64,000 nucleotides of DNA from Stigmatella ashevillena (GTDB taxonomy: Bacteria; Myxococcota; Myxococcia; Myxococcales; Myxococcaceae): positions 868,001 to 932,000 of the forward strand of contig NZ_JAQNDM010000001.1 in NCBI RefSeq assembly GCF_028368975.1, given 5' to 3'. Made by a program: the position numbers and the translations under genes. This document shows positions 1 through 64,000 of the stretch, piece by piece. Below the pieces are notes generated by a model. That model was not told the DNA's origin, did not search any database, and saw only the letters and a list, made by a program, of their open reading frames with translations. Position 1 is the first letter of the stretch, and each line of letters opens with the position of its first letter.

Positions 1-2
1 AG

Positions 3-896
3 ACCCTCGCCCTCTGCCAGCGCTCGGACGCGGTCTTGCTGGGCGCGGTGGGAGGGCCCAAGTGGGACCCACCCGCCAAGGTGCGTCCGGAGCAGGGACT
101 GCTCGAGCTGCGCAAAGCACTCGGCTTGTACGCGAACCTGCGGCCTGTGGCCCCCTTTCCCGCGCTCTACGATGCCTCCTCGCTCAAGCCCGAGGTGCTG
201 CGCGGGGTGGACCTGCTCGTGGTGCGTGAACTCACCGGGGGCATCTACTTTGGGGAGAAGCGCCGGGACGAGCATCAAGCCTTCGATGCCTGTGTGTACA
301 CGGTGGAGGAAGTCGTACGCGTGGTCCGCGCCGCGGCCTCCCTGGCGCGAACCCGTCGCAAGCGGCTTACCTCGGTGGACAAAGCCAACGTGCTGGAAAC
401 CTCAAGGCTCTGGCGCGCGGTCACCGAGCGGGTTGTCCGCGAGGAGTTTCCAGACGTCGAACTCAAGCACCTGCTGGTGGACGCCTGCGCCATGCACTTG
501 ATCAAGCGCCCCGTCGACTTCGACGTCATCGTCACCGAGAACATGTTCGGCGACATCCTCACGGACGAAGCCGCCATGCTCTCGGGCTCCATCGGGATGC
601 TGCCCTCGGCTTCACTGGGAGCGGACCGGCGCGGACTTTACGAGCCCATTCACGGCTCTGCCCCGGATATTGCCGGGCGTGGGGTGGCCAACCCCTACGG
701 AACGCTGCTGAGCGTCGCCATGCTGTTGCGCCACTCCCTCGGGCTCGAGCAGGAAGCACGACAGGTCGAGGCCGCGGTGGCCGCATCCATCGAAGCGGGC
801 GCCCTCACCGCGGATCTCGCTCCCTCGGGCACTCGGCCGATGGGGACTCAAGAGATTGGCACGGCCGTGCTGGCGCGCTTGGGCGAGCGTCACTGA
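3..896 (+). CDS. leuB: 3-isopropylmalate dehydrogenase, 5'-truncated by window edge
   Basis: NAD-dependent oxidative decarboxylation of 3-isopropylmalate in leucine synthesis (cytoplasm). The reading frame is open from the first bases, so the start codon lies outside the window; about 298 residues are visible of a family that is usually 350-360. Visible family motifs in order are [11 protein letters not shown] near the left edge, the ELTGGIYFG substrate loop, DKANVL, the metal-binding stretch [15 protein letters not shown], and the NAD-binding stretch [13 protein letters not shown]. The gene ends with TGA and is followed by a 117 bp AT-richer gap before the next gene on the same strand. Nothing looks damaged apart from the window cut. 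Isocitrate or tartrate dehydrogenase relatives share the fold, but the GGPKWD and [12 protein letters not shown] signatures favour LeuB. Confidence 0.95.
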
Positions 897-1013
897 CAGG
901 CCAGCAGAAGTCCTAACTCCTCGAAATAAAGGAAAAAATCCAGACCCCAGGAAACTTCCTTCGCCCCTGATCCGACAACCTGGGTGCCTTTTTGCCATCC
1001 CAGGAGATAGCTG

Positions 1014-1931
1014 ATGCACTCGAAACGGATCACGTGGACGACCGCCCTTTTGTCAGTAGGTCTCGTGCTTGCCTCGTGTGGCGGAGACTTTGAGAACGTG
1101 GCGTCCGGTGACTCCGAGACGAGCACCCTCACCGCCGAAGCAAACTCTCCCATCTATGACCGGGCCCGGGCCTACGCTGCTGCCTACCCCAAACGGGATG
1201 GCGGCTCGTGGGCCGGGTGGTGCGGCTCGCTGATGTTCCGATTTGGCCAGTTGCCCGCCTCCTCGGCCCGGGACACGGCCTATCTCGCCTACAAAGCGTC
1301 GACGATTGTCTCGACGAATCCCTCCACGGCGCTCACCGGTGCATTCCATTGGTGGGATATCGGAACTGCCGGTCACGTCGGTGCCGACCTCAATGGCGGT
1401 GGCACGGCTGTCTTCATGGCCTCAAACCACCTCTCCGCTTCATGGGGAACCGCCATCGGCATCCACAGCGTGTCGGGTTACACGAGCGCATCCGGAGCCC
1501 GGTACCTCGGTTGGTCGATGGATTACGCGGGCGGCCGGATCGCGGGCGGAGGCGCCCCTCCCGGCGGTGGCGGCGGCGGCTCGCTGCCCAGGACGACGAC
1601 AGAGGATGACGGCATCCCAGGCCCCATTTACTACAAGCGCATCCAGACCGTCGGTCAGCGTGACTTCGGCTACACCGGTCCCATTGACGGCGTGACAGGG
1701 CCCAACACGGAAACGATTCGCGTGAGGATCACCGCACGCGAATTGAACAACCGTGGCAGCCCTCGGACCTCCGCACAAGAAGACGGGATCCCCGGCTCCA
1801 TCTACTGGACGCGTGTCCAGACCGTTGGCCGAAGCTTTGGCTACACCGGCCCCATCGATGGCATTCCCGGCCCGAACACCTACAAGGCCGAGCATCGAAT
1901 CGCCGGCTACGCCGTGAACCGCGCATTCTGA
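1014..1931 (+). CDS. Lipoprotein with amidase-like domain and two peptidoglycan-binding-like repeats
   Basis: 305 residues, start ATG with a good Shine-Dalgarno AGGAG at 1002-1006. Residues 1-22 form a lipoprotein signal with lipobox LASC (Cys22), so the protein should sit on a membrane facing the periplasm or outside. Residues about 45-175 resemble a small Cys/His amidase fold: a Trp-Cys context (GWCGSLM, Cys70) is followed by an AGHVG His (His121) and an Asn near 138. A Gly/Pro-rich linker (about 178-190) leads to two near-identical repeats at about 199-235 and 258-292, each carrying DGIPG, QTVG, FGYTGPIDG and GPNT. Such repeats are typical of actinobacterial and actinophage endolysins. I infer peptidoglycan or polysaccharide binding plus possible bond cleavage; activity is unproven. 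Neighbours (leuB upstream, GH88 convergent) give no functional hint. Confidence 0.6.
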   Translation: MHSKRITWTTALLSVGLVLASCGGDFENVASGDSETSTLTAEANSPIYDRARAYAAAYPKRDGGSWAGWCGSLMFRFGQLPASSARDTAYLAYKASTIVSTNPSTALTGAFHWWDIGTAGHVGADLNGGGTAVFMASNHLSASWGTAIGIHSVSGYTSASGARYLGWSMDYAGGRIAGGGAPPGGGGGGSLPRTTTEDDGIPGPIYYKRIQTVGQRDFGYTGPIDGVTGPNTETIRVRITARELNNRGSPRTSAQEDGIPGSIYWTRVQTVGRSFGYTGPIDGIPGPNTYKAEHRIAGYAVNRAF

Positions 1932-1946
1932 AACACGCTGTCTCCG

Positions 1947-4256
1947 TTAGAAAGCCCGCCTCCGGCGCAGCCACAGCAACACCCCCAGGGGAGCGAGGAA
2001 GCCAACCCCCGGCGCCGTGGAGCAACCCACGGCACTTTCCTGGGACACTCCATCCGTGTCCTCGTCCAAGGGCATTACTTCCGACAATGGCGTGAGCCGG
2101 GCACCGGTGGCAGACCTCACGGTGTGATTGGCCACCCAGTAGTCATCATTGCTGGTACTTTTGACGGAGAGAAAGCCAAGATCGTCAGTCGGTGGTGCAT
2201 CGACGCGGAAGGCGTATCGATCTGCCAAGAGGATTTCCCCGCCACCTGGCGGGCGAATCCAGATGCTGTACGTCCTGGCGGGTATATCGGCCCTCATCCG
2301 CACGTGGTAGATGCTTTGGAGCGCATAGGGCACCCGGTTGACCGCCGCGTAACCGCTCCCGTTGTACGCCTCGAAGATACCGCCCAAGCTCATGTGAAGG
2401 CTCATGGCCAGGTGCGAGCGCTCCGTGACGGTGGTGGAACTGTCCGCGTAGCCGATCACGCCATCGATCGGAGAGCGCAGGGGCCGCACGTCAAACTCGA
2501 TGGTCTGGATTCCGGTGTTCCCTGTCCCCAGAGAGTGCAGGCTCGCAAAGAACCCCTGACGCGAATACCAGGTCTCTCCTACGGAATTAACCGTGTGGTT
2601 GGCCACCCTGAACTCATTGTCCCGGGTACCGCTCTTGAGCACAGCCTTGCCGAGATCGTCGATGGGCGGGGCGGTGGCGCGAAAAGCGTAGCGGTCTGCC
2701 AGGAGAATCTCAGACCCACCCAGGGGGCGAACCCAGACGCTGTACTGCCGGGCATCGAGGTCTGCGGAGATACGAACGTGGTAGGGAGTATGGGCCACGT
2801 AGAGCAGCGTGTTGGCGGCGGCATAGCCAGTCCCATTGAACACGTCGAACCACCCATTCGGGTTCAGACGCACAAGCATGGACAACTGGGAGTAAGCCGT
2901 CACGGATGTGGCACTGTCAGCGTAGCCGATCACACCATCGATCGAATCGTCCAAGGGCGTGACGTCGAATTCAACGGAGCGGATCCCCGAATTGCTTACG
3001 CCCAGTTCATGCACGGCTTCCGCGAAAGAGAGCTTCGAGTACCAGATGCCCGGCGAAGGCGGGATGGGTTGCTGTTTGAAGCGGCGCAGCGCCTCAATGA
3101 AATAGTAGTCCCCATAGGAGAGGCTCACATCCACCTCTTGGCCCGCCGGGTAATGGCCTACACCATGCAGCAGAATACCGGGGCTGTTGGTACCAGCGGC
3201 CAGATAAGCCGGCGAGCTGAGCGAATCGAGCATCCGCATGGCGGCATTCCAGTACTGGCTCTGCTTGCTCGCATCTGGGACGTAGTTCGTCAGTTCCAGC
3301 AATGCCGAGGCGACGGCCGCAGCAGCAGAGGAATCCTTGAGCATCTGGCTGGCAGGAGCATCGAAGTCCCAGGGGGGAATACCGTCCGCGGGTAACCGGC
3401 TCAGGTAATAGTCCGTTACCTTCTGGGCCGCTTCCAACATTCTCGGATCCCGTGTGTACCGGTAGACAAGGGTGTATCCATACACCGCCCAGGCTTGTCC
3501 TCGGGTCCAAGTCGATGCATTCGAATATCCCTGATAGGTACCCTGAAAGCGAAGGGTCCCCGTGCTCCGCACGTAGTCCGCGACGTGGAAGGTGCTTCCG
3601 TCCGGACGAACCACGTCACTCAGGGTACGCAGCGCATGATTGACGGCCATGTCCCGCCAACCTGCCTGCCCGCCGTTCTCGGCGCCCCAGAGCAACAGTT
3701 CCAGGTTCATCATCGTGTCGACGACCAGTGGAAGTTGCCAGTCCGGGTTCCAGTCACAGCAGCTGATGATGCCCACGCGCGGGTTGTAACGGGAGGCCAG
3801 CGCCCCAGCGGCCGTCAACAACACTTGCCGGTAGTAGTCATCTCCCGTCAGCTGGTACGCCAGTGCGTAGCTGGGAATGAATTTGAACCCCAGGTCATGC
3901 GACAGCATGTTGCTCTTCTGTCCCTCCAAGTTGCGCGTCCATGCATCCGCGCGCATCCGCCAAGTGGCAAGCCCCGTCTGCTGGTACATGTACCAGAGCT
4001 CTCCGGGGAAGAAACCCTGCGTCCAACCCAGCAGATCCGTGGCGGAAATGAGCCGCCACGTCCCATTTGGCAGGGAGTTCTTGGGATACTGATTCGTGGG
4101 GATTTGTGAAGCCGTCTGAACCAACTGCTGCTGCGCGAACAGCATGGCGCGGTCTGCTGCCACCTCGTCGAAAGCGCTCGCCGCCCCTGCCCCCAGTACA
4201 CACCACAGGCCCAACACGGCCAATAACCCGCTTCGACCCCGATCCCCACCCGCCAT
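1947..4256 (-). CDS. Secreted GH88 unsaturated glycuronyl hydrolase with two lectin-like repeats and MYXO-CTERM tail
   Basis: 769 residues from the chosen ATG at 4256, which has AGGAAGG 8 nt upstream and opens a clean signal peptide (hydrophobic core, cleavage near AASA-F). A longer frame upstream lacks these features. Residues about 30-400 are a GH88/GH105 alpha-barrel: LGWTQGFFPGELWYMY, SHDLGFKFIPS (catalytic Asp context) and TWTRGQAWAVYGY are family landmarks, implying hydrolysis of unsaturated uronic acids released by polysaccharide lyases. Two tandem repeats of about 150 residues follow, each with EFDV, IDGVIGYADS, YHVR, Y-x-(V/I)-W-(V/I)-RP and EILLADRYAFR, then VANHTV, probably carbohydrate-binding. 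The C-terminus has a GCS motif, a hydrophobic helix and an RRRR cluster, the MYXO-CTERM signal for surface sorting. Family-typical GH88 proteins lack the repeats. No polysaccharide lyase gene is adjacent. Confidence 0.82.
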   Translation of the reverse strand: MAGGDRGRSGLLAVLGLWCVLGAGAASAFDEVAADRAMLFAQQQLVQTASQIPTNQYPKNSLPNGTWRLISATDLLGWTQGFFPGELWYMYQQTGLATWRMRADAWTRNLEGQKSNMLSHDLGFKFIPSYALAYQLTGDDYYRQVLLTAAGALASRYNPRVGIISCCDWNPDWQLPLVVDTMMNLELLLWGAENGGQAGWRDMAVNHALRTLSDVVRPDGSTFHVADYVRSTGTLRFQGTYQGYSNASTWTRGQAWAVYGYTLVYRYTRDPRMLEAAQKVTDYYLSRLPADGIPPWDFDAPASQMLKDSSAAAAVASALLELTNYVPDASKQSQYWNAAMRMLDSLSSPAYLAAGTNSPGILLHGVGHYPAGQEVDVSLSYGDYYFIEALRRFKQQPIPPSPGIWYSKLSFAEAVHELGVSNSGIRSVEFDVTPLDDSIDGVIGYADSATSVTAYSQLSMLVRLNPNGWFDVFNGTGYAAANTLLYVAHTPYHVRISADLDARQYSVWVRPLGGSEILLADRYAFRATAPPIDDLGKAVLKSGTRDNEFRVANHTVNSVGETWYSRQGFFASLHSLGTGNTGIQTIEFDVRPLRSPIDGVIGYADSSTTVTERSHLAMSLHMSLGGIFEAYNGSGYAAVNRVPYALQSIYHVRMRADIPARTYSIWIRPPGGGEILLADRYAFRVDAPPTDDLGFLSVKSTSNDDYWVANHTVRSATGARLTPLSEVMPLDEDTDGVSQESAVGCSTAPGVGFLAPLGVLLWLRRRRAF

Positions 4257-4409
4257 CCTCAACACCTTCCTCTCATGGAAGGAGAAAGATGCCTTGCCGG
4301 GCAAGAATGCCTATTGGCCAAAGGGAGGGAATCGCATGTATGCCCGCACGACAGCGCGATCAATCTTCCGGTTTCCGATACTCCCAAGACCCGGGACTGC
4401 TGGTACCAC

Positions 4410-4940
4410 TCAGTGCTTTTTCTGGAAGGCCAAAGACACCGAGTTGATGCAGTACCGCATTCCCGTGGGGGCAGGGCCATCGTCGAAAACATGGCCAAGA
4501 TGGCCACCGCAGCGTGCGCACAGCACTTCCGTGCGCGTCATGAACAGACTGGAGTCCTCGTGGAGCACCACCCCCCCGGGCGTCAGGGGCTGCCAATAGC
4601 TGGGCCACCCAGTGCCTGAATCAAACTTGGTCTCCGAGGAGAAGAGCGGTTGGCCGCACGCAGCACAGAGGTATGTGCCCTCCTCGTGGTGATTCCAGTA
4701 CTTGCCCGTGAAGGCCCGCTCGGTGCCCTTCTCGCGCAGCACGTGAAACTGCTGGGGCGTGAGTTGCTTGCGCCACTCCGCCTCCGTCTTCTTCGCCTCA
4801 TTCGAAGCACCAGGCTTTGGGGACTCCTGTGCCGCGGTGGGCTTGGATTCGGCCAGGGGCTTTTCAGCCGTTCCCGTGGCAAGCGCGGCCAACGGAACAC
4901 CGAGCAGGCCTGCCCACCACCCCTTGGATCGTCGGTTCAT
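4410..4940 (-). CDS. msrB: Peptide-methionine (R)-S-oxide reductase, exported
   Basis: 176 residues from the ATG at 4940. This start gives a short basic N-terminus and hydrophobic segment ([19 protein letters not shown]) that looks like an export signal; a longer frame reading upstream has no such logic. A charged Ala/Pro/Lys linker follows (about 25-50), then the complete MsrB domain: two zinc CxxC pairs (CAAC and CARC), the FDSGTGWPS substrate loop, and the RYCINSVSL motif with the catalytic Cys. The enzyme reduces methionine-R-sulfoxide in damaged proteins, here presumably in the periplasm. It lies downstream of nothing on its strand and diverges from the aldo/keto reductase gene, with about 95 bp between the two start codons. 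Confidence 0.92.
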
Positions 4941-5035
4941 GCCCAGCAGTACGCGCGAAGACGCTGGAAGGTTACCCACCGGAGAATTTATGGCACCCTC
5001 CCCCACCCCTCTCCTTGAAGAGGGAGGAGGAACAC

Positions 5036-6016
5036 ATGCCTCGCACTCTCGGTGCCTCCGGGCCCACCGTCTCTCCCTTGGGACTCGGGCTGGCCGCCCT
5101 GGGGCGCCCTGGCTACATCACCCTCGGCCATTCGGGAGACATGGGCCTCGACCGCTCCGTGCAGGCGCTGGAACGCCGTGCCCATGCGGTGCTCGATGCG
5201 GCGTACGGCGCAGGCGTGCGCTACTTCGACGCGGCGCGCTCCTATGGCCAGGCCGAGGACTTCCTGGCCTCCTGGCTCGACTCGCGCGGACTCAAGCCAG
5301 GTGACGTCATCGTGGGCTCCAAGTGGGGCTACACGTACACCGCTGGCTGGAACGTGGACGCCGAACGCCACGAAGTGAAGGACCACTCGCTGGCCGCCTT
5401 GCGCCGCCAGTACACCGAGAGCCGCGCACGGCTGGGAGCGCATCTGGGCCTCTACCAGATCCACTCCGCCACCTTCGACAGCGGCGTCCTGGACGACGCT
5501 GCCGTGCTGGGAGCACTCGCCAAGCTGCGCGAAGAAGGCACGCGCGTGGGACTCTCGCTCAGTGGCCCCCAGCAAGCCGCGGTGTTGCGGCGCGCGCTGG
5601 AGGTACGTGTGGACGGCCAACCCTTGTTCTCCTGTGTGCAGGCCACATGGAATGTGCTCGAGCGCTCCGTAGGCGCTGCCCTCGCCGACGCCCACGCCTG
5701 CGGATGGGGCATCATCCTCAAGGAGGCCGTCGCCAATGGGCGGCTTGGCCCCCGTGACGTGGACCCCACCCTTCAGCCCTTTCGCACGCTGGCCACGGAG
5801 CAAGGAGCCAGCCCGGATGTGCTCGCCATGGCCGCCGCGTTGGCGCAGCCCTGGACGAGCGTGGTGCTCAGTGGCGCGGCCACCGTGGCGCAGCTCGACA
5901 GCCACCTGAGGGCCCTGACACTGCCCTACGGAGCGGCGCTCGACGCACGCCTGCTGGGCATGGAGGAAAACTCGGCGGGGTACTGGGCCACGCGGGGCAC
6001 CCTGCGGTGGAACTGA
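5036..6016 (+). CDS. Aldo/keto reductase
   Basis: 326 residues. The ATG at 5036 has a strong GAGGAGG-type Shine-Dalgarno at 5023-5030. The frame remains open upstream but that stretch is low-complexity and lacks a ribosome site. The catalytic tetrad of the AKR barrel is visible: Asp and Tyr in YFDAARSYG, Lys in VGSKWGYTY, and His in LYQIHSATF. The substrate cannot be read from sequence; AKRs of this type reduce aldehydes and ketones with NADPH. It is divergent from msrB and upstream of mxcB, but the Fur box at 6072-6090 lies after its stop, so it probably is not part of the iron regulon. Confidence 0.85.
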
Positions 6017-6071
6017 GCGGAATCAGGCCCCGTGCCTGGAACAGTTGCGTTTCACGTCCATCCATGATGAT

Positions 6072-6090
6072 GATAATGCGACTCAATATC
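6072..6090 (+). promoter_or_regulatory. Fur box upstream of mxcB
   Basis: GATAATGCGACTCAATATC matches the classical 19-bp Fur consensus at 15 of 19 positions, with both outer GATAAT/ATATC arms intact and mismatches near the centre. It lies 34 bp before the mxcB start, a position fit for iron repression. Confidence 0.7.
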
Positions 6091-6123
6091 AATTAGGCCA
6101 TCCATTCCGGCCCATGAGAATCC

Positions 6124-6939
6124 ATGATGACCCAGACAGAACGGGCACCCCGCCGCGTGCCCTTCGCGATCAAGTTTCGGCTCCTCGAAGTCCTTCGTGT
6201 GGCCTTCGTCACCCCCCACATGGTGCGGGTCACCCTTGGAGGCAAGGAGTTGGAGGGCTTTCAAACCCCGGCGGCGGATGACCACGTGAGGCTGATCTTC
6301 CCAGCCCCTGGCGAATCCAAGCCCCTGCTTCCCACCCTGGGCCCGAACGGGCCGGTCTTTCCAGAGGGACAACCCCGCCCCGCCTCGCGCGACTACACCC
6401 CCCGGCGCTACGACGCCGCGGCGGGTGAGTTGGACATTGATTTCGTGGTGCATGGTTCAGGGCCAGGCACGACCTGGGCCACGCATGCCAAGCCCGGAGA
6501 CTTCGTCGGCGTGGGGGGCCCCCGCAGTTCGATGATCGTCCCCCAGGACTTCGCCTGGTATCTGCTCGCGGGAGACTCCACCGCGCTGCCCGCCATCGGC
6601 CGCTGGCTGGAGGAACTTCCGGCGGGTGCTCACGCCATTGTCTTCATCGAAGTCAGCGATGCCTCCGAGGAGCAGCAGTTCAAGACGGCCGCCCGGGTGG
6701 AGCTGACCTGGCTGCACCGGAATGGCGCTGCCCCCGGCACCACGAACCTGCTGGAGAAAGCCATCCGCGAGCTGACGTTCCCCCCTGGCGATCACTTCGT
6801 CTGGCTTGCGGGCGAAGCCAACACCCTGCGGCCCATTCGCGAGCATGTCTACAACGAGCGCGGCACCCACAAAAAATGGATCAGCGCGACCGGATACTGG
6901 AAGCGGAACACCGCCGACCACCACGAGCCACATGATTGA
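6124..6939 (+). CDS. mxcB: Siderophore-interacting FAD-binding ferric reductase
   Basis: 271 residues. A ViuB/SIP-family flavoprotein that releases iron from ferri-siderophores in the cytoplasm by reduction. Visible landmarks are the N-terminal beta-barrel with VTPHMVRVTLGG, the flavin-binding RDYTPRRYD motif, the VGVGGPRSSM phosphate-binding loop, and the C-terminal WLAGEAN and ISATGYWKRN segments of SIP proteins. Start ATG at 6124 (a second Met follows directly). A Fur box lies just upstream, and the 2,3-DHB synthesis genes begin 190 bp downstream, so ferri-myxochelin is the likely substrate. The mxcB name follows the S. aurantiaca locus and is assigned by similarity and position. Confidence 0.85.
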   Translation: MMTQTERAPRRVPFAIKFRLLEVLRVAFVTPHMVRVTLGGKELEGFQTPAADDHVRLIFPAPGESKPLLPTLGPNGPVFPEGQPRPASRDYTPRRYDAAAGELDIDFVVHGSGPGTTWATHAKPGDFVGVGGPRSSMIVPQDFAWYLLAGDSTALPAIGRWLEELPAGAHAIVFIEVSDASEEQQFKTAARVELTWLHRNGAAPGTTNLLEKAIRELTFPPGDHFVWLAGEANTLRPIREHVYNERGTHKKWISATGYWKRNTADHHEPHD

Positions 6940-6964
6940 CACGTCTGTCTCACCTGCCTGACTC

Positions 6965-6980
6965 CCCTGCTTGGGCAGGG
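6965..6980 (+). terminator. Short hairpin after mxcB
   Basis: CCCTGC-TTGG-GCAGGG is a perfect 6-bp stem with a 4-nt loop 25 bp after the mxcB stop. There is no clear U tract, so termination is possible but not assured. Confidence 0.35.
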
Positions 6981-7026
6981 CTCTTGACAGGAAGGGCCAG
7001 GACATGGGACGAAACGCCCCGCTAGT

Positions 7027-7045
7027 GAAAATGAGAACCATTTTC
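7027..7045 (+). promoter_or_regulatory. Fur box upstream of mxcC
   Basis: GAAAATGAGAACCATTTTC matches the Fur consensus at 15 of 19 positions and is nearly a perfect palindrome itself. It lies 88 bp before the mxcC start, in the only AT-rich patch of the intergenic region. Confidence 0.75.
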
Positions 7046-7133
7046 ATAAACGTGACCGCACTGAAAGCGGCGGGTTTCCAGCCATTCGAGGGCAGCCACG
7101 GGGCTTTCCCTCTCAACAGGGGCATGTAGACAC

Positions 7134-7907
7134 ATGGGAACGACCACCAAAGTGGCCCTGGTCACGGGCGCGGCGCAGGGCATCGGCGCGGCGGTAGTGC
7201 GCGCGCTGGCGAACAGCGGTCCGGTCGCCGCGCTCGACACCCAGGCCGAGAAGCTCTCCACGTTGGTGGGAGACATGGGGCAGGGCCGTGGCCGTGTCTG
7301 CGCCTTCCGGGCGGATGTGCGCGACAGCGTCGCGGTCGAGGCCGTGGTCGACCAGGTCGAACGCGAGATGGGGCCCATCGGAATTCTGGTCAATGTGGCC
7401 GGTGTCTTGCGGACGGGCGCTGCCCTCGAGCTCAGTGATGCGGACTGGGAGACGACCTTCGCTGTCAACACGCATGGCGTGTTTCACGTCTCTCGCGCGG
7501 TGGCCAAGCGGATGGTGCCACGCAAGAGCGGAGTGATTGTCACCGTTGCATCCAATGCCTCGGGGACCCCCCGGATGCAGATGGCCGCGTATGCTGCCTC
7601 CAAGGCTGCCTCCGCCATGTTCACCAAGTGCCTGGGGTTGGAGCTTGCCCAGCACAACATCCGGTGCAACGTGGTGTCACCCGGCTCCACCGACACGGCC
7701 ATGCAGCGCGCGCTATGGACCGATGAACGAGGTGGAGAGGCGACCATCGCCGGTTCCCTGGAGACCTTCCGCGTGGGCATTCCCTTGCGACGGCTGGCCA
7801 CTCCCGCCGACATCGCCGATGCGGTGGTGTTTCTCACCTCCGACCAGGCACGCCACATCACCCTGCACGACTTGTGTGTCGATGGCGGCGCAACCCTGGG
7901 CGTCTAG
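7134..7907 (+). CDS. mxcC: 2,3-dihydro-2,3-dihydroxybenzoate dehydrogenase
   Basis: 257 residues, the usual length of EntA/DhbA enzymes. A short-chain dehydrogenase that oxidises 2,3-dihydro-2,3-DHB to 2,3-dihydroxybenzoate with NAD. Visible features are the Rossmann TGAAQGIG at 11-18, NVAG at 87-90, and the catalytic Ser140, Tyr153 and Lys157 (AAYAASKAA). It carries its own Fur box and is separated from mxcD by 169 bp holding another Fur box, so it may be a single-gene transcript within the locus. The assignment to DHB rather than a generic SDR rests strongly on context: isochorismate synthase, DHB-AMP ligase and isochorismatase follow directly. Confidence 0.92.
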
Positions 7908-7982
7908 GAAAGCCAGACGTCCCGCCTCACACCCTCCCCCTTTCTGATGCGATGGATGCAGGGAGTGGTCTCGTCCGAAGTT

Positions 7983-8001
7983 GATAACGATTACCAAAAT
8001 C
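7983..8001 (+). promoter_or_regulatory. Fur box upstream of mxcD
   Basis: GATAACGATTACCAAAATC matches the Fur consensus at 14 of 19 positions and lies 75 bp before the mxcD start. Its presence argues that mxcD begins a new iron-repressed transcript rather than being only co-transcribed with mxcC. Confidence 0.65.
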
Positions 8002-8076
8002 GTTTTCGTGAATTGCGTCTTTCCCCTCCTTTTCAGCACCAGCAGCTCCAAGCCCTGCATCAGGAAAGTGCCTGTG

Positions 8077-9294
8077 ATGACCGAACGTCCCATGTCGCCG
8101 CAGAAGCTGGCCGCGCAACTGCTCGAGAGCTACGAGGCCGGCTCTTCCTTCTTCTTTGCCTCCCCCAAGCGCACCCTGCTGGCCCGAGGCACCTTCGCTA
8201 CCGTGCCACATTTTGAAGGCACGGATGCGCTGCAGCGGCTGCCTGAGCGGGTGGCCGCGGTGCTCAACAATGCCCGGGAGGCCGGCCACGACATCCCGGT
8301 AGCGGTTGGCGCAGTGCCTTTTGATGGATCGATTCCCGCCCAGATGGTGGTCCCGATGACGCTCCAGCGAGCGGGCCCCTTGGTCTTCGACGCCGACGTG
8401 CCGGTGCACCAGCCCCTGGCGGCGCGCTACACGGTTCAGCCCGTGCCGGAGCCCGCGGCCTACCTCGACGGTGTCACACAAGCGTTGAAGCTGATGCAGA
8501 CCGGCTCGCTGCGCAAGGTGGTGTTGTCCCGGTCGCTGCACCTGAGCGCCACCACCCCCATCGATCTTCCGCAGTTGCTGCGCAACCTGGCCCAGCGCAA
8601 CCCTTCTGGGTACACCTTCGCGGTGGATCTGCCCACCGAGGCGGCGGGGGGGCGCAGGCGCACGCTCATTGGCGCCAGCCCGGAGCTGTTGGTCTCGCGA
8701 TCGGGTCTTCAGGTGCTCGCCAATCCCCTGGCGGGCTCCGCGGCACGCAGCGCCGATCCCATCGAGGATCAAGAGCGGGCCGCCACGCTGCTCAAATCGC
8801 CCAAGGACCTCCACGAGCACGCCGTGGTCATCGACGCGGTGGTGGAAGCCATGCGGCCCTACTGCAAGAAGCTGGATGTGCCGGCGGGACCGTCGCTGGT
8901 CAGCACGCAGACCATGTGGCACCTGTCGAGCCGGATCTGCGGCGAGCTGGCGGATCCGTCGATCACCTCGCTGACGCTGGCGGTTGCGCTGCACCCCACC
9001 CCTGCCGTGTGCGGCTATCCAACCGAGCTGGCCCACGAGGCGATCACCACGATTGAGCCTTTCGATCGCGGCTTCTACACGGGCACCGTTGGCTGGTGCG
9101 ACGTCAACGGAGATGGCCAGTGGGCGGTGACCATCCGCTGCGCCGAGGCCGACGAGCGCACGCTGCGGCTGTTCGCGGGAGCGGGCATCGTGGTGGGCTC
9201 GAAGCCCGAGTCCGAGCTGGCCGAGACCGAGGCGAAGTTCCGCACCATGCTTCAGGCAATGGGGCTGGGCCAAAACACAGAGGTGCAATCGTGA
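8077..9294 (+). CDS. mxcD: Isochorismate synthase
   Basis: 405 residues from the ATG at 8077, chosen because AGGAAAG lies 8 nt upstream. Starting further upstream would place the Fur box inside the coding region. A chorismate-binding-fold enzyme of the EntC/DhbC type, converting chorismate to isochorismate, first step of DHB synthesis. Landmarks: the [11 protein letters not shown] strand, [13 protein letters not shown], the [12 protein letters not shown] active-site stretch, and [24 protein letters not shown] near the end. The stop codon TGA overlaps the GTG start of mxcE (GTGA), indicating translational coupling. Confidence 0.93.
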
Positions 9295-10922
9295 CCTCTC
9301 CCAGCCCTCAGCGGGAGGCTTCTCTTCTGCCGGGCTGCACGCCCTGGCCCGAGGAGTTCGTCACGCACTACCGCAAGGCGGGCTACTGGCGTGGAGAGAC
9401 CTTCGGCCAGATGCTGCGCGAGCGTGCCCAGCGCCACGGCGGCCGGACCGCCCTGGTGGCCGGGACGCAGCGCTGGAGTTATCGCGAGTTCGACGAGCGG
9501 ACCGACCGGCTGGTGGCCGGTTTCCATGCCTTGGGAATCAAAGCCAGGGACCGGGTGGTGGTGCAGCTTCCCAACATCGCCGAGTTCTTCGAGGTGGTGT
9601 TCGCGCTCTTCCGCCTGGGAGCGTTGCCCGTGTTCGCACTTCCCGCGCACCGCAGCGCCGAGATCAACTACTTCTGTGAGTTCACCGAGGCGGTGGCCTA
9701 CGTCATTCCCGACAAGCACTCGGGGTTCGACTACCGCACGTTGGCCGAGAAGGTGCGCGGCGCGGTGCCAGGCCTGCGGCACGTGATTGTCGTGGGCGAG
9801 CCGGGACCGTTCACGCCCTTGAGTCAGCTGTACGCCACACCGGCCGCGCTGCCCGAGCCTGTCCCCAGTGATGTGGCCTTCTTCCAGCTCTCGGGAGGCA
9901 GCACCGGCGTTCCCAAGCTCATCCCAAGAACCCACGACGACTACATCTACAGCTTGCGCGGCAGCGTGGAGATCTGCGGGCTCGACGAGACGAGTGTCTA
10001 CCTGTGCGCCCTGCCGGCCGCGCACAACTTCCCCCTCAGCTCGCCGGGTGTCCTCGGAACCCTGTATGCCGGGGGAACCGCCGTGCTGGCGCTGCACCCC
10101 AGCCCGGATCAGGCCTTCCCGTTGATCGAGCGCGAGCGGGTGACCATCACCGCCTTGGTCCCCCCGCTGGCGATGATCTGGCTGGATGCCGCCAAGGCCC
10201 GGCGGCATGACCTGTCCAGCCTGAAAGTGCTCCAGGTGGGCGGAGCCCGGCTCAGCGCCGAGGCCGCCCAGCGCGTGCGCCCCACGCTGGGCTGCACGCT
10301 GCAGCAGGTCTATGGAATGGCCGAGGGGCTGGTGAACTACACCCGGCTGGATGATCCCGAGGAGCTCATCGTCGCCACCCAGGGCAGACCGATTTCACCC
10401 GACGACGAAGTCCGGATCATCGACGAGGATGGCCGCGATGTGGCCCCCGGAGAGACCGGTCAACTCCTGACCCGGGGTCCCTACACCATCCGCGGCTACT
10501 ACAATGCCGAGGCCCACAACGCCCGGGCGTTCACCTCCGATGGCTTCTACTGCACCGGCGACCTGGTCCGGGTCACTCCGGAAGGCTACATGGTGGTGGA
10601 GGGGCGAGCGAAGGATCAGATCAACCGTGGCGGGGACAAGATCGCCGCCGAAGAGGTCGAGAACCACCTGCTTGCACACCCTGCGGTCCATGACGCCGCG
10701 GTGATTTCCATTCCAGATCCCTTCTTGGGTGAGCGCACCTGCGCGTTCGTCATTCCACGCGAGGCCCCGCCCACTGCCGCGACGCTCACCTCGTTTCTGA
10801 GGGAGCGCGGACTGGCGGCCTACAAGATTCCAGACCGAGTCGAGTTCGTCGCCACGTTCCCGCAGACCGGCGTCGGCAAGGTCAGCAAGAAGGCCCTGCG
10901 GGAGACACTCACCCGCCGATAG
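9291..10922 (+). CDS. mxcE: 2,3-dihydroxybenzoate-AMP ligase
   Basis: 543 residues, typical of EntE/DhbE. Start GTG at 9291 overlaps the mxcD stop and has AGAGGTG just upstream. It activates 2,3-DHB as the adenylate and loads it on the aryl carrier of MxcF. Adenylation core motifs are visible in order: [16 protein letters not shown] (P-loop, near 200), [32 protein letters not shown], then the C-terminal [19 protein letters not shown] with the hinge and the [10 protein letters not shown] catalytic Lys. The PRTHDDY stretch is characteristic of aryl-acid ligases. Part of the mxcDEFG run. Confidence 0.94.
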
Positions 10923-10998
10923 GGCTCCTTCTGAGCACGGACGAAGCCCTCCTCCTCGAATCGCTGTACCCATTCCCCAAGCACGAAAGAGTCAGACC

Positions 10999-11931
10999 AT
11001 GGCACTGCCCGCCATCGCCCCTTATCGCATGCCCAGCGCGGCCGACCTGCCCACGAACAAGGTGTCTTGGACACCCGATCCTCAGCGCTCCGTCCTGCTC
11101 ATTCACGACATGCAGCAGTATTTCGTGGATGCCTTCACCCATGGCGCCTCGCCCGTGACAGAGCTCGTGGAGAACATCCGCCAGCTGCGCGCGCACTGCA
11201 TTTCGCTGGGAATTCCCGTGGTGTACTCGGCGCAGCCAGGCGGGCAGACGCCCGAGCAGCGCGGCCTGTTGCTGGATTTCTGGGGCGCTGGAATCAACGG
11301 TGGCCCACACCAGAAGCAGATCATCGATGCACTGGCCCCGGCCGAAGGAGACATCGTCCTCACCAAGTGGCGCTACAGCGCGTTCAACAGGACGCAGCTG
11401 ATGGACATCCTGCGCAAAGGGCAGCGCAACCAGCTGATCATCTGCGGCATCTACGCGCACATCGGCTGCCTCCAGACCGCCAGCGAGGCCTTCATGAATG
11501 AGGTGCAGCCGTTCCTGGTGGCGGATGGTGTGGCGGACTTCTCCTGGGAAAACCACCAGATGGCGTTGAACTACGCAGCGCGGCTGTGCGCCGTCACCAC
11601 CACCACGCAGCAGCTCATCGAGCAACTGCGGCCTCAAGCCGTCCGCGGGGGAGCGCCCCTGAGCCGCCAGCAGATCCACGCAGATGTCGTCGAGCTGCTT
11701 CAGCAGGATGCAGCGCTCGGGGACGACGAAAACCTCCTGGAGCGGGGGCTCGATTCAATCCGGCTCATGAGCCTGGTCGAACGCTGGAGGAACGCCGGGG
11801 CCGAGGTCACCTTCGTGGAACTGGCCGAACGCCCGACCCTGGCCGACTGGTACGCGATGTTGACGTCCACGGCCCAGCCCCCCGTGGAAGTGGCTGCGGC
11901 CTTCCAGCGCGGTGTCCGGCCTACCGCGTAG
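10999..11931 (+). CDS. mxcF: Isochorismatase with C-terminal aryl carrier domain
   Basis: 310 residues, bifunctional EntB/DhbB type. The N-terminal half (to about 210) is the isochorismatase: Asp37 in [13 protein letters not shown], Lys in LTKWRYSAF and the [10 protein letters not shown] turn; the family enzyme cleaves the vinyl ether of isochorismate to give 2,3-dihydro-2,3-DHB and pyruvate. Residues about 225-300 are an aryl carrier protein with the phosphopantetheine Ser253 in RGLDSIRLM. It therefore both makes the precursor and carries the activated DHB to the MxcG condensation domain. A 76 bp gap separates it from mxcE, without an obvious promoter. Confidence 0.94.
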
Positions 11932-11992
11932 CCATCGAGCCGTGGGGCTGCCCCACCTCGATGTTTTTCACGTCTAAAGGGAGTACTGAGCG

Positions 11993-14900
11993 ATGCGGGA
12001 TTCACAAGAAGCACGCCGGCCGCTGTCTGCGGCCCAGCACGGTATCTGGCTGGGCCAGCAGTTCGATCTCAAGAGCCCGGTGTACAACGCCGGCGAGTGC
12101 ATTGAGATCTGCGGCCCCGTGGACCCCGCGCTCTTCGAGGCAGCGGTTCGTCAAGCGGTCAGCGAGGCCGAAGCGTTGCACGTGCGCTTCGTTGCCAGCG
12201 AGGGCGGGCCACAGCAACTGCTCGGCACTCAGGCAGACTGGACGCTGCATACGGCCGATCTCAGCGAGACCGCCGATCCCTGGGCAGCGGTTCAAACATG
12301 GATGAAGGCCGATCTGGCCCAGACGGTCGACCTCAGCCGGGGCCCCCTCTTCACGGAGGCCCTGTTCAAAGCCGCCCCCGGACGGTTCTTCTGGTACCAG
12401 CGGGTCCACCACATCGCCATGGATGGCTTTGGGTTCTCGTTGCTGGCCCGGCGGGTGGCGGATGTGTACACCGCGAAGGCCGCGGGCCGCCCCGTGACGG
12501 GAGGCTTCGGCTCATTCCAGGCCGTGCTGGATGAGGATGTGGCGTACCGGAACGGGCCCCAGTACGAACTTGATCGGGCCTTCTGGATGGAGCGCTTCGC
12601 CGACCGGCCTACCCCGGTCAGCCTGGCTTCCCCCGCCCCCATGTCTTCCAGCTTCGTGCGCCAGACCCGCTTCCTTGCCTCCCAGAGCATGGAGCAACTC
12701 CAGGCGGTCTCACGGACGGCGGGCCTGAACTGGCCGGACCTCATGCTCGCAGCCACGGCGGTCTACCTGCACCGTTTGACCGATGCGGCCGAGGTGGTGC
12801 TCGGCCTGCCAGTCATGACACGACTCGGCTCGGCTGCGCTGCGCGTGCCCTGCATGGCCATGAACATCGTTCCCCTGCGCGTGCCCGTGAACCCCGAGGA
12901 CAGTCTGTTGGACGTGGCCCGTGGGGTGGCCGCAGAGGTGCGCGCCATGCGGCCACACCTGCGCTACCGCTATGAGCAGCTCCGCCGCGACCTGAAGATG
13001 GTGGGTGGACAGCGGCGGCTGTTTGGCCCCGTGGTCAACATCATGCCGTTTGACTACGCCCTGCGCTTTGCGGGGATACCCACGATCGCGCACAACATCT
13101 CCGCAGGCCCCGTGGAGGATCTCTCGATCGGCCTGTACGCCCGGTCCGATGGGAAGGGGATGCGGATGGATTTCGACGCCAACCCCGCTTGCTACGAGGC
13201 CAAGGACTTGGAAGCCCACCAAGGCGCCTTCCTCGAACTGCTGGAGTCACTCGTCGCAGCTCCCGGGCAAGCCGTGGGCCAGCCCCAGGTCCAGTCTCCC
13301 GGCCACCTTCCTCTCTCGTCCATCCTCGATGGCGGACCTCTGCCCGCTCCTCCCCGTCCAGTCCTGGAGTTGATCGCCGAGAGGGCCCGCGAACAACCTG
13401 ACGCGATCGCGGTGGAGCATGGTCAGCACCAATTGAGCTACCGGGAGCTGCTTCAGAACGCGCAGGCACTGTCTGATCAGCTTGTCCGTGAAGGGGTTCA
13501 GCCCAATACGCCCGTGGCGGTCATGCTCCCCCGGGGGCTCGATGCCATCGTGGCGAGCCTGGGAGTGCTGTTCTCCGGCGCGGGCTACCTGCCGCTCGAT
13601 CCCCAAGGGCCCTCGTCGCGAACGGCGGCCATCCTCGAGGATGCGAAGCCCACGTTGATCATCCAACGTGCCTCGCCCGATGCGGACGTCATGGCGAGGG
13701 GAAACCTCGTCATTCGCAAGAACGAGGCAGCCCCCGCGACTGCCGCTTCCCCCCAGGTCCCGACCGAGGGAGACCACCTCGCCTACATCATCTACACGTC
13801 CGGCTCGACGGGACAGCCCAACGGCGTGCAGATCAGCCAGAACGCCCTGGCCCACTTCGTGGCGGGAGCAACCCACCGCTATGGCGTGCAGCGCGGCGAC
13901 CGGGTTCTTCAGTTTGCCCCCCTTCACTTCGATGCCAGTGTGGAGGAGATCTTCCTGACCCTGTGCGCTGGCGCGAAGCTGGTGCTTCGTACCGAGGAGA
14001 TGCTCCAGTCCGTGCCCCGGCTCCTCGACGCGTGTGCCGAACACGGCATCACCGTGCTGGATTTGCCCACGGCGTTCTGGCACGAGCTGGCCTACAGTGT
14101 CTCGACGGGTGCTGCCCGGCTGCCCTCTTCCATCCGGCTCGTGATCATCGGTGGAGAAGCCGCGCTGCCCGAACGGGTCGTCCGCTGGCGAGCCGCGGTC
14201 GGCGCAGACGTGCTGCTGCTCAATACGTATGGCCCCACCGAAGCCACCGTGGTGGCCACCACCGCCCCCCTGAGCGGACCTCTCTCCGCAGGAGCGCCGG
14301 AAGAAGAGATCCCCATCGGGCGTCCACTTCCGGGAGTCCGCACAGCGCTCATCGATGCTCACGGAAAACTCGCCGCTCCTGGCACGGAGGGTGAGCTGTA
14401 CTTGCTGGGAGGCGGCCTGGCGCGGGGATACCTGGGACGCCCGGAGTTGAACGCCGTGCGCTTCACCTCGCTTGATGTACTGCCCGGCAGCCCTCGCGCC
14501 TACCGCACCGGCGACAAGGCCCGGGTTCGCGAGGACGGACAGTTGGTGTTCACCGGCCGTGTCGATGACGAGTTCAAGATCAGCGGCCACCGGATCGATC
14601 CCACCGAGATTGAAACCGTGCTGCTGGCCCACGCAGGCGTGCGCGAAGCTGCCGTGGTGGGACAAATCCTTCCCGGAGGCACGCGCCGACTGTGCGCGCA
14701 TATCGTCGCCGAGATGCCTGCCCCGGCTGCCGCGGAGCTGCGCCGGCACCTGCTGGCGGAGCTGCCTGCGGCCATGGTCCCGAGCGCCTTCGTGTTCTCC
14801 GAGAAGCTGCCACGCACCAGCACGGGCAAGCTGGATCGGAACACACTGCGTCTCACGCTGCCCCCCGAGGACTCGGCGCCCACCGCCGACGCCACCGCGT

Positions 14901-16318
14901 TCGAGCGCATGGTGCTCCAGGTGTGGGAGCAAGTCCTGGGTCTGAGCGGCATGTCAGCGCAGGACGACTTCTTCGAGTTGGGAGGGCAGTCCCTTCAGAC
15001 GATCCAGGTCGCCAACCGGCTCAGTGTCGCATTGGGCCGGGAAGTGCCTGTCGCCACGGTGTTCCGGTACCCGACTGCCGCCGGGCTGGCACAGGCCTTG
15101 GAACACGGCGAGAAGAGCAGCCTGGAGAGCGGAGGGCTGTCCACGGCCATGCTCGCGGACGCGGAGTTGCCCGAGGAGATCGTCCCCCATCTCGCCCCCA
15201 GCCAGAGAGCACCCGCCCCCTTGCGGCAGGTGCTGCTGACCGGAGCCACCGGCTTCGTGGGCGCGCACTTGCTTGACCAACTGCTGCGTCAGACCCAAGC
15301 GAGGGTGGTCTGCCTGGTTCGCGCCCGCGATGAAGTCCATGCCATGGAGCGGCTGCGCGAGGCCATGGCAGGCCAACGGCTGTCCACGGTGAGCCTCGCC
15401 GAGCGGGTCATGGCCGTGCCCGCGGACCTGGGCCAACCGTGGCTGGGGCTGAGTTCCGCGCGCTTCCACAACCTGGCCGCCGAGTGTGACACCCTCATCC
15501 ACAACGCCGCCGTGGTCAGCGTCGTGCGCGAATACGGCAGCCTCCAGGCCACCAACGTGCGCGGCACCCGCGAACTTCTCCGGCTGGCGGCGTCCGTGAA
15601 GCCCAAGCCCCTGCACTACGTCTCGACCCTGGCCGTGGCCCCCCAGGCCAACCTCAGTCCGGAAGTTCCCGAGGCGTTCGTCCCCTCCCACCCAGGTCTG
15701 CGCGACGGCTATCAGCAGAGCAAGTGGGTGGCGGAGCGGCTCGTGCAACAGGCCGCGGAGCGCGGCTTGCCGGTGACGGTCTACCGCCTCGGCCGGGTGT
15801 CCGGCGCGTGGACCAGCGGCATCGTCAACCCACAGGATCTCGTCTGGCGCATCCTGCTGGCCGGCATTCCAGCCGGAGCGCTGCCCCAACTCGATGTGGG
15901 CGAAGTGTGGACACCCGTGGACTACGTCGCCAGCTCGCTCGTCCGCCTCTCGCTCGATTCACACCCCGGCGGGGTCTTCAACGTCACCCCCGCACCTGAA
16001 GTGCGGCTGAGCGAGGTGTTCGGCTGGGTCCGCGACTACGGCTACCCCATTGAGCTATGTTCTGTCCCGGAATGGCGCGCGCGCGTGGCACAAGCCACGG
16101 GAAGCGCCGACAACAGCACCACGCTGGCCTTCTTCGACCTGCGCTCGGGTTCACACGAGCCTACCTTCGGCCTGGGCACCATCCGCAGTGAGCGCGTGCT
16201 CCAGGCCCTGTCCGGCAGCGGGCTGTCCTGTCCGCAGACCGATCGCCTGCTGCTCCACCGATACTTGGACTACTGTGTCGAACAAGGCCTCCTCCAGAGA
16301 CCTCCGAAAACCCGGTAA
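11993..16318 (+). CDS. mxcG: Myxochelin nonribosomal peptide synthetase (C-A-PCP-reductase)
   Basis: 1441 residues, start ATG with AGGGAG 8 nt upstream. Domains in order: condensation (about 10-430, HHIAMDG at 139-145), adenylation (about 455-950, TSGSTGQPNG near 602, NTYGPTEAT, YRTGD), peptidyl carrier (about 965-1035, GGQSLQT with Ser near 1000), and a C-terminal NAD(P)-binding thioester reductase (about 1080-1435, starting LLTGATGFVGAHLL). The homologous S. aurantiaca enzyme activates lysine, acylates both amines with DHB, and releases the product reductively to an aldehyde then alcohol (myxochelin A). No thioesterase is present, consistent with reductive release. The single C domain must act twice, on the alpha and epsilon amines. 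Confidence 0.95.
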   Translation: MRDSQEARRPLSAAQHGIWLGQQFDLKSPVYNAGECIEICGPVDPALFEAAVRQAVSEAEALHVRFVASEGGPQQLLGTQADWTLHTADLSETADPWAAVQTWMKADLAQTVDLSRGPLFTEALFKAAPGRFFWYQRVHHIAMDGFGFSLLARRVADVYTAKAAGRPVTGGFGSFQAVLDEDVAYRNGPQYELDRAFWMERFADRPTPVSLASPAPMSSSFVRQTRFLASQSMEQLQAVSRTAGLNWPDLMLAATAVYLHRLTDAAEVVLGLPVMTRLGSAALRVPCMAMNIVPLRVPVNPEDSLLDVARGVAAEVRAMRPHLRYRYEQLRRDLKMVGGQRRLFGPVVNIMPFDYALRFAGIPTIAHNISAGPVEDLSIGLYARSDGKGMRMDFDANPACYEAKDLEAHQGAFLELLESLVAAPGQAVGQPQVQSPGHLPLSSILDGGPLPAPPRPVLELIAERAREQPDAIAVEHGQHQLSYRELLQNAQALSDQLVREGVQPNTPVAVMLPRGLDAIVASLGVLFSGAGYLPLDPQGPSSRTAAILEDAKPTLIIQRASPDADVMARGNLVIRKNEAAPATAASPQVPTEGDHLAYIIYTSGSTGQPNGVQISQNALAHFVAGATHRYGVQRGDRVLQFAPLHFDASVEEIFLTLCAGAKLVLRTEEMLQSVPRLLDACAEHGITVLDLPTAFWHELAYSVSTGAARLPSSIRLVIIGGEAALPERVVRWRAAVGADVLLLNTYGPTEATVVATTAPLSGPLSAGAPEEEIPIGRPLPGVRTALIDAHGKLAAPGTEGELYLLGGGLARGYLGRPELNAVRFTSLDVLPGSPRAYRTGDKARVREDGQLVFTGRVDDEFKISGHRIDPTEIETVLLAHAGVREAAVVGQILPGGTRRLCAHIVAEMPAPAAAELRRHLLAELPAAMVPSAFVFSEKLPRTSTGKLDRNTLRLTLPPEDSAPTADATAFERMVLQVWEQVLGLSGMSAQDDFFELGGQSLQTIQVANRLSVALGREVPVATVFRYPTAAGLAQALEHGEKSSLESGGLSTAMLADAELPEEIVPHLAPSQRAPAPLRQVLLTGATGFVGAHLLDQLLRQTQARVVCLVRARDEVHAMERLREAMAGQRLSTVSLAERVMAVPADLGQPWLGLSSARFHNLAAECDTLIHNAAVVSVVREYGSLQATNVRGTRELLRLAASVKPKPLHYVSTLAVAPQANLSPEVPEAFVPSHPGLRDGYQQSKWVAERLVQQAAERGLPVTVYRLGRVSGAWTSGIVNPQDLVWRILLAGIPAGALPQLDVGEVWTPVDYVASSLVRLSLDSHPGGVFNVTPAPEVRLSEVFGWVRDYGYPIELCSVPEWRARVAQATGSADNSTTLAFFDLRSGSHEPTFGLGTIRSERVLQALSGSGLSCPQTDRLLLHRYLDYCVEQGLLQRPPKTR

Positions 16319-16336
16319 CGCCACACGGTCCATCCC

Positions 16337-17797
16337 ATGTCCTCACCTCGAAACGGCCCTTCCGTGTTGAACCCAAATTGGACTCCTGGCTCCTGGAGAG
16401 AGAAGCCCGTCAAGCACATGCCGGACGACTACCCCGATGCCCGTGAACTCGCGCGCGTCGAAGGGGAGCTGTCACGTCTTCCCCCTCTGGTGTTCGCGGA
16501 GGAGACCCGCCGGTTGACCGCCGCGCTCGGACAGGTCGCCGAGGGCAAGGCCTTCCTGCTCCAGGGAGGAGACTGCGCGGAGAGCTTCAAGGAATTCACG
16601 ACGGACAATGTCCGCGACAGCTTGCGGCTGATCCTCCAGATGGCCATGGTGCTGACCTTCTCGGGAGGCCGCCCCGTGGTGAAGGTCGGCCGGATCGCCG
16701 GCCAGTTCGCCAAGCCGCGCAGTGGCGCCACCGAAACCATCGAGGGCGTCACGCTGCCTGCCTATCGTGGCGACATCATCAACGGCATGGATTTCGAGCC
16801 CGGCGAGCGCAAGCCCGATCCCACACGGCTGCTCAAGGCCTATCACCAATCCTCGGATACCCTGGGCCTGCTGCGCCTCTTCTCCCAGGGCGGTTATGCG
16901 GACCTGCTCAACATGCACCGCTGGACCTTCGACTTCGTCGCGGACAGCGTCCAGGGCGGCCAGTACCGGAAGCTGGCGGACAAGATCCTCGAGTCCCTGC
17001 GCTTCATGAGCGCGCTGCACGTGAGCCCCGGCCAGCAGATGCCCCTCAACCGGGTGGACATGTTCACCAGCCACGAAGCGCTGCTGCTGAACTACGAAGA
17101 GGCCATGACCCGGGCCGATCCTGTCTCGGGAGACTGGTACGACAGCTCCGCCCACATGTTGTGGATTGGCGAGCGGACGCGCCAGCTCGACGGAGGCCAC
17201 GTGGAATTCATGCGTGGCATTCAGAACCCCATTGGCCTGAAATGCGGGCCGACGATGGAGCCCGAGGATCTGCTGCGGCTCATCGATCTCCTGAACCCCG
17301 AGGCCATTCCTGGCAAGCTGACGCTCATCGGCCGGTTTGGAGCAGACAAGATCGCAGAGCGTCTGCCCCGGTTGATGGCCGCCACCAAGCGCCATGGAAG
17401 CCCCGTCGTCTGGTCGACCGACCCCATGCATGGCAATACGCTCAAGGCCCGCAACGGGTACAAGACCCGGCCCTTCGACCGCATTCTGTCCGAGGTGAAG
17501 ACATTCGTTCAGGTCGCCACCTCCGAGGGCGTTCACCCCGGAGGGCTGCACCTGGAGATGACGGGCCAGAACGTCACCGAGTGCCTGGGCGGCGCGCAGG
17601 AGGTCACCGAAGACGACCTGTCCAGCCGATACCACACGCATTGCGATCCGCGGCTCAACGCCAACCAGGCCTTGCAGCTGGCCTTCCTGGTGGCGGACAA
17701 GCTCCAGTCTCTGCGGGTCCCCGAAGTCTGGGCGGCGGCCACGACAGACTCCTTGACAGAGATGTCTGGAAAGGGGTACCACGCGGCACCGAAATGA
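16337..17797 (+). CDS. aroA(A5): Class II DAHP synthase dedicated to the siderophore locus
   Basis: 486 residues. Plant-type (class II) 3-deoxy-D-arabino-heptulosonate-7-phosphate synthase, condensing PEP and erythrose 4-phosphate, the entry step of the shikimate pathway. Landmarks: WREKP near the start, [46 protein letters not shown], and the C-terminal [17 protein letters not shown]. No clear Shine-Dalgarno precedes 16337, but the N-terminal Trp-rich segment is conserved in the family, so a later start is unlikely. It sits 18 bp after mxcG and its stop overlaps the mxcH start. The implied role is boosting chorismate supply under iron starvation, outside normal aromatic feedback; the lack of feedback is inference. 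Confidence 0.93.
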
Positions 17798-20397
17798 AAT
17801 TGAGAAGCATTTTCATCATCTCTTCTCCATTCAGAGCAACCGCTCGTGGAGGAGAGATTCCGCGCCGGGTCCTGCCCGTGCTTCTGGCAGGGCTCCTCGT
17901 CTCCGGTGAGGCGCGGGCGCAGGACCCTGGCCTGGAAAGCACCGCAGCTCAGACACCGGCCGCTTCCGCGCCTCAGGTGCCTGAAGCGGTTCCCGCCGCG
18001 CCTGCCATTGAGATGCCGAAGCTCCTGGAGTTCGTCGAAGCGGCCTACCCTGCCCAAGCGAAGCAGGACCGCCTCGAGGCCAAGGTCGCCCTGCGGCTGA
18101 CCCTGGACGCCCAGGGCACTGTCACGACGGCAGAGGTTCTCGGACCCATCGGCCACGGCTTCGATGAGGCGGCCCGTGAGGCAGCCCTCCGCTTCCGGTT
18201 CGAGCCCGCGAAGCGGAACGGAACGCCGGTGCCCTCCCGCATCGTCTATCCCTATGAGTTTCGCCTGCCCCCGCCTCCCCCCTCCGGCACGCAGGACTCA
18301 AGCCCTCCAGCCGCCACGGAGCCTTCCGATTCTTCCTTCGAGGAGACCATCGAAGTCACGGACGCGGGCGAATCGGTGGCTCAGCGGCGGCGTCAGTCCG
18401 CCGAAGCCGTGCAGGTGCTCGAGGTTGGCACCGTCCAACGCGAAGCCGTGGATCTTGGCGAGGCACTGGCCCGAACGGAGGGCGTGTCCGTGCGGCGCAC
18501 AGGCGGACTGGGCAGTACCTCGCGGTTTTCCCTCGCGGGGTTCACGGACGAGCAGATCCGCTTCTTCATCGATGGTGTTCCGCTGGAGCTTGCGGGCTAC
18601 GGCGCCGGACTCGCCAATGTCCCGGTCAATCTCATCCAGCGTGCCGAAACCTACAACGGCGTTGTTCCCATCCGATTCGGCGCCGATGCCTTGGGGGGGG
18701 CGGTTCACCTCGAGACCGATCAAGACTTCCAGGGCACGCGGGCCTCCGCCTCGTATGAGCTTGGCTCGTACGACACGCACCGGCTCACGGCCAGCGTCCG
18801 GCACTTGCACGAACCCACGGGGTTTCTCTTCCGGGCCAACGGCTATTTCGATGACACCCAGAACGATTACCTCGTCGATGTGAATGCCGTAGCCGCCGAT
18901 GGCTCGGGCAGACCCCTGCGCGTGCGCGTCCACCGGTTCCATGATGCCTACCGGGCAGGAGGCGCGGGCATTGAGACTGGCTTCGTGGATCAATCCTGGG
19001 CCAGACGTCTGCTGCTCCGCATCTTCACGGGCACCTATGACAAGGAGCTCCAGAACGATGTCGAGATGAGCAACCCCTATGGCGAAGTGGAGTACGGGGA
19101 GACGTCCGGAGGCGCTACCCTGCGCTTCGAGCAGATCTTCTCGAATGGGCTCTCGGCGAACGTGATCGCAGGTTACACCTACCGCCGCAATCACTTCACG
19201 GACCTCAGCAAGTGTGTCTACGACTGGTACGGGCGCTGCGTCTTCGTGCGGGACGGGCAGCCAGGAGTCATCGAAGACCGCCCCGTGGAGCGAGTCATCG
19301 GCCAGCACACCGGGTTTGCACGGCTGAACCTGGGTTGGAACGTCACCCCCCTGCAGAAACTCCGCTTGTCCCTCGCCCCCACGGTCGTGGACCGGGCCGG
19401 TGAAGACCGGCAGCTCCAAGCGGCCCAACAGCTCGACCCACTCGACGGTGAACGCAATCTGTTCAACCTGGTCAGCGGCGTGGAATATGAACTCGATGCT
19501 TTCGAGGATCGCCTCGAGAATATTCTGTTCGTCAAGGATTACCTCCAGCGGGCTTACGGCGAGAAGCCGCTCGACGGCGGTGACTTCTCCGTCACGAAAC
19601 GAAACCTGCACCAGGTGGGGCTGGGTGACAGCACCCGTCTGCGCCTGTCACCGGGGCTCTACGCCAAGGCCTCGTACGAGTGGGCCACACGCCTGCCCCG
19701 TCCAGACGAGTTCTTCGGCAATGGATTGCTCATCATTGAAAACCTCACCCTGAAACCTGAAACCAGCCACAACATCAACCTCGGGCTCACGTACGAAACC
19801 CGTGAAACCGCCGTGGGGGATTTCCGGGCCAATGTGACAGGGTTTGGGCGCTTGGCCGATCAGCTTATCGTTCTCATTGGCCAGCCCAGCTATTTCGTCT
19901 ATCAGAATGTCTTCGCGGCCCGCGCCCTGGGTGTCTCCGGAGCTGCGGGCTGGGTCTCTCCAGGCAATTACTTCTCGCTCGATGGCAACGCCACCTGGCA
20001 GGACTTCCGCAACACCTCCAGCGAAGGGACTTACGGCTCCTTCGTGGACAAGCGCATCCCCAACCAGCCCTACATGTGGGCCAACGGCAGTGCCCGCTTC
20101 CAGCTCAGCCAACTGATAAGCCCCCGCGATGAACTCGCGCTCACCTGGAACACGCGTTACATCCATGAGTTCTTCCGGGCCTGGGAAGGGGTAGGGCAGG
20201 TTGACACCAAGGATGTGATTGATTCCCAATGGGTGCACTCACTCTCGCTCACCTATGTCACCCGGAGCGATACCGCCACGCTGACATGGTCAGCCGACGT
20301 CCAGAACCTGACCGACGCCCGGGCGTATGACTTTTACGGCGTTCAGCGCCCCGGACGCAGCCTGTTCGCCAAGCTCACAGTGGAGTTTGGAAATTGA
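17794..20397 (+). CDS. mxcH: TonB-dependent ferri-myxochelin receptor with fused N-terminal TonB domain
   Basis: 867 residues from the ATG at 17794, which overlaps the aroA(A5) stop (ATGA). The N-terminus is long and basic, with the hydrophobic core [11 protein letters not shown] ending at GEARA-Q. After a Pro/Ala-rich linker, residues about 70-155 form a TonB C-terminal domain ([38 protein letters not shown]). A plug domain follows (about 185-320: [40 protein letters not shown]), then a beta-barrel to the terminal Phe-Gly-Asn. Outer-membrane uptake of ferri-myxochelin is inferred from position. A Fur box overlaps the start, and a strong Shine-Dalgarno lies at 17848-17854 without a standard in-frame start near it, so the exact start is uncertain. 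Confidence 0.9.
17796..17814 (+). promoter_or_regulatory. Fur box at the aroA(A5)/mxcH junction
   Basis: GAAATTGAGAAGCATTTTC matches the Fur consensus at 14 of 19 positions. It begins inside the ATG of the assigned mxcH start, an unusual place that suggests either an internal promoter with a downstream start or a roadblock on a read-through transcript. Confidence 0.6.
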
Positions 20398-20429
20398 CCG
20401 CAACAACCCCCAACCCGAAGAGCAACCGC

Positions 20430-21686
20430 ATGAACCTCTCGATGACGCTTCGTTCCGTACGTTGGCTCGCCATGGTGCTGGCCCTTCCCCTGATCGCTGC
20501 TTGCGGCGATGACGAAGATCCCACCCCGACGGACCCGACGGACCCCGTTAATCCCGCTTCGCAGTACGCCATCGTGACCCAGACCACCGTGGATGGGGCC
20601 TCGACGAGCTATATCGCCGTGACGAGCACGCTGGATCGCACTGAGCCGCTTTCCCTGGCGAATGCCATCGAGGTGAAGGGCCGGGCGCTCGTGTTCGGCC
20701 CGCCGAAAAAGGACTACTTCTTCGTGAGCTCCGGCTCAACGGTCGTCCGCTACAACCTGACGACCGAGGGGGCTCCGCAGAAGGGCGAAACCGTCAGCTT
20801 CCAGGGCCAAGGGGTCACGGATATCACGGAGTACCAGCACCAGTTCCGGTTCGTCTCCGAGACCAAGGCCTACTTCTTCGACGGTTCGACCTCTCAGGTC
20901 ATTATTTGGAACCCCACGGCCATGACGGTCACGGGCGTCCTCCCCTTCAGTGACGCCAAGATCGACAACACGGTGATGTCTTTCTCGTCGCAGCCACTGG
21001 AAGTCGCCAACCAGGTCATCATCCCGCTGGGCTGGCGCCCGAGCACGGGGACCACACTGACCAAGCAGGCCGGTGTCCTCGTCGTGAACCCCGCCAATGA
21101 CTCGTTGAAGTTCGTGAAGAAGACCTTCAAGGAGAACGAGGGGTGCGGCTACGTGCGTGACGGCGTCGTGGGCGCCGACGGGAAGATCTACCTGTCCACG
21201 GAGGCCTACGGCGCGGCGTCGTACCGGGTCCACCGGGATGACCCGACCATGCTCAAGCCGTGCCTGCTCAGGTTCGATCCTCAGACGGGCGCGTTCGATG
21301 ACAACTTCTTCGTGGACCTCACCACGTTGACCAACGGCGTTGCCGCCGGCTCGGTGCTGCAGGGGCCGGGTGGAAAGACCTACCTGCGCGTCTTCGACGA
21401 CGCCGCCTACGGCAGCCCGGTCACGAAGGACTCCGTGCCCCGCGTCCTGGCGAGCGCCGTCGCGTGGAAGTGGTGGAACATCAAGCTCGACACCCTGACG
21501 GCAACCCCCGTCGACACGCTCCCGGCGGCCATGGGAAGCACCTTCCTCTTTCCCGCCAATGACCGGCTGCTCTTCACCAACTTCACGAGCAACTCCCAGA
21601 CGGAGCTGCGCGAGTTGACGGACGAGAGCGGCAAGGTGGCAACCGTCACGCCGGGCCGCACCTTCTCCTTCCTCCAGGTGCGCTAA
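20430..21686 (+). CDS. Lipoprotein, beta-propeller-like, in the myxochelin locus
   Basis: 418 residues from the ATG at 20430. This start gives a basic N-terminus, hydrophobic core and lipobox (IAAC) followed by a Gly-Asp-Asp-Glu-Asp run and a Thr/Pro/Asp linker. A TTG start overlapping the mxcH stop is an alternative but would put 12 extra residues before the signal. The rest has repeated short beta-blades with Asn/Asp-Gly turns (YFFVSSGSTVVRY, YFFDGSTSQVIIW, IYLSTEAYG, TYLRVFDD, LLFTNFTS), a propeller-like pattern similar to DUF4374-type lipoproteins found beside TonB receptors. I do not recognise an enzyme. It is directly downstream of mxcH, so I infer a periplasmic or surface partner in ferri-siderophore uptake. 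Confidence 0.7.
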   Translation: MNLSMTLRSVRWLAMVLALPLIAACGDDEDPTPTDPTDPVNPASQYAIVTQTTVDGASTSYIAVTSTLDRTEPLSLANAIEVKGRALVFGPPKKDYFFVSSGSTVVRYNLTTEGAPQKGETVSFQGQGVTDITEYQHQFRFVSETKAYFFDGSTSQVIIWNPTAMTVTGVLPFSDAKIDNTVMSFSSQPLEVANQVIIPLGWRPSTGTTLTKQAGVLVVNPANDSLKFVKKTFKENEGCGYVRDGVVGADGKIYLSTEAYGAASYRVHRDDPTMLKPCLLRFDPQTGAFDDNFFVDLTTLTNGVAAGSVLQGPGGKTYLRVFDDAAYGSPVTKDSVPRVLASAVAWKWWNIKLDTLTATPVDTLPAAMGSTFLFPANDRLLFTNFTSNSQTELRELTDESGKVATVTPGRTFSFLQVR

Positions 21687-21812
21687 GCCCCCAGAAGTCC
21701 CCGAACAAGGATGAGCAGCTCCCTGGAGACAGGGGGCTGCTCTCCGTTTCCGGAGCAGGTCCCCCTCCTTGCCAAGTGCCGCGCTTCTCCAGTACATTGC
21801 CGCGCGGTCAAT

Positions 21813-21831
21813 AAGAATGATTATCATTATC
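21813..21831 (+). promoter_or_regulatory. Fur box upstream of mxcK
   Basis: AAGAATGATTATCATTATC matches the Fur consensus at 16 of 19 positions, the best match in the window, 59 bp before the mxcK GTG start. It shows that an apparently open frame running through this site is not coding. Confidence 0.8.
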
Positions 21832-21890
21832 GTTTCCAAGTCCCTGGCCGTCCAGGGCAGCCCCCTCCTGCACGTTCCCGGAAGTGGACC

Positions 21891-23114
21891 GTGAGCGCGT
21901 CGTCCTCACCGGGTTCCGAGCGCGGATTGCTGTGGATGCTGGCGGCCGTGCAGTTCAGCCACCTCATGGACTTCATGATCGTGATGCCGCTCGGCCCGGA
22001 CTTCATGCGGCTGTTCGGCATCTCGGCCGCGCAGTTCGGGGTGCTGGTCTCCGCCTATACGCTGGCCTCGGCGGTGATGGGGCTGCTGGGCGTGCTGTGG
22101 CTGGACCGGTTCGATCGGAAACGGACGTTGCTGGCCCTCTACGCCGGGTTCATTGCCGCCACGCTGATGTGCGGCGCCGCGCAGAGCCACACCGCATTGC
22201 TCGTGGCGAGAACGCTCGCTGGGGCTTGCGCGGGGCTCATGGGCGCGGTCGTCATGGCCATCATCGGAGATCTGGTGCCACCGGAGCGCCGTGGCCGTGC
22301 CATCGGCACGGTGATGACCTCGATGGGCCTGTCCGCGGTGGTGGGCGTGCCCCTGGGCCTTGGACTTGCCAGCCTCTGGGGCTGGCGGACGCCTTTCTGG
22401 GCCATTGGCGCGCTCGCCAGCACCGTGTGGCTTTGCCTCTGGAAGGTCCTGCCCACGATCAACCGGCATCTCTCCGCGTCCCGGGAGCAAGCTCCGGGCA
22501 GCGCGCTCACCTCTCTTTGGACGCCCAGCCTCGCCCTGGGCTGGCTGCTGACCTTCAGTGTGGTGGTCTCCAGCTTCCTTTTGATTCCGTACCTGAGCCC
22601 TTACATGGTGGGAAACCTGGGACTGAGTTCCGCGCATCTGCCCTGGGTGTACCTGGGTGGGGGCGCGGCCACCCTGCTGTGCACGCGCTGGGTCGGCCGC
22701 ATGACGGATCGTCACGGTCCCGTGCGTGTCCTGGCCTCCCTGCTGATCGGCACGATGGTGCCCCACCTGCTGTTCACGCACCTGCCGCCCTCTCCATTTC
22801 CCGTGGTCGCCCTGGTCTTCGCCCTGTTCATGTCCCTGACCTCCAGCCGAGTCATTCCGACCATCGCCCTGATTGCCTCCCGCGTGCCGCCCTCGGTCCG
22901 TGGGCGCTACCTCGCGGTCAACATGGCCGCGAGCGATGGGGCCTCGGGAATCGCAGCGTGGATGAGCGGATTGATGATCTCGACGGCCCCCGGAGGCGCG
23001 CTGGAGGGCTTTGGCCAGACCGGCTGGATCGCGGTGGCCGTCTCCGTCTTCACGCTCGGCATTCTCTGGACGTTCGGACGCAGCGCCGTCCGGTTGAGCG
23101 CCGCGCCGACTTGA
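21891..23114 (+). CDS. mxcK: Major facilitator superfamily transporter, probable myxochelin exporter
   Basis: 407 residues from the GTG at 21891. An earlier start is excluded because it would translate the Fur box. About 12 hydrophobic segments; the family loop between TM2 and TM3 is present (LGVLWLDRFDRKRTLLALY), and TM4-TM5 reads VVMAIIGDLVPPERRGRAIGTVMTSMGLSAVVG, typical of drug:H+ antiporters. Inner-membrane efflux of the newly made siderophore is inferred from its Fur box and position between mxcH and mxcL. The mxcK symbol is used by analogy to the S. aurantiaca locus and is less certain than mxcC to mxcH. Confidence 0.8.
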   Translation: MSASSSPGSERGLLWMLAAVQFSHLMDFMIVMPLGPDFMRLFGISAAQFGVLVSAYTLASAVMGLLGVLWLDRFDRKRTLLALYAGFIAATLMCGAAQSHTALLVARTLAGACAGLMGAVVMAIIGDLVPPERRGRAIGTVMTSMGLSAVVGVPLGLGLASLWGWRTPFWAIGALASTVWLCLWKVLPTINRHLSASREQAPGSALTSLWTPSLALGWLLTFSVVVSSFLLIPYLSPYMVGNLGLSSAHLPWVYLGGGAATLLCTRWVGRMTDRHGPVRVLASLLIGTMVPHLLFTHLPPSPFPVVALVFALFMSLTSSRVIPTIALIASRVPPSVRGRYLAVNMAASDGASGIAAWMSGLMISTAPGGALEGFGQTGWIAVAVSVFTLGILWTFGRSAVRLSAAPT

Positions 23115-23156
23115 TTTCGTGAACCACAGTCTTCGTCACAAACAAAGGAAGAGCCG

Positions 23157-24431
23157 ATGAATACCCCCTCCCGGAAGCACCCCTCCCTGCCCCGTCCCAT
23201 CCAGGGAGAGATGAAGCTCGAGAACTCGAACCGCCTGCTGGCCGAGGCGAAGCGGCTGGTTCCCGGCGTCACCTTCTCGATGATGAAGCGGCCCGAGCAC
23301 TTCGCCCCCGAGTCGTTCCCGGTGTACCTCGCCCGGGGCCAGGGAGCATTGGTCGATGATGTCGATGGCCAGCAGTACATCGATTACATCGGCGGGCTCG
23401 GGGCCAACATGCTGGGCCACAACCACCCGGCGGTCGTGGGAGCCATTCGCAAGCACCTGGAGGAGGGGCTCATCCACTCCCTGCCCACCCCCATCGAGCT
23501 CAGCGCCACGCAGACGCTGGTCGAGATGATTCCCGGCGCGGAGATGGCGCGGTTCTTCAAGACGGGAGCGGATGCCACCTCTGCCGCGATGCGCCTGGCG
23601 CGCATCATCACCGGCAAGGAGCGCATCATCACGGTCGGCTACAACGGCTGGCATGATCACTTCATGGTCGGCACCCCCGGCGTCCCGGCGGTGATGTCCC
23701 AGTACACGATTCGCATGCCGCTCTTCACCCCGCAGGATGAGACGGCGCTGCTGGCCTCCATCGGGGAGAACGCCAAGCAGCTCGCCGCGGTGCTGATCTC
23801 CATCCCGTTCAACCGCTGTCTGAGCCGGGAGTTCATGCACCAGTTGCGCGCCGCCTGCACCGCTCACGAGGTGTTGATGGTGCAGGACGAAGTCATCACC
23901 GGCTTCCGTCTGGCACGGGGTGGCGCACAGGAGTTCTTCGACGTGAAGGCCGACTTCGTCTGCCTCTCCAAGGCCCTTGCCGCGGGCATGCCGCTCTCGG
24001 CGGTGGCCGGCCCGGCCAAGTACCTGAGCAAGCTCGGCGGCATGGAGGTCCAGGTGTCGACCACCTTCGGCGGAGAGATGTTGTCGCTGGCGGTGTGCGA
24101 GGCGACCCTCAAGGAGTACCGCAAGGGGGGCTACATCGAGAACCTCTCCGCGCTCGGCAGCCGATTGCGCACCGGCGTCAACGCGCATGCCGAGAAGACT
24201 GGCTCTCCGCTGAGGGTGCTGGGCTACGACGCCATCCCCTTCTTCCTCTTCGACAAGAACCCCGTGGAGCACGCGAAGAAGATGCAGCCGTTCCAGGCGG
24301 GCATGGCGCGCCGGGGCATCCTGCTGCGCCGCGATGTGAACTTCATCGCCGCGGTGCACACCGAGGAGCAGATCGACTACACGATCGAGATGGCGGGTGA
24401 GGTGCTGCAATCCCTCGCCAAGTCCGCCTGA
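23157..24431 (+). CDS. mxcL: PLP-dependent aminotransferase (glutamate-1-semialdehyde type), forms myxochelin B
   Basis: 424 residues, start ATG with AAGGAAGAG just upstream. Class III aminotransferase fold: GGLGANMLGHNHP, FFKTGADATSAAMRLARI, VQDEVITGFRLARGG (PLP Asp context), then CLSKALAAGMPLSAV with the Schiff-base Lys, and STTFGGEM. In S. aurantiaca this enzyme transaminates the aldehyde released by MxcG, giving the primary amine of myxochelin B. It follows mxcK by 42 bp under the same Fur box. The gene ends before a strong hairpin. Confidence 0.9.
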   Translation: MNTPSRKHPSLPRPIQGEMKLENSNRLLAEAKRLVPGVTFSMMKRPEHFAPESFPVYLARGQGALVDDVDGQQYIDYIGGLGANMLGHNHPAVVGAIRKHLEEGLIHSLPTPIELSATQTLVEMIPGAEMARFFKTGADATSAAMRLARIITGKERIITVGYNGWHDHFMVGTPGVPAVMSQYTIRMPLFTPQDETALLASIGENAKQLAAVLISIPFNRCLSREFMHQLRAACTAHEVLMVQDEVITGFRLARGGAQEFFDVKADFVCLSKALAAGMPLSAVAGPAKYLSKLGGMEVQVSTTFGGEMLSLAVCEATLKEYRKGGYIENLSALGSRLRTGVNAHAEKTGSPLRVLGYDAIPFFLFDKNPVEHAKKMQPFQAGMARRGILLRRDVNFIAAVHTEEQIDYTIEMAGEVLQSLAKSA

Positions 24432-24449
24432 TCGGAAGGCGCTCGCGCC

Positions 24450-24475
24450 GGAGGCAGGGTTCACCTCCTGCCTCC
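24450..24475. terminator. Bidirectional terminator between mxcL and the ABC importer
   Basis: GGAGGCAGG and CCTGCCTCC form a perfect 9-bp stem around an 8-nt loop, in the 54 bp between the convergent stop codons. The right flank is pyrimidine-rich (CCTTCTCC). It can serve both transcripts. Confidence 0.65.
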
Positions 24476-24485
24476 CCTTCTCCGC

Positions 24486-25295
24486 TCAAGACTGGGAGTG
24501 GGTGGGCGGGTTTCCCGAGATGATCAGCGGGCAGTCCAGCCAAGGGTGCGCGATGGTTGACATGGGGTAGTTGAAGGCGCGGCTGAGCGTCTCCGCGGTC
24601 AGCACCGAGCGCGGTGTCCCCAACGCGATGGCTTGCCGCTCCGCGAGCACGAGCACCTTGTCCGCGTACTGAGCGACCAGGTTCAAATCGTGGAGGATGA
24701 GGAAGGCCGCCACCCCTTCCTGGGTCAATTCCTTCACGATTTGCAGCGTCTTGTGCTGGTGGGCCACGTCCAGACTGCTGGTGGGCTCATCCAGCAGGAT
24801 CAGCCGACTTCCCGAGGTGCCGTGAAGCTGCGCGAGCACTCGCGCGAAGTGGACCCGCTGCTGCTCTCCCCCCGACAGCGTCAGGTAGTTCCGGCCTTCA
24901 TACCCCTCCAGGCCCACCCGTTGCAGACAGTGCCGGGCAATCTCGACATCTTCCGGCGACTCATGGCCCCGGGGTTGATGGGGGATTCTTCCCAGCATCA
25001 CGACTTCCAGTGCCTCGTAACCAAACTGGAGGTGCGTGGTCTGCGGAAGGACGGCCCTTCGCCGGGCGAGTTCTTCTCTCGGGCTTTCTCCCAGGTGGGC
25101 GCCGAAGATCCGGATCTCGCCCTGCTGGACCTTGAGCTCTCCGGTCAAGTGCTTGAGCAGCGTGCTCTTTCCCGCGCCATTGCGCCCGAGCACGACCAGG
25201 AGCTCGCCGGGCTCCAGGCGCAAGTTGATGTCCGCCAGGAGGTTCACCTGGCCGATCCGGCAATGCAGGTTTCGGACTTCGACCGCCGCGCTCAT
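24486..25295 (-). CDS. hmuV: Heme/siderophore ABC transporter ATP-binding protein
   Basis: 269 residues. FecE/HmuV-type ATPase energising a FecCD permease at the inner membrane. Walker A GRNGAGKST, Q-loop LPQTTHLQ, signature LSGGEQQRVHFARVLAQL, Walker B LILLDEPTSSLD and switch HDLN are intact. The ATG overlaps the permease stop (ATGA). Last gene of the hmuTUV-type operon, convergent with mxcL. Whether the cargo is heme or ferri-myxochelin cannot be told from the ATPase. Confidence 0.9.
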   Translation of the reverse strand: MSAAVEVRNLHCRIGQVNLLADINLRLEPGELLVVLGRNGAGKSTLLKHLTGELKVQQGEIRIFGAHLGESPREELARRRAVLPQTTHLQFGYEALEVVMLGRIPHQPRGHESPEDVEIARHCLQRVGLEGYEGRNYLTLSGGEQQRVHFARVLAQLHGTSGSRLILLDEPTSSLDVAHQHKTLQIVKELTQEGVAAFLILHDLNLVAQYADKVLVLAERQAIALGTPRSVLTAETLSRAFNYPMSTIAHPWLDCPLIISGNPPTHSQS

Positions 25296-26350
25296 AGAAC
25301 CTGGGTCCTTCGCTGCCGCATGAGCAAGTACAGGAAGAAGGGCGATCCCGTCAGCGACGTCACGATGCCGATGGGCAGCTCAGACGGCACGACGATGGTC
25401 CGGGCCACCAGGTCCGCCAACACCATCAGCACCGCCCCCAGCAGCGCCGAGAGGGGCAACAAGACACGGTGGTTGGGTCCCAACCAGAGGCGGATGAGGT
25501 GAGGCACCACGAGCCCGACAAAGCCAATCATTCCAGACACCGCCACCGCCGCGCCCACGCCCAGGGCCACGAGCGCCACCAAGGTCCATTTGACCCGCTC
25601 CACGTTGACGCCGAGATGGTCCGCGTTCGCCTCGCCCAAGAGAAGGGCATTCAAGGGGCTGGCGAGAAACAACATCCCGACGGTGCACAGCAGAATCAGG
25701 GGCGCCGCGGTCGAGACGGAGGTCCACGTCGCGCTCGCCAGCGAACCGAGCTGCCAGAAGGTGATGGTCCGCAGTTGATCATCCGTCGACAGGTACGTGA
25801 AGAGCCCTGTCCCCGCGATGCACAAGGCGTTGATCGCGATGCCACAGAGCAACATCATCGTGACGTTGGTCCGCCGGTTCTCCTGGGCCAGGGAGGAGAT
25901 CGCCAGGATGGACAGAAGGCTCCCCACGAATGCCGCGATCGAGAGGGTATAGAACCCAAAGACATACACTTTGAGCACCGTGCACGCGGCCACCCCCAGG
26001 GAGGCCCCACTCGAGATGCCCAGCAACCCGGGATCGGCGAGCGGGTTGCGGAAGAGCCCCTGCATGGCCGCCCCTGCCACCGCCAAGGCAGCCCCCACCA
26101 GGACCCCCAGGAGCACGCGGGGGAGCCGGATGGCATACAGAACCGCCGCCTGCTGCTCCGAGAACGCGGTCAACGGTTCCAGCCCTGCTTGCTCCAGCAG
26201 GATAGAGACCACCTGCATGGGCCCGATCTTCACCGCGCCCACCCCCAGGGAGAGGATGACGCAGACCCCCAAGAGCGGTACGAGGACGAGGAGCCCCTTG
26301 GCCCTCCTGCCATGCGAGAGCGAAGGATGCGTGCTGGGCTTCATGCTCAC
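25292..26350 (-). CDS. hmuU: FecCD-family iron/heme permease
   Basis: 352 residues, about ten membrane segments. FecCD landmarks: RLPRVLLGVLVGAALAVAGA, QGLFRNPLADPGLLGISSGA, LLCGIAINAL and GMIGFVGLVVPHLIRLW. It starts at a GTG (26350) immediately after the hmuT stop (TAAGTG), with an in-frame ATG two codons later as alternative, and overlaps hmuV at the other end. Forms the inner-membrane channel with HmuV. Confidence 0.9.
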   Translation of the reverse strand: MSMKPSTHPSLSHGRRAKGLLVLVPLLGVCVILSLGVGAVKIGPMQVVSILLEQAGLEPLTAFSEQQAAVLYAIRLPRVLLGVLVGAALAVAGAAMQGLFRNPLADPGLLGISSGASLGVAACTVLKVYVFGFYTLSIAAFVGSLLSILAISSLAQENRRTNVTMMLLCGIAINALCIAGTGLFTYLSTDDQLRTITFWQLGSLASATWTSVSTAAPLILLCTVGMLFLASPLNALLLGEANADHLGVNVERVKWTLVALVALGVGAAVAVSGMIGFVGLVVPHLIRLWLGPNHRVLLPLSALLGAVLMVLADLVARTIVVPSELPIGIVTSLTGSPFFLYLLMRQRRTQVL

Positions 26351-27247
26351 TTAGCGGCTGGGAGCGGCATGGATTTCCGAGAAAAGCTTTTCAGCGAAGC
26401 TCGGAAAACGCGGTCCGATCCAGCGGACGCTGTTGTCCACCGCCAGGATCTTCTTGTTCTTGCCCGCAGGGGTCACGGCAACGCCTGGAAGGTTGAGCGC
26501 GCCATTGACTCCCGAGACGGCCTCCAGCCCCCGGTGCAGCATGATGATGGCATCCGGGGAAGCCTGAACCATTCCTTCCGCCGTCAGGGCCTTGGTCCCC
26601 GTCGTGAAGTCCGCGGCATTCTGACCCCCCGCGAGTTCAATCAACGCGTGCGTTCCCGTTTCCTTGCCATAAACAAACGCCTCACCGGGGCTGTGTGCAT
26701 AGAGAAAGAGCACCCGGGGCTTCTTCTTCGCCAGCGCGATCTTCTTCTCCAGCTCCGCGACCTGACGCGTGATGTCTTGTTTCATCCGCTCACCGGCCTC
26801 TTCCGCATTGAAGATCCGCGCCAGCACCTCGATGCGCCTCAGCAAACCGCTGATCCCCTCCTTGGAGGAGTTCTCGACGATCAGGACCGGGAGGCGGGCT
26901 CCCCGGAGCTGCTCGGCGGAGGTCGCCGTCAGATTCTCTTCCGCGCCAATCACGAGGTCCGGGGTCAGGCTGATGATGCCTTCCACGCTGGGCTGATAGG
27001 GATGCCCCACCTTCGGGATCCGGGACGCCTCGGGGGGATAGGTGGCGGTCACATCCGTGCCGACAATGGTTTCACCCTTGCCGAGCCCGAACACGATTTC
27101 CACCAAGGACGAGTTGAGGACAACCACCCGCTTGGGCGCGGGAACATCCACGGTCCGGCCATCAACGCTTTTGACAGGCCCCGCATGAGCCACGGAACTC
27201 GCGGCTACAGAGCCCATCAGCAAGAGCGCAAGAAGACAGTTTCTCAT
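26351..27247 (-). CDS. hmuT: Periplasmic heme/siderophore-binding protein
   Basis: 298 residues. Signal peptide (MRNCLLALLLMGSVAASSVAHA), then a class III solute-binding protein: RVVVLNSSLVEIVFGLG, VGTDVTATYPPEA, LPDLVIG-type strand (SLTPDLVIGAEE), and a long Lys/Glu-rich backbone helix near 165-185. The TYPPEA stretch and overall order resemble HmuT/ShuT heme-binding proteins more than catecholate-binding FepB/FatB, so a heme cargo is slightly favoured, but the location next to mxcL would also fit ferri-myxochelin. No convincing Fur box was found in the 150 bp upstream, unlike the other iron genes here. Confidence 0.82.
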   Translation of the reverse strand: MRNCLLALLLMGSVAASSVAHAGPVKSVDGRTVDVPAPKRVVVLNSSLVEIVFGLGKGETIVGTDVTATYPPEASRIPKVGHPYQPSVEGIISLTPDLVIGAEENLTATSAEQLRGARLPVLIVENSSKEGISGLLRRIEVLARIFNAEEAGERMKQDITRQVAELEKKIALAKKKPRVLFLYAHSPGEAFVYGKETGTHALIELAGGQNAADFTTGTKALTAEGMVQASPDAIIMLHRGLEAVSGVNGALNLPGVAVTPAGKNKKILAVDNSVRWIGPRFPSFAEKLFSEIHAAPSR

Positions 27248-27395
27248 GACAGACTCGGAGGACGGAAGGTTGTCTTTACGAGGTGTAAAATCGCGCGACC
27301 ATCACTCCCGGACCTGCCGTTGTCAAGCGAACGAAACGCTCCCGGCAATTAGTATTTTTCAGTCATCCATCTGTTTTTACTCTGGGTTGTATTCC

Positions 27396-27491
27396 TCACC
27401 GGACCGCACCCAACGCCCACAGCAGCAGCCCGATGAGCAAGGTCTGAAAGATAAAGTCTCTGAGGATTTCACTGAAGATTCCGCGGCGCAT
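27396..27491 (-). CDS. Predicted 31-residue single-pass membrane protein
   Basis: A short frame of 31 codons with an ATG at 27491 preceded by GAGGAG four nucleotides upstream, an excellent ribosome site. The product begins MRRG, continues with an amphipathic FSEILRDF, and has one hydrophobic helix (TLLIGLLLWALGAV) ending in Arg. It lies 148 bp upstream of hmuT on the same strand. I do not recognise a family. Start context, charge distribution (positive-inside) and hydrophobicity support a real small protein; proof needs conservation or proteomics. Confidence 0.45.
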   Translation of the reverse strand: MRRGIFSEILRDFIFQTLLIGLLLWALGAVR

Positions 27492-27555
27492 TCGACTCCT
27501 CGCAGGACGAAGGGATCGCGAGGCGCGGAACGCAATCGAAGCTTCAGAAGCTCGA

Positions 27556-27586
27556 AAGCCCACCTCTCCTCGCGGATGGTGGGCTT
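27556..27586 (-). terminator. Hairpin downstream of the zinc-ribbon gene
   Basis: AAGCCCACC and GGTGGGCTT form a perfect 9-bp stem with a 13-nt loop. On the minus strand it lies 156 bp after the stop at 27742 and ahead of the 31-residue frame. The rest of the 27492-27741 stretch shows no convincing gene on either strand. Confidence 0.4.
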
Positions 27587-27741
27587 CCAAGTTCAGCGCG
27601 GTTGGCTGCCGTCAGGCAGACTGCGCGCGAGCGCCCACCCTGAGGTCCCGACAGCAACAAGAGCTGGAGGAGGTGGCGCGCATGAACAGGCGGCAAGCTG
27701 CCCGTGGGACGCAGGCTTGTCAAGCCTGCCCTTCTGTCTGG

Positions 27742-28119
27742 CTACTCCAGTTGGAGCCCACAGTCGCTGCACGCCCCCTCCGCCAGGGGCGCCGCCGTGC
27801 CGCAGGCCGGACAGGGCGGGTCGCCCTCCTCTGGGACTGCTGGCAGCGGGCTCAGGGTGGCCGGAAGCCCCTCACGGCGAATGCTTTCCATCCACCGCTG
27901 CTGGAGCAGTCCCGCGACGCGGGGCGCGTCCTCTCGCCGCACGAGCACCTGGAACTTCGGAGAGCAGCCTGGCTTGCTGCATGCCTCCCGGTGAACGAGG
28001 GCAGGCAGGCCCTCGGAGAGACAGGCGTCCACCAGCACGCGCGCGTCCGGCAAGGAGGTCTCCACGCAGGGGACGACGTCCGTGTTCTCCAGCACTTGCT
28101 TCGCTTCGTCAGGGGTCAT
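27742..28119 (-). CDS. DUF2007-like protein with C-terminal zinc ribbon
   Basis: 125 residues from the ATG at 28119; an open stretch further upstream overlaps the TerB-like gene in antisense and is not credible. Residues about 15-85 (VETSLPDARVLVDACLSEG, FQVLVRREDAPRV) resemble the DUF2007 putative signal-transducing fold, and an unusual Cys-containing insert (EACSKPGC) lies near 46-52. The C-terminus is a zinc ribbon of two CxxC knuckles (PCPACG and CSDCG). Function unknown; cytoplasmic. Divergent from the TerB-like gene with 160 bp between starts. Confidence 0.65.
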   Translation of the reverse strand: MTPDEAKQVLENTDVVPCVETSLPDARVLVDACLSEGLPALVHREACSKPGCSPKFQVLVRREDAPRVAGLLQQRWMESIRREGLPATLSPLPAVPEEGDPPCPACGTAAPLAEGACSDCGLQLE

Positions 28120-28279
28120 GTCGCTCTCTGCTCCCAAAGAATGGTGGGCGGCCGTGGCGGCGAGTGCTCTTACCACAGGGTGTCGTTGGATGTACGCCGA
28201 GCGCCCGGGGAAGAGGAGCCATTCGCCTGTGGACGAGCCTCCAGGAACGGGCGACGCTTCAGGACAGAGCCTTCTCGGG

Positions 28280-28615
28280 ATGACAACCTCCATCGACGAC
28301 GCCTTCCACATCGAATTGCTCAAGCTGCTGCTGCACGTGGCCTGGAGCGACGACGACATCAACCCGAGCGAAGTCCGTGCCCTCCTGGGCGCCGCGCAGC
28401 GCTGGCACATCCCTCCCCTGGAAATCCAGCGGCTCGAGCGTTGTCTGGAGAAGGGCGAACGCCTGCCCGCGCCCAACCTGGGCCTGCTCCGCCAGCATCC
28501 AGACGAGGTCCTCTCGACCGTGCGCACGCTCATCGGGTGCGATGCCCAGATCCAGCGCTCCGAAGAGGAGATGCTCGCTCAGATTCGGGAGCTGCTGGGT
28601 CTGACCCCCAGCTGA
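28280..28615 (+). CDS. TerB-like small helical protein
   Basis: 111 residues from the ATG at 28280. The length and all-helical pattern match stand-alone TerB-like domains: LLKLLLHVAWSDDDINPSEVRALLGAA near the start (the acidic DDDINPSE loop is the usual metal-binding-type turn), and a C-terminal repeat-like TLIGCDAQIQRSEEEMLAQIRELL. TerB-like domains are found in stress and membrane-associated complexes; a specific role cannot be stated. No tellurite-resistance genes surround it. Confidence 0.6.
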   Translation: MTTSIDDAFHIELLKLLLHVAWSDDDINPSEVRALLGAAQRWHIPPLEIQRLERCLEKGERLPAPNLGLLRQHPDEVLSTVRTLIGCDAQIQRSEEEMLAQIRELLGLTPS

Positions 28616-28743
28616 AGGCGGCCTCGGGCCTCCCGCCCCCCGCAGTCCCAGGCGGCTCGTGCTGGCGGGTGCCCGCGAAACCAGCTCCGAGCCCTGGCCG
28701 TATGTCACTCTGACATTTCTCTGCTTACCACTTATCAGGGATT

Positions 28744-28823
28744 CTGGATTTTTTCGGATCCAGCGGAAATACCTGCGCGCAAGCCTTACAAAGGATGGCG
28801 CGTCAGCACATTCGTGCTAGAAT
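28744..28823 (+). promoter_or_regulatory. Probable promoter region of the methyltransferase-P450 pair
   Basis: The 240 bp before the methyltransferase are AT-rich for this genome. They hold a 6-bp hairpin (CTGGAT at 28744, ATCCAG at 28758), an inverted repeat GCAC-ATTC-GTGC (28806-28817) and directly after it TAGAAT (28818-28823), a plausible -10 element 34 bp before the start. No good -35 box is seen, so the repeat may bind an activator or repressor. Confidence 0.35.
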
Positions 28824-28856
28824 TTTTAACTTACACTGTCCGAGCGGAGACGGTTC

Positions 28857-29624
28857 ATGAGCGGCCCTGCACACGCAAAAGGTGAGTGGGAAACCTACTG
28901 GAAGGAAACCGCTCGCCTGGCCGGACAGTCTGAGACGGACAGCAGCTCCATCTGGGAGGTCGAGGCCGCCCAGGCCTCCGCGAAGGACATTGCCCGGTTT
29001 CAATCCTTCATGAGGCCCGAGCTGCCGCTGGTGGATCTGGGGTGCGGCAGTGGCATCCAGACGCGCTACCTGGCCCAGCACTTCCAGCGGGCCATCGGCG
29101 TCGATGTGTCCCAGTCTGCGATAGAGTTGGCCGCGCAGAGCAATCCGCACCCCGGCCTCCAGTACCGCGTGCTGGACGTGTTCGACACCCAGGCGGTGCA
29201 GGCCTTTCAAGCGGAACACGGGGACGTCAACATCTACATGCGCACGCTGCTGCACCTGATCCGGCCCGAGGCAAGGGCCCGCTTCGCGGCGTCCATTGGA
29301 ATGCTGCTCGGGCGGCGCGGCGTCCTCTACCTCTATGAGTTGGGCGCGGCGGCGGGCGAGTACTTCCACGCCTGGATCCAGCGCAATGGGATGCCCGTGA
29401 GCCTGCAGCGCGTCCTCCAGATGGGCATCCAGCCCGGCACCGTCACCCGGGAGCACGTCCTGGCCATGTTTTCCCCTGAGCGGTTTACGATCGTGGCGGA
29501 TGGCGAGTCCCCCAGCGCCCCCATCCCGGTCCGGGTGATGAGCCCCTCCCCCACCCCGGTCCTCGCCCCGGAGGCCTGGGCGCCTCCCGGGTACTTCATG
29601 GTCCTCCAGCCACGAGAGCCCTAA
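28857..29624 (+). CDS. SAM-dependent class I methyltransferase
   Basis: 255 residues, ATG at 28857 with GGAGA 7 nt upstream. Rossmann methyltransferase: motif I LVDLGCGSGIQTRYL (about 60-75), motif II acidic IGVDVSQSAIELA, post-motif region LLHLIRPEARARF. The N-terminal WETYWKE start is common in thiopurine-type and small-molecule methyltransferases. Substrate unknown. It is followed after 22 bp by a cytochrome P450, suggesting a two-gene tailoring unit acting on a small molecule. Confidence 0.8.
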   Translation: MSGPAHAKGEWETYWKETARLAGQSETDSSSIWEVEAAQASAKDIARFQSFMRPELPLVDLGCGSGIQTRYLAQHFQRAIGVDVSQSAIELAAQSNPHPGLQYRVLDVFDTQAVQAFQAEHGDVNIYMRTLLHLIRPEARARFAASIGMLLGRRGVLYLYELGAAAGEYFHAWIQRNGMPVSLQRVLQMGIQPGTVTREHVLAMFSPERFTIVADGESPSAPIPVRVMSPSPTPVLAPEAWAPPGYFMVLQPREP

Positions 29625-29646
29625 CCTCCCCACAGGAGCCAGCGCC

Positions 29647-30888
29647 ATGAGCTACGCCGTTGCCAGTACCGCGTTCTATCCCCGCTACGACCTGCTGGAC
29701 CCGAGCTTTCCGAAGAGCCCATACCCCCTGCTGCACCGGATGCGCTCCGAGGAGCCTGTCTTCTGGTTCGAGCCGCTGAACACCTGGGTGGTGACCCGCT
29801 ACGAGGAGGTGTCCTCCATCCTGAAGGACCCCATGCGCTTCAGCTCGCGCCGGGCCGACCGGATGCTTCAAGCGCAGTTGCCCTCGGACACGCCGCCCAG
29901 CATCCGGCAGACCATTGCCCATGTCATGTCCCTGGCCGCCATGTTCTCGGATCCACCGGTGCACACCCACCTGCGCTCCGAGGCCAACAAGGGCTTCTCG
30001 CCCCGGGCCATGGTCCCCATGGCCCAGCGCATCCAGAAGGTCACCGATGAGCTGATCAGCCGGGTAGAGGGCCGGGGAGAGATGGACGGCTTCCTGGACT
30101 TCTTCGAGCCCTTCGCCCTCACCGTCATCGGCGACTTGATGGGGGTGCCTCGAGAAGATCAGCCCCTGTTCATCCCCTGGACGCAGAAGACGACGAAGCT
30201 GCTCGGCGGCTCCAAGTTGACCCTGGAGGAAGCACAGGCCTCTCTGCGGGCCTTCGAGGAGATGAACGCCTACCTCGCCCAGGCCTTGGCGGAGCGGCAG
30301 CGCAACCCGCGAGACGACATGATGAGCTTCCTGGTTGCGGGCTACGACCCCGAGCGCTTCCCCCTGGAGGCCCTCGCGGGGATGTGCTCCGAGATCATCG
30401 GCGGCGCCAATGCCCCCACCGGCGATACGCTCGGCAATGCCCTGCTCGCGTGCCTCTCCCATCCGGAAGAGCTGGAGAAGGCGCGCCGCGATCCCACCCT
30501 CTGGAAGAGCGCAGTGCCCGAGCTGCTCCGCTACGACGGGCCGATCATCTTCTGGAGCCGGTTGGCCACGGAGGATGTGGTGCTCGGCGGCAAGCGCATC
30601 CGCGCGGGGCAGATGGTGTACGCCTCGATGGCGGGCGCCAACCGGGACCCCGACGTCTTCCCCGAGCCCGACCAGCTGGATTTCTCACGTCCCAATGCCC
30701 ACAAGCATGTGAGCTTCTCGTTCGGACCCCACCATTGCATCGGGGCGGGGCTGGCGCGAATGGAGATGACCCTTGTCTTCGAGACGCTCTTCCGCCGGCT
30801 GCCCAGCTTGAGGCTGGCCGGTCCAGTGCAATGGCGCGAGGGCAGCCTCACCACCCGGGGCCCGACCCGCATCCCCCTGGTGTTTTGA
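29647..30888 (+). CDS. Cytochrome P450
   Basis: 413 residues, soluble bacterial class I P450 needing external ferredoxin. Landmarks: I-helix oxygen-binding stretch IIGGANAPTGDTLGNALL, the ExxR motif in VPELLRYDG, and the heme-binding loop FSFGPHHCIGAGLARME with the axial Cys. The I-helix has Pro-Thr rather than the usual Asp/Glu-Thr before the Gly, so proton delivery may differ. No redox partner gene is adjacent. Its TGA directly abuts the stop of the convergent helicase. Confidence 0.92.
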   Translation: MSYAVASTAFYPRYDLLDPSFPKSPYPLLHRMRSEEPVFWFEPLNTWVVTRYEEVSSILKDPMRFSSRRADRMLQAQLPSDTPPSIRQTIAHVMSLAAMFSDPPVHTHLRSEANKGFSPRAMVPMAQRIQKVTDELISRVEGRGEMDGFLDFFEPFALTVIGDLMGVPREDQPLFIPWTQKTTKLLGGSKLTLEEAQASLRAFEEMNAYLAQALAERQRNPRDDMMSFLVAGYDPERFPLEALAGMCSEIIGGANAPTGDTLGNALLACLSHPEELEKARRDPTLWKSAVPELLRYDGPIIFWSRLATEDVVLGGKRIRAGQMVYASMAGANRDPDVFPEPDQLDFSRPNAHKHVSFSFGPHHCIGAGLARMEMTLVFETLFRRLPSLRLAGPVQWREGSLTTRGPTRIPLVF

Positions 30889-33429
30889 TCACGTCCCGAT
30901 GCGCCGCAGGATGAGGATGGGGCCATCGTCCAGCTTGCGACCTCGCAGGTCGATCTCGCAGTCCAGCAGCCAGTCCCCGTGCCCCTCCGGGTCCATGATG
31001 CGCTGCTGCGTTTCCCACTGCCGGGGGCCCGCCTCCTTGAGGAACGTCAGCGACGGCCGACGCGCCGCGGGCGTCAGCACCACCACCTTGTGCTCCTCGA
31101 AGTAGGGCGCCATGGCCTGCTCCAGTTTGGTGGCCGTCCACTCCCCCACCGCCCCGTCCAGCATCGCCAGCGCATCCCCGTAGCGCTTCTGGCCCAGCAC
31201 CCGAAGCAGCCGGTGGAGTTCCTCGCGAACGCGCGCGGCGAAGGCCTTGGGATCATCCGTCAGCTCGCGGGGCTTGAGCTCCACCACCGGTTTCGGGGCC
31301 AGTACAGCCTCCGGGTTCTTCATCCGCTCCCACTCGTCTAGCAAGCTGGAGTCCACCTGGCGCAGCGTGGCGCGCAGGTGATCGATGAAGTCCTCCACCG
31401 TCTCGTCCCGGAAGCGCTCTGGCACCGTCTGCACCAGCGCCTTGTACGCGTCTCCCACGTAGCGCAGGAGCACCCCCTCGCTGCGCTGCAGGCCGTACTC
31501 ACGCACATAGTCGTGGAAGGACATGAAGCGCTCGAACATGTCCCGGACGATGGACTTGGGCCGGATGTTCTCCTGCCCCACCCAGGGGTGCTTGGCCGCG
31601 AACAGGTTGAAGGTGCCGTAGATGAAGTCCCGGTTTGGCTTGGGCCACTCCAGCTTCTCCAGCTCCGCCATCCGGTCGTCGTACTCGATGCCCTGGGCCT
31701 TCATCTCCGCGATCTTCTCGCCCTTGAGCTGGTGCAGCTGCGCGTAGAGCACCACCTCTGGGTTCTCCAGGATGGACTCCACCAGCGTCACCACATCCAG
31801 TGCGTACGACTCCGTCGTGGGGTCCAACTGCTCCAGGGTGTCCAGCAGGTACAGGGACAGGGTCTGGTTCAGGGAGAAGTCCCGCTGGAGCCCCTCCGCC
31901 ACCTTCACCACCGCCCCGCCCGGCCGCTTCTCCACGTCCACGATGCCCGCCCCCCTCAGCGTGCGGAAACAGGCCGCGGCCGTCTTCAGGTGCTTGCGCT
32001 TCTTGTAGTCCGAGTCATGCGTGCGCTGGATGAGCTGCACCAGCCGGCGGTAGCCGCCGCTGCCCTCCGTCAAATCGCTCTGCAAGAGGTTGAGCAGCAG
32101 GCCGTGGGACACCTCGAAGCGCGACTCCAGCGGCTCCGGCATGCCGTTCTGCAGCCGCTCGAAGGTGCTCTTGTCATAGTGGACATAGCCCTTCTGGGGC
32201 GGCTTGGCCTTGGGCGCCTTCTTCTTGCCCGCGGCCTCCTTCTGCGTCTGCTTGACGTTCTCGACCACGTGGTCTGGCGCCTGCGCCACCACGCTGCCCT
32301 CGTCGTCGTAGCCCTTGCGTCCCGCGCGGCCGGCGATCTGCTGGAAGTCCCGCACGCTCAGCGTGGCCAGCTTCTCGCCATTGAACTTGAAGAGCTGCGT
32401 GAAGAGCACCGTGCGGATGGGGATGTTCACCCCCACCCCCAGCGTGTCCGTGCCGGAGATGACCTTGAGGTGGCCCGACTGCGCCAGCTTCTCCACCAAC
32501 AGCCGGTACTTGGGCAGCAGCCCCGCGTGGTGCATCCCCACCCCGTGGCGCAGGAAGCGCTGGAACTCCTTGCCGTAGGGCGTATCGAAGGGGGCCTCCA
32601 TCAGCGCCTGGCGGATGGCCTCTTTCTCCTCCTTGGTGCAGAAGTCCACGCTCATCAGGTTCTGCGCCTGCTCGGCCGCCGCCCGCTGCGTGAAGTTCAC
32701 CAGGTAGATGGGGTACTTGCCGCGGGCCACCAGGTCCTGGATGGTCTCGTGCAGCGGCGACTCGCGGTAGTCGAAGTCCAGGGGCACCGGCCGCTTCGCG
32801 CTGCGCACCGACACCACGTCCTTGCCGGTCAGCTTCTTGAGGCCCTCCTCGATGATGTGCGTGTCGCCCAGCGTGGCCGACATCATCAGGAACGTGGTGT
32901 TCTGCAGGCCCAGCAAGGGCAACTGCCACGCCGTGCCCCGCTCCCGGTCCGAGTAGTAATGGAACTCGTCCATCACCACGTAGTCCACCGGGGCGCGAGA
33001 GTCGCGCATGGCCATGTTGGCGAGGATCTCCGCCGTGCAGCAGATGATGGGGGCCTCGCGGTTGATGCTCGCGTCGCCGGTGAGCATGCCCACGTTCTCC
33101 GGGCCGAAGGCATCGCAGAGCGCGAAGAACTTCTCGTTCACCAGCGCTTTGATGGGGCACGTGTAATAGGAGACCTTGCCCTCGGCCATGGCCTTAAAGT
33201 GCAGCGCCATGGCCACCAGGGACTTGCCCGAGCCCGTGGGCGTCTTCAGGAACAGGTGGTTGCCCGCCAGCAGCTCCAGGACCGCCTCTTCCTGCGCTGG
33301 GTAGAGCTCCAGCCCATTCGACGTCACGTAGCCGACAAAGCGGTTGAGGATCTCGTCGGTGCTCAGGGGCGGCTCGCCACGCGCTGGCAGCAAGGCAGCC
33401 AGGGGGGCGCGTTTCTCGGGGGTGGCCAT
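30889..33429 (-). CDS. DUF3516 / Ski2-like DEAD-box helicase
   Basis: 846 residues from the ATG at 33429; frames extending further upstream run antisense through the SDR gene and are not credible. Superfamily 2 helicase: Q-region LYPAQEEAVLELL, motif I TPTGSGKS, motif II as DEFH (VVMDEFHYYSD), motif III SATL, motif V GVNIPIRTVLFTQL, motif VI QIAGRAGRKGYD. A Lys-rich linker (AAGKKKAPKAKPPQK) precedes a long C-terminal DUF3516 region (about 480-840). RNA or DNA unwinding is known for the superfamily; the cellular role of DUF3516 members is not established. Divergent from the SDR gene with 66 bp between starts. Confidence 0.9.
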   Translation of the reverse strand: MATPEKRAPLAALLPARGEPPLSTDEILNRFVGYVTSNGLELYPAQEEAVLELLAGNHLFLKTPTGSGKSLVAMALHFKAMAEGKVSYYTCPIKALVNEKFFALCDAFGPENVGMLTGDASINREAPIICCTAEILANMAMRDSRAPVDYVVMDEFHYYSDRERGTAWQLPLLGLQNTTFLMMSATLGDTHIIEEGLKKLTGKDVVSVRSAKRPVPLDFDYRESPLHETIQDLVARGKYPIYLVNFTQRAAAEQAQNLMSVDFCTKEEKEAIRQALMEAPFDTPYGKEFQRFLRHGVGMHHAGLLPKYRLLVEKLAQSGHLKVISGTDTLGVGVNIPIRTVLFTQLFKFNGEKLATLSVRDFQQIAGRAGRKGYDDEGSVVAQAPDHVVENVKQTQKEAAGKKKAPKAKPPQKGYVHYDKSTFERLQNGMPEPLESRFEVSHGLLLNLLQSDLTEGSGGYRRLVQLIQRTHDSDYKKRKHLKTAAACFRTLRGAGIVDVEKRPGGAVVKVAEGLQRDFSLNQTLSLYLLDTLEQLDPTTESYALDVVTLVESILENPEVVLYAQLHQLKGEKIAEMKAQGIEYDDRMAELEKLEWPKPNRDFIYGTFNLFAAKHPWVGQENIRPKSIVRDMFERFMSFHDYVREYGLQRSEGVLLRYVGDAYKALVQTVPERFRDETVEDFIDHLRATLRQVDSSLLDEWERMKNPEAVLAPKPVVELKPRELTDDPKAFAARVREELHRLLRVLGQKRYGDALAMLDGAVGEWTATKLEQAMAPYFEEHKVVVLTPAARRPSLTFLKEAGPRQWETQQRIMDPEGHGDWLLDCEIDLRGRKLDDGPILILRRIGT

Positions 33430-33495
33430 CACGGGGATGGAATCTAGGCGGCGAATCGGGACTCCACCCGGAAAAATCTCTGAGAGACTGCTCCC

Positions 33496-34317
33496 ATGTC
33501 CAGCGTGCAAGGAAAGACGGTCATCATCACAGGCGCTTCGGTGGGGATCGGCGAGGAGCTCGCGCTCGTCCTTGCCGCACGGGGGGCGAACCTGGTCCTC
33601 GCCGCCCGGAACGAGGAGGCCCTCGAAGGGGTGAAGCGGCGGTGCGAGCAGGCCGGCGCGCGCGCCATCACCGTGAGGACGGACGTGGCCCAGGAGGGGG
33701 ACTGTCGGCGCCTGGCCGAGCGCGCCATCGAAGCGTTCGGTGGCATCGACATCCTCGTGAACAACGCGGGCATCACCATGGGGGCCCGCTTCGAAGAGGT
33801 GAAGGACCTGTCGCTCTTCGAGCGCGTCATGCGCGTGAACTACCTGGGGGCTGTCTACTGCACCCACTTCGCGCTGCCCTCCCTCAGGGCCCGGAAGGGC
33901 CTCCTGGTGGCCATCTCCTCGCTCACCGGGAAGACCGGGGTGCCCACGCGAACGGGCTATTCGGCCAGCAAGCATGCCATGCAGGGCTTCTTTGACTCCC
34001 TGCGCATCGAGCTGCTGGGCTCGGGGGTGGATGTGCTCGTCGTCTCTCCCGGCTTTGTCGCCACCGGCATTCGCGACCGAGCGCTGGGCCCTGACAGCAA
34101 GCCGCTTCAGCGAAGCTTCCGCGATGAGAGCCGGGGGAACATGGATGTGGCCACCTGCGTGGCCATCATCCTCAAGAGCATCGAGCGCCGCGATCGCGAC
34201 GTGGTGATGACCGCGCAGGGCAAGGTGCTTCAGTTCCTCAAGCTCGTCGCCCCCGGCCTCGTGGATCGCCTGGCCCAGCGGGCGTTCCGGAAGAACAGCG
34301 CCTCCTCGGAGGCCTGA
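33496..34317 (+). CDS. Short-chain dehydrogenase/reductase
   Basis: 273 residues. Classical SDR: TGASVGIGEELA nucleotide-binding loop near 12-19, NNAGI, catalytic Ser in VAISSLTGK and Y-x3-K in GYSASKHAMQGF. The C-terminal region (VVSPGFVATGIRDRALG, hydrophobic tail) resembles the DHRS7B-like group acting on lipids or steroids, but the substrate is unknown. It is followed after 10 bp by a conserved small gene, likely co-transcribed. Confidence 0.85.
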   Translation: MSSVQGKTVIITGASVGIGEELALVLAARGANLVLAARNEEALEGVKRRCEQAGARAITVRTDVAQEGDCRRLAERAIEAFGGIDILVNNAGITMGARFEEVKDLSLFERVMRVNYLGAVYCTHFALPSLRARKGLLVAISSLTGKTGVPTRTGYSASKHAMQGFFDSLRIELLGSGVDVLVVSPGFVATGIRDRALGPDSKPLQRSFRDESRGNMDVATCVAIILKSIERRDRDVVMTAQGKVLQFLKLVAPGLVDRLAQRAFRKNSASSEA

Positions 34318-34327
34318 GGACGGCCGC

Positions 34328-34684
34328 GTGCGCTTCCCCGTGACGCCCGACGGGCGGTACTTCGTGGTGCGCGGCAGGCTGTGGCGCTGCACCAACCCGA
34401 CTCTGGGCCCCCGGCAGCGCGGGGTGCTGACCCATGCCCTGATGCGGGCCCGGGCGGAGATCCGGCGCGCCCTGGCCGCGGGGGACCTCGATGCCGAGGG
34501 TGCCGCCCGGGCCCGGGTGAATCGTGCCAAGATCGGGCTCGGAGAGCGCGGCCCCGTGTGGTGGAAGGATGGTGCGCCGGACTTCAACCGTCACCTGGTG
34601 AAGAACACGCCCTACGCCGACTGGTACGCAGGGCTCGAACCCTCTGAGCCCCCACCCCCTGGCCGCCATCGCGGACGCGGGTAG
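34328..34684 (+). CDS. Conserved small protein of unknown function
   Basis: 118 residues from a GTG at 34328, with GAGGA 7 nt upstream overlapping the SDR stop. It begins MRFPVTPDGRYFVVRGRLWRC, has a basic helical middle (LTHALMRARAEIRRALAAGD), then GERGPVWWKDGAPDFNRHLVKNTPYADWY, a highly conserved block of a widespread proteobacterial family with no known function. Many charged and aromatic residues suggest a nucleic-acid or nucleotide interaction, but that is a guess. Its TAG directly abuts the stop of the convergent gene. Confidence 0.75.
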   Translation: MRFPVTPDGRYFVVRGRLWRCTNPTLGPRQRGVLTHALMRARAEIRRALAAGDLDAEGAARARVNRAKIGLGERGPVWWKDGAPDFNRHLVKNTPYADWYAGLEPSEPPPPGRHRGRG

Positions 34685-35647
34685 CTACCCGCTGCCCACC
34701 AGATCGAACATCTGACCGACCCCCTTGGCCCGCGCCACCTCGTACAGGGCCCGCGCCACCGCCACGTCCTGCACCGCGAGTCCCGTGGAGTCGAAGAGGG
34801 TGACTTCGTCCGCCAGTCGGCCCTTCTTCTTCCCAGCGACCACCTCTCCCAGGGTGCCCGCGATCTGCTCACGACGGAGCAGTCCGTCGTGCAAGGGAAC
34901 GTTCACCTCGCCCGAGTGCAGCGCTTGATCCTCGTCGTCGATGAAGATCCGCCCCTGCTGCAGGATGCCCGGCTCCAGTTCCTGCTTGCCGGGAGCATCC
35001 GCGCCCATGGCGTTGATGTGTGTGCCCGCCCTCACCCACTCGCGCTTCACCACCGGCGAGCGCACGGGGGTGGAGGTGCAGACGATGTCGGCGCCCGCGG
35101 CCTCCTGGAGGCTGACCACCCGCCCTCCCTTCTCCGACTGGAGCACCTTGGATGCGGCCTCCGAGGCATCGGCGAGCAACAGTTCCAACCCTTCGAACAG
35201 GGCCCGGTGCGCGTCGATCAGCACGCGCGCCTGCACACCACATCCCACCAGCCCCAGGGTCCGCGGCTTCGCCTGGGCCAGGTACTTCGAGGCCACCCCA
35301 CCCGCCGCCCCCGTGCGCCATGCGGTCAGCAGGGTGCCATCCAGGATGGCCAGCGGCGAGGCCGTCTCCGGATCGCTCAGGATGTAGACCGCGCGCACCG
35401 TGGGAAGGCCGTGCTTCTGGGGGTTGCGCGGGTGGGCGTTCACCCACTTCACCCCCGCCGCGCCGTCCAGGAAGGCCGGCATCGCGCGGAAGTCACCGTC
35501 GTACTTCGGCAGGGAGAGGTACACCTTCGAGGGCATGAGCGCCTCGCCACGGCCGTGCGCCAGAAAGGCGCGCTCCACGGCGGTGAGGCCCAGCTCGACA
35601 GAGTAGAGGGAGCGCAAATCACTCGCGCTCAAGAGGAGGGTTGGCAT
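34685..35647 (-). CDS. Ornithine cyclodeaminase / mu-crystallin family dehydrogenase
   Basis: 320 residues from the ATG at 35647. NAD(P)-dependent family that includes ornithine cyclodeaminase, alanine dehydrogenase and ketimine reductases. Landmarks: MPSKVYLSLPKYDGDFRAMPAF (substrate Arg/Lys region), KWVNAHPRNPQ, the Rossmann loop LGLVGCGVQARVL, CTSTPVRSPVV, HINAMGADAPGKQEL and the C-terminal VTLFDSTGLAVQDVA. Which substrate is used cannot be decided. Divergent from the DUF2378 gene across a 254 bp region with an inverted repeat. Confidence 0.85.
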   Translation of the reverse strand: MPTLLLSASDLRSLYSVELGLTAVERAFLAHGRGEALMPSKVYLSLPKYDGDFRAMPAFLDGAAGVKWVNAHPRNPQKHGLPTVRAVYILSDPETASPLAILDGTLLTAWRTGAAGGVASKYLAQAKPRTLGLVGCGVQARVLIDAHRALFEGLELLLADASEAASKVLQSEKGGRVVSLQEAAGADIVCTSTPVRSPVVKREWVRAGTHINAMGADAPGKQELEPGILQQGRIFIDDEDQALHSGEVNVPLHDGLLRREQIAGTLGEVVAGKKKGRLADEVTLFDSTGLAVQDVAVARALYEVARAKGVGQMFDLVGSG

Positions 35648-35735
35648 GCGCGCCTTATAACGGAGCGGGCCCGTTCTGTTGGACACGGCCTCTCGCTCTA
35701 GAGGGCTACTGGCAGAATTTTTTACGCATGGTAAA

Positions 35736-35781
35736 ACCTCGTTTAGTCGTGATTCTTCGTTCTTTTGTCCGCAAACGAGGT
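35736..35781. promoter_or_regulatory. Long-loop inverted repeat between divergent genes
   Basis: ACCTCGTTT (35736-35744) and AAACGAGGT (35773-35781) are perfect 9-bp inverted arms separated by 28 nt, inside an AT-rich divergent intergenic region. It could be an operator with two half sites or an RNA stem. Nothing else recognisable is in 35648-35901. Confidence 0.35.
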
Positions 35782-35901
35782 CCCCATTTTCACTGTGGGT
35801 CCCTCCCCTGATCGCTACCCAACACTGGGAGCGACAGACCCCTGAACGTCCTTTCACCACGGTCAAGCAGTTGTCCGCTCGGTCGTGTAGGGTGCGCCGC
35901 C

Positions 35902-36525
35902 ATGAACCCAGAGAAGCTCGTCCATGCCCAGACCGTCGAGGCGCTGTTCGTCCGCGCCTTCGAGAACCGGCTCACCCCGGCCTGCCGGGAAGCCCTGAGG
36001 AAGGCCGGGTTGAACCTCGATCACAAGCTGGAGCGGACGTATTCGCTCGATCAGTGGAAGGACTTCCTGCGGATCGCCGCGGCCCACGTGTACGGGGGGG
36101 TCCCCGCCGAAGCCGCATACTACTCACTGGGTGAGCGCTTCATGGACGCCTGGTTCGGCACTTTTCTCGGCCGGGCTCTGCTGGGCGTGGCCAAGCTGGC
36201 GGGCCCCCGGAGAATGCTGCTGCACGCGGGCCACGGCTTCCGAGCAGGTAACACTTTCAGTGAAGTCACCATCGTGGAGCGCGGGCCCACGTCGCTCGAG
36301 CTGGGCATGAACGATGTGCTGGCGGATCAGCCCACCTTCGCGGCGGGGCTGCTGGCCCGGGCCGTGGAGCTTTCGGGCGGCTGGCGCGTGGTGGCCATCC
36401 CCGAGGGCTTTGACGGGACGACGTGCACCTTCCACATCCGTTGGGCGGAAGCCCCCGCCGTGGCCTCCCTCAACGGGAATGCCACTGCGGATGGGCAAGC
36501 AGCCGACTCTCGACCTCGGGCGTGA
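35902..36525 (+). CDS. DUF2378 (TIGR02265) myxobacterial protein
   Basis: 207 residues, the usual size of this myxobacteria-restricted paralogous family. Landmarks: VHAQTVEALFVRAFENRLTP near the N-terminus, YSLDQWKDFLRIAAAHVYGG, AYYSLGERFMDAWFGT, and the C-terminal FHIRW strand. Soluble, no signal peptide. No biochemical function is known for the family. The last 56 bp overlap the 3' end of the convergent MnmC-like gene. Confidence 0.85.
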   Translation: MNPEKLVHAQTVEALFVRAFENRLTPACREALRKAGLNLDHKLERTYSLDQWKDFLRIAAAHVYGGVPAEAAYYSLGERFMDAWFGTFLGRALLGVAKLAGPRRMLLHAGHGFRAGNTFSEVTIVERGPTSLELGMNDVLADQPTFAAGLLARAVELSGGWRVVAIPEGFDGTTCTFHIRWAEAPAVASLNGNATADGQAADSRPRA

Positions 36526-37318
36526 GCGGTGCCCCATGCGGCGCCCGGGAGGACGAGCGGTGCCACCGCTCCAGCCACCGGGCCCCCAGGGGCGCCTCCA
36601 GCGCTTCCAGGTGGGTGGCGGCCACCGTGGTCTCCCCCTTGGTGCCGGTGGACACGCCCGCACCAACGTAGAAGCCCGCCAGCAGCAAGGTCACCCGGGT
36701 GGGCGTCGCCGCGCTGTACGTCAGCAGCCGCGCGCCCTCCCCCGCTTTCTGACACCGCGCCCGTACCCGGGCCAGCACGGCCTCGGTCCACATGTCCGGG
36801 TTGGAGGCGGGGGAGAAGGGATCGAAGTAGACGAGATCCGCAGGAGGCAGCGCCCCTTCCAGGTGCGGCACCGCATCTCCCAGGAGCAGCCGCCAGTGAA
36901 GCCCTTCCTCGGCCCACTGCCCATCGCGCATCAGCCCCTCTGCCGCCTCCCGGAAGGGCTGTAGGAAGGGAAACCCCTCCGGATCCGCCAGCGCCAGCCG
37001 CAACGGGGCGAGATCCACTTCCAGGCTGATCACCTCCAGCGCCCGCCGACGCCCAGCGCCCAACCCACGCGCACAGGTGAGCGCGGCCACTGCGTTGGTC
37101 GCGGCGCCCAGCCCCACATCGAGCACCACCAGCGGGGGGCCGGGCTGCGCCAAGCGCTCGGCCAGCCGGGGCTGATCCACGTAGAGGCGCAGCGCTTCCT
37201 GCCAGGGGCCGACGCTGGGGTGCATCACCTCGCCGTGCCCCAGGTGGCGCACCGCCCGGGAGCCATTGCGGAGGGTGACCAGTTCAAAATCGCCGTCGCG
37301 TGGATTGTCGGAGGACAC
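36470..37318 (-). CDS. MnmC/MnmD-like SAM-dependent methyltransferase
   Basis: 282 residues if it starts at the GTG at 37318; a TTG at 37357 would add 13 residues and neither has a strong ribosome site. The fold shows LVVLDVGLGAATNAVAAL (SAM loop), acidic ISLEVDLAPLRLA, and the family-defining LVYFDPFSPASNPDMWTEAVL, matching the MnmC methyltransferase domain that completes mnm5s2U34 in tRNA. The oxidase half of MnmC is absent, so it resembles stand-alone MnmD-type proteins; an internal insert with LLTYSAATPTRVTLLLAGFYVGAG follows the family pattern. tRNA is the likely but unproven substrate. Confidence 0.75.
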   Translation of the reverse strand: MSSDNPRDGDFELVTLRNGSRAVRHLGHGEVMHPSVGPWQEALRLYVDQPRLAERLAQPGPPLVVLDVGLGAATNAVAALTCARGLGAGRRRALEVISLEVDLAPLRLALADPEGFPFLQPFREAAEGLMRDGQWAEEGLHWRLLLGDAVPHLEGALPPADLVYFDPFSPASNPDMWTEAVLARVRARCQKAGEGARLLTYSAATPTRVTLLLAGFYVGAGVSTGTKGETTVAATHLEALEAPLGARWLERWHRSSSRAPHGAPLTPEVESRLLAHPQWHSR

Positions 37319-37707
37319 GGTTCCCGGGGAGTGGAGACAGGAGGACTTCTCCCACAAGGGGCGGGGGCCGTCACGGTCCGACGCATCCCTACACCGGAAC
37401 CTGTGGAGGAATGGGACAACCCGGAGAACTCAGTGTTCTTCCCCTCCCCACCCTTTTGGGGGCGGAGGGCTGACGTCTTTTCAGTCTCCCCCCTGCAACC
37501 AGGCGAATTGATTGGCGCCGCAATCAACTTCCCTCTTCCAGAACACTGGACGCATGCACAGTTTCCCATAGACGCACAGCGTCACAACCTATGGCACGCC
37601 AGTTGCTATCGACTCAGCGAGTCATTCCCCGCGAGACGGGGGCGGACCTCGGATGAGGGGCGGCAGCCCGGTTCCCGTCCGAATCAGCGGACATCTTTCA
37701 GGAGGAA
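37319..37707. other. Intergenic region between the MnmC-like gene and opgG
   Basis: 389 bp without a convincing gene. It contains a GC-rich imperfect hairpin (37442-37469, CCCTCC with GGAGGG around a TTTT loop) and, further right, a perfect inverted repeat TTGATTG-GCGCCG-CAATCAA (37508-37527) in an AT-richer patch 180 bp before opgG. The repeat is the best candidate operator for the opg operon. AGGAGG at 37700-37705 is the opgG ribosome site. Confidence 0.4.
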
Positions 37708-39273
37708 GTGGTGAGGTCGAGGAAGCGCTCAACGTGGGGAGTCCGCGCAACGTGCGTGCTCGGTGTCCTGGTGGCCGGGGTGGCGGGAGCCCAAACAAAG
37801 CCTTCCTCCCCGGGAAAGGCCGCGAAGGCCTCCACCGCGGCGTCCAAGACGGTCTTCAGCGCCGATGGGGTTCGGGAAAAAGCACGCGCGCTGGCCACCC
37901 AAAGCTACAAGGTGCCCGCCTCCAACCTTCCCGCCGCCTACGAGCAGCTCTCGTATGACGAGTACCGGGACATCCGGTTCCGCCCGGACCAGTCGCTGTG
38001 GAGCAGGGAGGGCCTGCCCTTCCAGGCGCAGTTCTTCCACCCCGGCTTCTATTACAAGGAGCCCGTTGCGGTGCACGTGGTGCGCGGCAAGCAGGTGGAG
38101 GATGTGCCGTTCTCGCCGGAGCTCTTCAGCTACGGCCCCCTGGTGAAGACGGGCCCTCTGGCAAAGGCGGACGGCTTCGCGGGACTGCGCATCAACCACC
38201 CCATCAACCGGCCGGAGCACTTCGACGAGGTGGCCGTTTTCCTGGGCGCCAGCTACTTCCGCTCGCTGGGACGCGGCAATGTTTACGGTCTGTCCGCGCG
38301 GGGCCTGGCCATTGATACCGCCCTGCCGAGCGGCGAGGAGTTCCCCGCGTTCCGCGAGTTCTGGCTGGAGAAGCCCGAGAGCAAGTCGGATCGCATCGTG
38401 GTCCACGCGCTGCTGGACAGCCCGAGCGTCACGGGCGCCTACCGCTTCGTCATCATCCCCGGCAAGAGCACGGTGATGGAGGTGGAAGCCACCCTGTTCG
38501 CCCGCAAACCGGTGAAGCAGCTGGGCATCGCGCCGCTCACCAGCATGTACCTCTTCGGAGAAAACAACCGCGGCAACTACGACGACTTCCGGCCCGAGGT
38601 GCACGACTCGGACGGCCTCTTCCTCTCGATGAAGAATGGCGAGCAGCTCTGGCGGCCGCTGCAGAACCCCGCGCGGCTCAACGTCGCGAGCTTCCAGGCG
38701 GAGAACCCCCGCGCCTTCGGGCTGCTGCAGCGCGACCAGTCCTTCACGAACTACGAGGACCTGGAGGCACGGTACGAGCTGCGCCCGAGCGTCTGGGTGG
38801 AGCCCATCGGGGACTGGGGCCGTGGCGCGGTGCAGTTGGTGGAGATTCCCACGCGCGAGGAGATCCACGACAACATCGTGGCGGCCTGGGTTCCCGAGCA
38901 GCCGCTCACGCCCGGCACCGAGCGGCGCTTCGCTTACCGGCTGCATTGGGGCTTCGAGCCTCCCCAACGGCCGCCGGGGGCCACCGTCACCTCGACGCGC
39001 ATCGCCGCGGGCTCCACGCCCAAGGCCCGGCGCTTCGTCATCGACTTCTCGGGCGGGGGGACCGCGGGAGATGCCCCGGCGGAGGCCATCATCACGGCTT
39101 CCCGAGGCCAGGTGCTCCGGCCCATCGCCCAGCGCAACCACGTCACCGGAGGCTGGCGCGCCACCTTCGAGCTGATCCCCGACGACTCTTCCGCGCCCAT
39201 CGAGCTGCGCGGATTCCTGAAAAACGGTTCAGAGACCCTCACTGAGACATGGAGCTACTTGTGGACACCGTGA
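37708..39273 (+). CDS. opgG: Periplasmic glucan biosynthesis protein G
   Basis: 521 residues. MdoG/OpgG family, periplasmic, needed for branching or release of osmoregulated periplasmic glucans. N-terminal signal (basic RSRKRS, hydrophobic TCVLGVLVAGVAG). Landmarks: LSYDEYRDIRFRPDQSLW, PFQAQFFHPGFYY, VAVFLGASYFRSLGRG, GLSARGLAIDT, SMYLFGENN and the C-terminal immunoglobulin-like domain. Two adjacent GTG codons (37708 and 37711) are possible starts; the Shine-Dalgarno spacing slightly favours the second. First gene of opgG - small gene - opgH. Confidence 0.93.
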   Translation: MVRSRKRSTWGVRATCVLGVLVAGVAGAQTKPSSPGKAAKASTAASKTVFSADGVREKARALATQSYKVPASNLPAAYEQLSYDEYRDIRFRPDQSLWSREGLPFQAQFFHPGFYYKEPVAVHVVRGKQVEDVPFSPELFSYGPLVKTGPLAKADGFAGLRINHPINRPEHFDEVAVFLGASYFRSLGRGNVYGLSARGLAIDTALPSGEEFPAFREFWLEKPESKSDRIVVHALLDSPSVTGAYRFVIIPGKSTVMEVEATLFARKPVKQLGIAPLTSMYLFGENNRGNYDDFRPEVHDSDGLFLSMKNGEQLWRPLQNPARLNVASFQAENPRAFGLLQRDQSFTNYEDLEARYELRPSVWVEPIGDWGRGAVQLVEIPTREEIHDNIVAAWVPEQPLTPGTERRFAYRLHWGFEPPQRPPGATVTSTRIAAGSTPKARRFVIDFSGGGTAGDAPAEAIITASRGQVLRPIAQRNHVTGGWRATFELIPDDSSAPIELRGFLKNGSETLTETWSYLWTP

Positions 39274-39764
39274 AGATGCTGAACGCCTCCACTCTGAGCG
39301 CCCCGGCCCGCCGGGAGACGCGTGCGGCACTCGACGCCTTCTTCCGCTCGTTCGGATTCACCTCGGATGCGGAGCTGACGCAACTGGCCACCTGGGCGCT
39401 GTCGGTTCCCGGAGGCCACATGGCCGAGCCGCAGGGCGCGCTGGCCCTGGCACGGGCGCGACTCGAGACGTGGCTGGTGAAGGTGTTCGGCAACCAGCAT
39501 GCGGGAGAGACGCTGCTGGCCCGGGGCCGCGCGGCCTTCGTCCTGAGCGAGGCGGCCCAGCACGGCGCCGCCCTGCTGCTCGCCGAGCCCTCCTCGTTGC
39601 CCCAGGAGATTGTCCAGGCCCTGCGCACCGCGATGCCCGTGCCCGCGCCGAAGCCAGTTCCCTCGGTGATGCGCGAGCAGCAGCTTGTGCTCAACCCGCT
39701 GGCCGGGCTGCTGCGCCGCTGGTGGCGCGCCGAATCCGCGGATGCCTCCATCGAGGGGGCCTGA
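39249..39764 (+). CDS. Unknown protein inserted in the opg operon
   Basis: 171 residues from the ATG at 39249, overlapping the end of opgG by 25 bp; an ATG at 39276 (MLNAS) is an alternative without overlap. Ala/Leu-rich and mainly helical (TRAALDAFFRSFGF, ELTQLATWALSV, LALARARLETWLVKVFG), ending with a Pro-rich linker and LLRRWWRAES. No signal peptide, no membrane segment, no recognised domain. OpgH starts 9 bp after its stop. Since the OpgH here lacks the long cytoplasmic N-terminal extension of the E. coli protein, this gene may encode a separated accessory part; that is inference. Confidence 0.6.
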   Translation: MELLVDTVKMLNASTLSAPARRETRAALDAFFRSFGFTSDAELTQLATWALSVPGGHMAEPQGALALARARLETWLVKVFGNQHAGETLLARGRAAFVLSEAAQHGAALLLAEPSSLPQEIVQALRTAMPVPAPKPVPSVMREQQLVLNPLAGLLRRWWRAESADASIEGA

Positions 39765-39773
39765 GGCCCACGC

Positions 39774-41801
39774 ATGCAAGCACACTCCTACTCCCCCCCC
39801 ACCACCGGACTGCGGCGGTTCTGCGTCCTGGGGCTGGCGGCCTTCACCACCGTCCTCGGGACGTGGGAGATGCACCGGCTTCTGAGCGTCAAGGGCGTCA
39901 CCCACACCGAGTGGCTGCTCCTGGGGTTTTTCTCCCTGTGCTTCGCCTGGATCTGCCTGTCCTTCTGGACGGCGATCGCGGGGTTCTTCCAGACGCTGGC
40001 CGGGGGGAAGATTCCCGGGCTGCGCCAGCCGACGGCCGAGGAGGAGAAGGCGCCGCTCACCCGGCGGACCACGGTGGTGATGCCCATCTACAACGAAGAC
40101 CCCGCCTCGGTCTTCGCCAACGTGCAGGCCACCTACGAGTCCCTGGCGGCCACGGGGCACCTGGATGCCTTTGATTTCTATGTGCTGAGCGACTCCACGC
40201 GCGCCGAGTCCTGGGTGGCCGAGGAACTGGCGTGGTCGGACCTGTGCCGCCGGGTGGGCGGCCAGGGGCGCATCTTCTACCGGCGCCGCTCGGACAACAC
40301 CGCCAAGAAGGCGGGCAACCTCTCGGACTTCTGCGAGCGCTGGGGGCGCCACTACGACTTCATGGTGGTGCTGGACGCCGACAGCCTCATGACGGGCGAG
40401 ACGCTGGTGACGCTGGCACGGCTGATGGAGCTCAACCCACAGGCCGGCATCCTCCAGGCCCCTCCCCGGTGCGTGGGACGGATGACGCTCTTCGCCCGGC
40501 TGCAGCAGTTCGCGGGCCAGGTGTATGGGCCGGTGGTGTCCGCGGGCGCCGCAGCGTGGCAGCTCGGCGAGTCCAACTACTGGGGCCACAACGCCATCAT
40601 CCGCGTGTCCGCCTTCATCGATCACTGCGGTCTGCCCGTGCTGCCGGGCAAACAGCCCTTCGGTGGGCACATTCTCAGCCACGATTTCGTGGAAGCAGCG
40701 CTCATGCGTCGCGCGGGCTACACGGTGTGGTTGCTGCCCGAACTGGGCGGCAGCTACGAGCAGTCGCCCCCACACCTGCTGGCCTATGCCCAGCGGGACC
40801 GGCGCTGGTGCCAGGGCAACCTCCAGCACCTGCGGCTGGTGATGGCCGGGGGGCTGCACCCCTTGAGCCGCGGCCACTTCCTGATGGGGGTGATGTCCTA
40901 CGTGGCCTCCCCGCTGTGGCTGCTCTTCCTGCTGACCGGCCTGGGCGCCGCGCTCCAGGACCGCTTCGTGGACCCGGTCTACTTCACGGACGAGCGGACC
41001 CTGTTCCCGGTGTGGCCGACGTTCGACGTGGCCGGCGCCCGTCGGATGATGGTCATCTCGCTGGCCATGCTGCTGCTGCCCAAGGTGTTCGGCTTGCTGC
41101 TGACCCTGGCCCGCGGCGAAGAGTCCCGTCGCATGGGCGGCCGGATCCGGCTGGTGCTGAGCGTGGTGCTGGAGACGGCGATCTCCATGCTGCTCGCGCC
41201 GGTGATGATGCTCTTTCAGTCCCACTTCGTCTTCGGCACCGTGCTGGGCTACCGGGTGAACTGGTCGAGCCAGCAGCGCGACGACGCGGACGTGCCGTGG
41301 TCGGAAGCGGCGCGGCGTCACTGGCCCCACACGCTGTTTGGCGTGGTGCTGGCCGCCGCCGCCGCGGCCCTGTCCCTGGACCTTTTGCTGTGGATGTCCC
41401 CGGTGGTGGCGGGCCTGCTGCTGTCCATCCCCCTGTCGGTGTGGACCGCGCGGGCCTCGCTGGGCACCCGGGCGGCGAAGTTGGGCCTGTTCCTCATCCC
41501 CGAGGAGACGGTGGCGCACCCCCTGCTGGAACGGGCGCAGGCGCTTGCGGCGCAGAAGGTGGAGCAAGTGGACGATGGGCTGAAGCGCGTCCTGACGGAC
41601 CCACGGGCCCACGCGCTGCACCTGGCGCTGCTGGAGGAACAGCCAGGGCCGACGATCGCCTCCATCGAGCTGGCCACCGCGCGGCGCAAGCTGCTCTCGG
41701 GGCAGCAGGACTCCCTCTCCACCCAGGAGAAGTCGATGGTGCTGCGAGACCCGGTGACGCTGGCGGAGGCCCGCAGCCGGTTCCTGAGCCAGACCTCCTG
41801 A
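39774..41801 (+). CDS. opgH: Periplasmic glucan glucosyltransferase
   Basis: 675 residues. Inner-membrane GT2 glucosyltransferase that makes the beta-glucan backbone from UDP-glucose. Two N-terminal membrane helices (about 15-75), then the cytoplasmic catalytic domain: TVVMPIYNEDP, VLDADSLMTG (D,DxD), the SHDFVEAALMRRAGY acceptor region with catalytic Asp, QRDRRWCQGN (QxxRW), followed by a cluster of six or so membrane helices and a Leu/Ala-rich tail. A 12-bp tandem repeat (CTGATGTTCACT twice) spans its stop codon. Confidence 0.93.
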   Translation: MQAHSYSPPTTGLRRFCVLGLAAFTTVLGTWEMHRLLSVKGVTHTEWLLLGFFSLCFAWICLSFWTAIAGFFQTLAGGKIPGLRQPTAEEEKAPLTRRTTVVMPIYNEDPASVFANVQATYESLAATGHLDAFDFYVLSDSTRAESWVAEELAWSDLCRRVGGQGRIFYRRRSDNTAKKAGNLSDFCERWGRHYDFMVVLDADSLMTGETLVTLARLMELNPQAGILQAPPRCVGRMTLFARLQQFAGQVYGPVVSAGAAAWQLGESNYWGHNAIIRVSAFIDHCGLPVLPGKQPFGGHILSHDFVEAALMRRAGYTVWLLPELGGSYEQSPPHLLAYAQRDRRWCQGNLQHLRLVMAGGLHPLSRGHFLMGVMSYVASPLWLLFLLTGLGAALQDRFVDPVYFTDERTLFPVWPTFDVAGARRMMVISLAMLLLPKVFGLLLTLARGEESRRMGGRIRLVLSVVLETAISMLLAPVMMLFQSHFVFGTVLGYRVNWSSQQRDDADVPWSEAARRHWPHTLFGVVLAAAAAALSLDLLLWMSPVVAGLLLSIPLSVWTARASLGTRAAKLGLFLIPEETVAHPLLERAQALAAQKVEQVDDGLKRVLTDPRAHALHLALLEEQPGPTIASIELATARRKLLSGQQDSLSTQEKSMVLRDPVTLAEARSRFLSQTS

Positions 41802-41851
41802 TGTTCACTCTGATGTTCACTGTCTGACAGGGCACAGGGGGAGGGCTCCTT

Positions 41852-41880
41852 GAGCGTCCGTACCGGATTCGAGGACGCTC
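41852..41880 (+). promoter_or_regulatory. Hairpin between opgH and the nuclease-ATPase module
   Basis: GAGCGTCC (41852-41859) and GGACGCTC (41873-41880) are perfect 8-bp arms with a 13-nt loop, ending 6 bp before the next gene's GTG. The right arm includes the only purine-rich ribosome-site candidate, so the stem could terminate opg transcription, act as an operator, or hide the ribosome site. Confidence 0.45.
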
Positions 41881-41886
41881 CGTGCC

Positions 41887-43170
41887 GTGTCCCCTGCTCC
41901 CGCTGCCCTTCAGAGCGATGCCGCGGCTTTCCAAACGCTGGAGCGGCATCAACACCGGCGTGAGCAGGCCATCCCCACCCTCACCGTGCTCTCCGGCCCC
42001 CCCGGCACCGCCATGTCCCTGTGGCGCCGCTGGCTGGAGTCCCGGGGCCAGGGGTGGTGCGTGTCGCTGGCCTCGCGCGAAGCCGAGGCCATCCGAGACT
42101 GGATCGAATTCCTCTTCCGGACCCGGAACCTCGAGGCCGATGCGGCAGATGTTCTCGGCGCTGCGGCAGGGCTCTCCCAGGGAGTGCTGTTCTCCCAGTT
42201 GAAGGGCAAGACCGCGCACGAACGGGACTTGCTCCTTCAGGAACTGTTCCCGGCCATTCCGGGCACGGATGCCGCCTCCGTGTGCCGGTGTCTGCTCCAA
42301 CCTCGCGCGGCGCCTTCCGCGCCAACAGCCTGGCCTGGCCTGCTCACCGCCTGCGAGCAGAACCCCCTGCGTGCGTTCGCCGCAGTGCATGCCCTCCTTC
42401 CCCCCGGCGAGGCCCCCGCACTCCTGCTGGCGGGCGTGGGGCCCGGCTGGCTGGCCCAGGCCGCCCGGGCCACCGCCCGGATGTGTGACACGGTGCCCAC
42501 GCTGACAGCCGCCCTCTCCGTGGAAGAACAGGCGGTGGAGTTTTACCTGAACGGAGAGGAAAGCCAGGGCCGGGCCCTGGTCCGCGAAGGGCTGTTGGTG
42601 CTGAAGGCCGTGTCCTCCCAAGCCCTGAAGAAACGCGTGGAAGCCCTCGGCGTCCGGGACACGGAGGCCCTCTCTCAATCCCTTTCCCGGCTGGCGGCGG
42701 ACGGGGCTCCAGACGAGGTGCTGACCCTCTATGGAGGGGCGGCACGCGAGCGGGAGACCGCCACGGCCCAGCCCGAGGCAGAGGGCCAGGCGCGCAGCGA
42801 GGCTGAGCGCTTCCTGAGCGCACTGCTCGAGGCCCTGCCCGCCACCCGGGGACTCTTTGAACTCAACCAACGCACCGGGTTTCGCATCAACAACCGGCCC
42901 GTGGAGGTAGACCTCCTCTCGCGGCGATTGAAGCTGGCCATCGAAATCGATGGCTACTACCACTTCCAGACGCCCGAGGCCTACCGGCGCGACCGGCGCA
43001 AGGACCTGGCCTTGCAAAAACATGGCTACCTGGTGCTCCGGTTCCTCGCCAACGATGTGGTGGCGCGGCTCGAGGAAATCCGCGACACTGTCCTGGAGGT
43101 TGTCTCTCTGCGGCACAACGCGGCAGGGCGGTTGTCAGCATATGGGGAGGATGCACATGACCGGGACTGA
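41887..43170 (+). CDS. DUF559-type nuclease with degenerate P-loop N-terminus (module gene 1)
   Basis: 427 residues from a GTG at 41887. The N-terminal region has LSGPPGTAMSLWRRW (37-44 is Walker-A-like but lacks the Lys, so probably non-hydrolytic). A helical middle (about 100-300) has no recognised domain. Residues about 305-410 are a DUF559/VSR-like PD-(D/E)XK nuclease: ELNQRTGFRINN, RPVEVDLL, LAIEIDGYYHF, YRRDRRKDLALQKHGYLVLRF. The Glu/Asp residues expected for metal binding (EVD and EID) are present. Its 3' end overlaps the next gene by 14 bp, and the three genes run in one direction, so a complex is likely. DNA cleavage is inferred from the family. Confidence 0.7.
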   Translation: MSPAPAALQSDAAAFQTLERHQHRREQAIPTLTVLSGPPGTAMSLWRRWLESRGQGWCVSLASREAEAIRDWIEFLFRTRNLEADAADVLGAAAGLSQGVLFSQLKGKTAHERDLLLQELFPAIPGTDAASVCRCLLQPRAAPSAPTAWPGLLTACEQNPLRAFAAVHALLPPGEAPALLLAGVGPGWLAQAARATARMCDTVPTLTAALSVEEQAVEFYLNGEESQGRALVREGLLVLKAVSSQALKKRVEALGVRDTEALSQSLSRLAADGAPDEVLTLYGGAARERETATAQPEAEGQARSEAERFLSALLEALPATRGLFELNQRTGFRINNRPVEVDLLSRRLKLAIEIDGYYHFQTPEAYRRDRRKDLALQKHGYLVLRFLANDVVARLEEIRDTVLEVVSLRHNAAGRLSAYGEDAHDRD

Positions 43171-44173
43171 GGTGTCTCGCGTAGGCGAACTGGCGCTCTT
43201 GTGGCTACTGACGCGTGCGCAAGGAAAGGGCTCTCGGAATGACTTGTCCCGGGCACTGAAACCCTTCGTCGAGCACCGCTGGAGCAGCGGAGAGTGGAGC
43301 ACCCAGCTCGACGGCTCCCTGGCCACGTTGGAAGCAGGCGGGCTCGTCCAGCAGACCGCGCGCAAGGGTCTGAACCTCACGGACGAAGGCCGTCAACGGG
43401 CGGTGGAGGCCCTCGGGGTGGAGCGGCCGCCCAAGGGCCTGACCTGGCAACAACTGCGGCTCAAATACCTGACGGCGAAGTCCCTGGGGCTCTCGCCCTC
43501 GGCCAGCCATGTGAACCGGCTGGGAAGCGCGGATGGCCTGCGGGCCGTCCTCGTGCAGAAACAGACCGGAATCGGAGAGCCGGGCACCCGGAGCCTGACC
43601 CAGGTCCGGGACGCGCTGTGCTGGAAACAGCTCGGGGTGGACTCGGACAAACCCTTCACCCTGTCGGCCGTGCAGTCCTTCCTGCTCGGCAAGGTGCTCC
43701 AGGCCTCGCGCGAGGTGAGCCCAGCACAGGCCCTGCAACAGCTCGCCGCCCGGAGCGTGGGCGCACGGCGCACGGGCGCGGAGAGCCTCCGGCTGGCGGC
43801 CCTGCAATCCTGGGCCATTCCCACGTCAGAGGCCGAACCCCTCATCGCGGAGACCAAACCTCTCCCCCCAGAGGCCGAACCCCTTCCCGTCGAGGAAGCG
43901 CTGTCCTCCTTCGCCGAGCGCGTGCTGCACACCGCCCGTTCCGCGACGAGCGGACGCTTCGGGGATGACCGTGTCTTCATCTCCCACATCTGGCGCGCCA
44001 TGCGGGACCCCAACCTGGACGAACAGTCCTTCAAAAACCGGCTGGTCGAGGCCAACCAGAAGCGCCTTCTGTCCTTGAGCCGCGCTGACATGGTCGAGCT
44101 GATGGATCCCGCGGACGTTGCCGCCTCGGAGACCCGCTACCTCGGCGCCACCTTTCACTTCATCGCCCTGTAG
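43157..44173 (+). CDS. Winged-helix-type protein (module gene 2)
   Basis: 338 residues from the ATG at 43157, chosen because GGGGAGG (43144-43150) lies 6 nt upstream. N-terminal residues about 8-80 look like a winged helix (VGELALLWLLTRAQ, LDGSLATLEAGGLVQQTARKGLNLTDEGRQRA). The C-terminal 90 residues (FAERVLHTARSATSGRFGDDRVFISHIWRAM, LVEANQKRLLSLSRADMVELMDPADVAASETRY, then GATFHFIAL) form a second helical-wing block with strongly patterned residues that I have the impression recurs beside ATPases of the kind encoded next. Between them is an Ala/Leu-rich stretch with a Glu/Pro linker. Probably a DNA-binding or adaptor subunit; function unproven. Confidence 0.6.
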   Translation: MTGTEVSRVGELALLWLLTRAQGKGSRNDLSRALKPFVEHRWSSGEWSTQLDGSLATLEAGGLVQQTARKGLNLTDEGRQRAVEALGVERPPKGLTWQQLRLKYLTAKSLGLSPSASHVNRLGSADGLRAVLVQKQTGIGEPGTRSLTQVRDALCWKQLGVDSDKPFTLSAVQSFLLGKVLQASREVSPAQALQQLAARSVGARRTGAESLRLAALQSWAIPTSEAEPLIAETKPLPPEAEPLPVEEALSSFAERVLHTARSATSGRFGDDRVFISHIWRAMRDPNLDEQSFKNRLVEANQKRLLSLSRADMVELMDPADVAASETRYLGATFHFIAL

Positions 44174-44208
44174 AGCGTTCACGCTGTCCGGCAACTGGGG
44201 GAGTGCCC

Positions 44209-47200
44209 ATGCATCCGAACGATCTCCGTCTTGCTTCTTTTCTCTCCGACCGCACCGAGGTCTTCCACTCCATCCAGCACCGTCATGAGATCTGGCGGGA
44301 GGATCCGTTCGACGTCGAGACGGTCCACCAGGGGGCCCGGGCCACCTTCGAGCGCCTGCTCCTGAGGGCCACCACGCCTCCCGGCCTGGACTCGGGACGC
44401 ATCCTGCTCCTGCTCGGAGACTCGGGCTGCGGCAAGACGCACCTGCTGCGAGCCTTCCGGACCCTGGCCCATGAGCGCTCCCTGGGCTTCGTGGGCTACA
44501 TGCAGATGACGACGTCCACGAGCAACTACGGGCGCTACGTCCTCTCCAACCTCATCGACTCCCTGGACCAGCCCTACCATGAGTCCACCGAGTCCCGCTC
44601 TGGCCTGCGGAAGCTCTCGGATCTGCTGCTCTCTCACTGTGGCAAGGTGGCGGCCCTGCTCGCCAATCCGGAGCAGGACGCGGAGGACATCCCTCACCTC
44701 GTCGAGACCGCCGCGGATGATCTGCAAAAGCAGGAGCGCTTCAAGAAGCTCGACCTGGACCTGCTGCGCGCCCTGCTCTTTCTCCAGCGAGACGACACGC
44801 GCATCCGCAGCCGGGTCCTCAAGTACCTGCGCTGCGAGGACCTGTCCGGCAACGATCGCAAGGTGCTGGGCGAGCTGGTCCCTCGCATCCATGACAACCA
44901 CCCCCAGGAGATGGTGGAGCACCTGGGTCAGCTCTCCGCCGTGCTCGGCCATTCTCTGGTGCTGTGCGTGGACCAGCTCGAGGGCTTCGACATCGAGGCC
45001 TCGAACGCCCAGGCCTTCCGCCGGGCCATGCACCTGCTGTGTGACTTCGCGGAGCGAGCCCCCTCCTCGGTCATCGTCATCAGCTGCTTGCACACCTTCT
45101 GGACGGGTCTCCGGGGCCAGCTCACCCAGTCCCTGCTGGACCGCATCGAGCGGGATCCGGACACCCTCAAGTTGGAGAACCTGCGCACGGCCGAGGAGGC
45201 CCGGCTCATCACCGAGCGTCGACTGGAGCACCTGTACGCGGTCGAGAATGCCCCGTTCGATCCCGCCGAGCCCGCGTTCCCCTTCCCTCATGAAGGCTTC
45301 GAGAAGCTCGCGGGCTTGAGCACCCGCGAGGTGCTCGATGCCTGCCGCCTCTGGCGTGAACAGGCCAACCGCACGGGCGCATTGCCCGAACACTTCCCCT
45401 TGCAGGCCTCCGTCTCCCAGAAGAAGTCCCACGCCAAGGACGATGAGCGAAAGGTGCTAGAGCTGGACCAGCTCTGGAACGACTTCCGTTCCACCCACTC
45501 CACGCCGCCTCCCGAAGAAGATTCCCAGCTCGCCGAGCTACTCGTCTGGGCCCTCCGGACCAGCGCGGAGGAAGTCGAGACGGGACACCGTTTTGAGGCA
45601 CGCCGGGTCGGCGAGTCCATCCAGGTGGATGTCTCTCCAGGAGACGAGAAGCTGCACCTGGCCCTCTGCAACAAGGGCACCCAACGCGGCGGCCTCGCCA
45701 ACCAGATTGAGCAGACCCGGAAGGAGGCCCGAGGCCGTACCCCTGTGGTCATCCGCACCAGCGATTTTCCAAGCAATCCCAAGACAACCACCGCCGTCAA
45801 CCTCGGCAAGCTCATCAGCAAGGGCGGACGCCGTGCGGTGCTGGAGGACAGCGACAGCCGTGCCTTGCTGTCCCTGCGCAACTTCCGTCAGCAGCATGAG
45901 TCCCGCCCCGACTTCGCCTCCTGGTTGCGCTCGGCCAAGCCCCTTACCCAGCTCAAGCCGCTGCGGGACATCCTCGACCTGGACCACCTGCGGTCCAAGA
46001 CATCCCTGGAGACGCGCCCTCCGGAGACCCAGGTCATCCCTCCGGCCAAAGACACGCCCGAGAAAGCATCCACGCCCAGGCAGCAAGTCGCTCCTACCGA
46101 CGTCCCCAAGATCAAACTCCCAGAGCCGCCGATCAAACCTCCGGAGACGGTCACCTCACGGTCCGCGCAGCGCAGCGCCGTTCGAATCGGCGAGGAGGAG
46201 AGCCTGCTGCGGGAGCCCGTCCTGCTCAGTCCCAACGAGCTGACGCAGCATGCGGCGTTTCTGGGCGGTCCCGGCAGCGGCAAGACCACGCTCGCCCTCA
46301 ACGTGATCGAGCAACTGCTTCTCCAGGGCATCCCCGCCATCCTGGTGGACCGGAAGGGAGATCTCGCGGGCTACGCCTCCGAAGCCTTCTGGACCCGTCC
46401 CCTGGAAGACGCCCGCCGCACGGAGCGCCGCGCCTTGCTTCAGGAGCGGCTCGATGTGGCCCTCTTCACCCCGGGCCACCCCAATGGCCGCCCCCTGGCC
46501 ATTCCCATCGTGCCGGAGGGGCTGAACACCCTTCCCGAGTTCGACCGTCAGCAGGGAACCCGCCATGCCGCCGAGGCGCTGGCGGGCATGCTGGACTACC
46601 GGAACAGTCCCAAAGACAAGTCCTGCCGAACGTTGCTCACCCAAGCCATCGATCAGTTCATCCAGCTCTCGAGTGAAGACGTCACCCTGCCGAGGCTCGT
46701 CCGCTTCATCGGGGACAAGGATCCGCGCTTGGTGAATGCCGCGGGCCGGTTGGACACGAAGCTGTTCGACAAGGTGGCCGACGATCTGGACCGGCTCAAC
46801 CTGGATGCCCGGCTGCTCCTGGGGCGCGATGCCGAGAAGCTCGACATGGACCTGCTGCTCGGCCGGGGCGCGCACGCGAAGCCGGGCAAGACGCGCCTGA
46901 GCATCCTGAGCACCAAGTTCCTCGGGGACAACAACAACGTCCTCTTCTGGGTGTCCCAGTTGCTCATCGACGTGACGCGCTGGCTGAGCCGCAATCCATC
47001 TCCGGGGCTCCAGGCCGTCCTCATGTTCGACGAGGCGGACATGTACCTGCCCGCGATGCGCCAGCCCTCCACCAAGCAGCCCCTGGAGAACCTCATCAAG
47101 CGGGCGCGCTCGGCAGGCCTGGGACTGCTCCTGGCCACCCAGAGCCCGGGGGACTTCGACTACAAGTGCCGCGACAACATCCGCTCCTGGTTCATCGGCC

Positions 47201-47442
47201 GCGTGAAGGAGCGGACGTCACTGGAGAAGATGAAGCCCATGCTCAGCGAGGCCCGGGTGGACTTCACCTCGAAGATTCCCGGCCAGGGCACGGGCGAGTT
47301 CCACGTCGTCCGCAGTGGAAAGGTGGAACGGGTCAAGACCGAGCCCTCCGCGCTCGCCACCGAGCAGCTCTCCGACGATGAGTTGTTGCGCCTCGCCGCG
47401 CGCACCGCCCCGGTAAGCCCCGTCGCCCCCACGGGCTCATGA
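44209..47442 (+). CDS. Dual-ATPase protein: AAA domain plus HerA/DUF87-like domain (module gene 3)
   Basis: 1077 residues from the ATG at 44209, which has GGGGGAG 5 nt upstream (a GTG at 44203 overlaps it). The first ATPase (about 30-380) is AAA/ORC-like: Walker A GDSGCGKT at 70-77, Walker B LVLCVDQLEG at 250-259, sensor VIVISCLHTFW. A middle region (about 440-560) is a beta/alpha block of unknown type (VVIRTSDFPSNPKTTTAVNLG). After a Pro/Lys linker, the second ATPase (about 665-1020) is of HerA/VirB4/FtsK type: GGPGSGKTT at 686-694, ILVDRKGDLAGYA, Walker B VLMFDEADMY, LLLATQSPGDFDYK and WFIGRVKE. Such motors pump or unwind DNA. With the neighbouring nuclease this suggests a DNA-processing or defence complex. 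Confidence 0.78.
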   Translation: MHPNDLRLASFLSDRTEVFHSIQHRHEIWREDPFDVETVHQGARATFERLLLRATTPPGLDSGRILLLLGDSGCGKTHLLRAFRTLAHERSLGFVGYMQMTTSTSNYGRYVLSNLIDSLDQPYHESTESRSGLRKLSDLLLSHCGKVAALLANPEQDAEDIPHLVETAADDLQKQERFKKLDLDLLRALLFLQRDDTRIRSRVLKYLRCEDLSGNDRKVLGELVPRIHDNHPQEMVEHLGQLSAVLGHSLVLCVDQLEGFDIEASNAQAFRRAMHLLCDFAERAPSSVIVISCLHTFWTGLRGQLTQSLLDRIERDPDTLKLENLRTAEEARLITERRLEHLYAVENAPFDPAEPAFPFPHEGFEKLAGLSTREVLDACRLWREQANRTGALPEHFPLQASVSQKKSHAKDDERKVLELDQLWNDFRSTHSTPPPEEDSQLAELLVWALRTSAEEVETGHRFEARRVGESIQVDVSPGDEKLHLALCNKGTQRGGLANQIEQTRKEARGRTPVVIRTSDFPSNPKTTTAVNLGKLISKGGRRAVLEDSDSRALLSLRNFRQQHESRPDFASWLRSAKPLTQLKPLRDILDLDHLRSKTSLETRPPETQVIPPAKDTPEKASTPRQQVAPTDVPKIKLPEPPIKPPETVTSRSAQRSAVRIGEEESLLREPVLLSPNELTQHAAFLGGPGSGKTTLALNVIEQLLLQGIPAILVDRKGDLAGYASEAFWTRPLEDARRTERRALLQERLDVALFTPGHPNGRPLAIPIVPEGLNTLPEFDRQQGTRHAAEALAGMLDYRNSPKDKSCRTLLTQAIDQFIQLSSEDVTLPRLVRFIGDKDPRLVNAAGRLDTKLFDKVADDLDRLNLDARLLLGRDAEKLDMDLLLGRGAHAKPGKTRLSILSTKFLGDNNNVLFWVSQLLIDVTRWLSRNPSPGLQAVLMFDEADMYLPAMRQPSTKQPLENLIKRARSAGLGLLLATQSPGDFDYKCRDNIRSWFIGRVKERTSLEKMKPMLSEARVDFTSKIPGQGTGEFHVVRSGKVERVKTEPSALATEQLSDDELLRLAARTAPVSPVAPTGS

Positions 47443-47464
47443 CCGATCCCCTCATTCTCCTGAT

Positions 47465-47490
47465 ACTCCCTTCGAGGCAGTGAGGGGAGT
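47465..47490 (+). terminator. Possible hairpin after the dual ATPase
   Basis: ACTCCC (47465-47470) and GGGAGT (47485-47490), extended by further weak pairs, lie 22 bp after the ATPase stop. There is no U tract, and the right arm also contains the ribosome site of the next gene. Confidence 0.3.
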
Positions 47491-47496
47491 TCTGGA

Positions 47497-48408
47497 ATGA
47501 GCGGGCACTACCCAAGGATCCGCATCATGGCGAAGAATGGCTCCCTCATCGTTCGTGAGGGTTTGAGCTTCACATTCTTCATGCGACACACCCACACGGA
47601 AGTGGCATAGGCAGTCGAACTGGCGTTGGAAGCCTACCTGAGCGCCATCGGGCCAAGTGCTATCGGCTGGTATATTGATCCGGAAGGTGAGTATCAAAAG
47701 CTGGATGGCACCGGCTGGGTACTCACACGGCAGAAGTTGCGCGAGGGGCGTGGCGGCATCACCCGGCTCTATGACGCACCGGGAAGCGGCGAACCATATC
47801 GCTTCGAATACTACGGCAAAGATCTCCTCACCCCCGCTTTGCACGACACGCAAAACGCGACGTGCGCCCTGAGTTGCTGGCTACCAACGGAGTTCTTGGA
47901 GGAACACGGACCCCACCGTGTTCGAGAACTGGCGTTGCAGATTGCCCGACCCCTCCCCTATTGCTCTGGCTATGCAGGACTGTCCTTCAACGGCGAACTG
48001 GATCTGGTAGGCGTCGAGCAGAAAATCGCTCCGCACTGCTTCCGCCATCCAGGCATCGATGTTCCCTGCTTGGAATCGCTCGGCTGGACGTTGGGCACAC
48101 GCTTCAGAGGTCCGGCATGGCTGACATTCCTCGGCCAGCCGCTTCTTGGAGAACTCGGAGGTCCCGCTGCCCTGCGTTCCCGCCTCCACGCGGCCGGAAC
48201 CACCGTGCAGGAAATGGAGGGCGACAAGGTCTTCATCACGCTCGGTCCATGGCCCGAGGCCGGTGATACCTCGCGTGGCGACAACCTCCCCCCCTATCGC
48301 GAGCTGGCTCACGTGTTGGCGCCCTGGCTCTTCCATGAGCCGAACGGGCAGATGCCCTGCCTCCGCGACGAAGACGTACGCCACTGGGAACGCCGCTTCC
48401 TGGACTGA
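47497..48408 (+). pseudogene. DUF3396 (type VI immunity family) gene broken by an in-frame amber codon
   Basis: An ATG at 47497 with GAGGGGAG just upstream starts a frame reading MSGHYPRIRIMAKNGSLIV and on to TEVA, then TAG at 47608-47610, then continues in the same frame with AVELALEAYLSAIG to a TGA at 48408. Without the TAG the product would be about 302 residues, matching DUF3396 proteins in both halves (SFTFFMRH before, and YCSGYAGLSFNGEL, LGTRFRGPAWLTFLG, ITLGPWPEAGDTSRGDN after). In relatives the position after EVA is often Gln, so CAG to TAG is the simplest origin. No type VI secretion genes are nearby. It may be a recent pseudogene; readthrough or restart at the TTG at 47626 are less likely alternatives. 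Confidence 0.75.
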
Positions 48409-48471
48409 GCTCACCTCCTCTTTGTCCTCCGCCTGGATCTGGTAGGGTCCTATCTCGGAGGTTCTCCCGCA

Positions 48472-49344
48472 GTGTGCCTACCTATTACTTTGGTCGCGCT
48501 TGTGCTCCTCCTCGTAGGAGCCGAGGCACAAGCCCAGCCGAGCACCACCCGAGAGCAACGGCAGCGGCCTCTCACTGTCACCGGGAATCCTGCTGAGCCG
48601 CCGCACGAGATCCGCGTGGCCAAGGGCGTCATCACGGTGCTCCGCACAGACACTCCGATCAAGCGGGACGCGATTGAGGTGGATGGGCGTGGCACTCGAA
48701 TCACGGTGGACGTAGGCGATAGCTCCATCATCCTCGAACCTCTGCTCGAGCTTGGATCCGCTGAGCGCCTGGTTCTGCGCGTACCCTTCGCGGACGGTCA
48801 CGCTCCGGCACAAGCGGTGTTCGTTCTCATGCCAAGTCCGTCCGACGTGGACACACGGATCGACGTGGTACGGCGCGTGCTGCCGGATCCAGCTTGCCAG
48901 GCACCGGCTGCACCATGCGCCGCAGTCACCTCGGCAGATGCCGTCACATCCGGTCTGATCGACGATAGCGGCGTTCAAACCGGAGCGGTTCCCAGCTTCA
49001 TCGACACTGCGAGCGGCTTTGAGTCGCAAGAAGGTGTGTTCTACCGCGCGTGGAATTGGGTGCTGGTGGAAGTGGAGGTCATTCCCCCATCTGGACACCC
49101 CTCGTGGAGGCCAACCCGAGCCATGGTGACGAGCAAGACCGGCAGTGCAGTACCGGTGCGGGCGATGAAAGCAGAGCCGAGCCAGCGATCTCCAGGGAGG
49201 GGGGTGCGGGTGTTCGTAGAAATGGACGTACCGGCTCCCACTGCGGGGCTTGAATTCGTGCTTCAACTGCACGGCGGGGCTGATGCGCCTTCCCTCTCGA
49301 TTCCCACAGTGAAACTGCCGCCAGCAAAGGAGGACAAGCGATGA
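48472..49344 (+). CDS. DUF2381 (TIGR02268) secreted myxobacterial protein
   Basis: 290 residues from a GTG at 48472 with GGAGG at 48457-48461. Signal peptide (PITLVALVLLLVGAEAQA-Q). The body is beta-rich with family landmarks: RVAKGVITVLRTDTPI, ILEPLLELGSAERLVLRVPFADG, a Cys pair near 143-149, and FYRAWNWVLVEVEV. DUF2381 proteins are a myxobacterial paralogous family usually encoded next to Ser/Thr kinases, as here (ATGA overlap with the kinase start). Probably periplasmic and perhaps a sensor partner; no activity is known. Confidence 0.85.
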   Translation: MCLPITLVALVLLLVGAEAQAQPSTTREQRQRPLTVTGNPAEPPHEIRVAKGVITVLRTDTPIKRDAIEVDGRGTRITVDVGDSSIILEPLLELGSAERLVLRVPFADGHAPAQAVFVLMPSPSDVDTRIDVVRRVLPDPACQAPAAPCAAVTSADAVTSGLIDDSGVQTGAVPSFIDTASGFESQEGVFYRAWNWVLVEVEVIPPSGHPSWRPTRAMVTSKTGSAVPVRAMKAEPSQRSPGRGVRVFVEMDVPAPTAGLEFVLQLHGGADAPSLSIPTVKLPPAKEDKR

Positions 49345-51176
49345 TCGGCACAGTCGAGTTATCGCCCGGCACCATCGTTGACGGTTGGCAAGTGGTGGGA
49401 GCCATGGGCAAGGGCGGCTTTGGGACTGTCCACCATGTGGAGAAGGATGGCCAGCCGTGCGCGCTCAAGCTCGCGCTGCACCGAGAGGAGAGCGGCGACG
49501 GTGGGCGGACCCACGCCCGCACACTGCGCGAGGTGCTCATCCTCCTGATGCTGGACCATCCCAACATCGTGAAGCCGCGCTCCTTCGGATACCTGCCCGA
49601 TGGCCGCGTGTACCTCGTGCTGGAGTACGTGGACGGCTGGACGCTGGACCAATGGGTTGAGCGCACGCATCCGACTGCACAGGAGATCGCCCGCGTCTTC
49701 ATGAAGATCGCCGACGCAGCCGCCTATATGCACCGGCGAGGCGTCAAGCACCGGGATTTGAAACTCAAGAACGTCCTGATCCGCAGAGAGGACGGAGAGC
49801 CCATCATCATCGACTTTGGTGCATCGACCTACGAGCACGCCGAGGAGTTGACGGGGGCGGGGCTGCCCCCCGGGACGGATCGTTTCCGCGCCCCGGAAGC
49901 GCTGGGCTTTCTGAGCAAGTTGGGGCGCTTCGGAAAGGAGCGGTACTCGTTCCAAGTGGCGGACGAGATCTTCTCCCTGGGAGTGATGCTCTACGACGTG
50001 CTGACGGACCCCCGCCCCACAGAGCACAAGGGCAAGACTCCCCTCAACAGTCCCGTCCGGTTGATCCCCTTCGGCTCACCGCACAGGGTCAATCCGCGCG
50101 TGCCTCTCGCCATGAGCAACATGGTCATGCACCTCCTGGCGCTTGACCCCAAGCATCGACCCGAGAACATGGAGACAGTACGGCGCGAACTGGAGGAACT
50201 CGCGGAGCACCAGGGGACAGAATACGCAGTGCCGGTACATCTTCCCTCGGAACAAAGAGCACCTGCGCCCGAGGGTAATGAGCGGCCCGGTGAGGTGGCG
50301 CCACCAGAGCTGCGGGGCTGGCCCAGGGTGCGAGCGGTCCCAGGCATGGTGGTTGACCGCATCCGTCGCTGGCCGAACACCATGGCGCTGGCGGGCGTGG
50401 TGGCTGCCGTCATGCTGGCCATTGTGGCTGTCTCTTGGCTCATCCGAGGAGAACGGCCACACTTGCCACTCCCCACCCCGTCCAGAGAGGTCACCACGCC
50501 AACCCTTCCCAGCGCTGGCCCCGCGCTTCCACCTGTGAATTCCTCGCCTGTGTCTGCGCCCGCTCCGACGCACGCATCGGGCCCACTCCCCGCTGCTCCC
50601 GCCACCGCACAGAAGGAAGGTTCACCCGTGAAGACACAGCCCCCAGAAGCCCCCACGGAAGCACGCACCCCACGCGGTTTGAAGACTCCCCCTCGCTTGG
50701 CCTTGTGCAAGGCGCTGCTCCCCGCTGCTGCCATCGCGGCAGGATGCACCGGAGTTCCTGTCAGGCCCGAATCCTTTGAGTGTCCGCCCGGAGCAGTTGA
50801 AGCCATGGAGCGCCTTGGCTGGGACATAGGGGGGAGTGATCGAATCCCCCTCAAACTGGATGAAAGAGGCCCGAGCCGGGGTTATCACTGGTTCACTCCG
50901 GGCCCGGTGACCGGTGTTGTTCCCGCCGAAGCGACCGGCAGCAAGCACGCCCCACCCGGCACCCTCTTTCACGGAAAGCTCTACTTCACCGAGAAGACGG
51001 CGGAATGGCCCCTCGGGGAAGTCATCGCGATTTATGACCACGTAGAGATGCCGGGCAAAGGAAAGTTTCCGGTGTGTGCTGTTTCAACGCTCAACCAAAT
51101 TAGGGAATTGAAGGACGGCACAGCAAAGGCGGCGAGCGTGGCATTCGCAAAGGCTAAAAGACGCTGGGCGCCGTAG
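49341..51176 (+). CDS. Membrane-anchored Ser/Thr protein kinase
   Basis: 611 residues. Kinase domain about 12-290: G-loop MGKGGFGTVH, catalytic Lys in CALKLAL, HRDLKLKN catalytic loop, IIDFGAST (Mg-binding Asp), PEAL in place of APE context, and an insert before helix F. A single membrane helix (about 350-372, TMALAGVVAAVMLAIVAVSWLI) is followed by a long Pro/Thr-rich linker and a C-terminal extracytoplasmic domain (about 455-611) starting LCKALLPAAAIAAGC. All key catalytic residues are present, so it should be active. Translationally coupled to the DUF2381 gene, which may provide or bind the signal. Confidence 0.9.
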   Translation: MIGTVELSPGTIVDGWQVVGAMGKGGFGTVHHVEKDGQPCALKLALHREESGDGGRTHARTLREVLILLMLDHPNIVKPRSFGYLPDGRVYLVLEYVDGWTLDQWVERTHPTAQEIARVFMKIADAAAYMHRRGVKHRDLKLKNVLIRREDGEPIIIDFGASTYEHAEELTGAGLPPGTDRFRAPEALGFLSKLGRFGKERYSFQVADEIFSLGVMLYDVLTDPRPTEHKGKTPLNSPVRLIPFGSPHRVNPRVPLAMSNMVMHLLALDPKHRPENMETVRRELEELAEHQGTEYAVPVHLPSEQRAPAPEGNERPGEVAPPELRGWPRVRAVPGMVVDRIRRWPNTMALAGVVAAVMLAIVAVSWLIRGERPHLPLPTPSREVTTPTLPSAGPALPPVNSSPVSAPAPTHASGPLPAAPATAQKEGSPVKTQPPEAPTEARTPRGLKTPPRLALCKALLPAAAIAAGCTGVPVRPESFECPPGAVEAMERLGWDIGGSDRIPLKLDERGPSRGYHWFTPGPVTGVVPAEATGSKHAPPGTLFHGKLYFTEKTAEWPLGEVIAIYDHVEMPGKGKFPVCAVSTLNQIRELKDGTAKAASVAFAKAKRRWAP

Positions 51177-51228
51177 CCCCTCCAGCCTGGTGACAGCGGT
51201 GGTATCGGAGGCTTCGTGCCACATGGCT

Positions 51229-52038
51229 TCAGCTCAGATGGGGATCTTCCGGCGGGTAGTAGGAGCGCCCCTGCATCGGCTGCAACCCTCCCCCCGGCTC
51301 CTCCAGCTCCACCTCGTCCGAAGGGATGAAGCCTGGCCGGTCCACGCACAACACCGACTGCTCAATCCGCGTGGGGTTGTCGTAGCGGTGGGCAAAGCCC
51401 TTCGGCCAGTGGAAGACCATGCCCTGGAGCACCGCCCTGCCCTGCAGGAGCAAGCCCCCTCCCAGCACCAGCTCGCTCTCCTCCATTTGCTGATGCATGT
51501 GCGTGGGGATGGAGCCTCCCGGCTTGATGCGCAGGCGATAGATGCCGTAGCTGGGCCGCTCGTAAATGATGTCCACGCGGCCGAAGGGCTTGTCCTCCCC
51601 CCCGTAGACGACGTTCCCGTGGCGGCGATGCACCTGAACCGCGGGCACGGCCTGCCCCTCCGGGGCGTCTGGCCACGCAACGCGCACTGTGACCGCCGTC
51701 ACCTGGACATGCGGTGCATCCGGCGAGGGGGGCAGCAACACGTAGCAGGCCACCGCTTCGGCCACCGACTCCAAGGTCTCGAAGCGGCAGGACTCCAGCA
51801 GGAAGCGCAGCTCTCCGGCCAGCCGTCCGTAGTGGACGGTGTGCGCCAGGTGCCCATCCATCGCGGCCTGCCGCGTGTCGAGAAACATGGCCATGTCCAG
51901 GCGCAACCGCTGGACCGCTTCGCCCCCCGGTAGAGAGCTCCCCAGGGTGCACTTCACCGTGAACTCCCTCAACTCGATGACATCCAGGAGACGCCCTTGG
52001 CCATCCGTCTCCACGGGCAGGCGCAGGGGTTCATTCAT
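51229..52038 (-). CDS. FolB-like domain fused to a cupin
   Basis: 269 residues. The N-terminal half (about 18-130) follows the dihydroneopterin aldolase fold (DVIELREFTVKCTLG, RLRLDMAMFLDTRQAA, TVHYGRLAGELRFLLESCRFETLESVAEAVACYVLL) and keeps the substrate-region Tyr (VHYGRL). However, the C-terminal strand where FolB has the catalytic Lys (S-K-P in E. coli) reads VAWPDAP here, so classical aldolase activity is doubtful. Residues about 140-250 are a cupin (IKPGGSIPTHMHQQMEESELVLGGGLLLQG with a metal-type His/Glu set, VFHWPKGFAHRYDN). I infer a pterin-like-binding or scaffold domain joined to a small-molecule cupin; function unknown. Confidence 0.65.
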   Translation of the reverse strand: MNEPLRLPVETDGQGRLLDVIELREFTVKCTLGSSLPGGEAVQRLRLDMAMFLDTRQAAMDGHLAHTVHYGRLAGELRFLLESCRFETLESVAEAVACYVLLPPSPDAPHVQVTAVTVRVAWPDAPEGQAVPAVQVHRRHGNVVYGGEDKPFGRVDIIYERPSYGIYRLRIKPGGSIPTHMHQQMEESELVLGGGLLLQGRAVLQGMVFHWPKGFAHRYDNPTRIEQSVLCVDRPGFIPSDEVELEEPGGGLQPMQGRSYYPPEDPHLS

Positions 52039-52187
52039 GAGGAGGTGCTCCGGTCAGGTGGCTGCGAGGAGGCGTCAGCGTATGAAACTTCGGAAGGCCT
52101 GTCCCCCCATCCCGCAAGAAGCGCTCCGAGGAAGAGGCCGGGCCGCCTCACCTTGACGCCCACCCGAGGGCCGCATCTGCTGGCCCC

Positions 52188-53486
52188 ATGGCCCTCCCGC
52201 CTTCCCTGACTTTGCACGGTGCCACGGAGATCCGCCCGGCCGACGCCAGCGAGCGCGTGCTCCTGCTCGACGCCCTTCGCGGCCTCGCCCTGTGCGGCGT
52301 CTTCGTCTCGAACGCCTATATGCACTTTAGCGGGAGGTATCCCCCTCCCAAGGAAGGGGCCGCCCCCCTGCTGGCCTCGCCGGTGGATCATGCCGCCCAC
52401 CACGTCTTCGAGTTCCTCATCGCCGGCAAGGCGATGACCCTCTTCTCGTTCCTCTTCGGCCTGGGCTTCGCCCTGCAAATGGGCCGGGCCCAAGAGCGGG
52501 GCACGCCCTTCTTTCCCCTGTATGCGCGCCGCCTCACGGTGCTGCTCCTGCTGGGGCTGCTCCACATCTTCGCGCTCTGGTACGGCGATGTCCTGTCCTT
52601 GTATGCCTTGACGGGATTCTTGCTGCTGCTGTTCCGGCAACTCCCCAGCAAGCGGCTGATCCTCTGGAGCCTGGTGTTCATCCTCGGGTTCCCCACCGCC
52701 CTCACGGCCGTCCAGCGGTTCGTGCCACTGCTGGCCAGCTCACCCGAAGTCGTTCAAACCGTGGCCCAAAAGGATCGGCTCCACGCGGAGGCGCTGCGCA
52801 AACAGTCGCAAGCGGTCTTCGCCAGTGGCTCCTACCTGGACACGCTGCGGCCCAACGCCACCATCTACCTGACCCGTCTCTTCCGGCCGATCTTCGTCTC
52901 CTTCGTGTTGATCGCCCTGGGCAGGTTTCTGCTGGGGTTCGTGGCGGGACGGCACCGGCTCCTCCAAGAGCCCGAGCGGAATCAACCGCTGCTGCGCCGA
53001 CTGCTCGGGTGGGGGCTCCTCATGGGCGTGGTGGGAAACAGCGCCACCTTCCTCGTGGGGCAGTGGGCCAATGCCGGGCACATCCCCAAGGGCGCGCCGT
53101 GGATGTTCTTCATGCCCACGGTGTCCGAGATGGGCTCTCTGGGCCTCGCCACCTTTTATATGGCGGGCCTCGCCCTCCTCTTTCAGCGGCCCCGAGGCAA
53201 GAAGTGGCTCTCCGTCCTGGCACCGCCCGGGCAGATGGCGCTGACGAACTACCTGAGCCAGAGCGTCCTCTCCCTCCTCCTGTTCCGCGGCTTCGGACTG
53301 GGGCTCGGAGGCAAGCTGGGCACCCTGGCGTGTTTGACGATCATCTTCGGCCTCTTCTGGATTCAGCTCGCGCTGAGCCACGTGTGGCTGGCGCATTTCC
53401 GCTTCGGCCCCGCCGAATGGCTGTGGCGCTCGCTGACCTACGGCAAGCCCCAGCCGATGCGGATGAACTACGAACGCCTTCGTTGA
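52188..53486 (+). CDS. DUF418 multi-pass membrane protein
   Basis: 432 residues with about nine or ten membrane helices. DUF418/YeiB family: ERVLLLDALRGLALCGVFVSN at the N-terminus, FLFGLGFALQMGRAQERG, LLLLGLLHIFALWYGDVLSLYALTGFLLL, then the C-terminal DUF418 block with PPGQMALTNYLSQSVLSLLLF and WLAHFRFGPAEWLWRSLTYGK. Family function is unestablished, perhaps transport of an envelope component. Its stop overlaps the -35 box of the next promoter. Confidence 0.88.
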   Translation: MALPPSLTLHGATEIRPADASERVLLLDALRGLALCGVFVSNAYMHFSGRYPPPKEGAAPLLASPVDHAAHHVFEFLIAGKAMTLFSFLFGLGFALQMGRAQERGTPFFPLYARRLTVLLLLGLLHIFALWYGDVLSLYALTGFLLLLFRQLPSKRLILWSLVFILGFPTALTAVQRFVPLLASSPEVVQTVAQKDRLHAEALRKQSQAVFASGSYLDTLRPNATIYLTRLFRPIFVSFVLIALGRFLLGFVAGRHRLLQEPERNQPLLRRLLGWGLLMGVVGNSATFLVGQWANAGHIPKGAPWMFFMPTVSEMGSLGLATFYMAGLALLFQRPRGKKWLSVLAPPGQMALTNYLSQSVLSLLLFRGFGLGLGGKLGTLACLTIIFGLFWIQLALSHVWLAHFRFGPAEWLWRSLTYGKPQPMRMNYERLR

Positions 53487-53510
53487 CATCTACGAATCTA
53501 TTCGTATATC
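53483..53510 (+). promoter_or_regulatory. Sigma-70-like promoter with palindromic operator in the spacer
   Basis: TTGACA (53483-53488), a 16-bp spacer and TATATC (53505-53510) make a good housekeeping promoter. Within the spacer sits TACGAAT-CT-ATTCGTA (53491-53506), a perfect 7-bp inverted repeat that overlaps the -10 edge. A repressor bound here would block RNA polymerase. The TAC...GTA half-site form is reminiscent of BlaI/MecI-type operators. Confidence 0.65.
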
Positions 53511-53540
53511 TCTGGCCCATTCCCACAAGGAGCCAGAGCC

Positions 53541-54170
53541 ATGCCCTCGCGGAGCCCGCTTGCCCTCATCGCGGCCGTTTTCTTGGGAGCGTTCCCCCCC
53601 CTCGCGGCCTCCTCCCCGGGAGGCACCTGGGCCGCTTCGCTCGACAAAAGCCAGTGCCAGCTGTTCCTGCGGACAAAAGAGAACCCCTCTTCTCAGTCCG
53701 GGTTCTCGGTGCCGCTCAGCGCCTTGCAAGGGTTGTCCCCTGAAGAAGGGAGCACCGCGCCCTTCCGGCTGGTGCGCGAGGCGGGCACCTTCGCCTTCGA
53801 GGGCCGCTTCTCTCATGAGCAGGGCGCAGGCCACTTCCAGTTCGAGCCCTCCCCGGCTTTCGCCAAGACCCTGGCCGGATGGGGCCATGCCCCGCTGACC
53901 CCGGACGAGCACTACCAGCTGGCCCTCTTCGATCTCACCTCGTCCTGGATCCGGGAGCTGGCGTCACTCGGCTACAAAAACCTCCCGACCCAAGAACTCA
54001 TCCAGGTGGGGCTCTTCCGGGTCACCCCCGCCTTCGTCCGGGAAATGCGCGAGCTGGGCGATGAGCCCATGAGCCTCCAGGATCTCATCAAGCTGAGAAT
54101 CCACGGCATCGACTCAGCCTTCGTCCGCTCGCTGTCCCGCCCCCGCGGGAGGACCCGCGAGAAGCCTTGA
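53541..54170 (+). CDS. Secreted protein with BlaR/M56-type helical repeats
   Basis: 209 residues, ATG with AAGGAGCC upstream. Signal peptide (SPLALIAAVFLGAFPPLAA). The middle (about 25-125) is a beta-rich domain starting TWAASLDKSQCQLFLR. The C-terminal third has tandem repeats of about 23 residues with the pattern (S/T)-x-F-(V/I)-R-E-(M/L) ... LG ... L-x-x-(Q/D)-(E/D)-L-I-x-(V/L) ... (VTPAFVREMRELG, IDSAFVRSLS). Such repeats occur in the extracytoplasmic parts of M56/BlaR1-type peptidases in myxobacteria and acidobacteria. Together with the BlaI-like operator upstream I infer regulation by a BlaI-type repressor encoded elsewhere. The 3' end overlaps the convergent metalloprotease gene by 57 bp. 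Confidence 0.65.
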   Translation: MPSRSPLALIAAVFLGAFPPLAASSPGGTWAASLDKSQCQLFLRTKENPSSQSGFSVPLSALQGLSPEEGSTAPFRLVREAGTFAFEGRFSHEQGAGHFQFEPSPAFAKTLAGWGHAPLTPDEHYQLALFDLTSSWIRELASLGYKNLPTQELIQVGLFRVTPAFVREMRELGDEPMSLQDLIKLRIHGIDSAFVRSLSRPRGRTREKP

Positions 54171-55661
54171 AGAGGTCCGCCTCCGCATGCGCAACAGCCC
54201 TCCGGCCAGGAGCATCCCCACCCACCATCCCCCCGGCGCCGCCTGGCACCCCTTGGAGGGGCCGGGCTCCTGAGGTTCTTCAGGAGTCCCTCCCCCGTCA
54301 GGAGTGCCCGCATCCGGGCTGAGTTCTCCGCACGGTGTGGCCGTGGCCGAGTGCGCCACGCAGAGCCTTCCATACCGTCCCGTGCCCTGCCGACGTCCAT
54401 CCACCACCGCCACGGACACACGGGTGGCGTCCTGGGCAGGCAGTTGAACGGTCAGAGGACCCAGCCCTTCCGCCCGAGCCACCCGCAGCACCGCCTGAGG
54501 CGCGTGCGCCGCGACCATCAGGTGGAGCGCGCCTGTCTCGTCCCCCTCGCGGGGCAGGAAGACCACCGACACCGTCTCAGCCCCCCCCGCCACCTCGAAG
54601 TAACGGGTCGCGGCGGGCGCCACCCGCACCGAGGTCTCATCCACCGGGAGCGCCTTGGGCGCGAGAACCAACTCCGCGTAGCCCGCACCGCGCGCGTACC
54701 CCCCTGGCCCTGCCTGCCAGTGCGAGCCCGTGGACAGGTTCCACTGAGCGAACTCGGCGAAGGCCCGGTCGAAGTCCGAGCCCCAGTCACGGCGCAGACA
54801 CGTCTCCAGCAGCTCCGGCCAAGGCGCCGAGGGCGAAAGGACACTCTCCTCCCAGAGCGAGCGGATGAGCCCATCCCCGAAACGCTCCCCCAGGAACTGG
54901 AAGAAGAGGGAGGAGCCATAGCTGAACGACTGCGCGGGACCGTCCGGATCCACCACCAAGGTGCGATCTGGACGCGTCATATAGGAGGAGGAGAAGTGCT
55001 CCAGATCGTCCAAGGCGGGCTCGAAGCGCTCGGTGGCCCAGACCGCGGTGCCCTCGCCCGCCACGATACCCAGCCCCGTGTGGTAGACCGCCTGCACCGC
55101 GTGGAAGAACTCGTGGCTCGCCAGCGTGGCCACCGCTTCCTCGTAGGAGCGGTAGGAATAGCCGACGAAATCGTTCTCCTGGAGGATGTGGCCCACGCAG
55201 TTCGTGCCCACCCCGAGGCACCCATCCATGCGGTAGGCGCCATCCGCGCGCAGGGCGAAATCCACCAGGTACACATCGAACTTCTCATCCCCCCCGTTGC
55301 TGCCTCCCGGCAACGCGGTGTCCTCAGGCGGCAAGCGGTAGCCCAGCCCCCCGTAGAAAGCCGCGACGCGGTCGTACATCCGCGCCGCGACCTCGACCGA
55401 GTCCGGCACCCCGTTGCCATCCGAGTCCGCCGCAGCCACCGCGTTGGGCCCACTGCGGGAGAAATGGAGACGGAAACGCCCGCCCGGGGAGACCAGGGAC
55501 TCCACGGTCTCTCCAGGCTCGAACCGCGGCAGGGGCGCTGACGGATCCGTGGGACGTTCCCCCGCCACGAGTTGCCCAGACATCGCTTCTGGCACCTCGT
55601 GCAGGGGCCGGACAGGACTGCCTCCGGCGCCCAGGAGCAGCATCAGCGCCAGGGCTTTCAT
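54114..55661 (-). CDS. MXAN_6640-family surface metalloprotease with MYXO-CTERM tail
   Basis: 515 residues from the ATG at 55661. Signal peptide (KALALMLLLGAGG). A DSDGNGVPDSVE calcium-type loop lies near 79-90. The zinc site HEFFHAVQ is at 183-190, with a downstream AGEGTAVW supplying a probable third ligand near 203, a gluzincin-like arrangement of the MXAN_6640 putative metalloprotease family. After a beta-rich C-terminal region and a Pro/Gly/Glu linker come GCQAAP, a hydrophobic helix and RMRRR, a MYXO-CTERM sorting signal, followed by a 20-residue extension that overlaps the opposite gene. The ATG overlaps the stop of the HmuY-like gene (ATGA), so the two are translationally coupled. Confidence 0.85.
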   Translation of the reverse strand: MKALALMLLLGAGGSPVRPLHEVPEAMSGQLVAGERPTDPSAPLPRFEPGETVESLVSPGGRFRLHFSRSGPNAVAAADSDGNGVPDSVEVAARMYDRVAAFYGGLGYRLPPEDTALPGGSNGGDEKFDVYLVDFALRADGAYRMDGCLGVGTNCVGHILQENDFVGYSYRSYEEAVATLASHEFFHAVQAVYHTGLGIVAGEGTAVWATERFEPALDDLEHFSSSYMTRPDRTLVVDPDGPAQSFSYGSSLFFQFLGERFGDGLIRSLWEESVLSPSAPWPELLETCLRRDWGSDFDRAFAEFAQWNLSTGSHWQAGPGGYARGAGYAELVLAPKALPVDETSVRVAPAATRYFEVAGGAETVSVVFLPREGDETGALHLMVAAHAPQAVLRVARAEGLGPLTVQLPAQDATRVSVAVVDGRRQGTGRYGRLCVAHSATATPCGELSPDAGTPDGGGTPEEPQEPGPSKGCQAAPGGWWVGMLLAGGLLRMRRRTSSRLLAGPPAGAGQRADEG

Positions 55662-56446
55662 GGCAGGAAAGCCCACCTGACGCGAACCTGCGCCGCGCCG
55701 TTGGGTGCAGGCGCGCTTCCCGTCCGGTTGCAGACCTCCTGCGGCTCCGGATCGTAGTAGTGCGTCACCTGAATCTTCACGTGACGGCCGTCCGCCAAGC
55801 GCACCACGAAGACGTTCCCACTCATGGCGAGACAGGACTGGTACGTCCAGAAGCTTCCCATCTCCGTCGCGGGCCCCAGACCCGCCTCATGGGTGATCAA
55901 TTCACAAGTCTCCGTGAGGTAGCCCTCGGATTTGAACTCCCAGGACGAATCCACCGTGGTCACCGACTCGAAGGTGGTTCCGTCGGGGGTCCGCGCCACG
56001 AGGGTGCACGAGGGACCGGAGACGCCACTGTTCACCCGGATGATGAAGCGCCGGAAGGAGATGTCCCAGTTCATCGACGCCAGCGCCGCCTGGTCATCGA
56101 TCTCCACCCGGGTCAGGCCCTGCTTGGTAAAACGGGCATACGTATAAGACTGAGTCTGCGGAGAGCCGCCGGCCCGCGCGTCCACATACGTGTGGAACTC
56201 GCCTGCGGTGGTGCTGTCCTCTCGCATCGCGCCCGTCGATACCGTGGTCAGCAGATCGAGCAGATCGATGCTCTCCTCGGTGCAGCGCACCGCGGCTGGA
56301 GCACACTTCGGCTCAGGCTCTGCGTCGGAAGAGTCATCGTCCTCGCTGCAATTCACCAGCGCCAGGGACATCACCAGGAGGGCGAACGCCGGAAGGAACC
56401 GGGACTGTCCGCGCTTCCGCATCGAATCGTTGGGAGAGGAGTACAT
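55658..56446 (-). CDS. HmuY-like heme-binding lipoprotein
   Basis: 262 residues, ATG at 56446. Lipoprotein signal ending in LVNC (Cys33), then an acidic linker. The rest is beta-rich with Cys pairs, and the C-terminal block FVVRLADGRHVKIQVTHYYD is characteristic of the HmuY family, whose Bacteroidetes members take heme from host proteins at the cell surface. A second possible start is ATG 56422. It is preceded by a Fur box 18 bp upstream and coupled to a metalloprotease gene downstream. Heme binding ligands cannot be assigned from sequence. Calling it a hemophore is inference from family and regulation. Confidence 0.72.
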   Translation of the reverse strand: MYSSPNDSMRKRGQSRFLPAFALLVMSLALVNCSEDDDSSDAEPEPKCAPAAVRCTEESIDLLDLLTTVSTGAMREDSTTAGEFHTYVDARAGGSPQTQSYTYARFTKQGLTRVEIDDQAALASMNWDISFRRFIIRVNSGVSGPSCTLVARTPDGTTFESVTTVDSSWEFKSEGYLTETCELITHEAGLGPATEMGSFWTYQSCLAMSGNVFVVRLADGRHVKIQVTHYYDPEPQEVCNRTGSAPAPNGAAQVRVRWAFLP

Positions 56447-56463
56447 GGCCGCCCACCATAGAT

Positions 56464-56482
56464 AATAACGATTCTCATTTTC
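56464..56482 (-). promoter_or_regulatory. Fur box upstream of the HmuY-like gene
   Basis: Read on the plus strand, AATAACGATTCTCATTTTC matches the palindromic Fur consensus at 14 of 19 positions. It lies 18-36 bp before the start of the HmuY-like gene, between it and tgt, in a strongly AT-rich patch. Confidence 0.65.
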
Positions 56483-56540
56483 AACTTTGAATTGGAGAGG
56501 CCCTGCGCGAGGACCTCAGCCTGCCCGCGAAGCCTTGCGG

Positions 56541-57710
56541 TCAGCCCACTTCTTTCAGCGTCGCCGCCGCGGGAGCGCTCTCTCCGCGCAGGTCCTTCGG
56601 CGGGGCGATGGCGGCCTTCAGCTCCCGGTACGTCTGCGCATAGCTGCCCTGGAGGATCGCCTCGCGCAGCTTGCCCATCAGCTTCTGGTAGTGGCGCACA
56701 TTGTGGACGGACAGCATCCGCGACCCCAGGTGGTGCTTGCCCCGCATCAGGTGCTGCAAGTAGCCGCGCGTGTAGCGCGTGCACACCGGACAGTCACAGG
56801 CCGGGTCCAAGGGGGTGTCGTCCAGCCGGTAGACCATGCGGGTAATTCGCACCAGCCCGTCGAAGGTGTACGCATAGCCCTGCTGCGCCATCTTCGTGGG
56901 GATGATGCAGTCGAACATGTCCACGCCCCGCATCACCGCCTCCAGCAGGTCCGTGGGCGTGCCCACCCCCATCAGGTAGCGCGGCTTGTCGGTGGGCAGC
57001 GAGGCCGTGGCCCGCGCGGTCATCGTCTCGCGCTCCTCCTTGGTCTCCCCCACGGCCAGCCCACCAATGGCGAAGCCATCGAACGGCAACCGGGTGAGGA
57101 ACTCCGCGCTCTCGTCGCGCAGGCGCGGATGGACGCCGCCCTGGACGATGCCGAACAGCGCCTGGCCCGTGGCCACCTTGTCCTTGGCCGCCAGGCTGCG
57201 CACGGCCCACCGGTGGGTGCGCTCCATCGCCTCGCGCGTGCCCGCCTCGTCCGTGCGCGAGTCGATGCACACATCCAGCACCATCATGATTTCCGAGTTG
57301 ATCGCCTGCTGCATGGCGATGCTCGACTCGGGGCTGAGCATCTGACGGCTGTTGTCGTAGAAGCTGCGGAACTGCGCGCCCTTCTCGGTGATGAGCCGGT
57401 CCTCCGGCAGCGAAAAGATCTGAAACCCCCCCGAGTCCGTCAGGATGGCCCCATCCCACCGCATGAAGGGGTGGATGCCTCCGAACTTGCGGAACACCTC
57501 CGCCCCGGGCCGGAGCATCAGGTGGTAGGTGTTGGCCAGCAGAATGCGGCTCCCCGTATCCCACACCTCCTCCGTGCCCAGGTGGCGGAAGGCGGCATGG
57601 GTGGCCACCGGCATGAACATGGGGGTGGCAAAGGAGCCGCGGCGCGTGTGGAGCACCCCGGCACGGGCCCCGGTGGGGTCCGTGGTGACGAGTTCGAAGC
57701 GGACAGCCAT
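56541..57710 (-). CDS. tgt: Queuine tRNA-ribosyltransferase
   Basis: 389 residues. Exchanges guanine-34 for the queuosine precursor in tRNAs for Asp, Asn, His and Tyr. Landmarks: ARAGVLHTRRGSFATPMFMPV, the DGAILTDSGGFQIFSL loop with the catalytic-base Asp, VLDVCIDS, GFAIGGLAVGE, RYLMGVGTP, DMFDCIIPT with the nucleophilic Asp, and the zinc site CDCPVC with a later His (LMRGKHH). Full-length and intact. It ends 95 bp before the HmuY-like gene on the same strand, but the Fur box between them suggests separate control. Confidence 0.95.
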   Translation of the reverse strand: MAVRFELVTTDPTGARAGVLHTRRGSFATPMFMPVATHAAFRHLGTEEVWDTGSRILLANTYHLMLRPGAEVFRKFGGIHPFMRWDGAILTDSGGFQIFSLPEDRLITEKGAQFRSFYDNSRQMLSPESSIAMQQAINSEIMMVLDVCIDSRTDEAGTREAMERTHRWAVRSLAAKDKVATGQALFGIVQGGVHPRLRDESAEFLTRLPFDGFAIGGLAVGETKEERETMTARATASLPTDKPRYLMGVGTPTDLLEAVMRGVDMFDCIIPTKMAQQGYAYTFDGLVRITRMVYRLDDTPLDPACDCPVCTRYTRGYLQHLMRGKHHLGSRMLSVHNVRHYQKLMGKLREAILQGSYAQTYRELKAAIAPPKDLRGESAPAAATLKEVG

Positions 57711-57939
57711 GGGCCGGGCGTTATACCTGCCCTCGCGCCCGCCGCACCTGGGGGATGTGGGAGCCGTCCCCTTGTCTGCCAGGAAGGCGACCTGGGCCTA
57801 CATGGCCGGGCGGCCGGGAGCAAGGGCGGCTGGCATGAATGCCCCTCACCGGGCGTTACAAGGATTCCCTCCGGCCTCCCCGCGGTGGTAATGCCGCGGC
57901 GCGTCTGGCCGCAGCCCCCTTCTCGATAAGAGCCTCGCC

Positions 57940-59541
57940 ATGTTCAACATCATCAACGTCTCCAAGGCTTTCGGGCCCAAGAAGCTTTTCGAGGACGTAA
58001 ACGTCTCGTTCTCGCCGGGCCGCCGCTACGGCCTCACCGGCCCCAACGGGGCGGGCAAGTCCACGTTCATGAAGATCCTCGCCGGGGACGAGGAAGCGGA
58101 CATGGGCACTATCTCCCGGCCCAAGCGCCTGGGCATCCTGCGGCAGGACCACTTCCGCTATGAGCAGGACCGCGTCCTAGACGTGGTGCTCATGGGCAAC
58201 AAGCCCCTGTGGGAGGCCATGCAGGAGAAGAACGCGCTGCTGGCCAAGGCCGACATCACCGAGGAGGACGGCAACCGCCTGGGCGAGCTGGAGGGCGTCA
58301 TCGCCGAGGAGGACGGCTATGTCGCCGAGAGCGACGCGTCCACCCTGCTGGTGGGCCTGGGCATCCTGGAGAGCTTCCACGAGGGCCCGATGCGGCAGCT
58401 CACCGGCGGCCTCAAGCTGCGCGTGCTGCTCGCGCAGGCGCTCTTCGGCAAGCCCCAGGGGCTGCTGCTCGACGAGCCCACGAACAACCTGGACATCGAG
58501 TCCATCCGCTGGCTTCAGAACTTCCTGACGGAGTATGAGGGCGTCCTCATCACCATCAGCCACGACCGGCACTTCCTCAACGTCATCTGCACCCACATCG
58601 CCGACATCGATTACGAGACGATCATCTCGTACACGGGCGGCTATGACGACATGGTGATGCAGAAGGCGCAGATCCGCAGCCGCGTGGAGTCCGAGACCGA
58701 CGAGAAGAAGAAGAAGATCGCCCAGCTCCAGGACTTCGTCGCCCGCTTCAGCGCCGGCACGCGCGCCTCCCAGGTGCAGAGCCGCAAGAAGCAGATCGAA
58801 AAGCTGCGCAGCGAGGACCTGAAGCGCTCCAACATCGCCCGGCCCTTCATCCGCTTTGACCAGAAGCTGGTCAGCGGCAAGCAGACGCTGATGATCGAAG
58901 GCATCCACAAGTCCTTCGACGGGGTGCAGGTGGTGAAGCCCTTCACCGCGCTGGTGTGCAAGGGGGAGAGGATCTGCGTCATCGGCCGCAACGGCGTGGG
59001 CAAGTCGACGCTGGTGCGGATGATCGCCGGGCAACTGGAGCCGGACGGGGGCAGCGTCAAGTGGGGCCACCAGGCCACCCTGGGCTACCTGCCGCAGGAT
59101 CACCACGGCACCATCCGCAAGGGCACCACCGCCTTCGAGTGGATGCGCGACATCAACACCAAGCTCACCAACGAGGAGATCTCCGGTGTGCTCGGGCGGA
59201 TGCTCTTCTCGGGCGAGGAGCGGATGAAGCCCACGGACACGCTGTCCGGAGGCGAGACGGTGCGGCTGCTCCTCTCCAAGCTGATGCTGACGCAAGACAA
59301 CGTGCTCGTCTTCGACGAGCCCACCAACCACCTGGATCTCGAATCCATCAGCGCCCTGGCCGAGGGGCTCAAGAAGTTCGAGGGCACGGTCATCGTCGTG
59401 ACCCACGACCAGGAGCTCATCTCCGAGGTGGCCACGCGCATCTGGTCGATGAAGGAGGGCCAGGAGGTGGTCGACTACAACGGGCCCTACGCGGAGTTCA
59501 TGGAGAAGCACGCCGCGGACACGGACGTCCGCCGCCGCTGA
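57940..59541 (+). CDS. ABC-F family ATPase (YbiT-like)
   Basis: 533 residues, no membrane segments. Two ABC domains in one chain: Walker A GPNGAGKST near 34-42 and GRNGVGKST near 350; signatures LTGGLKLRVLLAQAL and LSGGETVRLLLSKL; Walker B LLLDEPTNNLD and VLVFDEPTNHLD. The linker between them (KKKKIAQLQDFVARFSAGTRASQVQSRKKQIEKL) is the Lys/Arg-rich P-site tRNA interaction helix typical of ABC-F translation factors. Length and the RFSA linker favour the YbiT group over EttA or Uup. Acts on ribosomes in the cytoplasm. Followed by a strong terminator. Confidence 0.9.
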   Translation: MFNIINVSKAFGPKKLFEDVNVSFSPGRRYGLTGPNGAGKSTFMKILAGDEEADMGTISRPKRLGILRQDHFRYEQDRVLDVVLMGNKPLWEAMQEKNALLAKADITEEDGNRLGELEGVIAEEDGYVAESDASTLLVGLGILESFHEGPMRQLTGGLKLRVLLAQALFGKPQGLLLDEPTNNLDIESIRWLQNFLTEYEGVLITISHDRHFLNVICTHIADIDYETIISYTGGYDDMVMQKAQIRSRVESETDEKKKKIAQLQDFVARFSAGTRASQVQSRKKQIEKLRSEDLKRSNIARPFIRFDQKLVSGKQTLMIEGIHKSFDGVQVVKPFTALVCKGERICVIGRNGVGKSTLVRMIAGQLEPDGGSVKWGHQATLGYLPQDHHGTIRKGTTAFEWMRDINTKLTNEEISGVLGRMLFSGEERMKPTDTLSGGETVRLLLSKLMLTQDNVLVFDEPTNHLDLESISALAEGLKKFEGTVIVVTHDQELISEVATRIWSMKEGQEVVDYNGPYAEFMEKHAADTDVRRR

Positions 59542-59547
59542 GAGCCG

Positions 59548-59575
59548 AGGCCTCCCGGTTCATCCCGGGAGGCCT
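59548..59575. terminator. Strong hairpin terminator between convergent genes
   Basis: AGGCCTCCCGG and CCGGGAGGCCT form a perfect 11-bp stem with a 6-nt loop (TTCATC), followed by TCTGTC. It lies between the ABC-F stop (59541) and the UbiA stop (59603) and can work in both directions. Confidence 0.75.
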
Positions 59576-59602
59576 TCTGTCAGGAGGGGCTTCCCCGGGC
59601 GC

Positions 59603-60619
59603 CTACGCCGCCACGGTTTGCTGCTGTTTCAGGCGCGCCATGAACTTCAGGAGGAAGAAGCCCCCCAGGTAGAGATACAGCGGGAAGAACTCGAGCGCGG
59701 AGGGCGAGAAGCCCGGCTTGAGCAGAATCATGCCGATGAGCGCCGCCGAGCCCCCGAGCCCATTATGGGTAGACGCCACATAGGGGATGATCCACATCGT
59801 CGCCTTCTTCCTCCAGGCTCCCTTCTGGAGCCGGTAGGCGTAGCGCAGCCCCATGTACGCGGTGGATGCCAGGGCGAGAATCACGATGAGCGGCACGCCC
59901 ACCCGGTAGAGCGGAATCAACGAGAGGTACGCCAGGACCATCCCCACGCCATGAACCTTCACGGCGTTCTCGATGCCGATGCGCACCACCAAGGTCTTCT
60001 TCCAGGTCTTCGCGTCGCTCTCCCAGTCGGCCATGTTCATCACCATCATCCGGATGTACTCGATGATGCCCAGCGGGATGAGCACCAGGAGCAAGGGATG
60101 GGGCTGCAAGCCACCACTCTGGAGGCAATAGCCGAGCAGTGGCACCAGCGTGTTGAGCACCAGCGTGACCGTAAACTCGCCCAGGCCCAGCGCCTCCAAC
60201 TTGAACGGGGGGGCGCTGTATTCCCACGAGAAGAAGATGGCCAACAGACACAAAACACGGGCGCTGAGCGTGGGCATGAGCAACGCAAGCACGAGAGAGA
60301 CCCCGGCCAGCGCATAAGCGATGTGCAGCGAGAGCTTGGGCTCCAGCAGCCCTTTGACAAGCACCCGGCTGCCCCCTGTCCAGGGCGAGGGCGCCTTGTT
60401 GGCCCGGTCTGGCTCCAGATCGTAGTACTCGTTGCAGTAATGCGTCATCAGGTGCGTGATCCACGTGAAGGCCACGCCGTGAATGAAGCGCAAGGCATCG
60501 ATCGAGCCACCCCCAAGGGTGGGAATGATGGCTCCCACGGTGTACAGGATGGGGCTGTACAACAGAAACTTGACGCGGCCGAGCTCCAGAAGACGCTGGG
60601 TGAGAACATTCACGGTCAT
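59603..60619 (-). CDS. UbiA-family prenyltransferase (A)
   Basis: 338 residues from the ATG at 60619; the frame extends to 60841 but that part is not hydrophobic and covers the divergent promoter region. About eight to nine membrane helices. First Asp-rich motif NEYYDLEPDRANKAPSPWTGG, second MADWESDAKTWKKTLVVRIG. UbiA enzymes attach isoprenoid chains to aromatic or lipid acceptors in the membrane. The acceptor is unknown; the motif 1 form with SPWTGGSRVL is closer to menaquinone-type or digeranylgeranyl-type enzymes than to heme O synthase, but this is a weak guess. Divergent from a second UbiA gene. Confidence 0.82.
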   Translation of the reverse strand: MTVNVLTQRLLELGRVKFLLYSPILYTVGAIIPTLGGGSIDALRFIHGVAFTWITHLMTHYCNEYYDLEPDRANKAPSPWTGGSRVLVKGLLEPKLSLHIAYALAGVSLVLALLMPTLSARVLCLLAIFFSWEYSAPPFKLEALGLGEFTVTLVLNTLVPLLGYCLQSGGLQPHPLLLVLIPLGIIEYIRMMVMNMADWESDAKTWKKTLVVRIGIENAVKVHGVGMVLAYLSLIPLYRVGVPLIVILALASTAYMGLRYAYRLQKGAWRKKATMWIIPYVASTHNGLGGSAALIGMILLKPGFSPSALEFFPLYLYLGGFFLLKFMARLKQQQTVAA

Positions 60620-60680
60620 GAGCTGCTGGGTGTCACCGCTCCGGAGGGATCCGACGTTGAACCCATTTCCTTTTCCGGCG

Positions 60681-60728
60681 CTCAGGTAAGGCGAGGGGTT
60701 CCCCCTGAGAAGCAATGCCCGGGGCATT
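60681..60728. promoter_or_regulatory. Palindromes in the divergent UbiA promoter region
   Basis: The 251 bp between the two UbiA starts hold AATGCCC-G-GGGCATT (60714-60728, perfect 7-bp arms) and, just before it, CTCAGG ... CCTGAG enclosing GGGGTTCCCC. Both are candidate operator sites shared by the divergent genes. No Fur-like site is present. Confidence 0.35.
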
Positions 60729-60870
60729 TCTTGGACCAGCTGACACAAGAAAACAGTTGGCGCGGGACCCGCCCGTGTCTCATGTGCGTCCCGAGGCGGA
60801 AAAATAGCTTCTCCACGCACACGCTGAGCACCGCGCGCCATCAGGTCTCTCGCACCAAGCGGCTGGAAGC

Positions 60871-61905
60871 ATGACGGGCAGGGGCTACAAGGAACTCGTG
60901 GCGGAGGGAAGACAGTGGCTCCTCGGCATCCGCCAAGGAGGCCCCTGGCTGCCGGGCATTCCCTGGCCCCGCTTCGTAGGATTGATCATCGAGGCGATGC
61001 GTCCCCACTACTTCGCCTTCGGGGTGGGGGCCGCGCTCGCGGGAGCCGCGGCCGTGCGAGAGCCCTCGGGTTCCGCGCGTGTGGCGCTCGCGGCCTTCGT
61101 CGCGGGCACGGGCTGGGGGGTGGGCCAGCTCATCAATGATCTGCTCGACCGGGACACGGACGCGGTCAATGCCCCTGGACGCCCCCTCGCGGATGGAAGG
61201 CTCCCCGCAGGCCCGGCGATCGGGACTGCCCTGGTCCTGGGACTGGTGCTGCTCGTGGCGTTGCTGGCGATCCACCCAGTCGCTTGGATGCTCGGGCCCG
61301 CGGCCGTGGTGCTGCTGGTGGGTTACAACAAAGCCAAGGGCATCCCCCTGGTCGGCAACCTCATCTTTGGAGCCATCAACACCGTCGCGGCGGCGCTTGG
61401 CGTTCTGGCGAGGCTGCCCTCCTCTGAAGAGGCCCTGTCCTCGGCGCTCACCGCGCTCGCGGGGGCCCTGCCCCTGCTGGGGCTCATCCTGGGCATCAAC
61501 GCCTGGTTCGTCCTGGCCAACTACGAGAAGGATCGCCTCGGAGACCGGGCCGCGGGCTACAAGACACTCCCCCTGCTCATGGGCGTCCGCGCCAGCGCCT
61601 TCGTGCGCGCCGTGTCGCTGCCTGCCCTGGCCTGCGGCATCCTCCGGCTCGAGGCCTCGCCGGAAATGCCCGGTGCGGTGGCACTCACGGGGGCCGCGGT
61701 GCTGGGCGGGCTCTCCGTGCTCCCCTCGCTCCTGAAGGGCACGGACGAGGCCGCGCTGCGCGGTTACCGCCTGGCGGTCCCCGCCTCCCTCCTGGCCATG
61801 CTGGGACTGGCGGCGCCCCTGCTGGGCGGCCTCGGATTGGCGATCGCCGCGCTCGCCAGCGTGGCGCTGATGGAGGCCACGTTTCTGCGAACGCACAATC
61901 CCTGA
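60871..61905 (+). CDS. UbiA-family prenyltransferase (B)
   Basis: 344 residues, about eight membrane helices. First motif NDLLDRDTDAVNAPGRPLADGRL (classical NDxxDxxxD with the NxPxRPL continuation), second motif NYEKDRLGDRAAGYKTLPLLMG. More typical of the core UbiA family than its neighbour. Substrate unknown. The N-terminal 30 residues include VAEGRQWLLGIRQGG before the first helix; ATG at 60871 is the first reasonable start. Stop TGA directly abuts the stop of the convergent LpxR-like gene inside the palindrome CCCTGATCAGGG. Confidence 0.85.
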   Translation: MTGRGYKELVAEGRQWLLGIRQGGPWLPGIPWPRFVGLIIEAMRPHYFAFGVGAALAGAAAVREPSGSARVALAAFVAGTGWGVGQLINDLLDRDTDAVNAPGRPLADGRLPAGPAIGTALVLGLVLLVALLAIHPVAWMLGPAAVVLLVGYNKAKGIPLVGNLIFGAINTVAAALGVLARLPSSEEALSSALTALAGALPLLGLILGINAWFVLANYEKDRLGDRAAGYKTLPLLMGVRASAFVRAVSLPALACGILRLEASPEMPGAVALTGAAVLGGLSVLPSLLKGTDEAALRGYRLAVPASLLAMLGLAAPLLGGLGLAIAALASVALMEATFLRTHNP

Positions 61906-62871
61906 TCAGGGGATGAACGCCAGGCTGATGGAGCCAAAGACATCCACCCCTTTCTGGCCGGTGAACTCCTCGCTGCGGACCACATAGGCATAGGTCAAAC
62001 GGACGTTCTGGTACGTGAGGCTCGCGCCCGCCTCGACATCCGCCACCAGCACCCGCCGGGGAACGCTGGCGCTGTCGGTGAAGGTATTGCCATCCAGGAA
62101 GAGGTTGCGCGCCACCAAGCGGGCCTCGCTTCCCACGAAGAGGGACCAGGCCCACCCCTCGCGGCGCTCGAAGGTGCTGGCCCCTGGCAGGCCTGGCGAG
62201 ATGCGCGCATGGCCGAAGTCGCGCGCCAGCCCTTTGCCCCAGCGAATCCCCAGGCCTGCCCCTGCGTACGTGAACACATTGCCCAGGCACGCGTTGCCAT
62301 GCGCGGTCAGCTCGAACCCTGCCCGGTCCTCGGCCGGGGGGCGCACCAGGCGAAGCTGGCGGGTGAGCAACAAGGCCATCCCCGGCTCGTTGCGCAGTTG
62401 TTTCTCCCATCCCAGGGGCGGCTTCATTCCCAGAACACGGTGAAGCAACTCTTGAGAAGGCTTGGCCAGGGAGGCCTCTCCCACCATTCCGAGGTGAAGC
62501 GTGGCGGCATCGAACCCCTCGGGCGAAGCACGGATCAACCCCCAGGAGCCATACAACCACCCGCCGTAGGGACGGTCCCGGTAGCGCCGCACACGCAGGC
62601 CCACCCCGGCCGGCGTATAGATGTTCTGCCCGAGCGCCAGCATCCAGTGCACCCGTGAGTCCACCTCATTTCCCGAGAGGCGGGCCAACCGCACCATCCA
62701 TCCGGGCGCCGCGTCCGCCGCCGAAGTCCACGCCAGTTGGAGGCCACTGGTGTAGTGCCGGTCCCGGCTCGACACGTAGAGATCATTGTCCGTTTGAAGG
62801 GTCAGCGCTCCCAGCGACGCCTCCGCTGGGGCCTGCACCCACACCATGGCCACCAGCAGCAGCAGTCGCAT
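61906..62871 (-). CDS. LpxR-like outer membrane lipid A deacylase
   Basis: 321 residues. Signal peptide (RLLLLVAMVWVQAPAEA). LpxR/DUF2219 beta-barrel: LQTDNDLYVSSRDRHYTSGLQL contains the conserved Asn-Asp pair and the Arg-His-Tyr-Thr-Ser-Gly set of the active site and calcium site; GQNIYTP, RDRPYGGWLYGS and the terminal aromatic strand follow the family. The enzyme removes the 3'-acyloxyacyl group of lipid A at the outer membrane. Its ATG overlaps the stop of the upstream kinase gene (TGATG), indicating co-transcription. Confidence 0.85.
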   Translation of the reverse strand: MRLLLLVAMVWVQAPAEASLGALTLQTDNDLYVSSRDRHYTSGLQLAWTSAADAAPGWMVRLARLSGNEVDSRVHWMLALGQNIYTPAGVGLRVRRYRDRPYGGWLYGSWGLIRASPEGFDAATLHLGMVGEASLAKPSQELLHRVLGMKPPLGWEKQLRNEPGMALLLTRQLRLVRPPAEDRAGFELTAHGNACLGNVFTYAGAGLGIRWGKGLARDFGHARISPGLPGASTFERREGWAWSLFVGSEARLVARNLFLDGNTFTDSASVPRRVLVADVEAGASLTYQNVRLTYAYVVRSEEFTGQKGVDVFGSISLAFIP

Positions 62872-63998
62872 CAGAGCCGCAGCTTCTTCACCGTGCTCTG
62901 GCCAGAGCGGATCTCCACCTCGATGACCGTGGAGATGTTCTTCGATTCATTGACGAGCTTGAGCTGGTGCCGCCCCACGGGCAGGGACTGATCAATGAGC
63001 GGTGTATCCCCCAGTTTCCGCCCGCGCAGAAACACATGCGTCCACGGCGTGGTGTCCAAGGTCAACCGGCCTGGAGCACGCTTCGACACCCGGGGCGGCG
63101 ACGCGGCGGCGGGTCCATCCTTCTCCTGCGCCAACGGCTCCGCCGCCGGAGGAACCGGAACGGCCGCCAGCGACAGCACCACCATGGCCCGCTCGCCCGG
63201 GTGAGCCAGCTTCACCCGACGTTCCGCCGTGACCCTGCCCTCCAGCGAGGCCGCCACCTTGTGCTCGCCCAGGGCGAGCGTGTCGAGGCTCACGGGCGCC
63301 CGTCCCACGTCCTTGCCATCCACCATGAGCCGGGCCCCAGGGGGATCCGTCTCGATGGTGAGCACCGGCGGCGCGGGGGCCGCCACGGCCACGGGCTCGG
63401 CAGGCATCCGCCGCGCCGAAAGCAGGGCCACCCCAGCGCCCACCCCCACGGCCAGTACCACGGCCGCAACGCCCGCGAGGCGCAGCCGGCGGTGCTGGAG
63501 CCACGGTTGCTCCAGCGTGGTCTCCTCCTCGGCCTGTGGCACGGGCTCCGGGAGCGTGTTCATCGAGGAGCTGCGCGCCGCCACCCTCCGGGCCGACGAC
63601 GAGGTCAGCTCACCGGAGCGCGCGGCCTCGAGCAGCCGGGCGCGCTCCTGGATGCGATCGCCAAAGACTTGCGACATGTAGTCGGCGAGTTCAGCGGAGC
63701 CTGTCGCCTCGTTCTGGCCCCTCAGCCACTCCTCCAACGCGCTCTGGAAGTGACGCGCCGTGGGATAGCGCTGGCCGGGTTGACGCGCGAGGGCTTGGGC
63801 AATGATGTGGCCCAAGGCCTCGGGAACTTCGGGGTTGCGCGCGCGCGCCAGCGGGATCGGCTCCTCGCTGGCCACCGCTTGCAGGGCGACCAGTGGCTCG
63901 GCGAACTTGAAGAGCCGCGAGTGCGTCACCATCTCGAAGAGGATGACCCCCAGGGAGAAGATGTCGCTGCGCGCATCCAGGGACAGCCCACGCGCCTG
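62871..63998 (-). CDS. Ser/Thr protein kinase with PEGA domains, 5'-truncated by window edge
   Basis: Only the C-terminal 375 residues are in the window; the frame is open to the edge. It begins in the kinase domain at subdomain IX (ARSDIFSLGVILFEMVTHSRLF) and continues to the RYPTARHFQSALEEWL end of the domain. A linker and one membrane helix (LAGVAAVVLAVGVGAGVALL) lead to an extracytoplasmic part with two PEGA-type modules (PPGARLMVDGKDVGRAPVSL, and WTHVFLRGRKLGDTPLIDQSLPVGRHQ). PEGA domains are thought to bind the cell wall or surface glycans. Coupled to the lpxR-like gene, suggesting envelope signalling. Confidence 0.88.
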   Translation of the reverse strand, partial: QARGLSLDARSDIFSLGVILFEMVTHSRLFKFAEPLVALQAVASEEPIPLARARNPEVPEALGHIIAQALARQPGQRYPTARHFQSALEEWLRGQNEATGSAELADYMSQVFGDRIQERARLLEAARSGELTSSSARRVAARSSSMNTLPEPVPQAEEETTLEQPWLQHRRLRLAGVAAVVLAVGVGAGVALLSARRMPAEPVAVAAPAPPVLTIETDPPGARLMVDGKDVGRAPVSLDTLALGEHKVAASLEGRVTAERRVKLAHPGERAMVVLSLAAVPVPPAAEPLAQEKDGPAAASPPRVSKRAPGRLTLDTTPWTHVFLRGRKLGDTPLIDQSLPVGRHQLKLVNESKNISTVIEVEIRSGQSTVKKLRL

Positions 63999-64000
63999 CT

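Follow-up and report, generated by a model that had tools for sequence, protein, structure and literature searches.

A stretch of 64,000 nucleotides from Stigmatella ashevillena (hereafter the window) contains a three-gene module, P0001 to P0003, in which P0002 and P0003 may be the core, motor and adaptor, of a machine for capturing foreign DNA and passing it on to an exchangeable effector, a reading to which we assign a probability of about 50%. The module and its parts are as follows.

41830-41890, plus strand: stem-loop in the opgH-P0001 interval, reaching the start of P0001 (RNA fold -30.6 kcal/mol, z -2.28)
41887-43170, plus strand: P0001, open reading frame of 427 aa
42784-43119, plus strand: P0001 nuclease domain, residues 300-411 (VIA matches 3hrl and 3r3p; PDB profile match 3hrl)
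43157-44173, plus strand: P0002, open reading frame of 338 aa
44203-47442, plus strand: P0003, open reading frame of 1079 aa from GTG, or 1077 aa from the ATG at 44209
45460-46077, plus strand: P0003 middle domain, residues 420-625, considered as a candidate inactive REase
46180-47382, plus strand: HerA-type motor domain of P0003, residues 660-1060 (Pfam and PDB profile matches)

P0001 and P0002 overlap by 14 bp, and the distance from P0002 to P0003 is 29 bp if counted to the GTG and 35 bp if counted to the ATG, which reproduces the three same-strand genes that the original prediction had placed at 41887-47442. All three genes are under purifying selection, with whole-gene dN/dS values of 0.18-0.30 in comparison with three congeners.

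Judged by its sequence, P0003 is a fusion protein with an AAA ATPase in its N-terminal part and a HerA-type motor in its C-terminal part. The Pfam matches to AAA_22 (1.2e-11), HerA_C (4.2e-6) and DUF87 (4.8e-5) all exceed the cut-off, in line with the AAA and HerA/DUF87 assignment made earlier, and the same holds for AAA_16, whereas the ORC-CDC6-like model stays below it (15.1 vs 27); one homologue, at locus L119, additionally exceeds the BrxC_BrxD cut-off (2.8e-6). A PDB profile search identified the HerA-like protein YjgR (11kk, 4.7e-11), and among 44 aligned homologues Walker A1 is intact in 43 and Walker A2 in all. The motor is the slowest-evolving part of the protein (dN/dS 0.09-0.11), with 93-96% identity to the three congeners as compared to 70-88% for the middle domain. 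The latter has no convincing Pfam or PDB match across 43 homologues, and its sequence thus lends no support to an inactive REase.

P0002 belongs to no family in Pfam, PADLOC or NCBIfam. In its predicted model (pLDDT 92, pTM 0.63), residues 1-114 align with winged helices of the MarR/HxlR type (VIA, Z up to 10.5), which suggests a winged-helix adaptor with winged-helix-like ends flanking a helical middle; a Foldseek search with the model gave no match at E <= 0.001. Two winged-helix blocks had been predicted, and the N-terminal one is borne out by the model match; the C-terminal helix-strand block is read as a putative second one from predicted secondary structure alone, since the VIA rows span mainly residues 1-114. 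Mean column identity is lower in P0002 (30%, 56 rows) than in P0003 (42%, 44 rows), as expected for a recognition part. An apparent single open reading frame joining P0002 and P0003 at L141 was rejected as a fusion, because the C-terminus of P0002 goes on in a different frame.

According to its predicted model (pLDDT 88), P0001 is a degenerate ORC/Cdc6-like AAA domain joined to a DUF559-type nuclease domain. The nuclease had been recognized in the original prediction and is supported by Pfam (DUF559, 3e-9), but the attached Walker-less ORC-like ATPase domain had been overlooked. The model aligns with Pyrobaculum Cdc6p over 208 residues (VIA, Z 10.4), and Walker A is kept in none of 41 aligned homologues. 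The nuclease domain, which has a DUF559 / I-Bth0305I-like fold, matches 3hrl (Z 11.5 over 92 residues) and 3r3p (Z 10.9 over 96 residues) in VIA and again 3hrl in the PDB profile search (7.5e-6); Foldseek returned no match to the P0001 model at E <= 0.001. Eight residues, i.e. D342, E353, D355, R368, D369, R370, K372 and D373, are invariant in all 41 aligned rows. A single open frame across P0001 and P0003 at L137/L030 is not a fusion, but a frame that merely stays open across the gene it overlaps; the L030 row was left out of the P0001 profile.

The original prediction had proposed to search for co-occurrence of the three families, and the outcome was divided. All 30 myxobacterial loci first fetched (the window and 29 from other genomes) carry P0001, P0002 and P0003 in this order, which exceeds chance. 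The comparison was widened to 80 named loci from several phyla, out of 335 relatives. P0002 lies upstream of P0003 in 76/76 of the named loci with room, whereas P0001 is present in 33 and absent from 35 of 68 (24 alphaproteobacterial loci, i.e. all 24 of that class, and 11 others). From this we conclude that the trio is not an obligate unit, but that the P0002-P0003 pair is. Nuclease-bearing clades are the Myxococcaceae, Planctomycetota, Cyanobacteriota and Nitrosomonas, and decayed traces of P0001 were found at two loci, L104 and L132. The tree requires about 11 changes of P0001 presence, which, together with the eight invariant residues, indicates that P0001 was kept or regained several times. 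In the alphaproteobacteria, a conserved minus-strand reading frame is located downstream of P0003.

P0003 is near-universal in some groups, being found in 100 of 103 genomes of Hyphomicrobium's family and in all 46 genomes of six further Myxococcaceae genera (f1; E < 1e-140). No full-length match was obtained in two of seven genomes of the window's genus or in 19 other sampled Myxococcaceae genera (f1), and the protein is carried by 13/120 genomes of Nitrosomonas's family and 34/249 of the order of Hyphomicrobium. A second copy in the same genome is 49% identical.

The module had been interpreted as part of an accessory island, which its left side does not support; only the right flank varies. 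On the left, the order opgG-opgH-module is retained in four species of the window's genus, and in Myxococcaceae and Hyphomicrobium-type genomes the module occupies clade-typical sites beside housekeeping genes. The hairpin proposed as left border is real and recurs at the equivalent place in three other species (z -3.48, -3.66 and -4.30; range including the window -2.3 to -4.3). The right neighbour belongs to PF11876, now named TsiV (3.6e-54), which we take to be the former DUF3396; its description as decayed is only partly right, since an in-frame TAG does precede the open frame, but the domain is almost complete (profile positions 7-271 of 271). There is no clean empty site in the genus, because opgH occurs without the module in three genomes (G013, G034, G017) and is unmatched in five (G002, G003, G006, G020, G053). 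No match was found in 50,697 phage records, and 72,556 plasmids yielded three partial matches, none covering 80%. The apparently vertical inheritance and the neighbours, most of which look like housekeeping genes, argue against a mobile defence island of the classical kind.

Defence-island enrichment, which the original prediction had proposed to look for, was not apparent in the neighbours inspected. Around nuclease-bearing loci the neighbours look largely housekeeping by eye, and at least three of the 20 such loci outside Myxococcaceae have a defence-type gene traced to a protein, namely ThsB/ThsA at L102, Cas12k at L112, and a methyltransferase with an SspH-like piece at L113. This number is a lower bound, since the PADLOC tally of the 103 neighbour genes of these loci covers the best 25 of 81 families and also contains names that are not tied to proteins (PDC-S03, PDC-S09, PDC-S17, mad2). 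When 20 of the 103 neighbours were scanned one by one and the first 90 residues of all of them were inspected, the rich-looking raw tally shrank to the three traced loci.

The neighbours differ at some of the loci where P0001 is missing. Outside the alphaproteobacteria, 11 loci have room for P0001 but lack it, and six of them (L106, L110, L114, L119, L128 and L141, all from myxobacteria outside the Myxococcaceae) have caspase, CHAT, TIR, NACHT or EAD-trypsin neighbours, a group that was chosen after being seen. The domains comprise Peptidase_C14 (4e-13), NACHT (1e-7), EAD5-CHAT (4e-17/5e-8), EAD1-trypsin (7e-9/2e-23), bDLD3-caspase (5e-28/2e-19), TIR-CHAT (2e-21/1e-9) and TIR-NACHT (5e-19/1e-10), the last encoded on the opposite strand at L119 and L128. 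Nine of the 31 neighbour genes are conflict-type, counts that are not independent, as the six loci form about three related pairs; in a phmmer control, the same nine proteins found no match among 83 genes sampled at 20 spaced stretches in two of the genomes concerned. No conflict-type neighbour was seen by eye at the other five loci (L091, L100, L104, L131, L132), and no linked effector at the alphaproteobacterial loci. EADs were absent at E 0.05 from P0002 of L106, L110, L114 and L128 and from P0003 of L141, and none was seen among the first 25 families listed for P0003 of L119, L128 and L131.

The set had been thought to match no named system. Indeed, no Pfam, PADLOC or NCBIfam model names it, but the architecture class was already predicted in 2024 by Rakesh, Aravind and Krishnan (PMC10853773), whose main text proposes 'HerA/FtsK capture systems' with ORC/CDC6 ATPases that intercept invader DNA. 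There, a motor is combined with an active ORC/CDC6 AAA domain, a winged helix, an active REase from one of two families (one AbiJ-like), an inactive REase lying as an insert between the AAA core and the wHTH, and a mobile gene neighbourhood. The window shares with this subclass an AAA ATPase with a HerA/FtsK motor (P0003, by HerA_C, DUF87 and Walker A2), a winged-helix partner (modelled residues 1-114 of P0002) and the presence of a nuclease. The AAA domain exceeds the AAA_22 and AAA_16 cut-offs but not the ORC-CDC6-like one. The nuclease domain has invariant motif residues but belongs to the DUF559 type, has a Walker-less ORC-like domain attached and is found at only 33 of the 68 loci; P0002-P0003 persist without a linked nuclease, and the module, lacking phage or 80%-covering plasmid matches, keeps conserved chromosomal places in the clades examined and appears vertical, not mobile. 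The terms DUF559, EDxHD, Vsr and Myxococc are absent from the main text of PMC10853773, and we found no description of a DUF559 version in the main texts of the literature searched, in which DUF559 and HerA appear together in papers on Deinococcus methylation and on Aliivibrio. By sequence, P0001-P0003 thus appear to be a variant of the predicted capture architecture, set apart by the DUF559/Walker-less ORC nuclease.

We consider it very improbable that the module belongs to a defence system that already has a name, for instance MADS, BREX-related capture or DndFGH. The P0003 motor half matches the PADLOC mad8 model (9e-26), a match that is unspecific because the model also recognizes an ABC-transporter-type ATPase (3e-18), which weakens MADS membership. 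MADS operons carry DNA methyltransferase and kinase partners; of the 103 genes neighbouring the 20 loci, at least one could be traced to a DNA methyltransferase (L113) and four match the mad2 model. The DndH match of P0003 reaches only 0.035, and its score for the HerA_antiphage family is 17.3 bits against a cut-off of 800. BREX-related capture, as far as described in the available text of PMC12839542, likewise pairs an ORC/Cdc6 ATPase with HerA and winged-helix proteins, and its BrxB and PglW bear inactive STAND/ORC-like domains, as P0001 seems to. However, Pfam revealed no methyltransferase or PglZ among eight window neighbours, and no PglZ, DUF4007 or DUF6079 was recognized in these or in the best 25 of 81 PADLOC families. 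In the HerA-DUF4297 anti-phage complex, a HerA hexamer activates its nuclease partner via complex assembly, but this complex (PMC11291478) has two components only and an unrelated nuclease. Caspase, CHAT, TIR, trypsin, NACHT, EAD and bDLD effectors such as those adjoining P0002-P0003 in six myxobacterial loci also characterize EAD-coupled NTP-dependent conflict systems (Kaur et al. 2020, PMC7159879), the core of which, in the available text, is MoxR-vWA, GTPase or iSTAND, unlike P0002-P0003.

On the capture reading, P0002 and P0003 would represent a chromosomally kept DNA-recognising motor. P0003 probably forms a ring via its HerA domain, which its AAA domain and the winged-helix P0002 would set on particular DNA; the motor would then pull this DNA and pass it on to an effector. 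P0001 would play this part in the window: docked to the AAA ring of P0003 through its Walker-less ORC-like domain, it would cut the delivered DNA with its nuclease domain. In some relatives, caspase, CHAT, TIR or NACHT-type genes may fill the effector place. The likely role would be action against invading DNA, as proposed for HerA/FtsK capture systems in the main text of PMC10853773. We infer such a complex, its substrate, cutting and immunity from gene linkage (30/30 and 76/76), domain make-up including the ORC-like fold, the nuclease residues invariant in 41/41 rows, intact ATPase motifs, purifying selection, the optional nuclease, patchiness and conflict-type neighbours.

The near-universality of P0003 (100/103; 46/46) is unusual for a defence system and fits a housekeeping DNA processor, a bacterial analogue of archaeal HerA-NurA that resects or clears DNA ends, stalled replication intermediates or chromosome dimers, with an unlinked nuclease in Hyphomicrobium-type genomes. 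Archaeal HerA-type motors perform resection. Apparently vertical inheritance, fixed housekeeping neighbours, the lack of mobile copies in the phage and plasmid searches and purifying selection are all consistent with such a function, which we nevertheless regard as somewhat unlikely: full-length matches are missing from other sampled Myxococcaceae genera (f1) and patchy elsewhere (13/120, 34/249), the conflict-type neighbours have no place in it, and two copies in one genome, 49% identical to each other, would be odd for a repair enzyme. It is improbable that P0002-P0003 instead form a complex for regulation or silencing, acting on the host chromosome or on transcription, with the nuclease as a dispensable add-on; its absence from 35/68 loci, its decayed traces at L104 and L132 and the MarR/HxlR shape of P0002 would agree with this, but eight invariant motif residues and a P0001 kept or regained repeatedly over about 11 presence changes would not.

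ORC-type HerA/FtsK capture systems were proposed from sequence, and the sections of PMC10853773 consulted report no bench test of one. P0001-P0003 would be a compact three-gene version in myxobacteria, with a two-gene version in Hyphomicrobium-type bacteria, from which it follows that motor, adaptor and effector are genetically separable. For the published model this raises the question why a presumed defence motor is near-universal in whole genera and one family, apparently vertically inherited and often without a linked nuclease. A further-reaching and rather doubtful idea is that P0002-P0003 constitute an ancient, chromosomally fixed DNA-sensing platform for exchangeable executioners, i.e. 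a DNA cutter in Myxococcaceae, Planctomycetota, Cyanobacteriota and Nitrosomonas, and apoptosis-like proteases, TIR or NACHT in other myxobacteria. If the caspase, CHAT and TIR neighbours are real partners, DNA-pulling motors would trigger apoptosis-like responses in bacteria, and such a platform, if true, would unite two things within a single system, the capture of foreign DNA by HerA/FtsK motors and cell-death effectors of the caspase and EAD types.

The module comprises three genes on the same strand, as the original prediction had proposed; the 14 bp overlap of P0001 and P0002 was likewise borne out, and the gap between P0002 and P0003 measures 29 or 35 bp.

Features of the module and its surroundings in the window.
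41830-41890: stem-loop in the interval between opgH and P0001
41887-43170, + strand: P0001, 427 residues, predicted ORC-like domain and nuclease
43157-44173, + strand: P0002, 338 residues, putative winged-helix adaptor
44203-47442, + strand: P0003, 1079 or 1077 residues; AAA ATPase (residues about 50-340), middle domain without family match (420-625), HerA-type motor (660-1060)
47442-51229: region from the module to a FolB/cupin gene
47497-48408: type VI immunity-like TsiV gene (PF11876), right of the module

In P0001, Pfam places DUF559 on residues 341-406, and a second nuclease family, MTES_1575 (1.7e-5), falls under the cut-off, as does one stray match. With a confident AlphaFold2 model (31 rows, mean pLDDT 88), Foldseek found nothing in the PDB that reached E 0.001, the top rows being HslU AAA+ chains. 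In VIA-align the C-terminal domain superposed on the endonuclease-like 3hrl (Z 11.5, rmsd 2.2 over 92 residues) and on I-Bth0305I, a homing endonuclease (Z 10.9, rmsd 2.5 over 96 residues). The N-terminal part matched Cdc6, ORC subunits, TnsC, MuB and RdrA, and some dynein and RuvBL rows stood among these (Z 8.4-10.4, rmsd about 4-8 over about 160-240 residues). Of 51 homologues that cover 85% or more of the profile, 41 were aligned after removal of near-copies; none of the 41 kept the Walker A motif, and all kept eight nuclease residues. Judged from these alignments, the absent Walker A motif and the invariant residues, P0001 appears to join a Walker-less domain of ORC type to a predicted nuclease of the class known as EDxHD.

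P0002 lacked a family match in Pfam, PADLOC and NCBIfam, its top PDB profile match was a DtxR-type winged helix (weak at 0.012), and Foldseek with its model (pLDDT 92, pTM 0.63) returned nothing at E 0.001 or better. Residues 1-114 align as a winged helix of the MarR/HxlR regulator type (VIA, Z to 10.5), and the helix-strand order modelled for the C-terminal 94 residues is compatible with another, putative winged helix. The P-loops of P0003 were intact in 43/44 (first) and 44/44 (second) aligned homologues, taken from 101 with at least 90% cover. P0003 also matched the PADLOC mad8 model (9e-26), which is unspecific. In three homologues (L119, L128, L131) about 200 residues are added at the N-terminus; no Pfam family was listed for this extension, which by eye may be TerB-like. 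A second large ATPase, which by eye begins AAA-like and ends ABC/OLD-like, lies directly 3' of P0003 in L092 (3467-5593) and L109 (1781-4099), from Myxococcales MAG sequence. Genome G155 has a P0002-P0003-like pair that is more distantly related and, by eye, lies close to hydrogenase-like genes (L082 1-3685); it is possibly a second subfamily.

Compared with three other species of the window's genus, dN/dS was 0.18-0.30 for whole module genes and 0.09-0.33 per domain, the P0003 motor being slowest. Identity was lowest in the middle domain of P0003 and at the N-terminus of P0001. Since the flanking OpgG and OpgH gave 0.11-0.21, the module evolves somewhat faster than its flanks. The stem-loop is present with changed letters in three other species and touches the P0001 start, so it may act in P0001 expression control or terminate the opgH transcript.

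Some P0003 match was found in 82 of 144 relatives, a number of them motor-only. Full-length P0003 was present in 51 of 53 genomes of seven genera of Myxococcaceae in the GTDB sense (g23 17/17, Corallococcus 16/16, Archangium 6/6, g12 4/4, Citreicoccus 2/2, g15 1/1, the window's genus 5/7) and was not found in the remaining 19 genera sampled, where several genomes are incomplete. HerA-type proteins of smaller size, with about 33-36% identity in the motor, occur in other genera of the family; at the one such locus examined (L049 9182-11488), neither P0001 nor P0002 was found alongside. Phylum-wide, P0002 occurred in 64/195 genomes and P0003 in 64/193 (Minicystis query, E 1e-60). The window's genome (10.95 Mb) carries a second P0003 on contig 2, 49% identical, with its own P0001 and P0002. 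Two g12 genomes have a second copy without P0001 (L041, L037) and a first copy with it (L040, L036).

A scan of a genome collection returned 335 relatives among 410 candidate stretches, of which the best 80 were analysed, a non-random sample because the first row of the query was a divergent Myxococcota MAG. They derive from Myxococcota, Planctomycetota, Cyanobacteriota, Nitrosomonas, Thiocystis, Thiorhodospira, Verrucomicrobiota, Bacteroidales and alphaproteobacteria, the last with 28 loci (mostly Hyphomicrobium/Hyphomicrobiaceae, also Filomicrobium, Rhodomicrobium, Methyloligella, Devosia and a Hyphomonadaceae MAG). Within these 80, P0002 lay upstream of P0003 in all 76 loci with room (4 without), and P0001 was present in 33 of 68 (12 without room), namely 11/11 in Myxococcaceae, 22/33 in others and 0/24 in alphaproteobacteria. 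Whole-genome searches (E 1e-60) found P0003 in 100/103 genomes of Hyphomicrobium's family, 34/249 of its order (some matches partial or distant) and 13/120 of Nitrosomonas's family. Phage records gave zero matches and plasmid records three partial ones, none at 80% cover.

A quickly built P0003 tree has 93 rows (nine others, mostly near-copies, were removed beforehand; the program flagged long branches). On it, P0001 presence requires 11 changes, at least eight if the starred branches are right, a rough number because loci at contig ends were scored present where P0001 is cut (L107, L133) or absent where the contig ends upstream (e.g. L105, L116, L092, L097). All 28 rows from alphaproteobacteria group in a single clade, and Myxococcaceae fall into group A (the window and Archangium) and group B (Corallococcus, Citreicoccus, Hyalangium versicolor and the window's second copy). 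L104 (1.4e-9) and L132 (8.7e-5) retain remnants of P0001, and in L104 the P0003 frame is also broken. In four alphaproteobacterial genomes, the P0001 profile found small DUF559-like frames elsewhere in two (L157, L163) and nothing in two (L143, L164). The alphaproteobacteria lacking a linked nuclease suggest that P0002-P0003 is useful without one, or with an unlinked one.

In the window's genus the module directly follows opgG-opgH in four species (MdoG by Pfam); in group B it adjoins pabB/pabC-type folate genes, and in alphaproteobacteria CAP-domain, D-Ala-D-Ala carboxypeptidase, penicillin-binding-protein or MoeA-like genes (both of these sets named by eye). The region right of the module varies among species: the window has TsiV, DUF2381 and protein-kinase genes, G005 is shorter and G001 has other genes. 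The TsiV domain is nearly complete, with an in-frame TAG between it and a short piece upstream; its homologue in G005 (L033 7045-8079) is longer and has no interruption. Neighbours were listed for 20 nuclease-bearing loci from outside Myxococcaceae (up to three genes per side, 103 in all), and in at least three of these loci a defence-type gene was traced to a protein: ThsB (8.6e-115) and ThsA (3e-28) in L102, and in cyanobacteria Cas12k (L112 14936-16789) and an SspH/DndH-like motor fragment (L113 13155-13787) accompanied by a methyltransferase. This raw count, a lower bound since the PADLOC tally also names PDC-S03, PDC-S09, PDC-S17 and mad2 among the 25 of 81 families listed, speaks neither for nor against defence-gene enrichment.

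Among the best 80 relatives, six of 11 non-alphaproteobacterial loci with room and without P0001 have conflict-type neighbours: Minicystis L106 and L110, Sorangium L114, Paraliomyxa L119, the delta MAG L128 and the Polyangiaceae MAG L141. A caspase and an EAD5-CHAT gene lie directly 5' of P0002 in L110, and a bDLD3-caspase directly 3' of P0003 in L141, with a homologue in the same place in L110. A NACHT/STAND gene directly follows P0003 in L106, with a WD40-bearing homologue in L114 and EAD1-trypsin further downstream in both; TIR-NACHT-DUF4062 precedes P0002 on the opposite strand in L119 and L128, and TIR-CHAT also occurs in L119. None of these was seen by eye in L091, L100, L104, L132 or L131, the tree sister of L119/L128. 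Conflict-type genes made up 9/31 neighbours at the six loci, and these nine proteins matched 0/83 control genes (phmmer; Fisher 3e-6), a comparison in which the group was formed after the neighbours had been seen, the loci amount to about three related pairs, the controls are 20 spaced stretches of two genomes (L106/L110 and L114), and phmmer is less sensitive than Pfam. A Pfam tally of the controls, in which single matches are listed in part, showed no conflict family with two or more members.

As far as its main text goes, PMC10853773 describes an ORC/CDC6 subclass of predicted HerA/FtsK capture systems to which the module corresponds in composition, and DUF559, EDxHD, Vsr and Myxococc are absent from that text; a likeness to BREX-related capture systems (PMC12839542) is also apparent. 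The module has the motor and the winged helix of such systems and lacks their mobility, and the ORC identity, the nuclease family and an inactive REase are candidate points of agreement. We therefore class the module as one that probably works like a capture system, as a variant of that predicted kind rather than a proven member.

The apparently vertical inheritance of the module, its near-universal presence in two lineages and its housekeeping neighbours fit a role in repair or at the chromosome, which we consider rather unlikely, and they hold back the reading that the module acts against invading DNA. That P0002-P0003 is a platform with swappable executioners, either the nuclease or apoptosis-like protease, TIR or NACHT proteins, is a doubtful proposal, since the group with conflict-type neighbours is 6/11 and was formed afterwards. 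The DNA roles of the parts, the kept nuclease site, the lower conservation of the adaptor compared with the motor protein, and the conflict-protein neighbours in one branch lead us to favour, with a probability of about 0.5, a module that acts against invading DNA.
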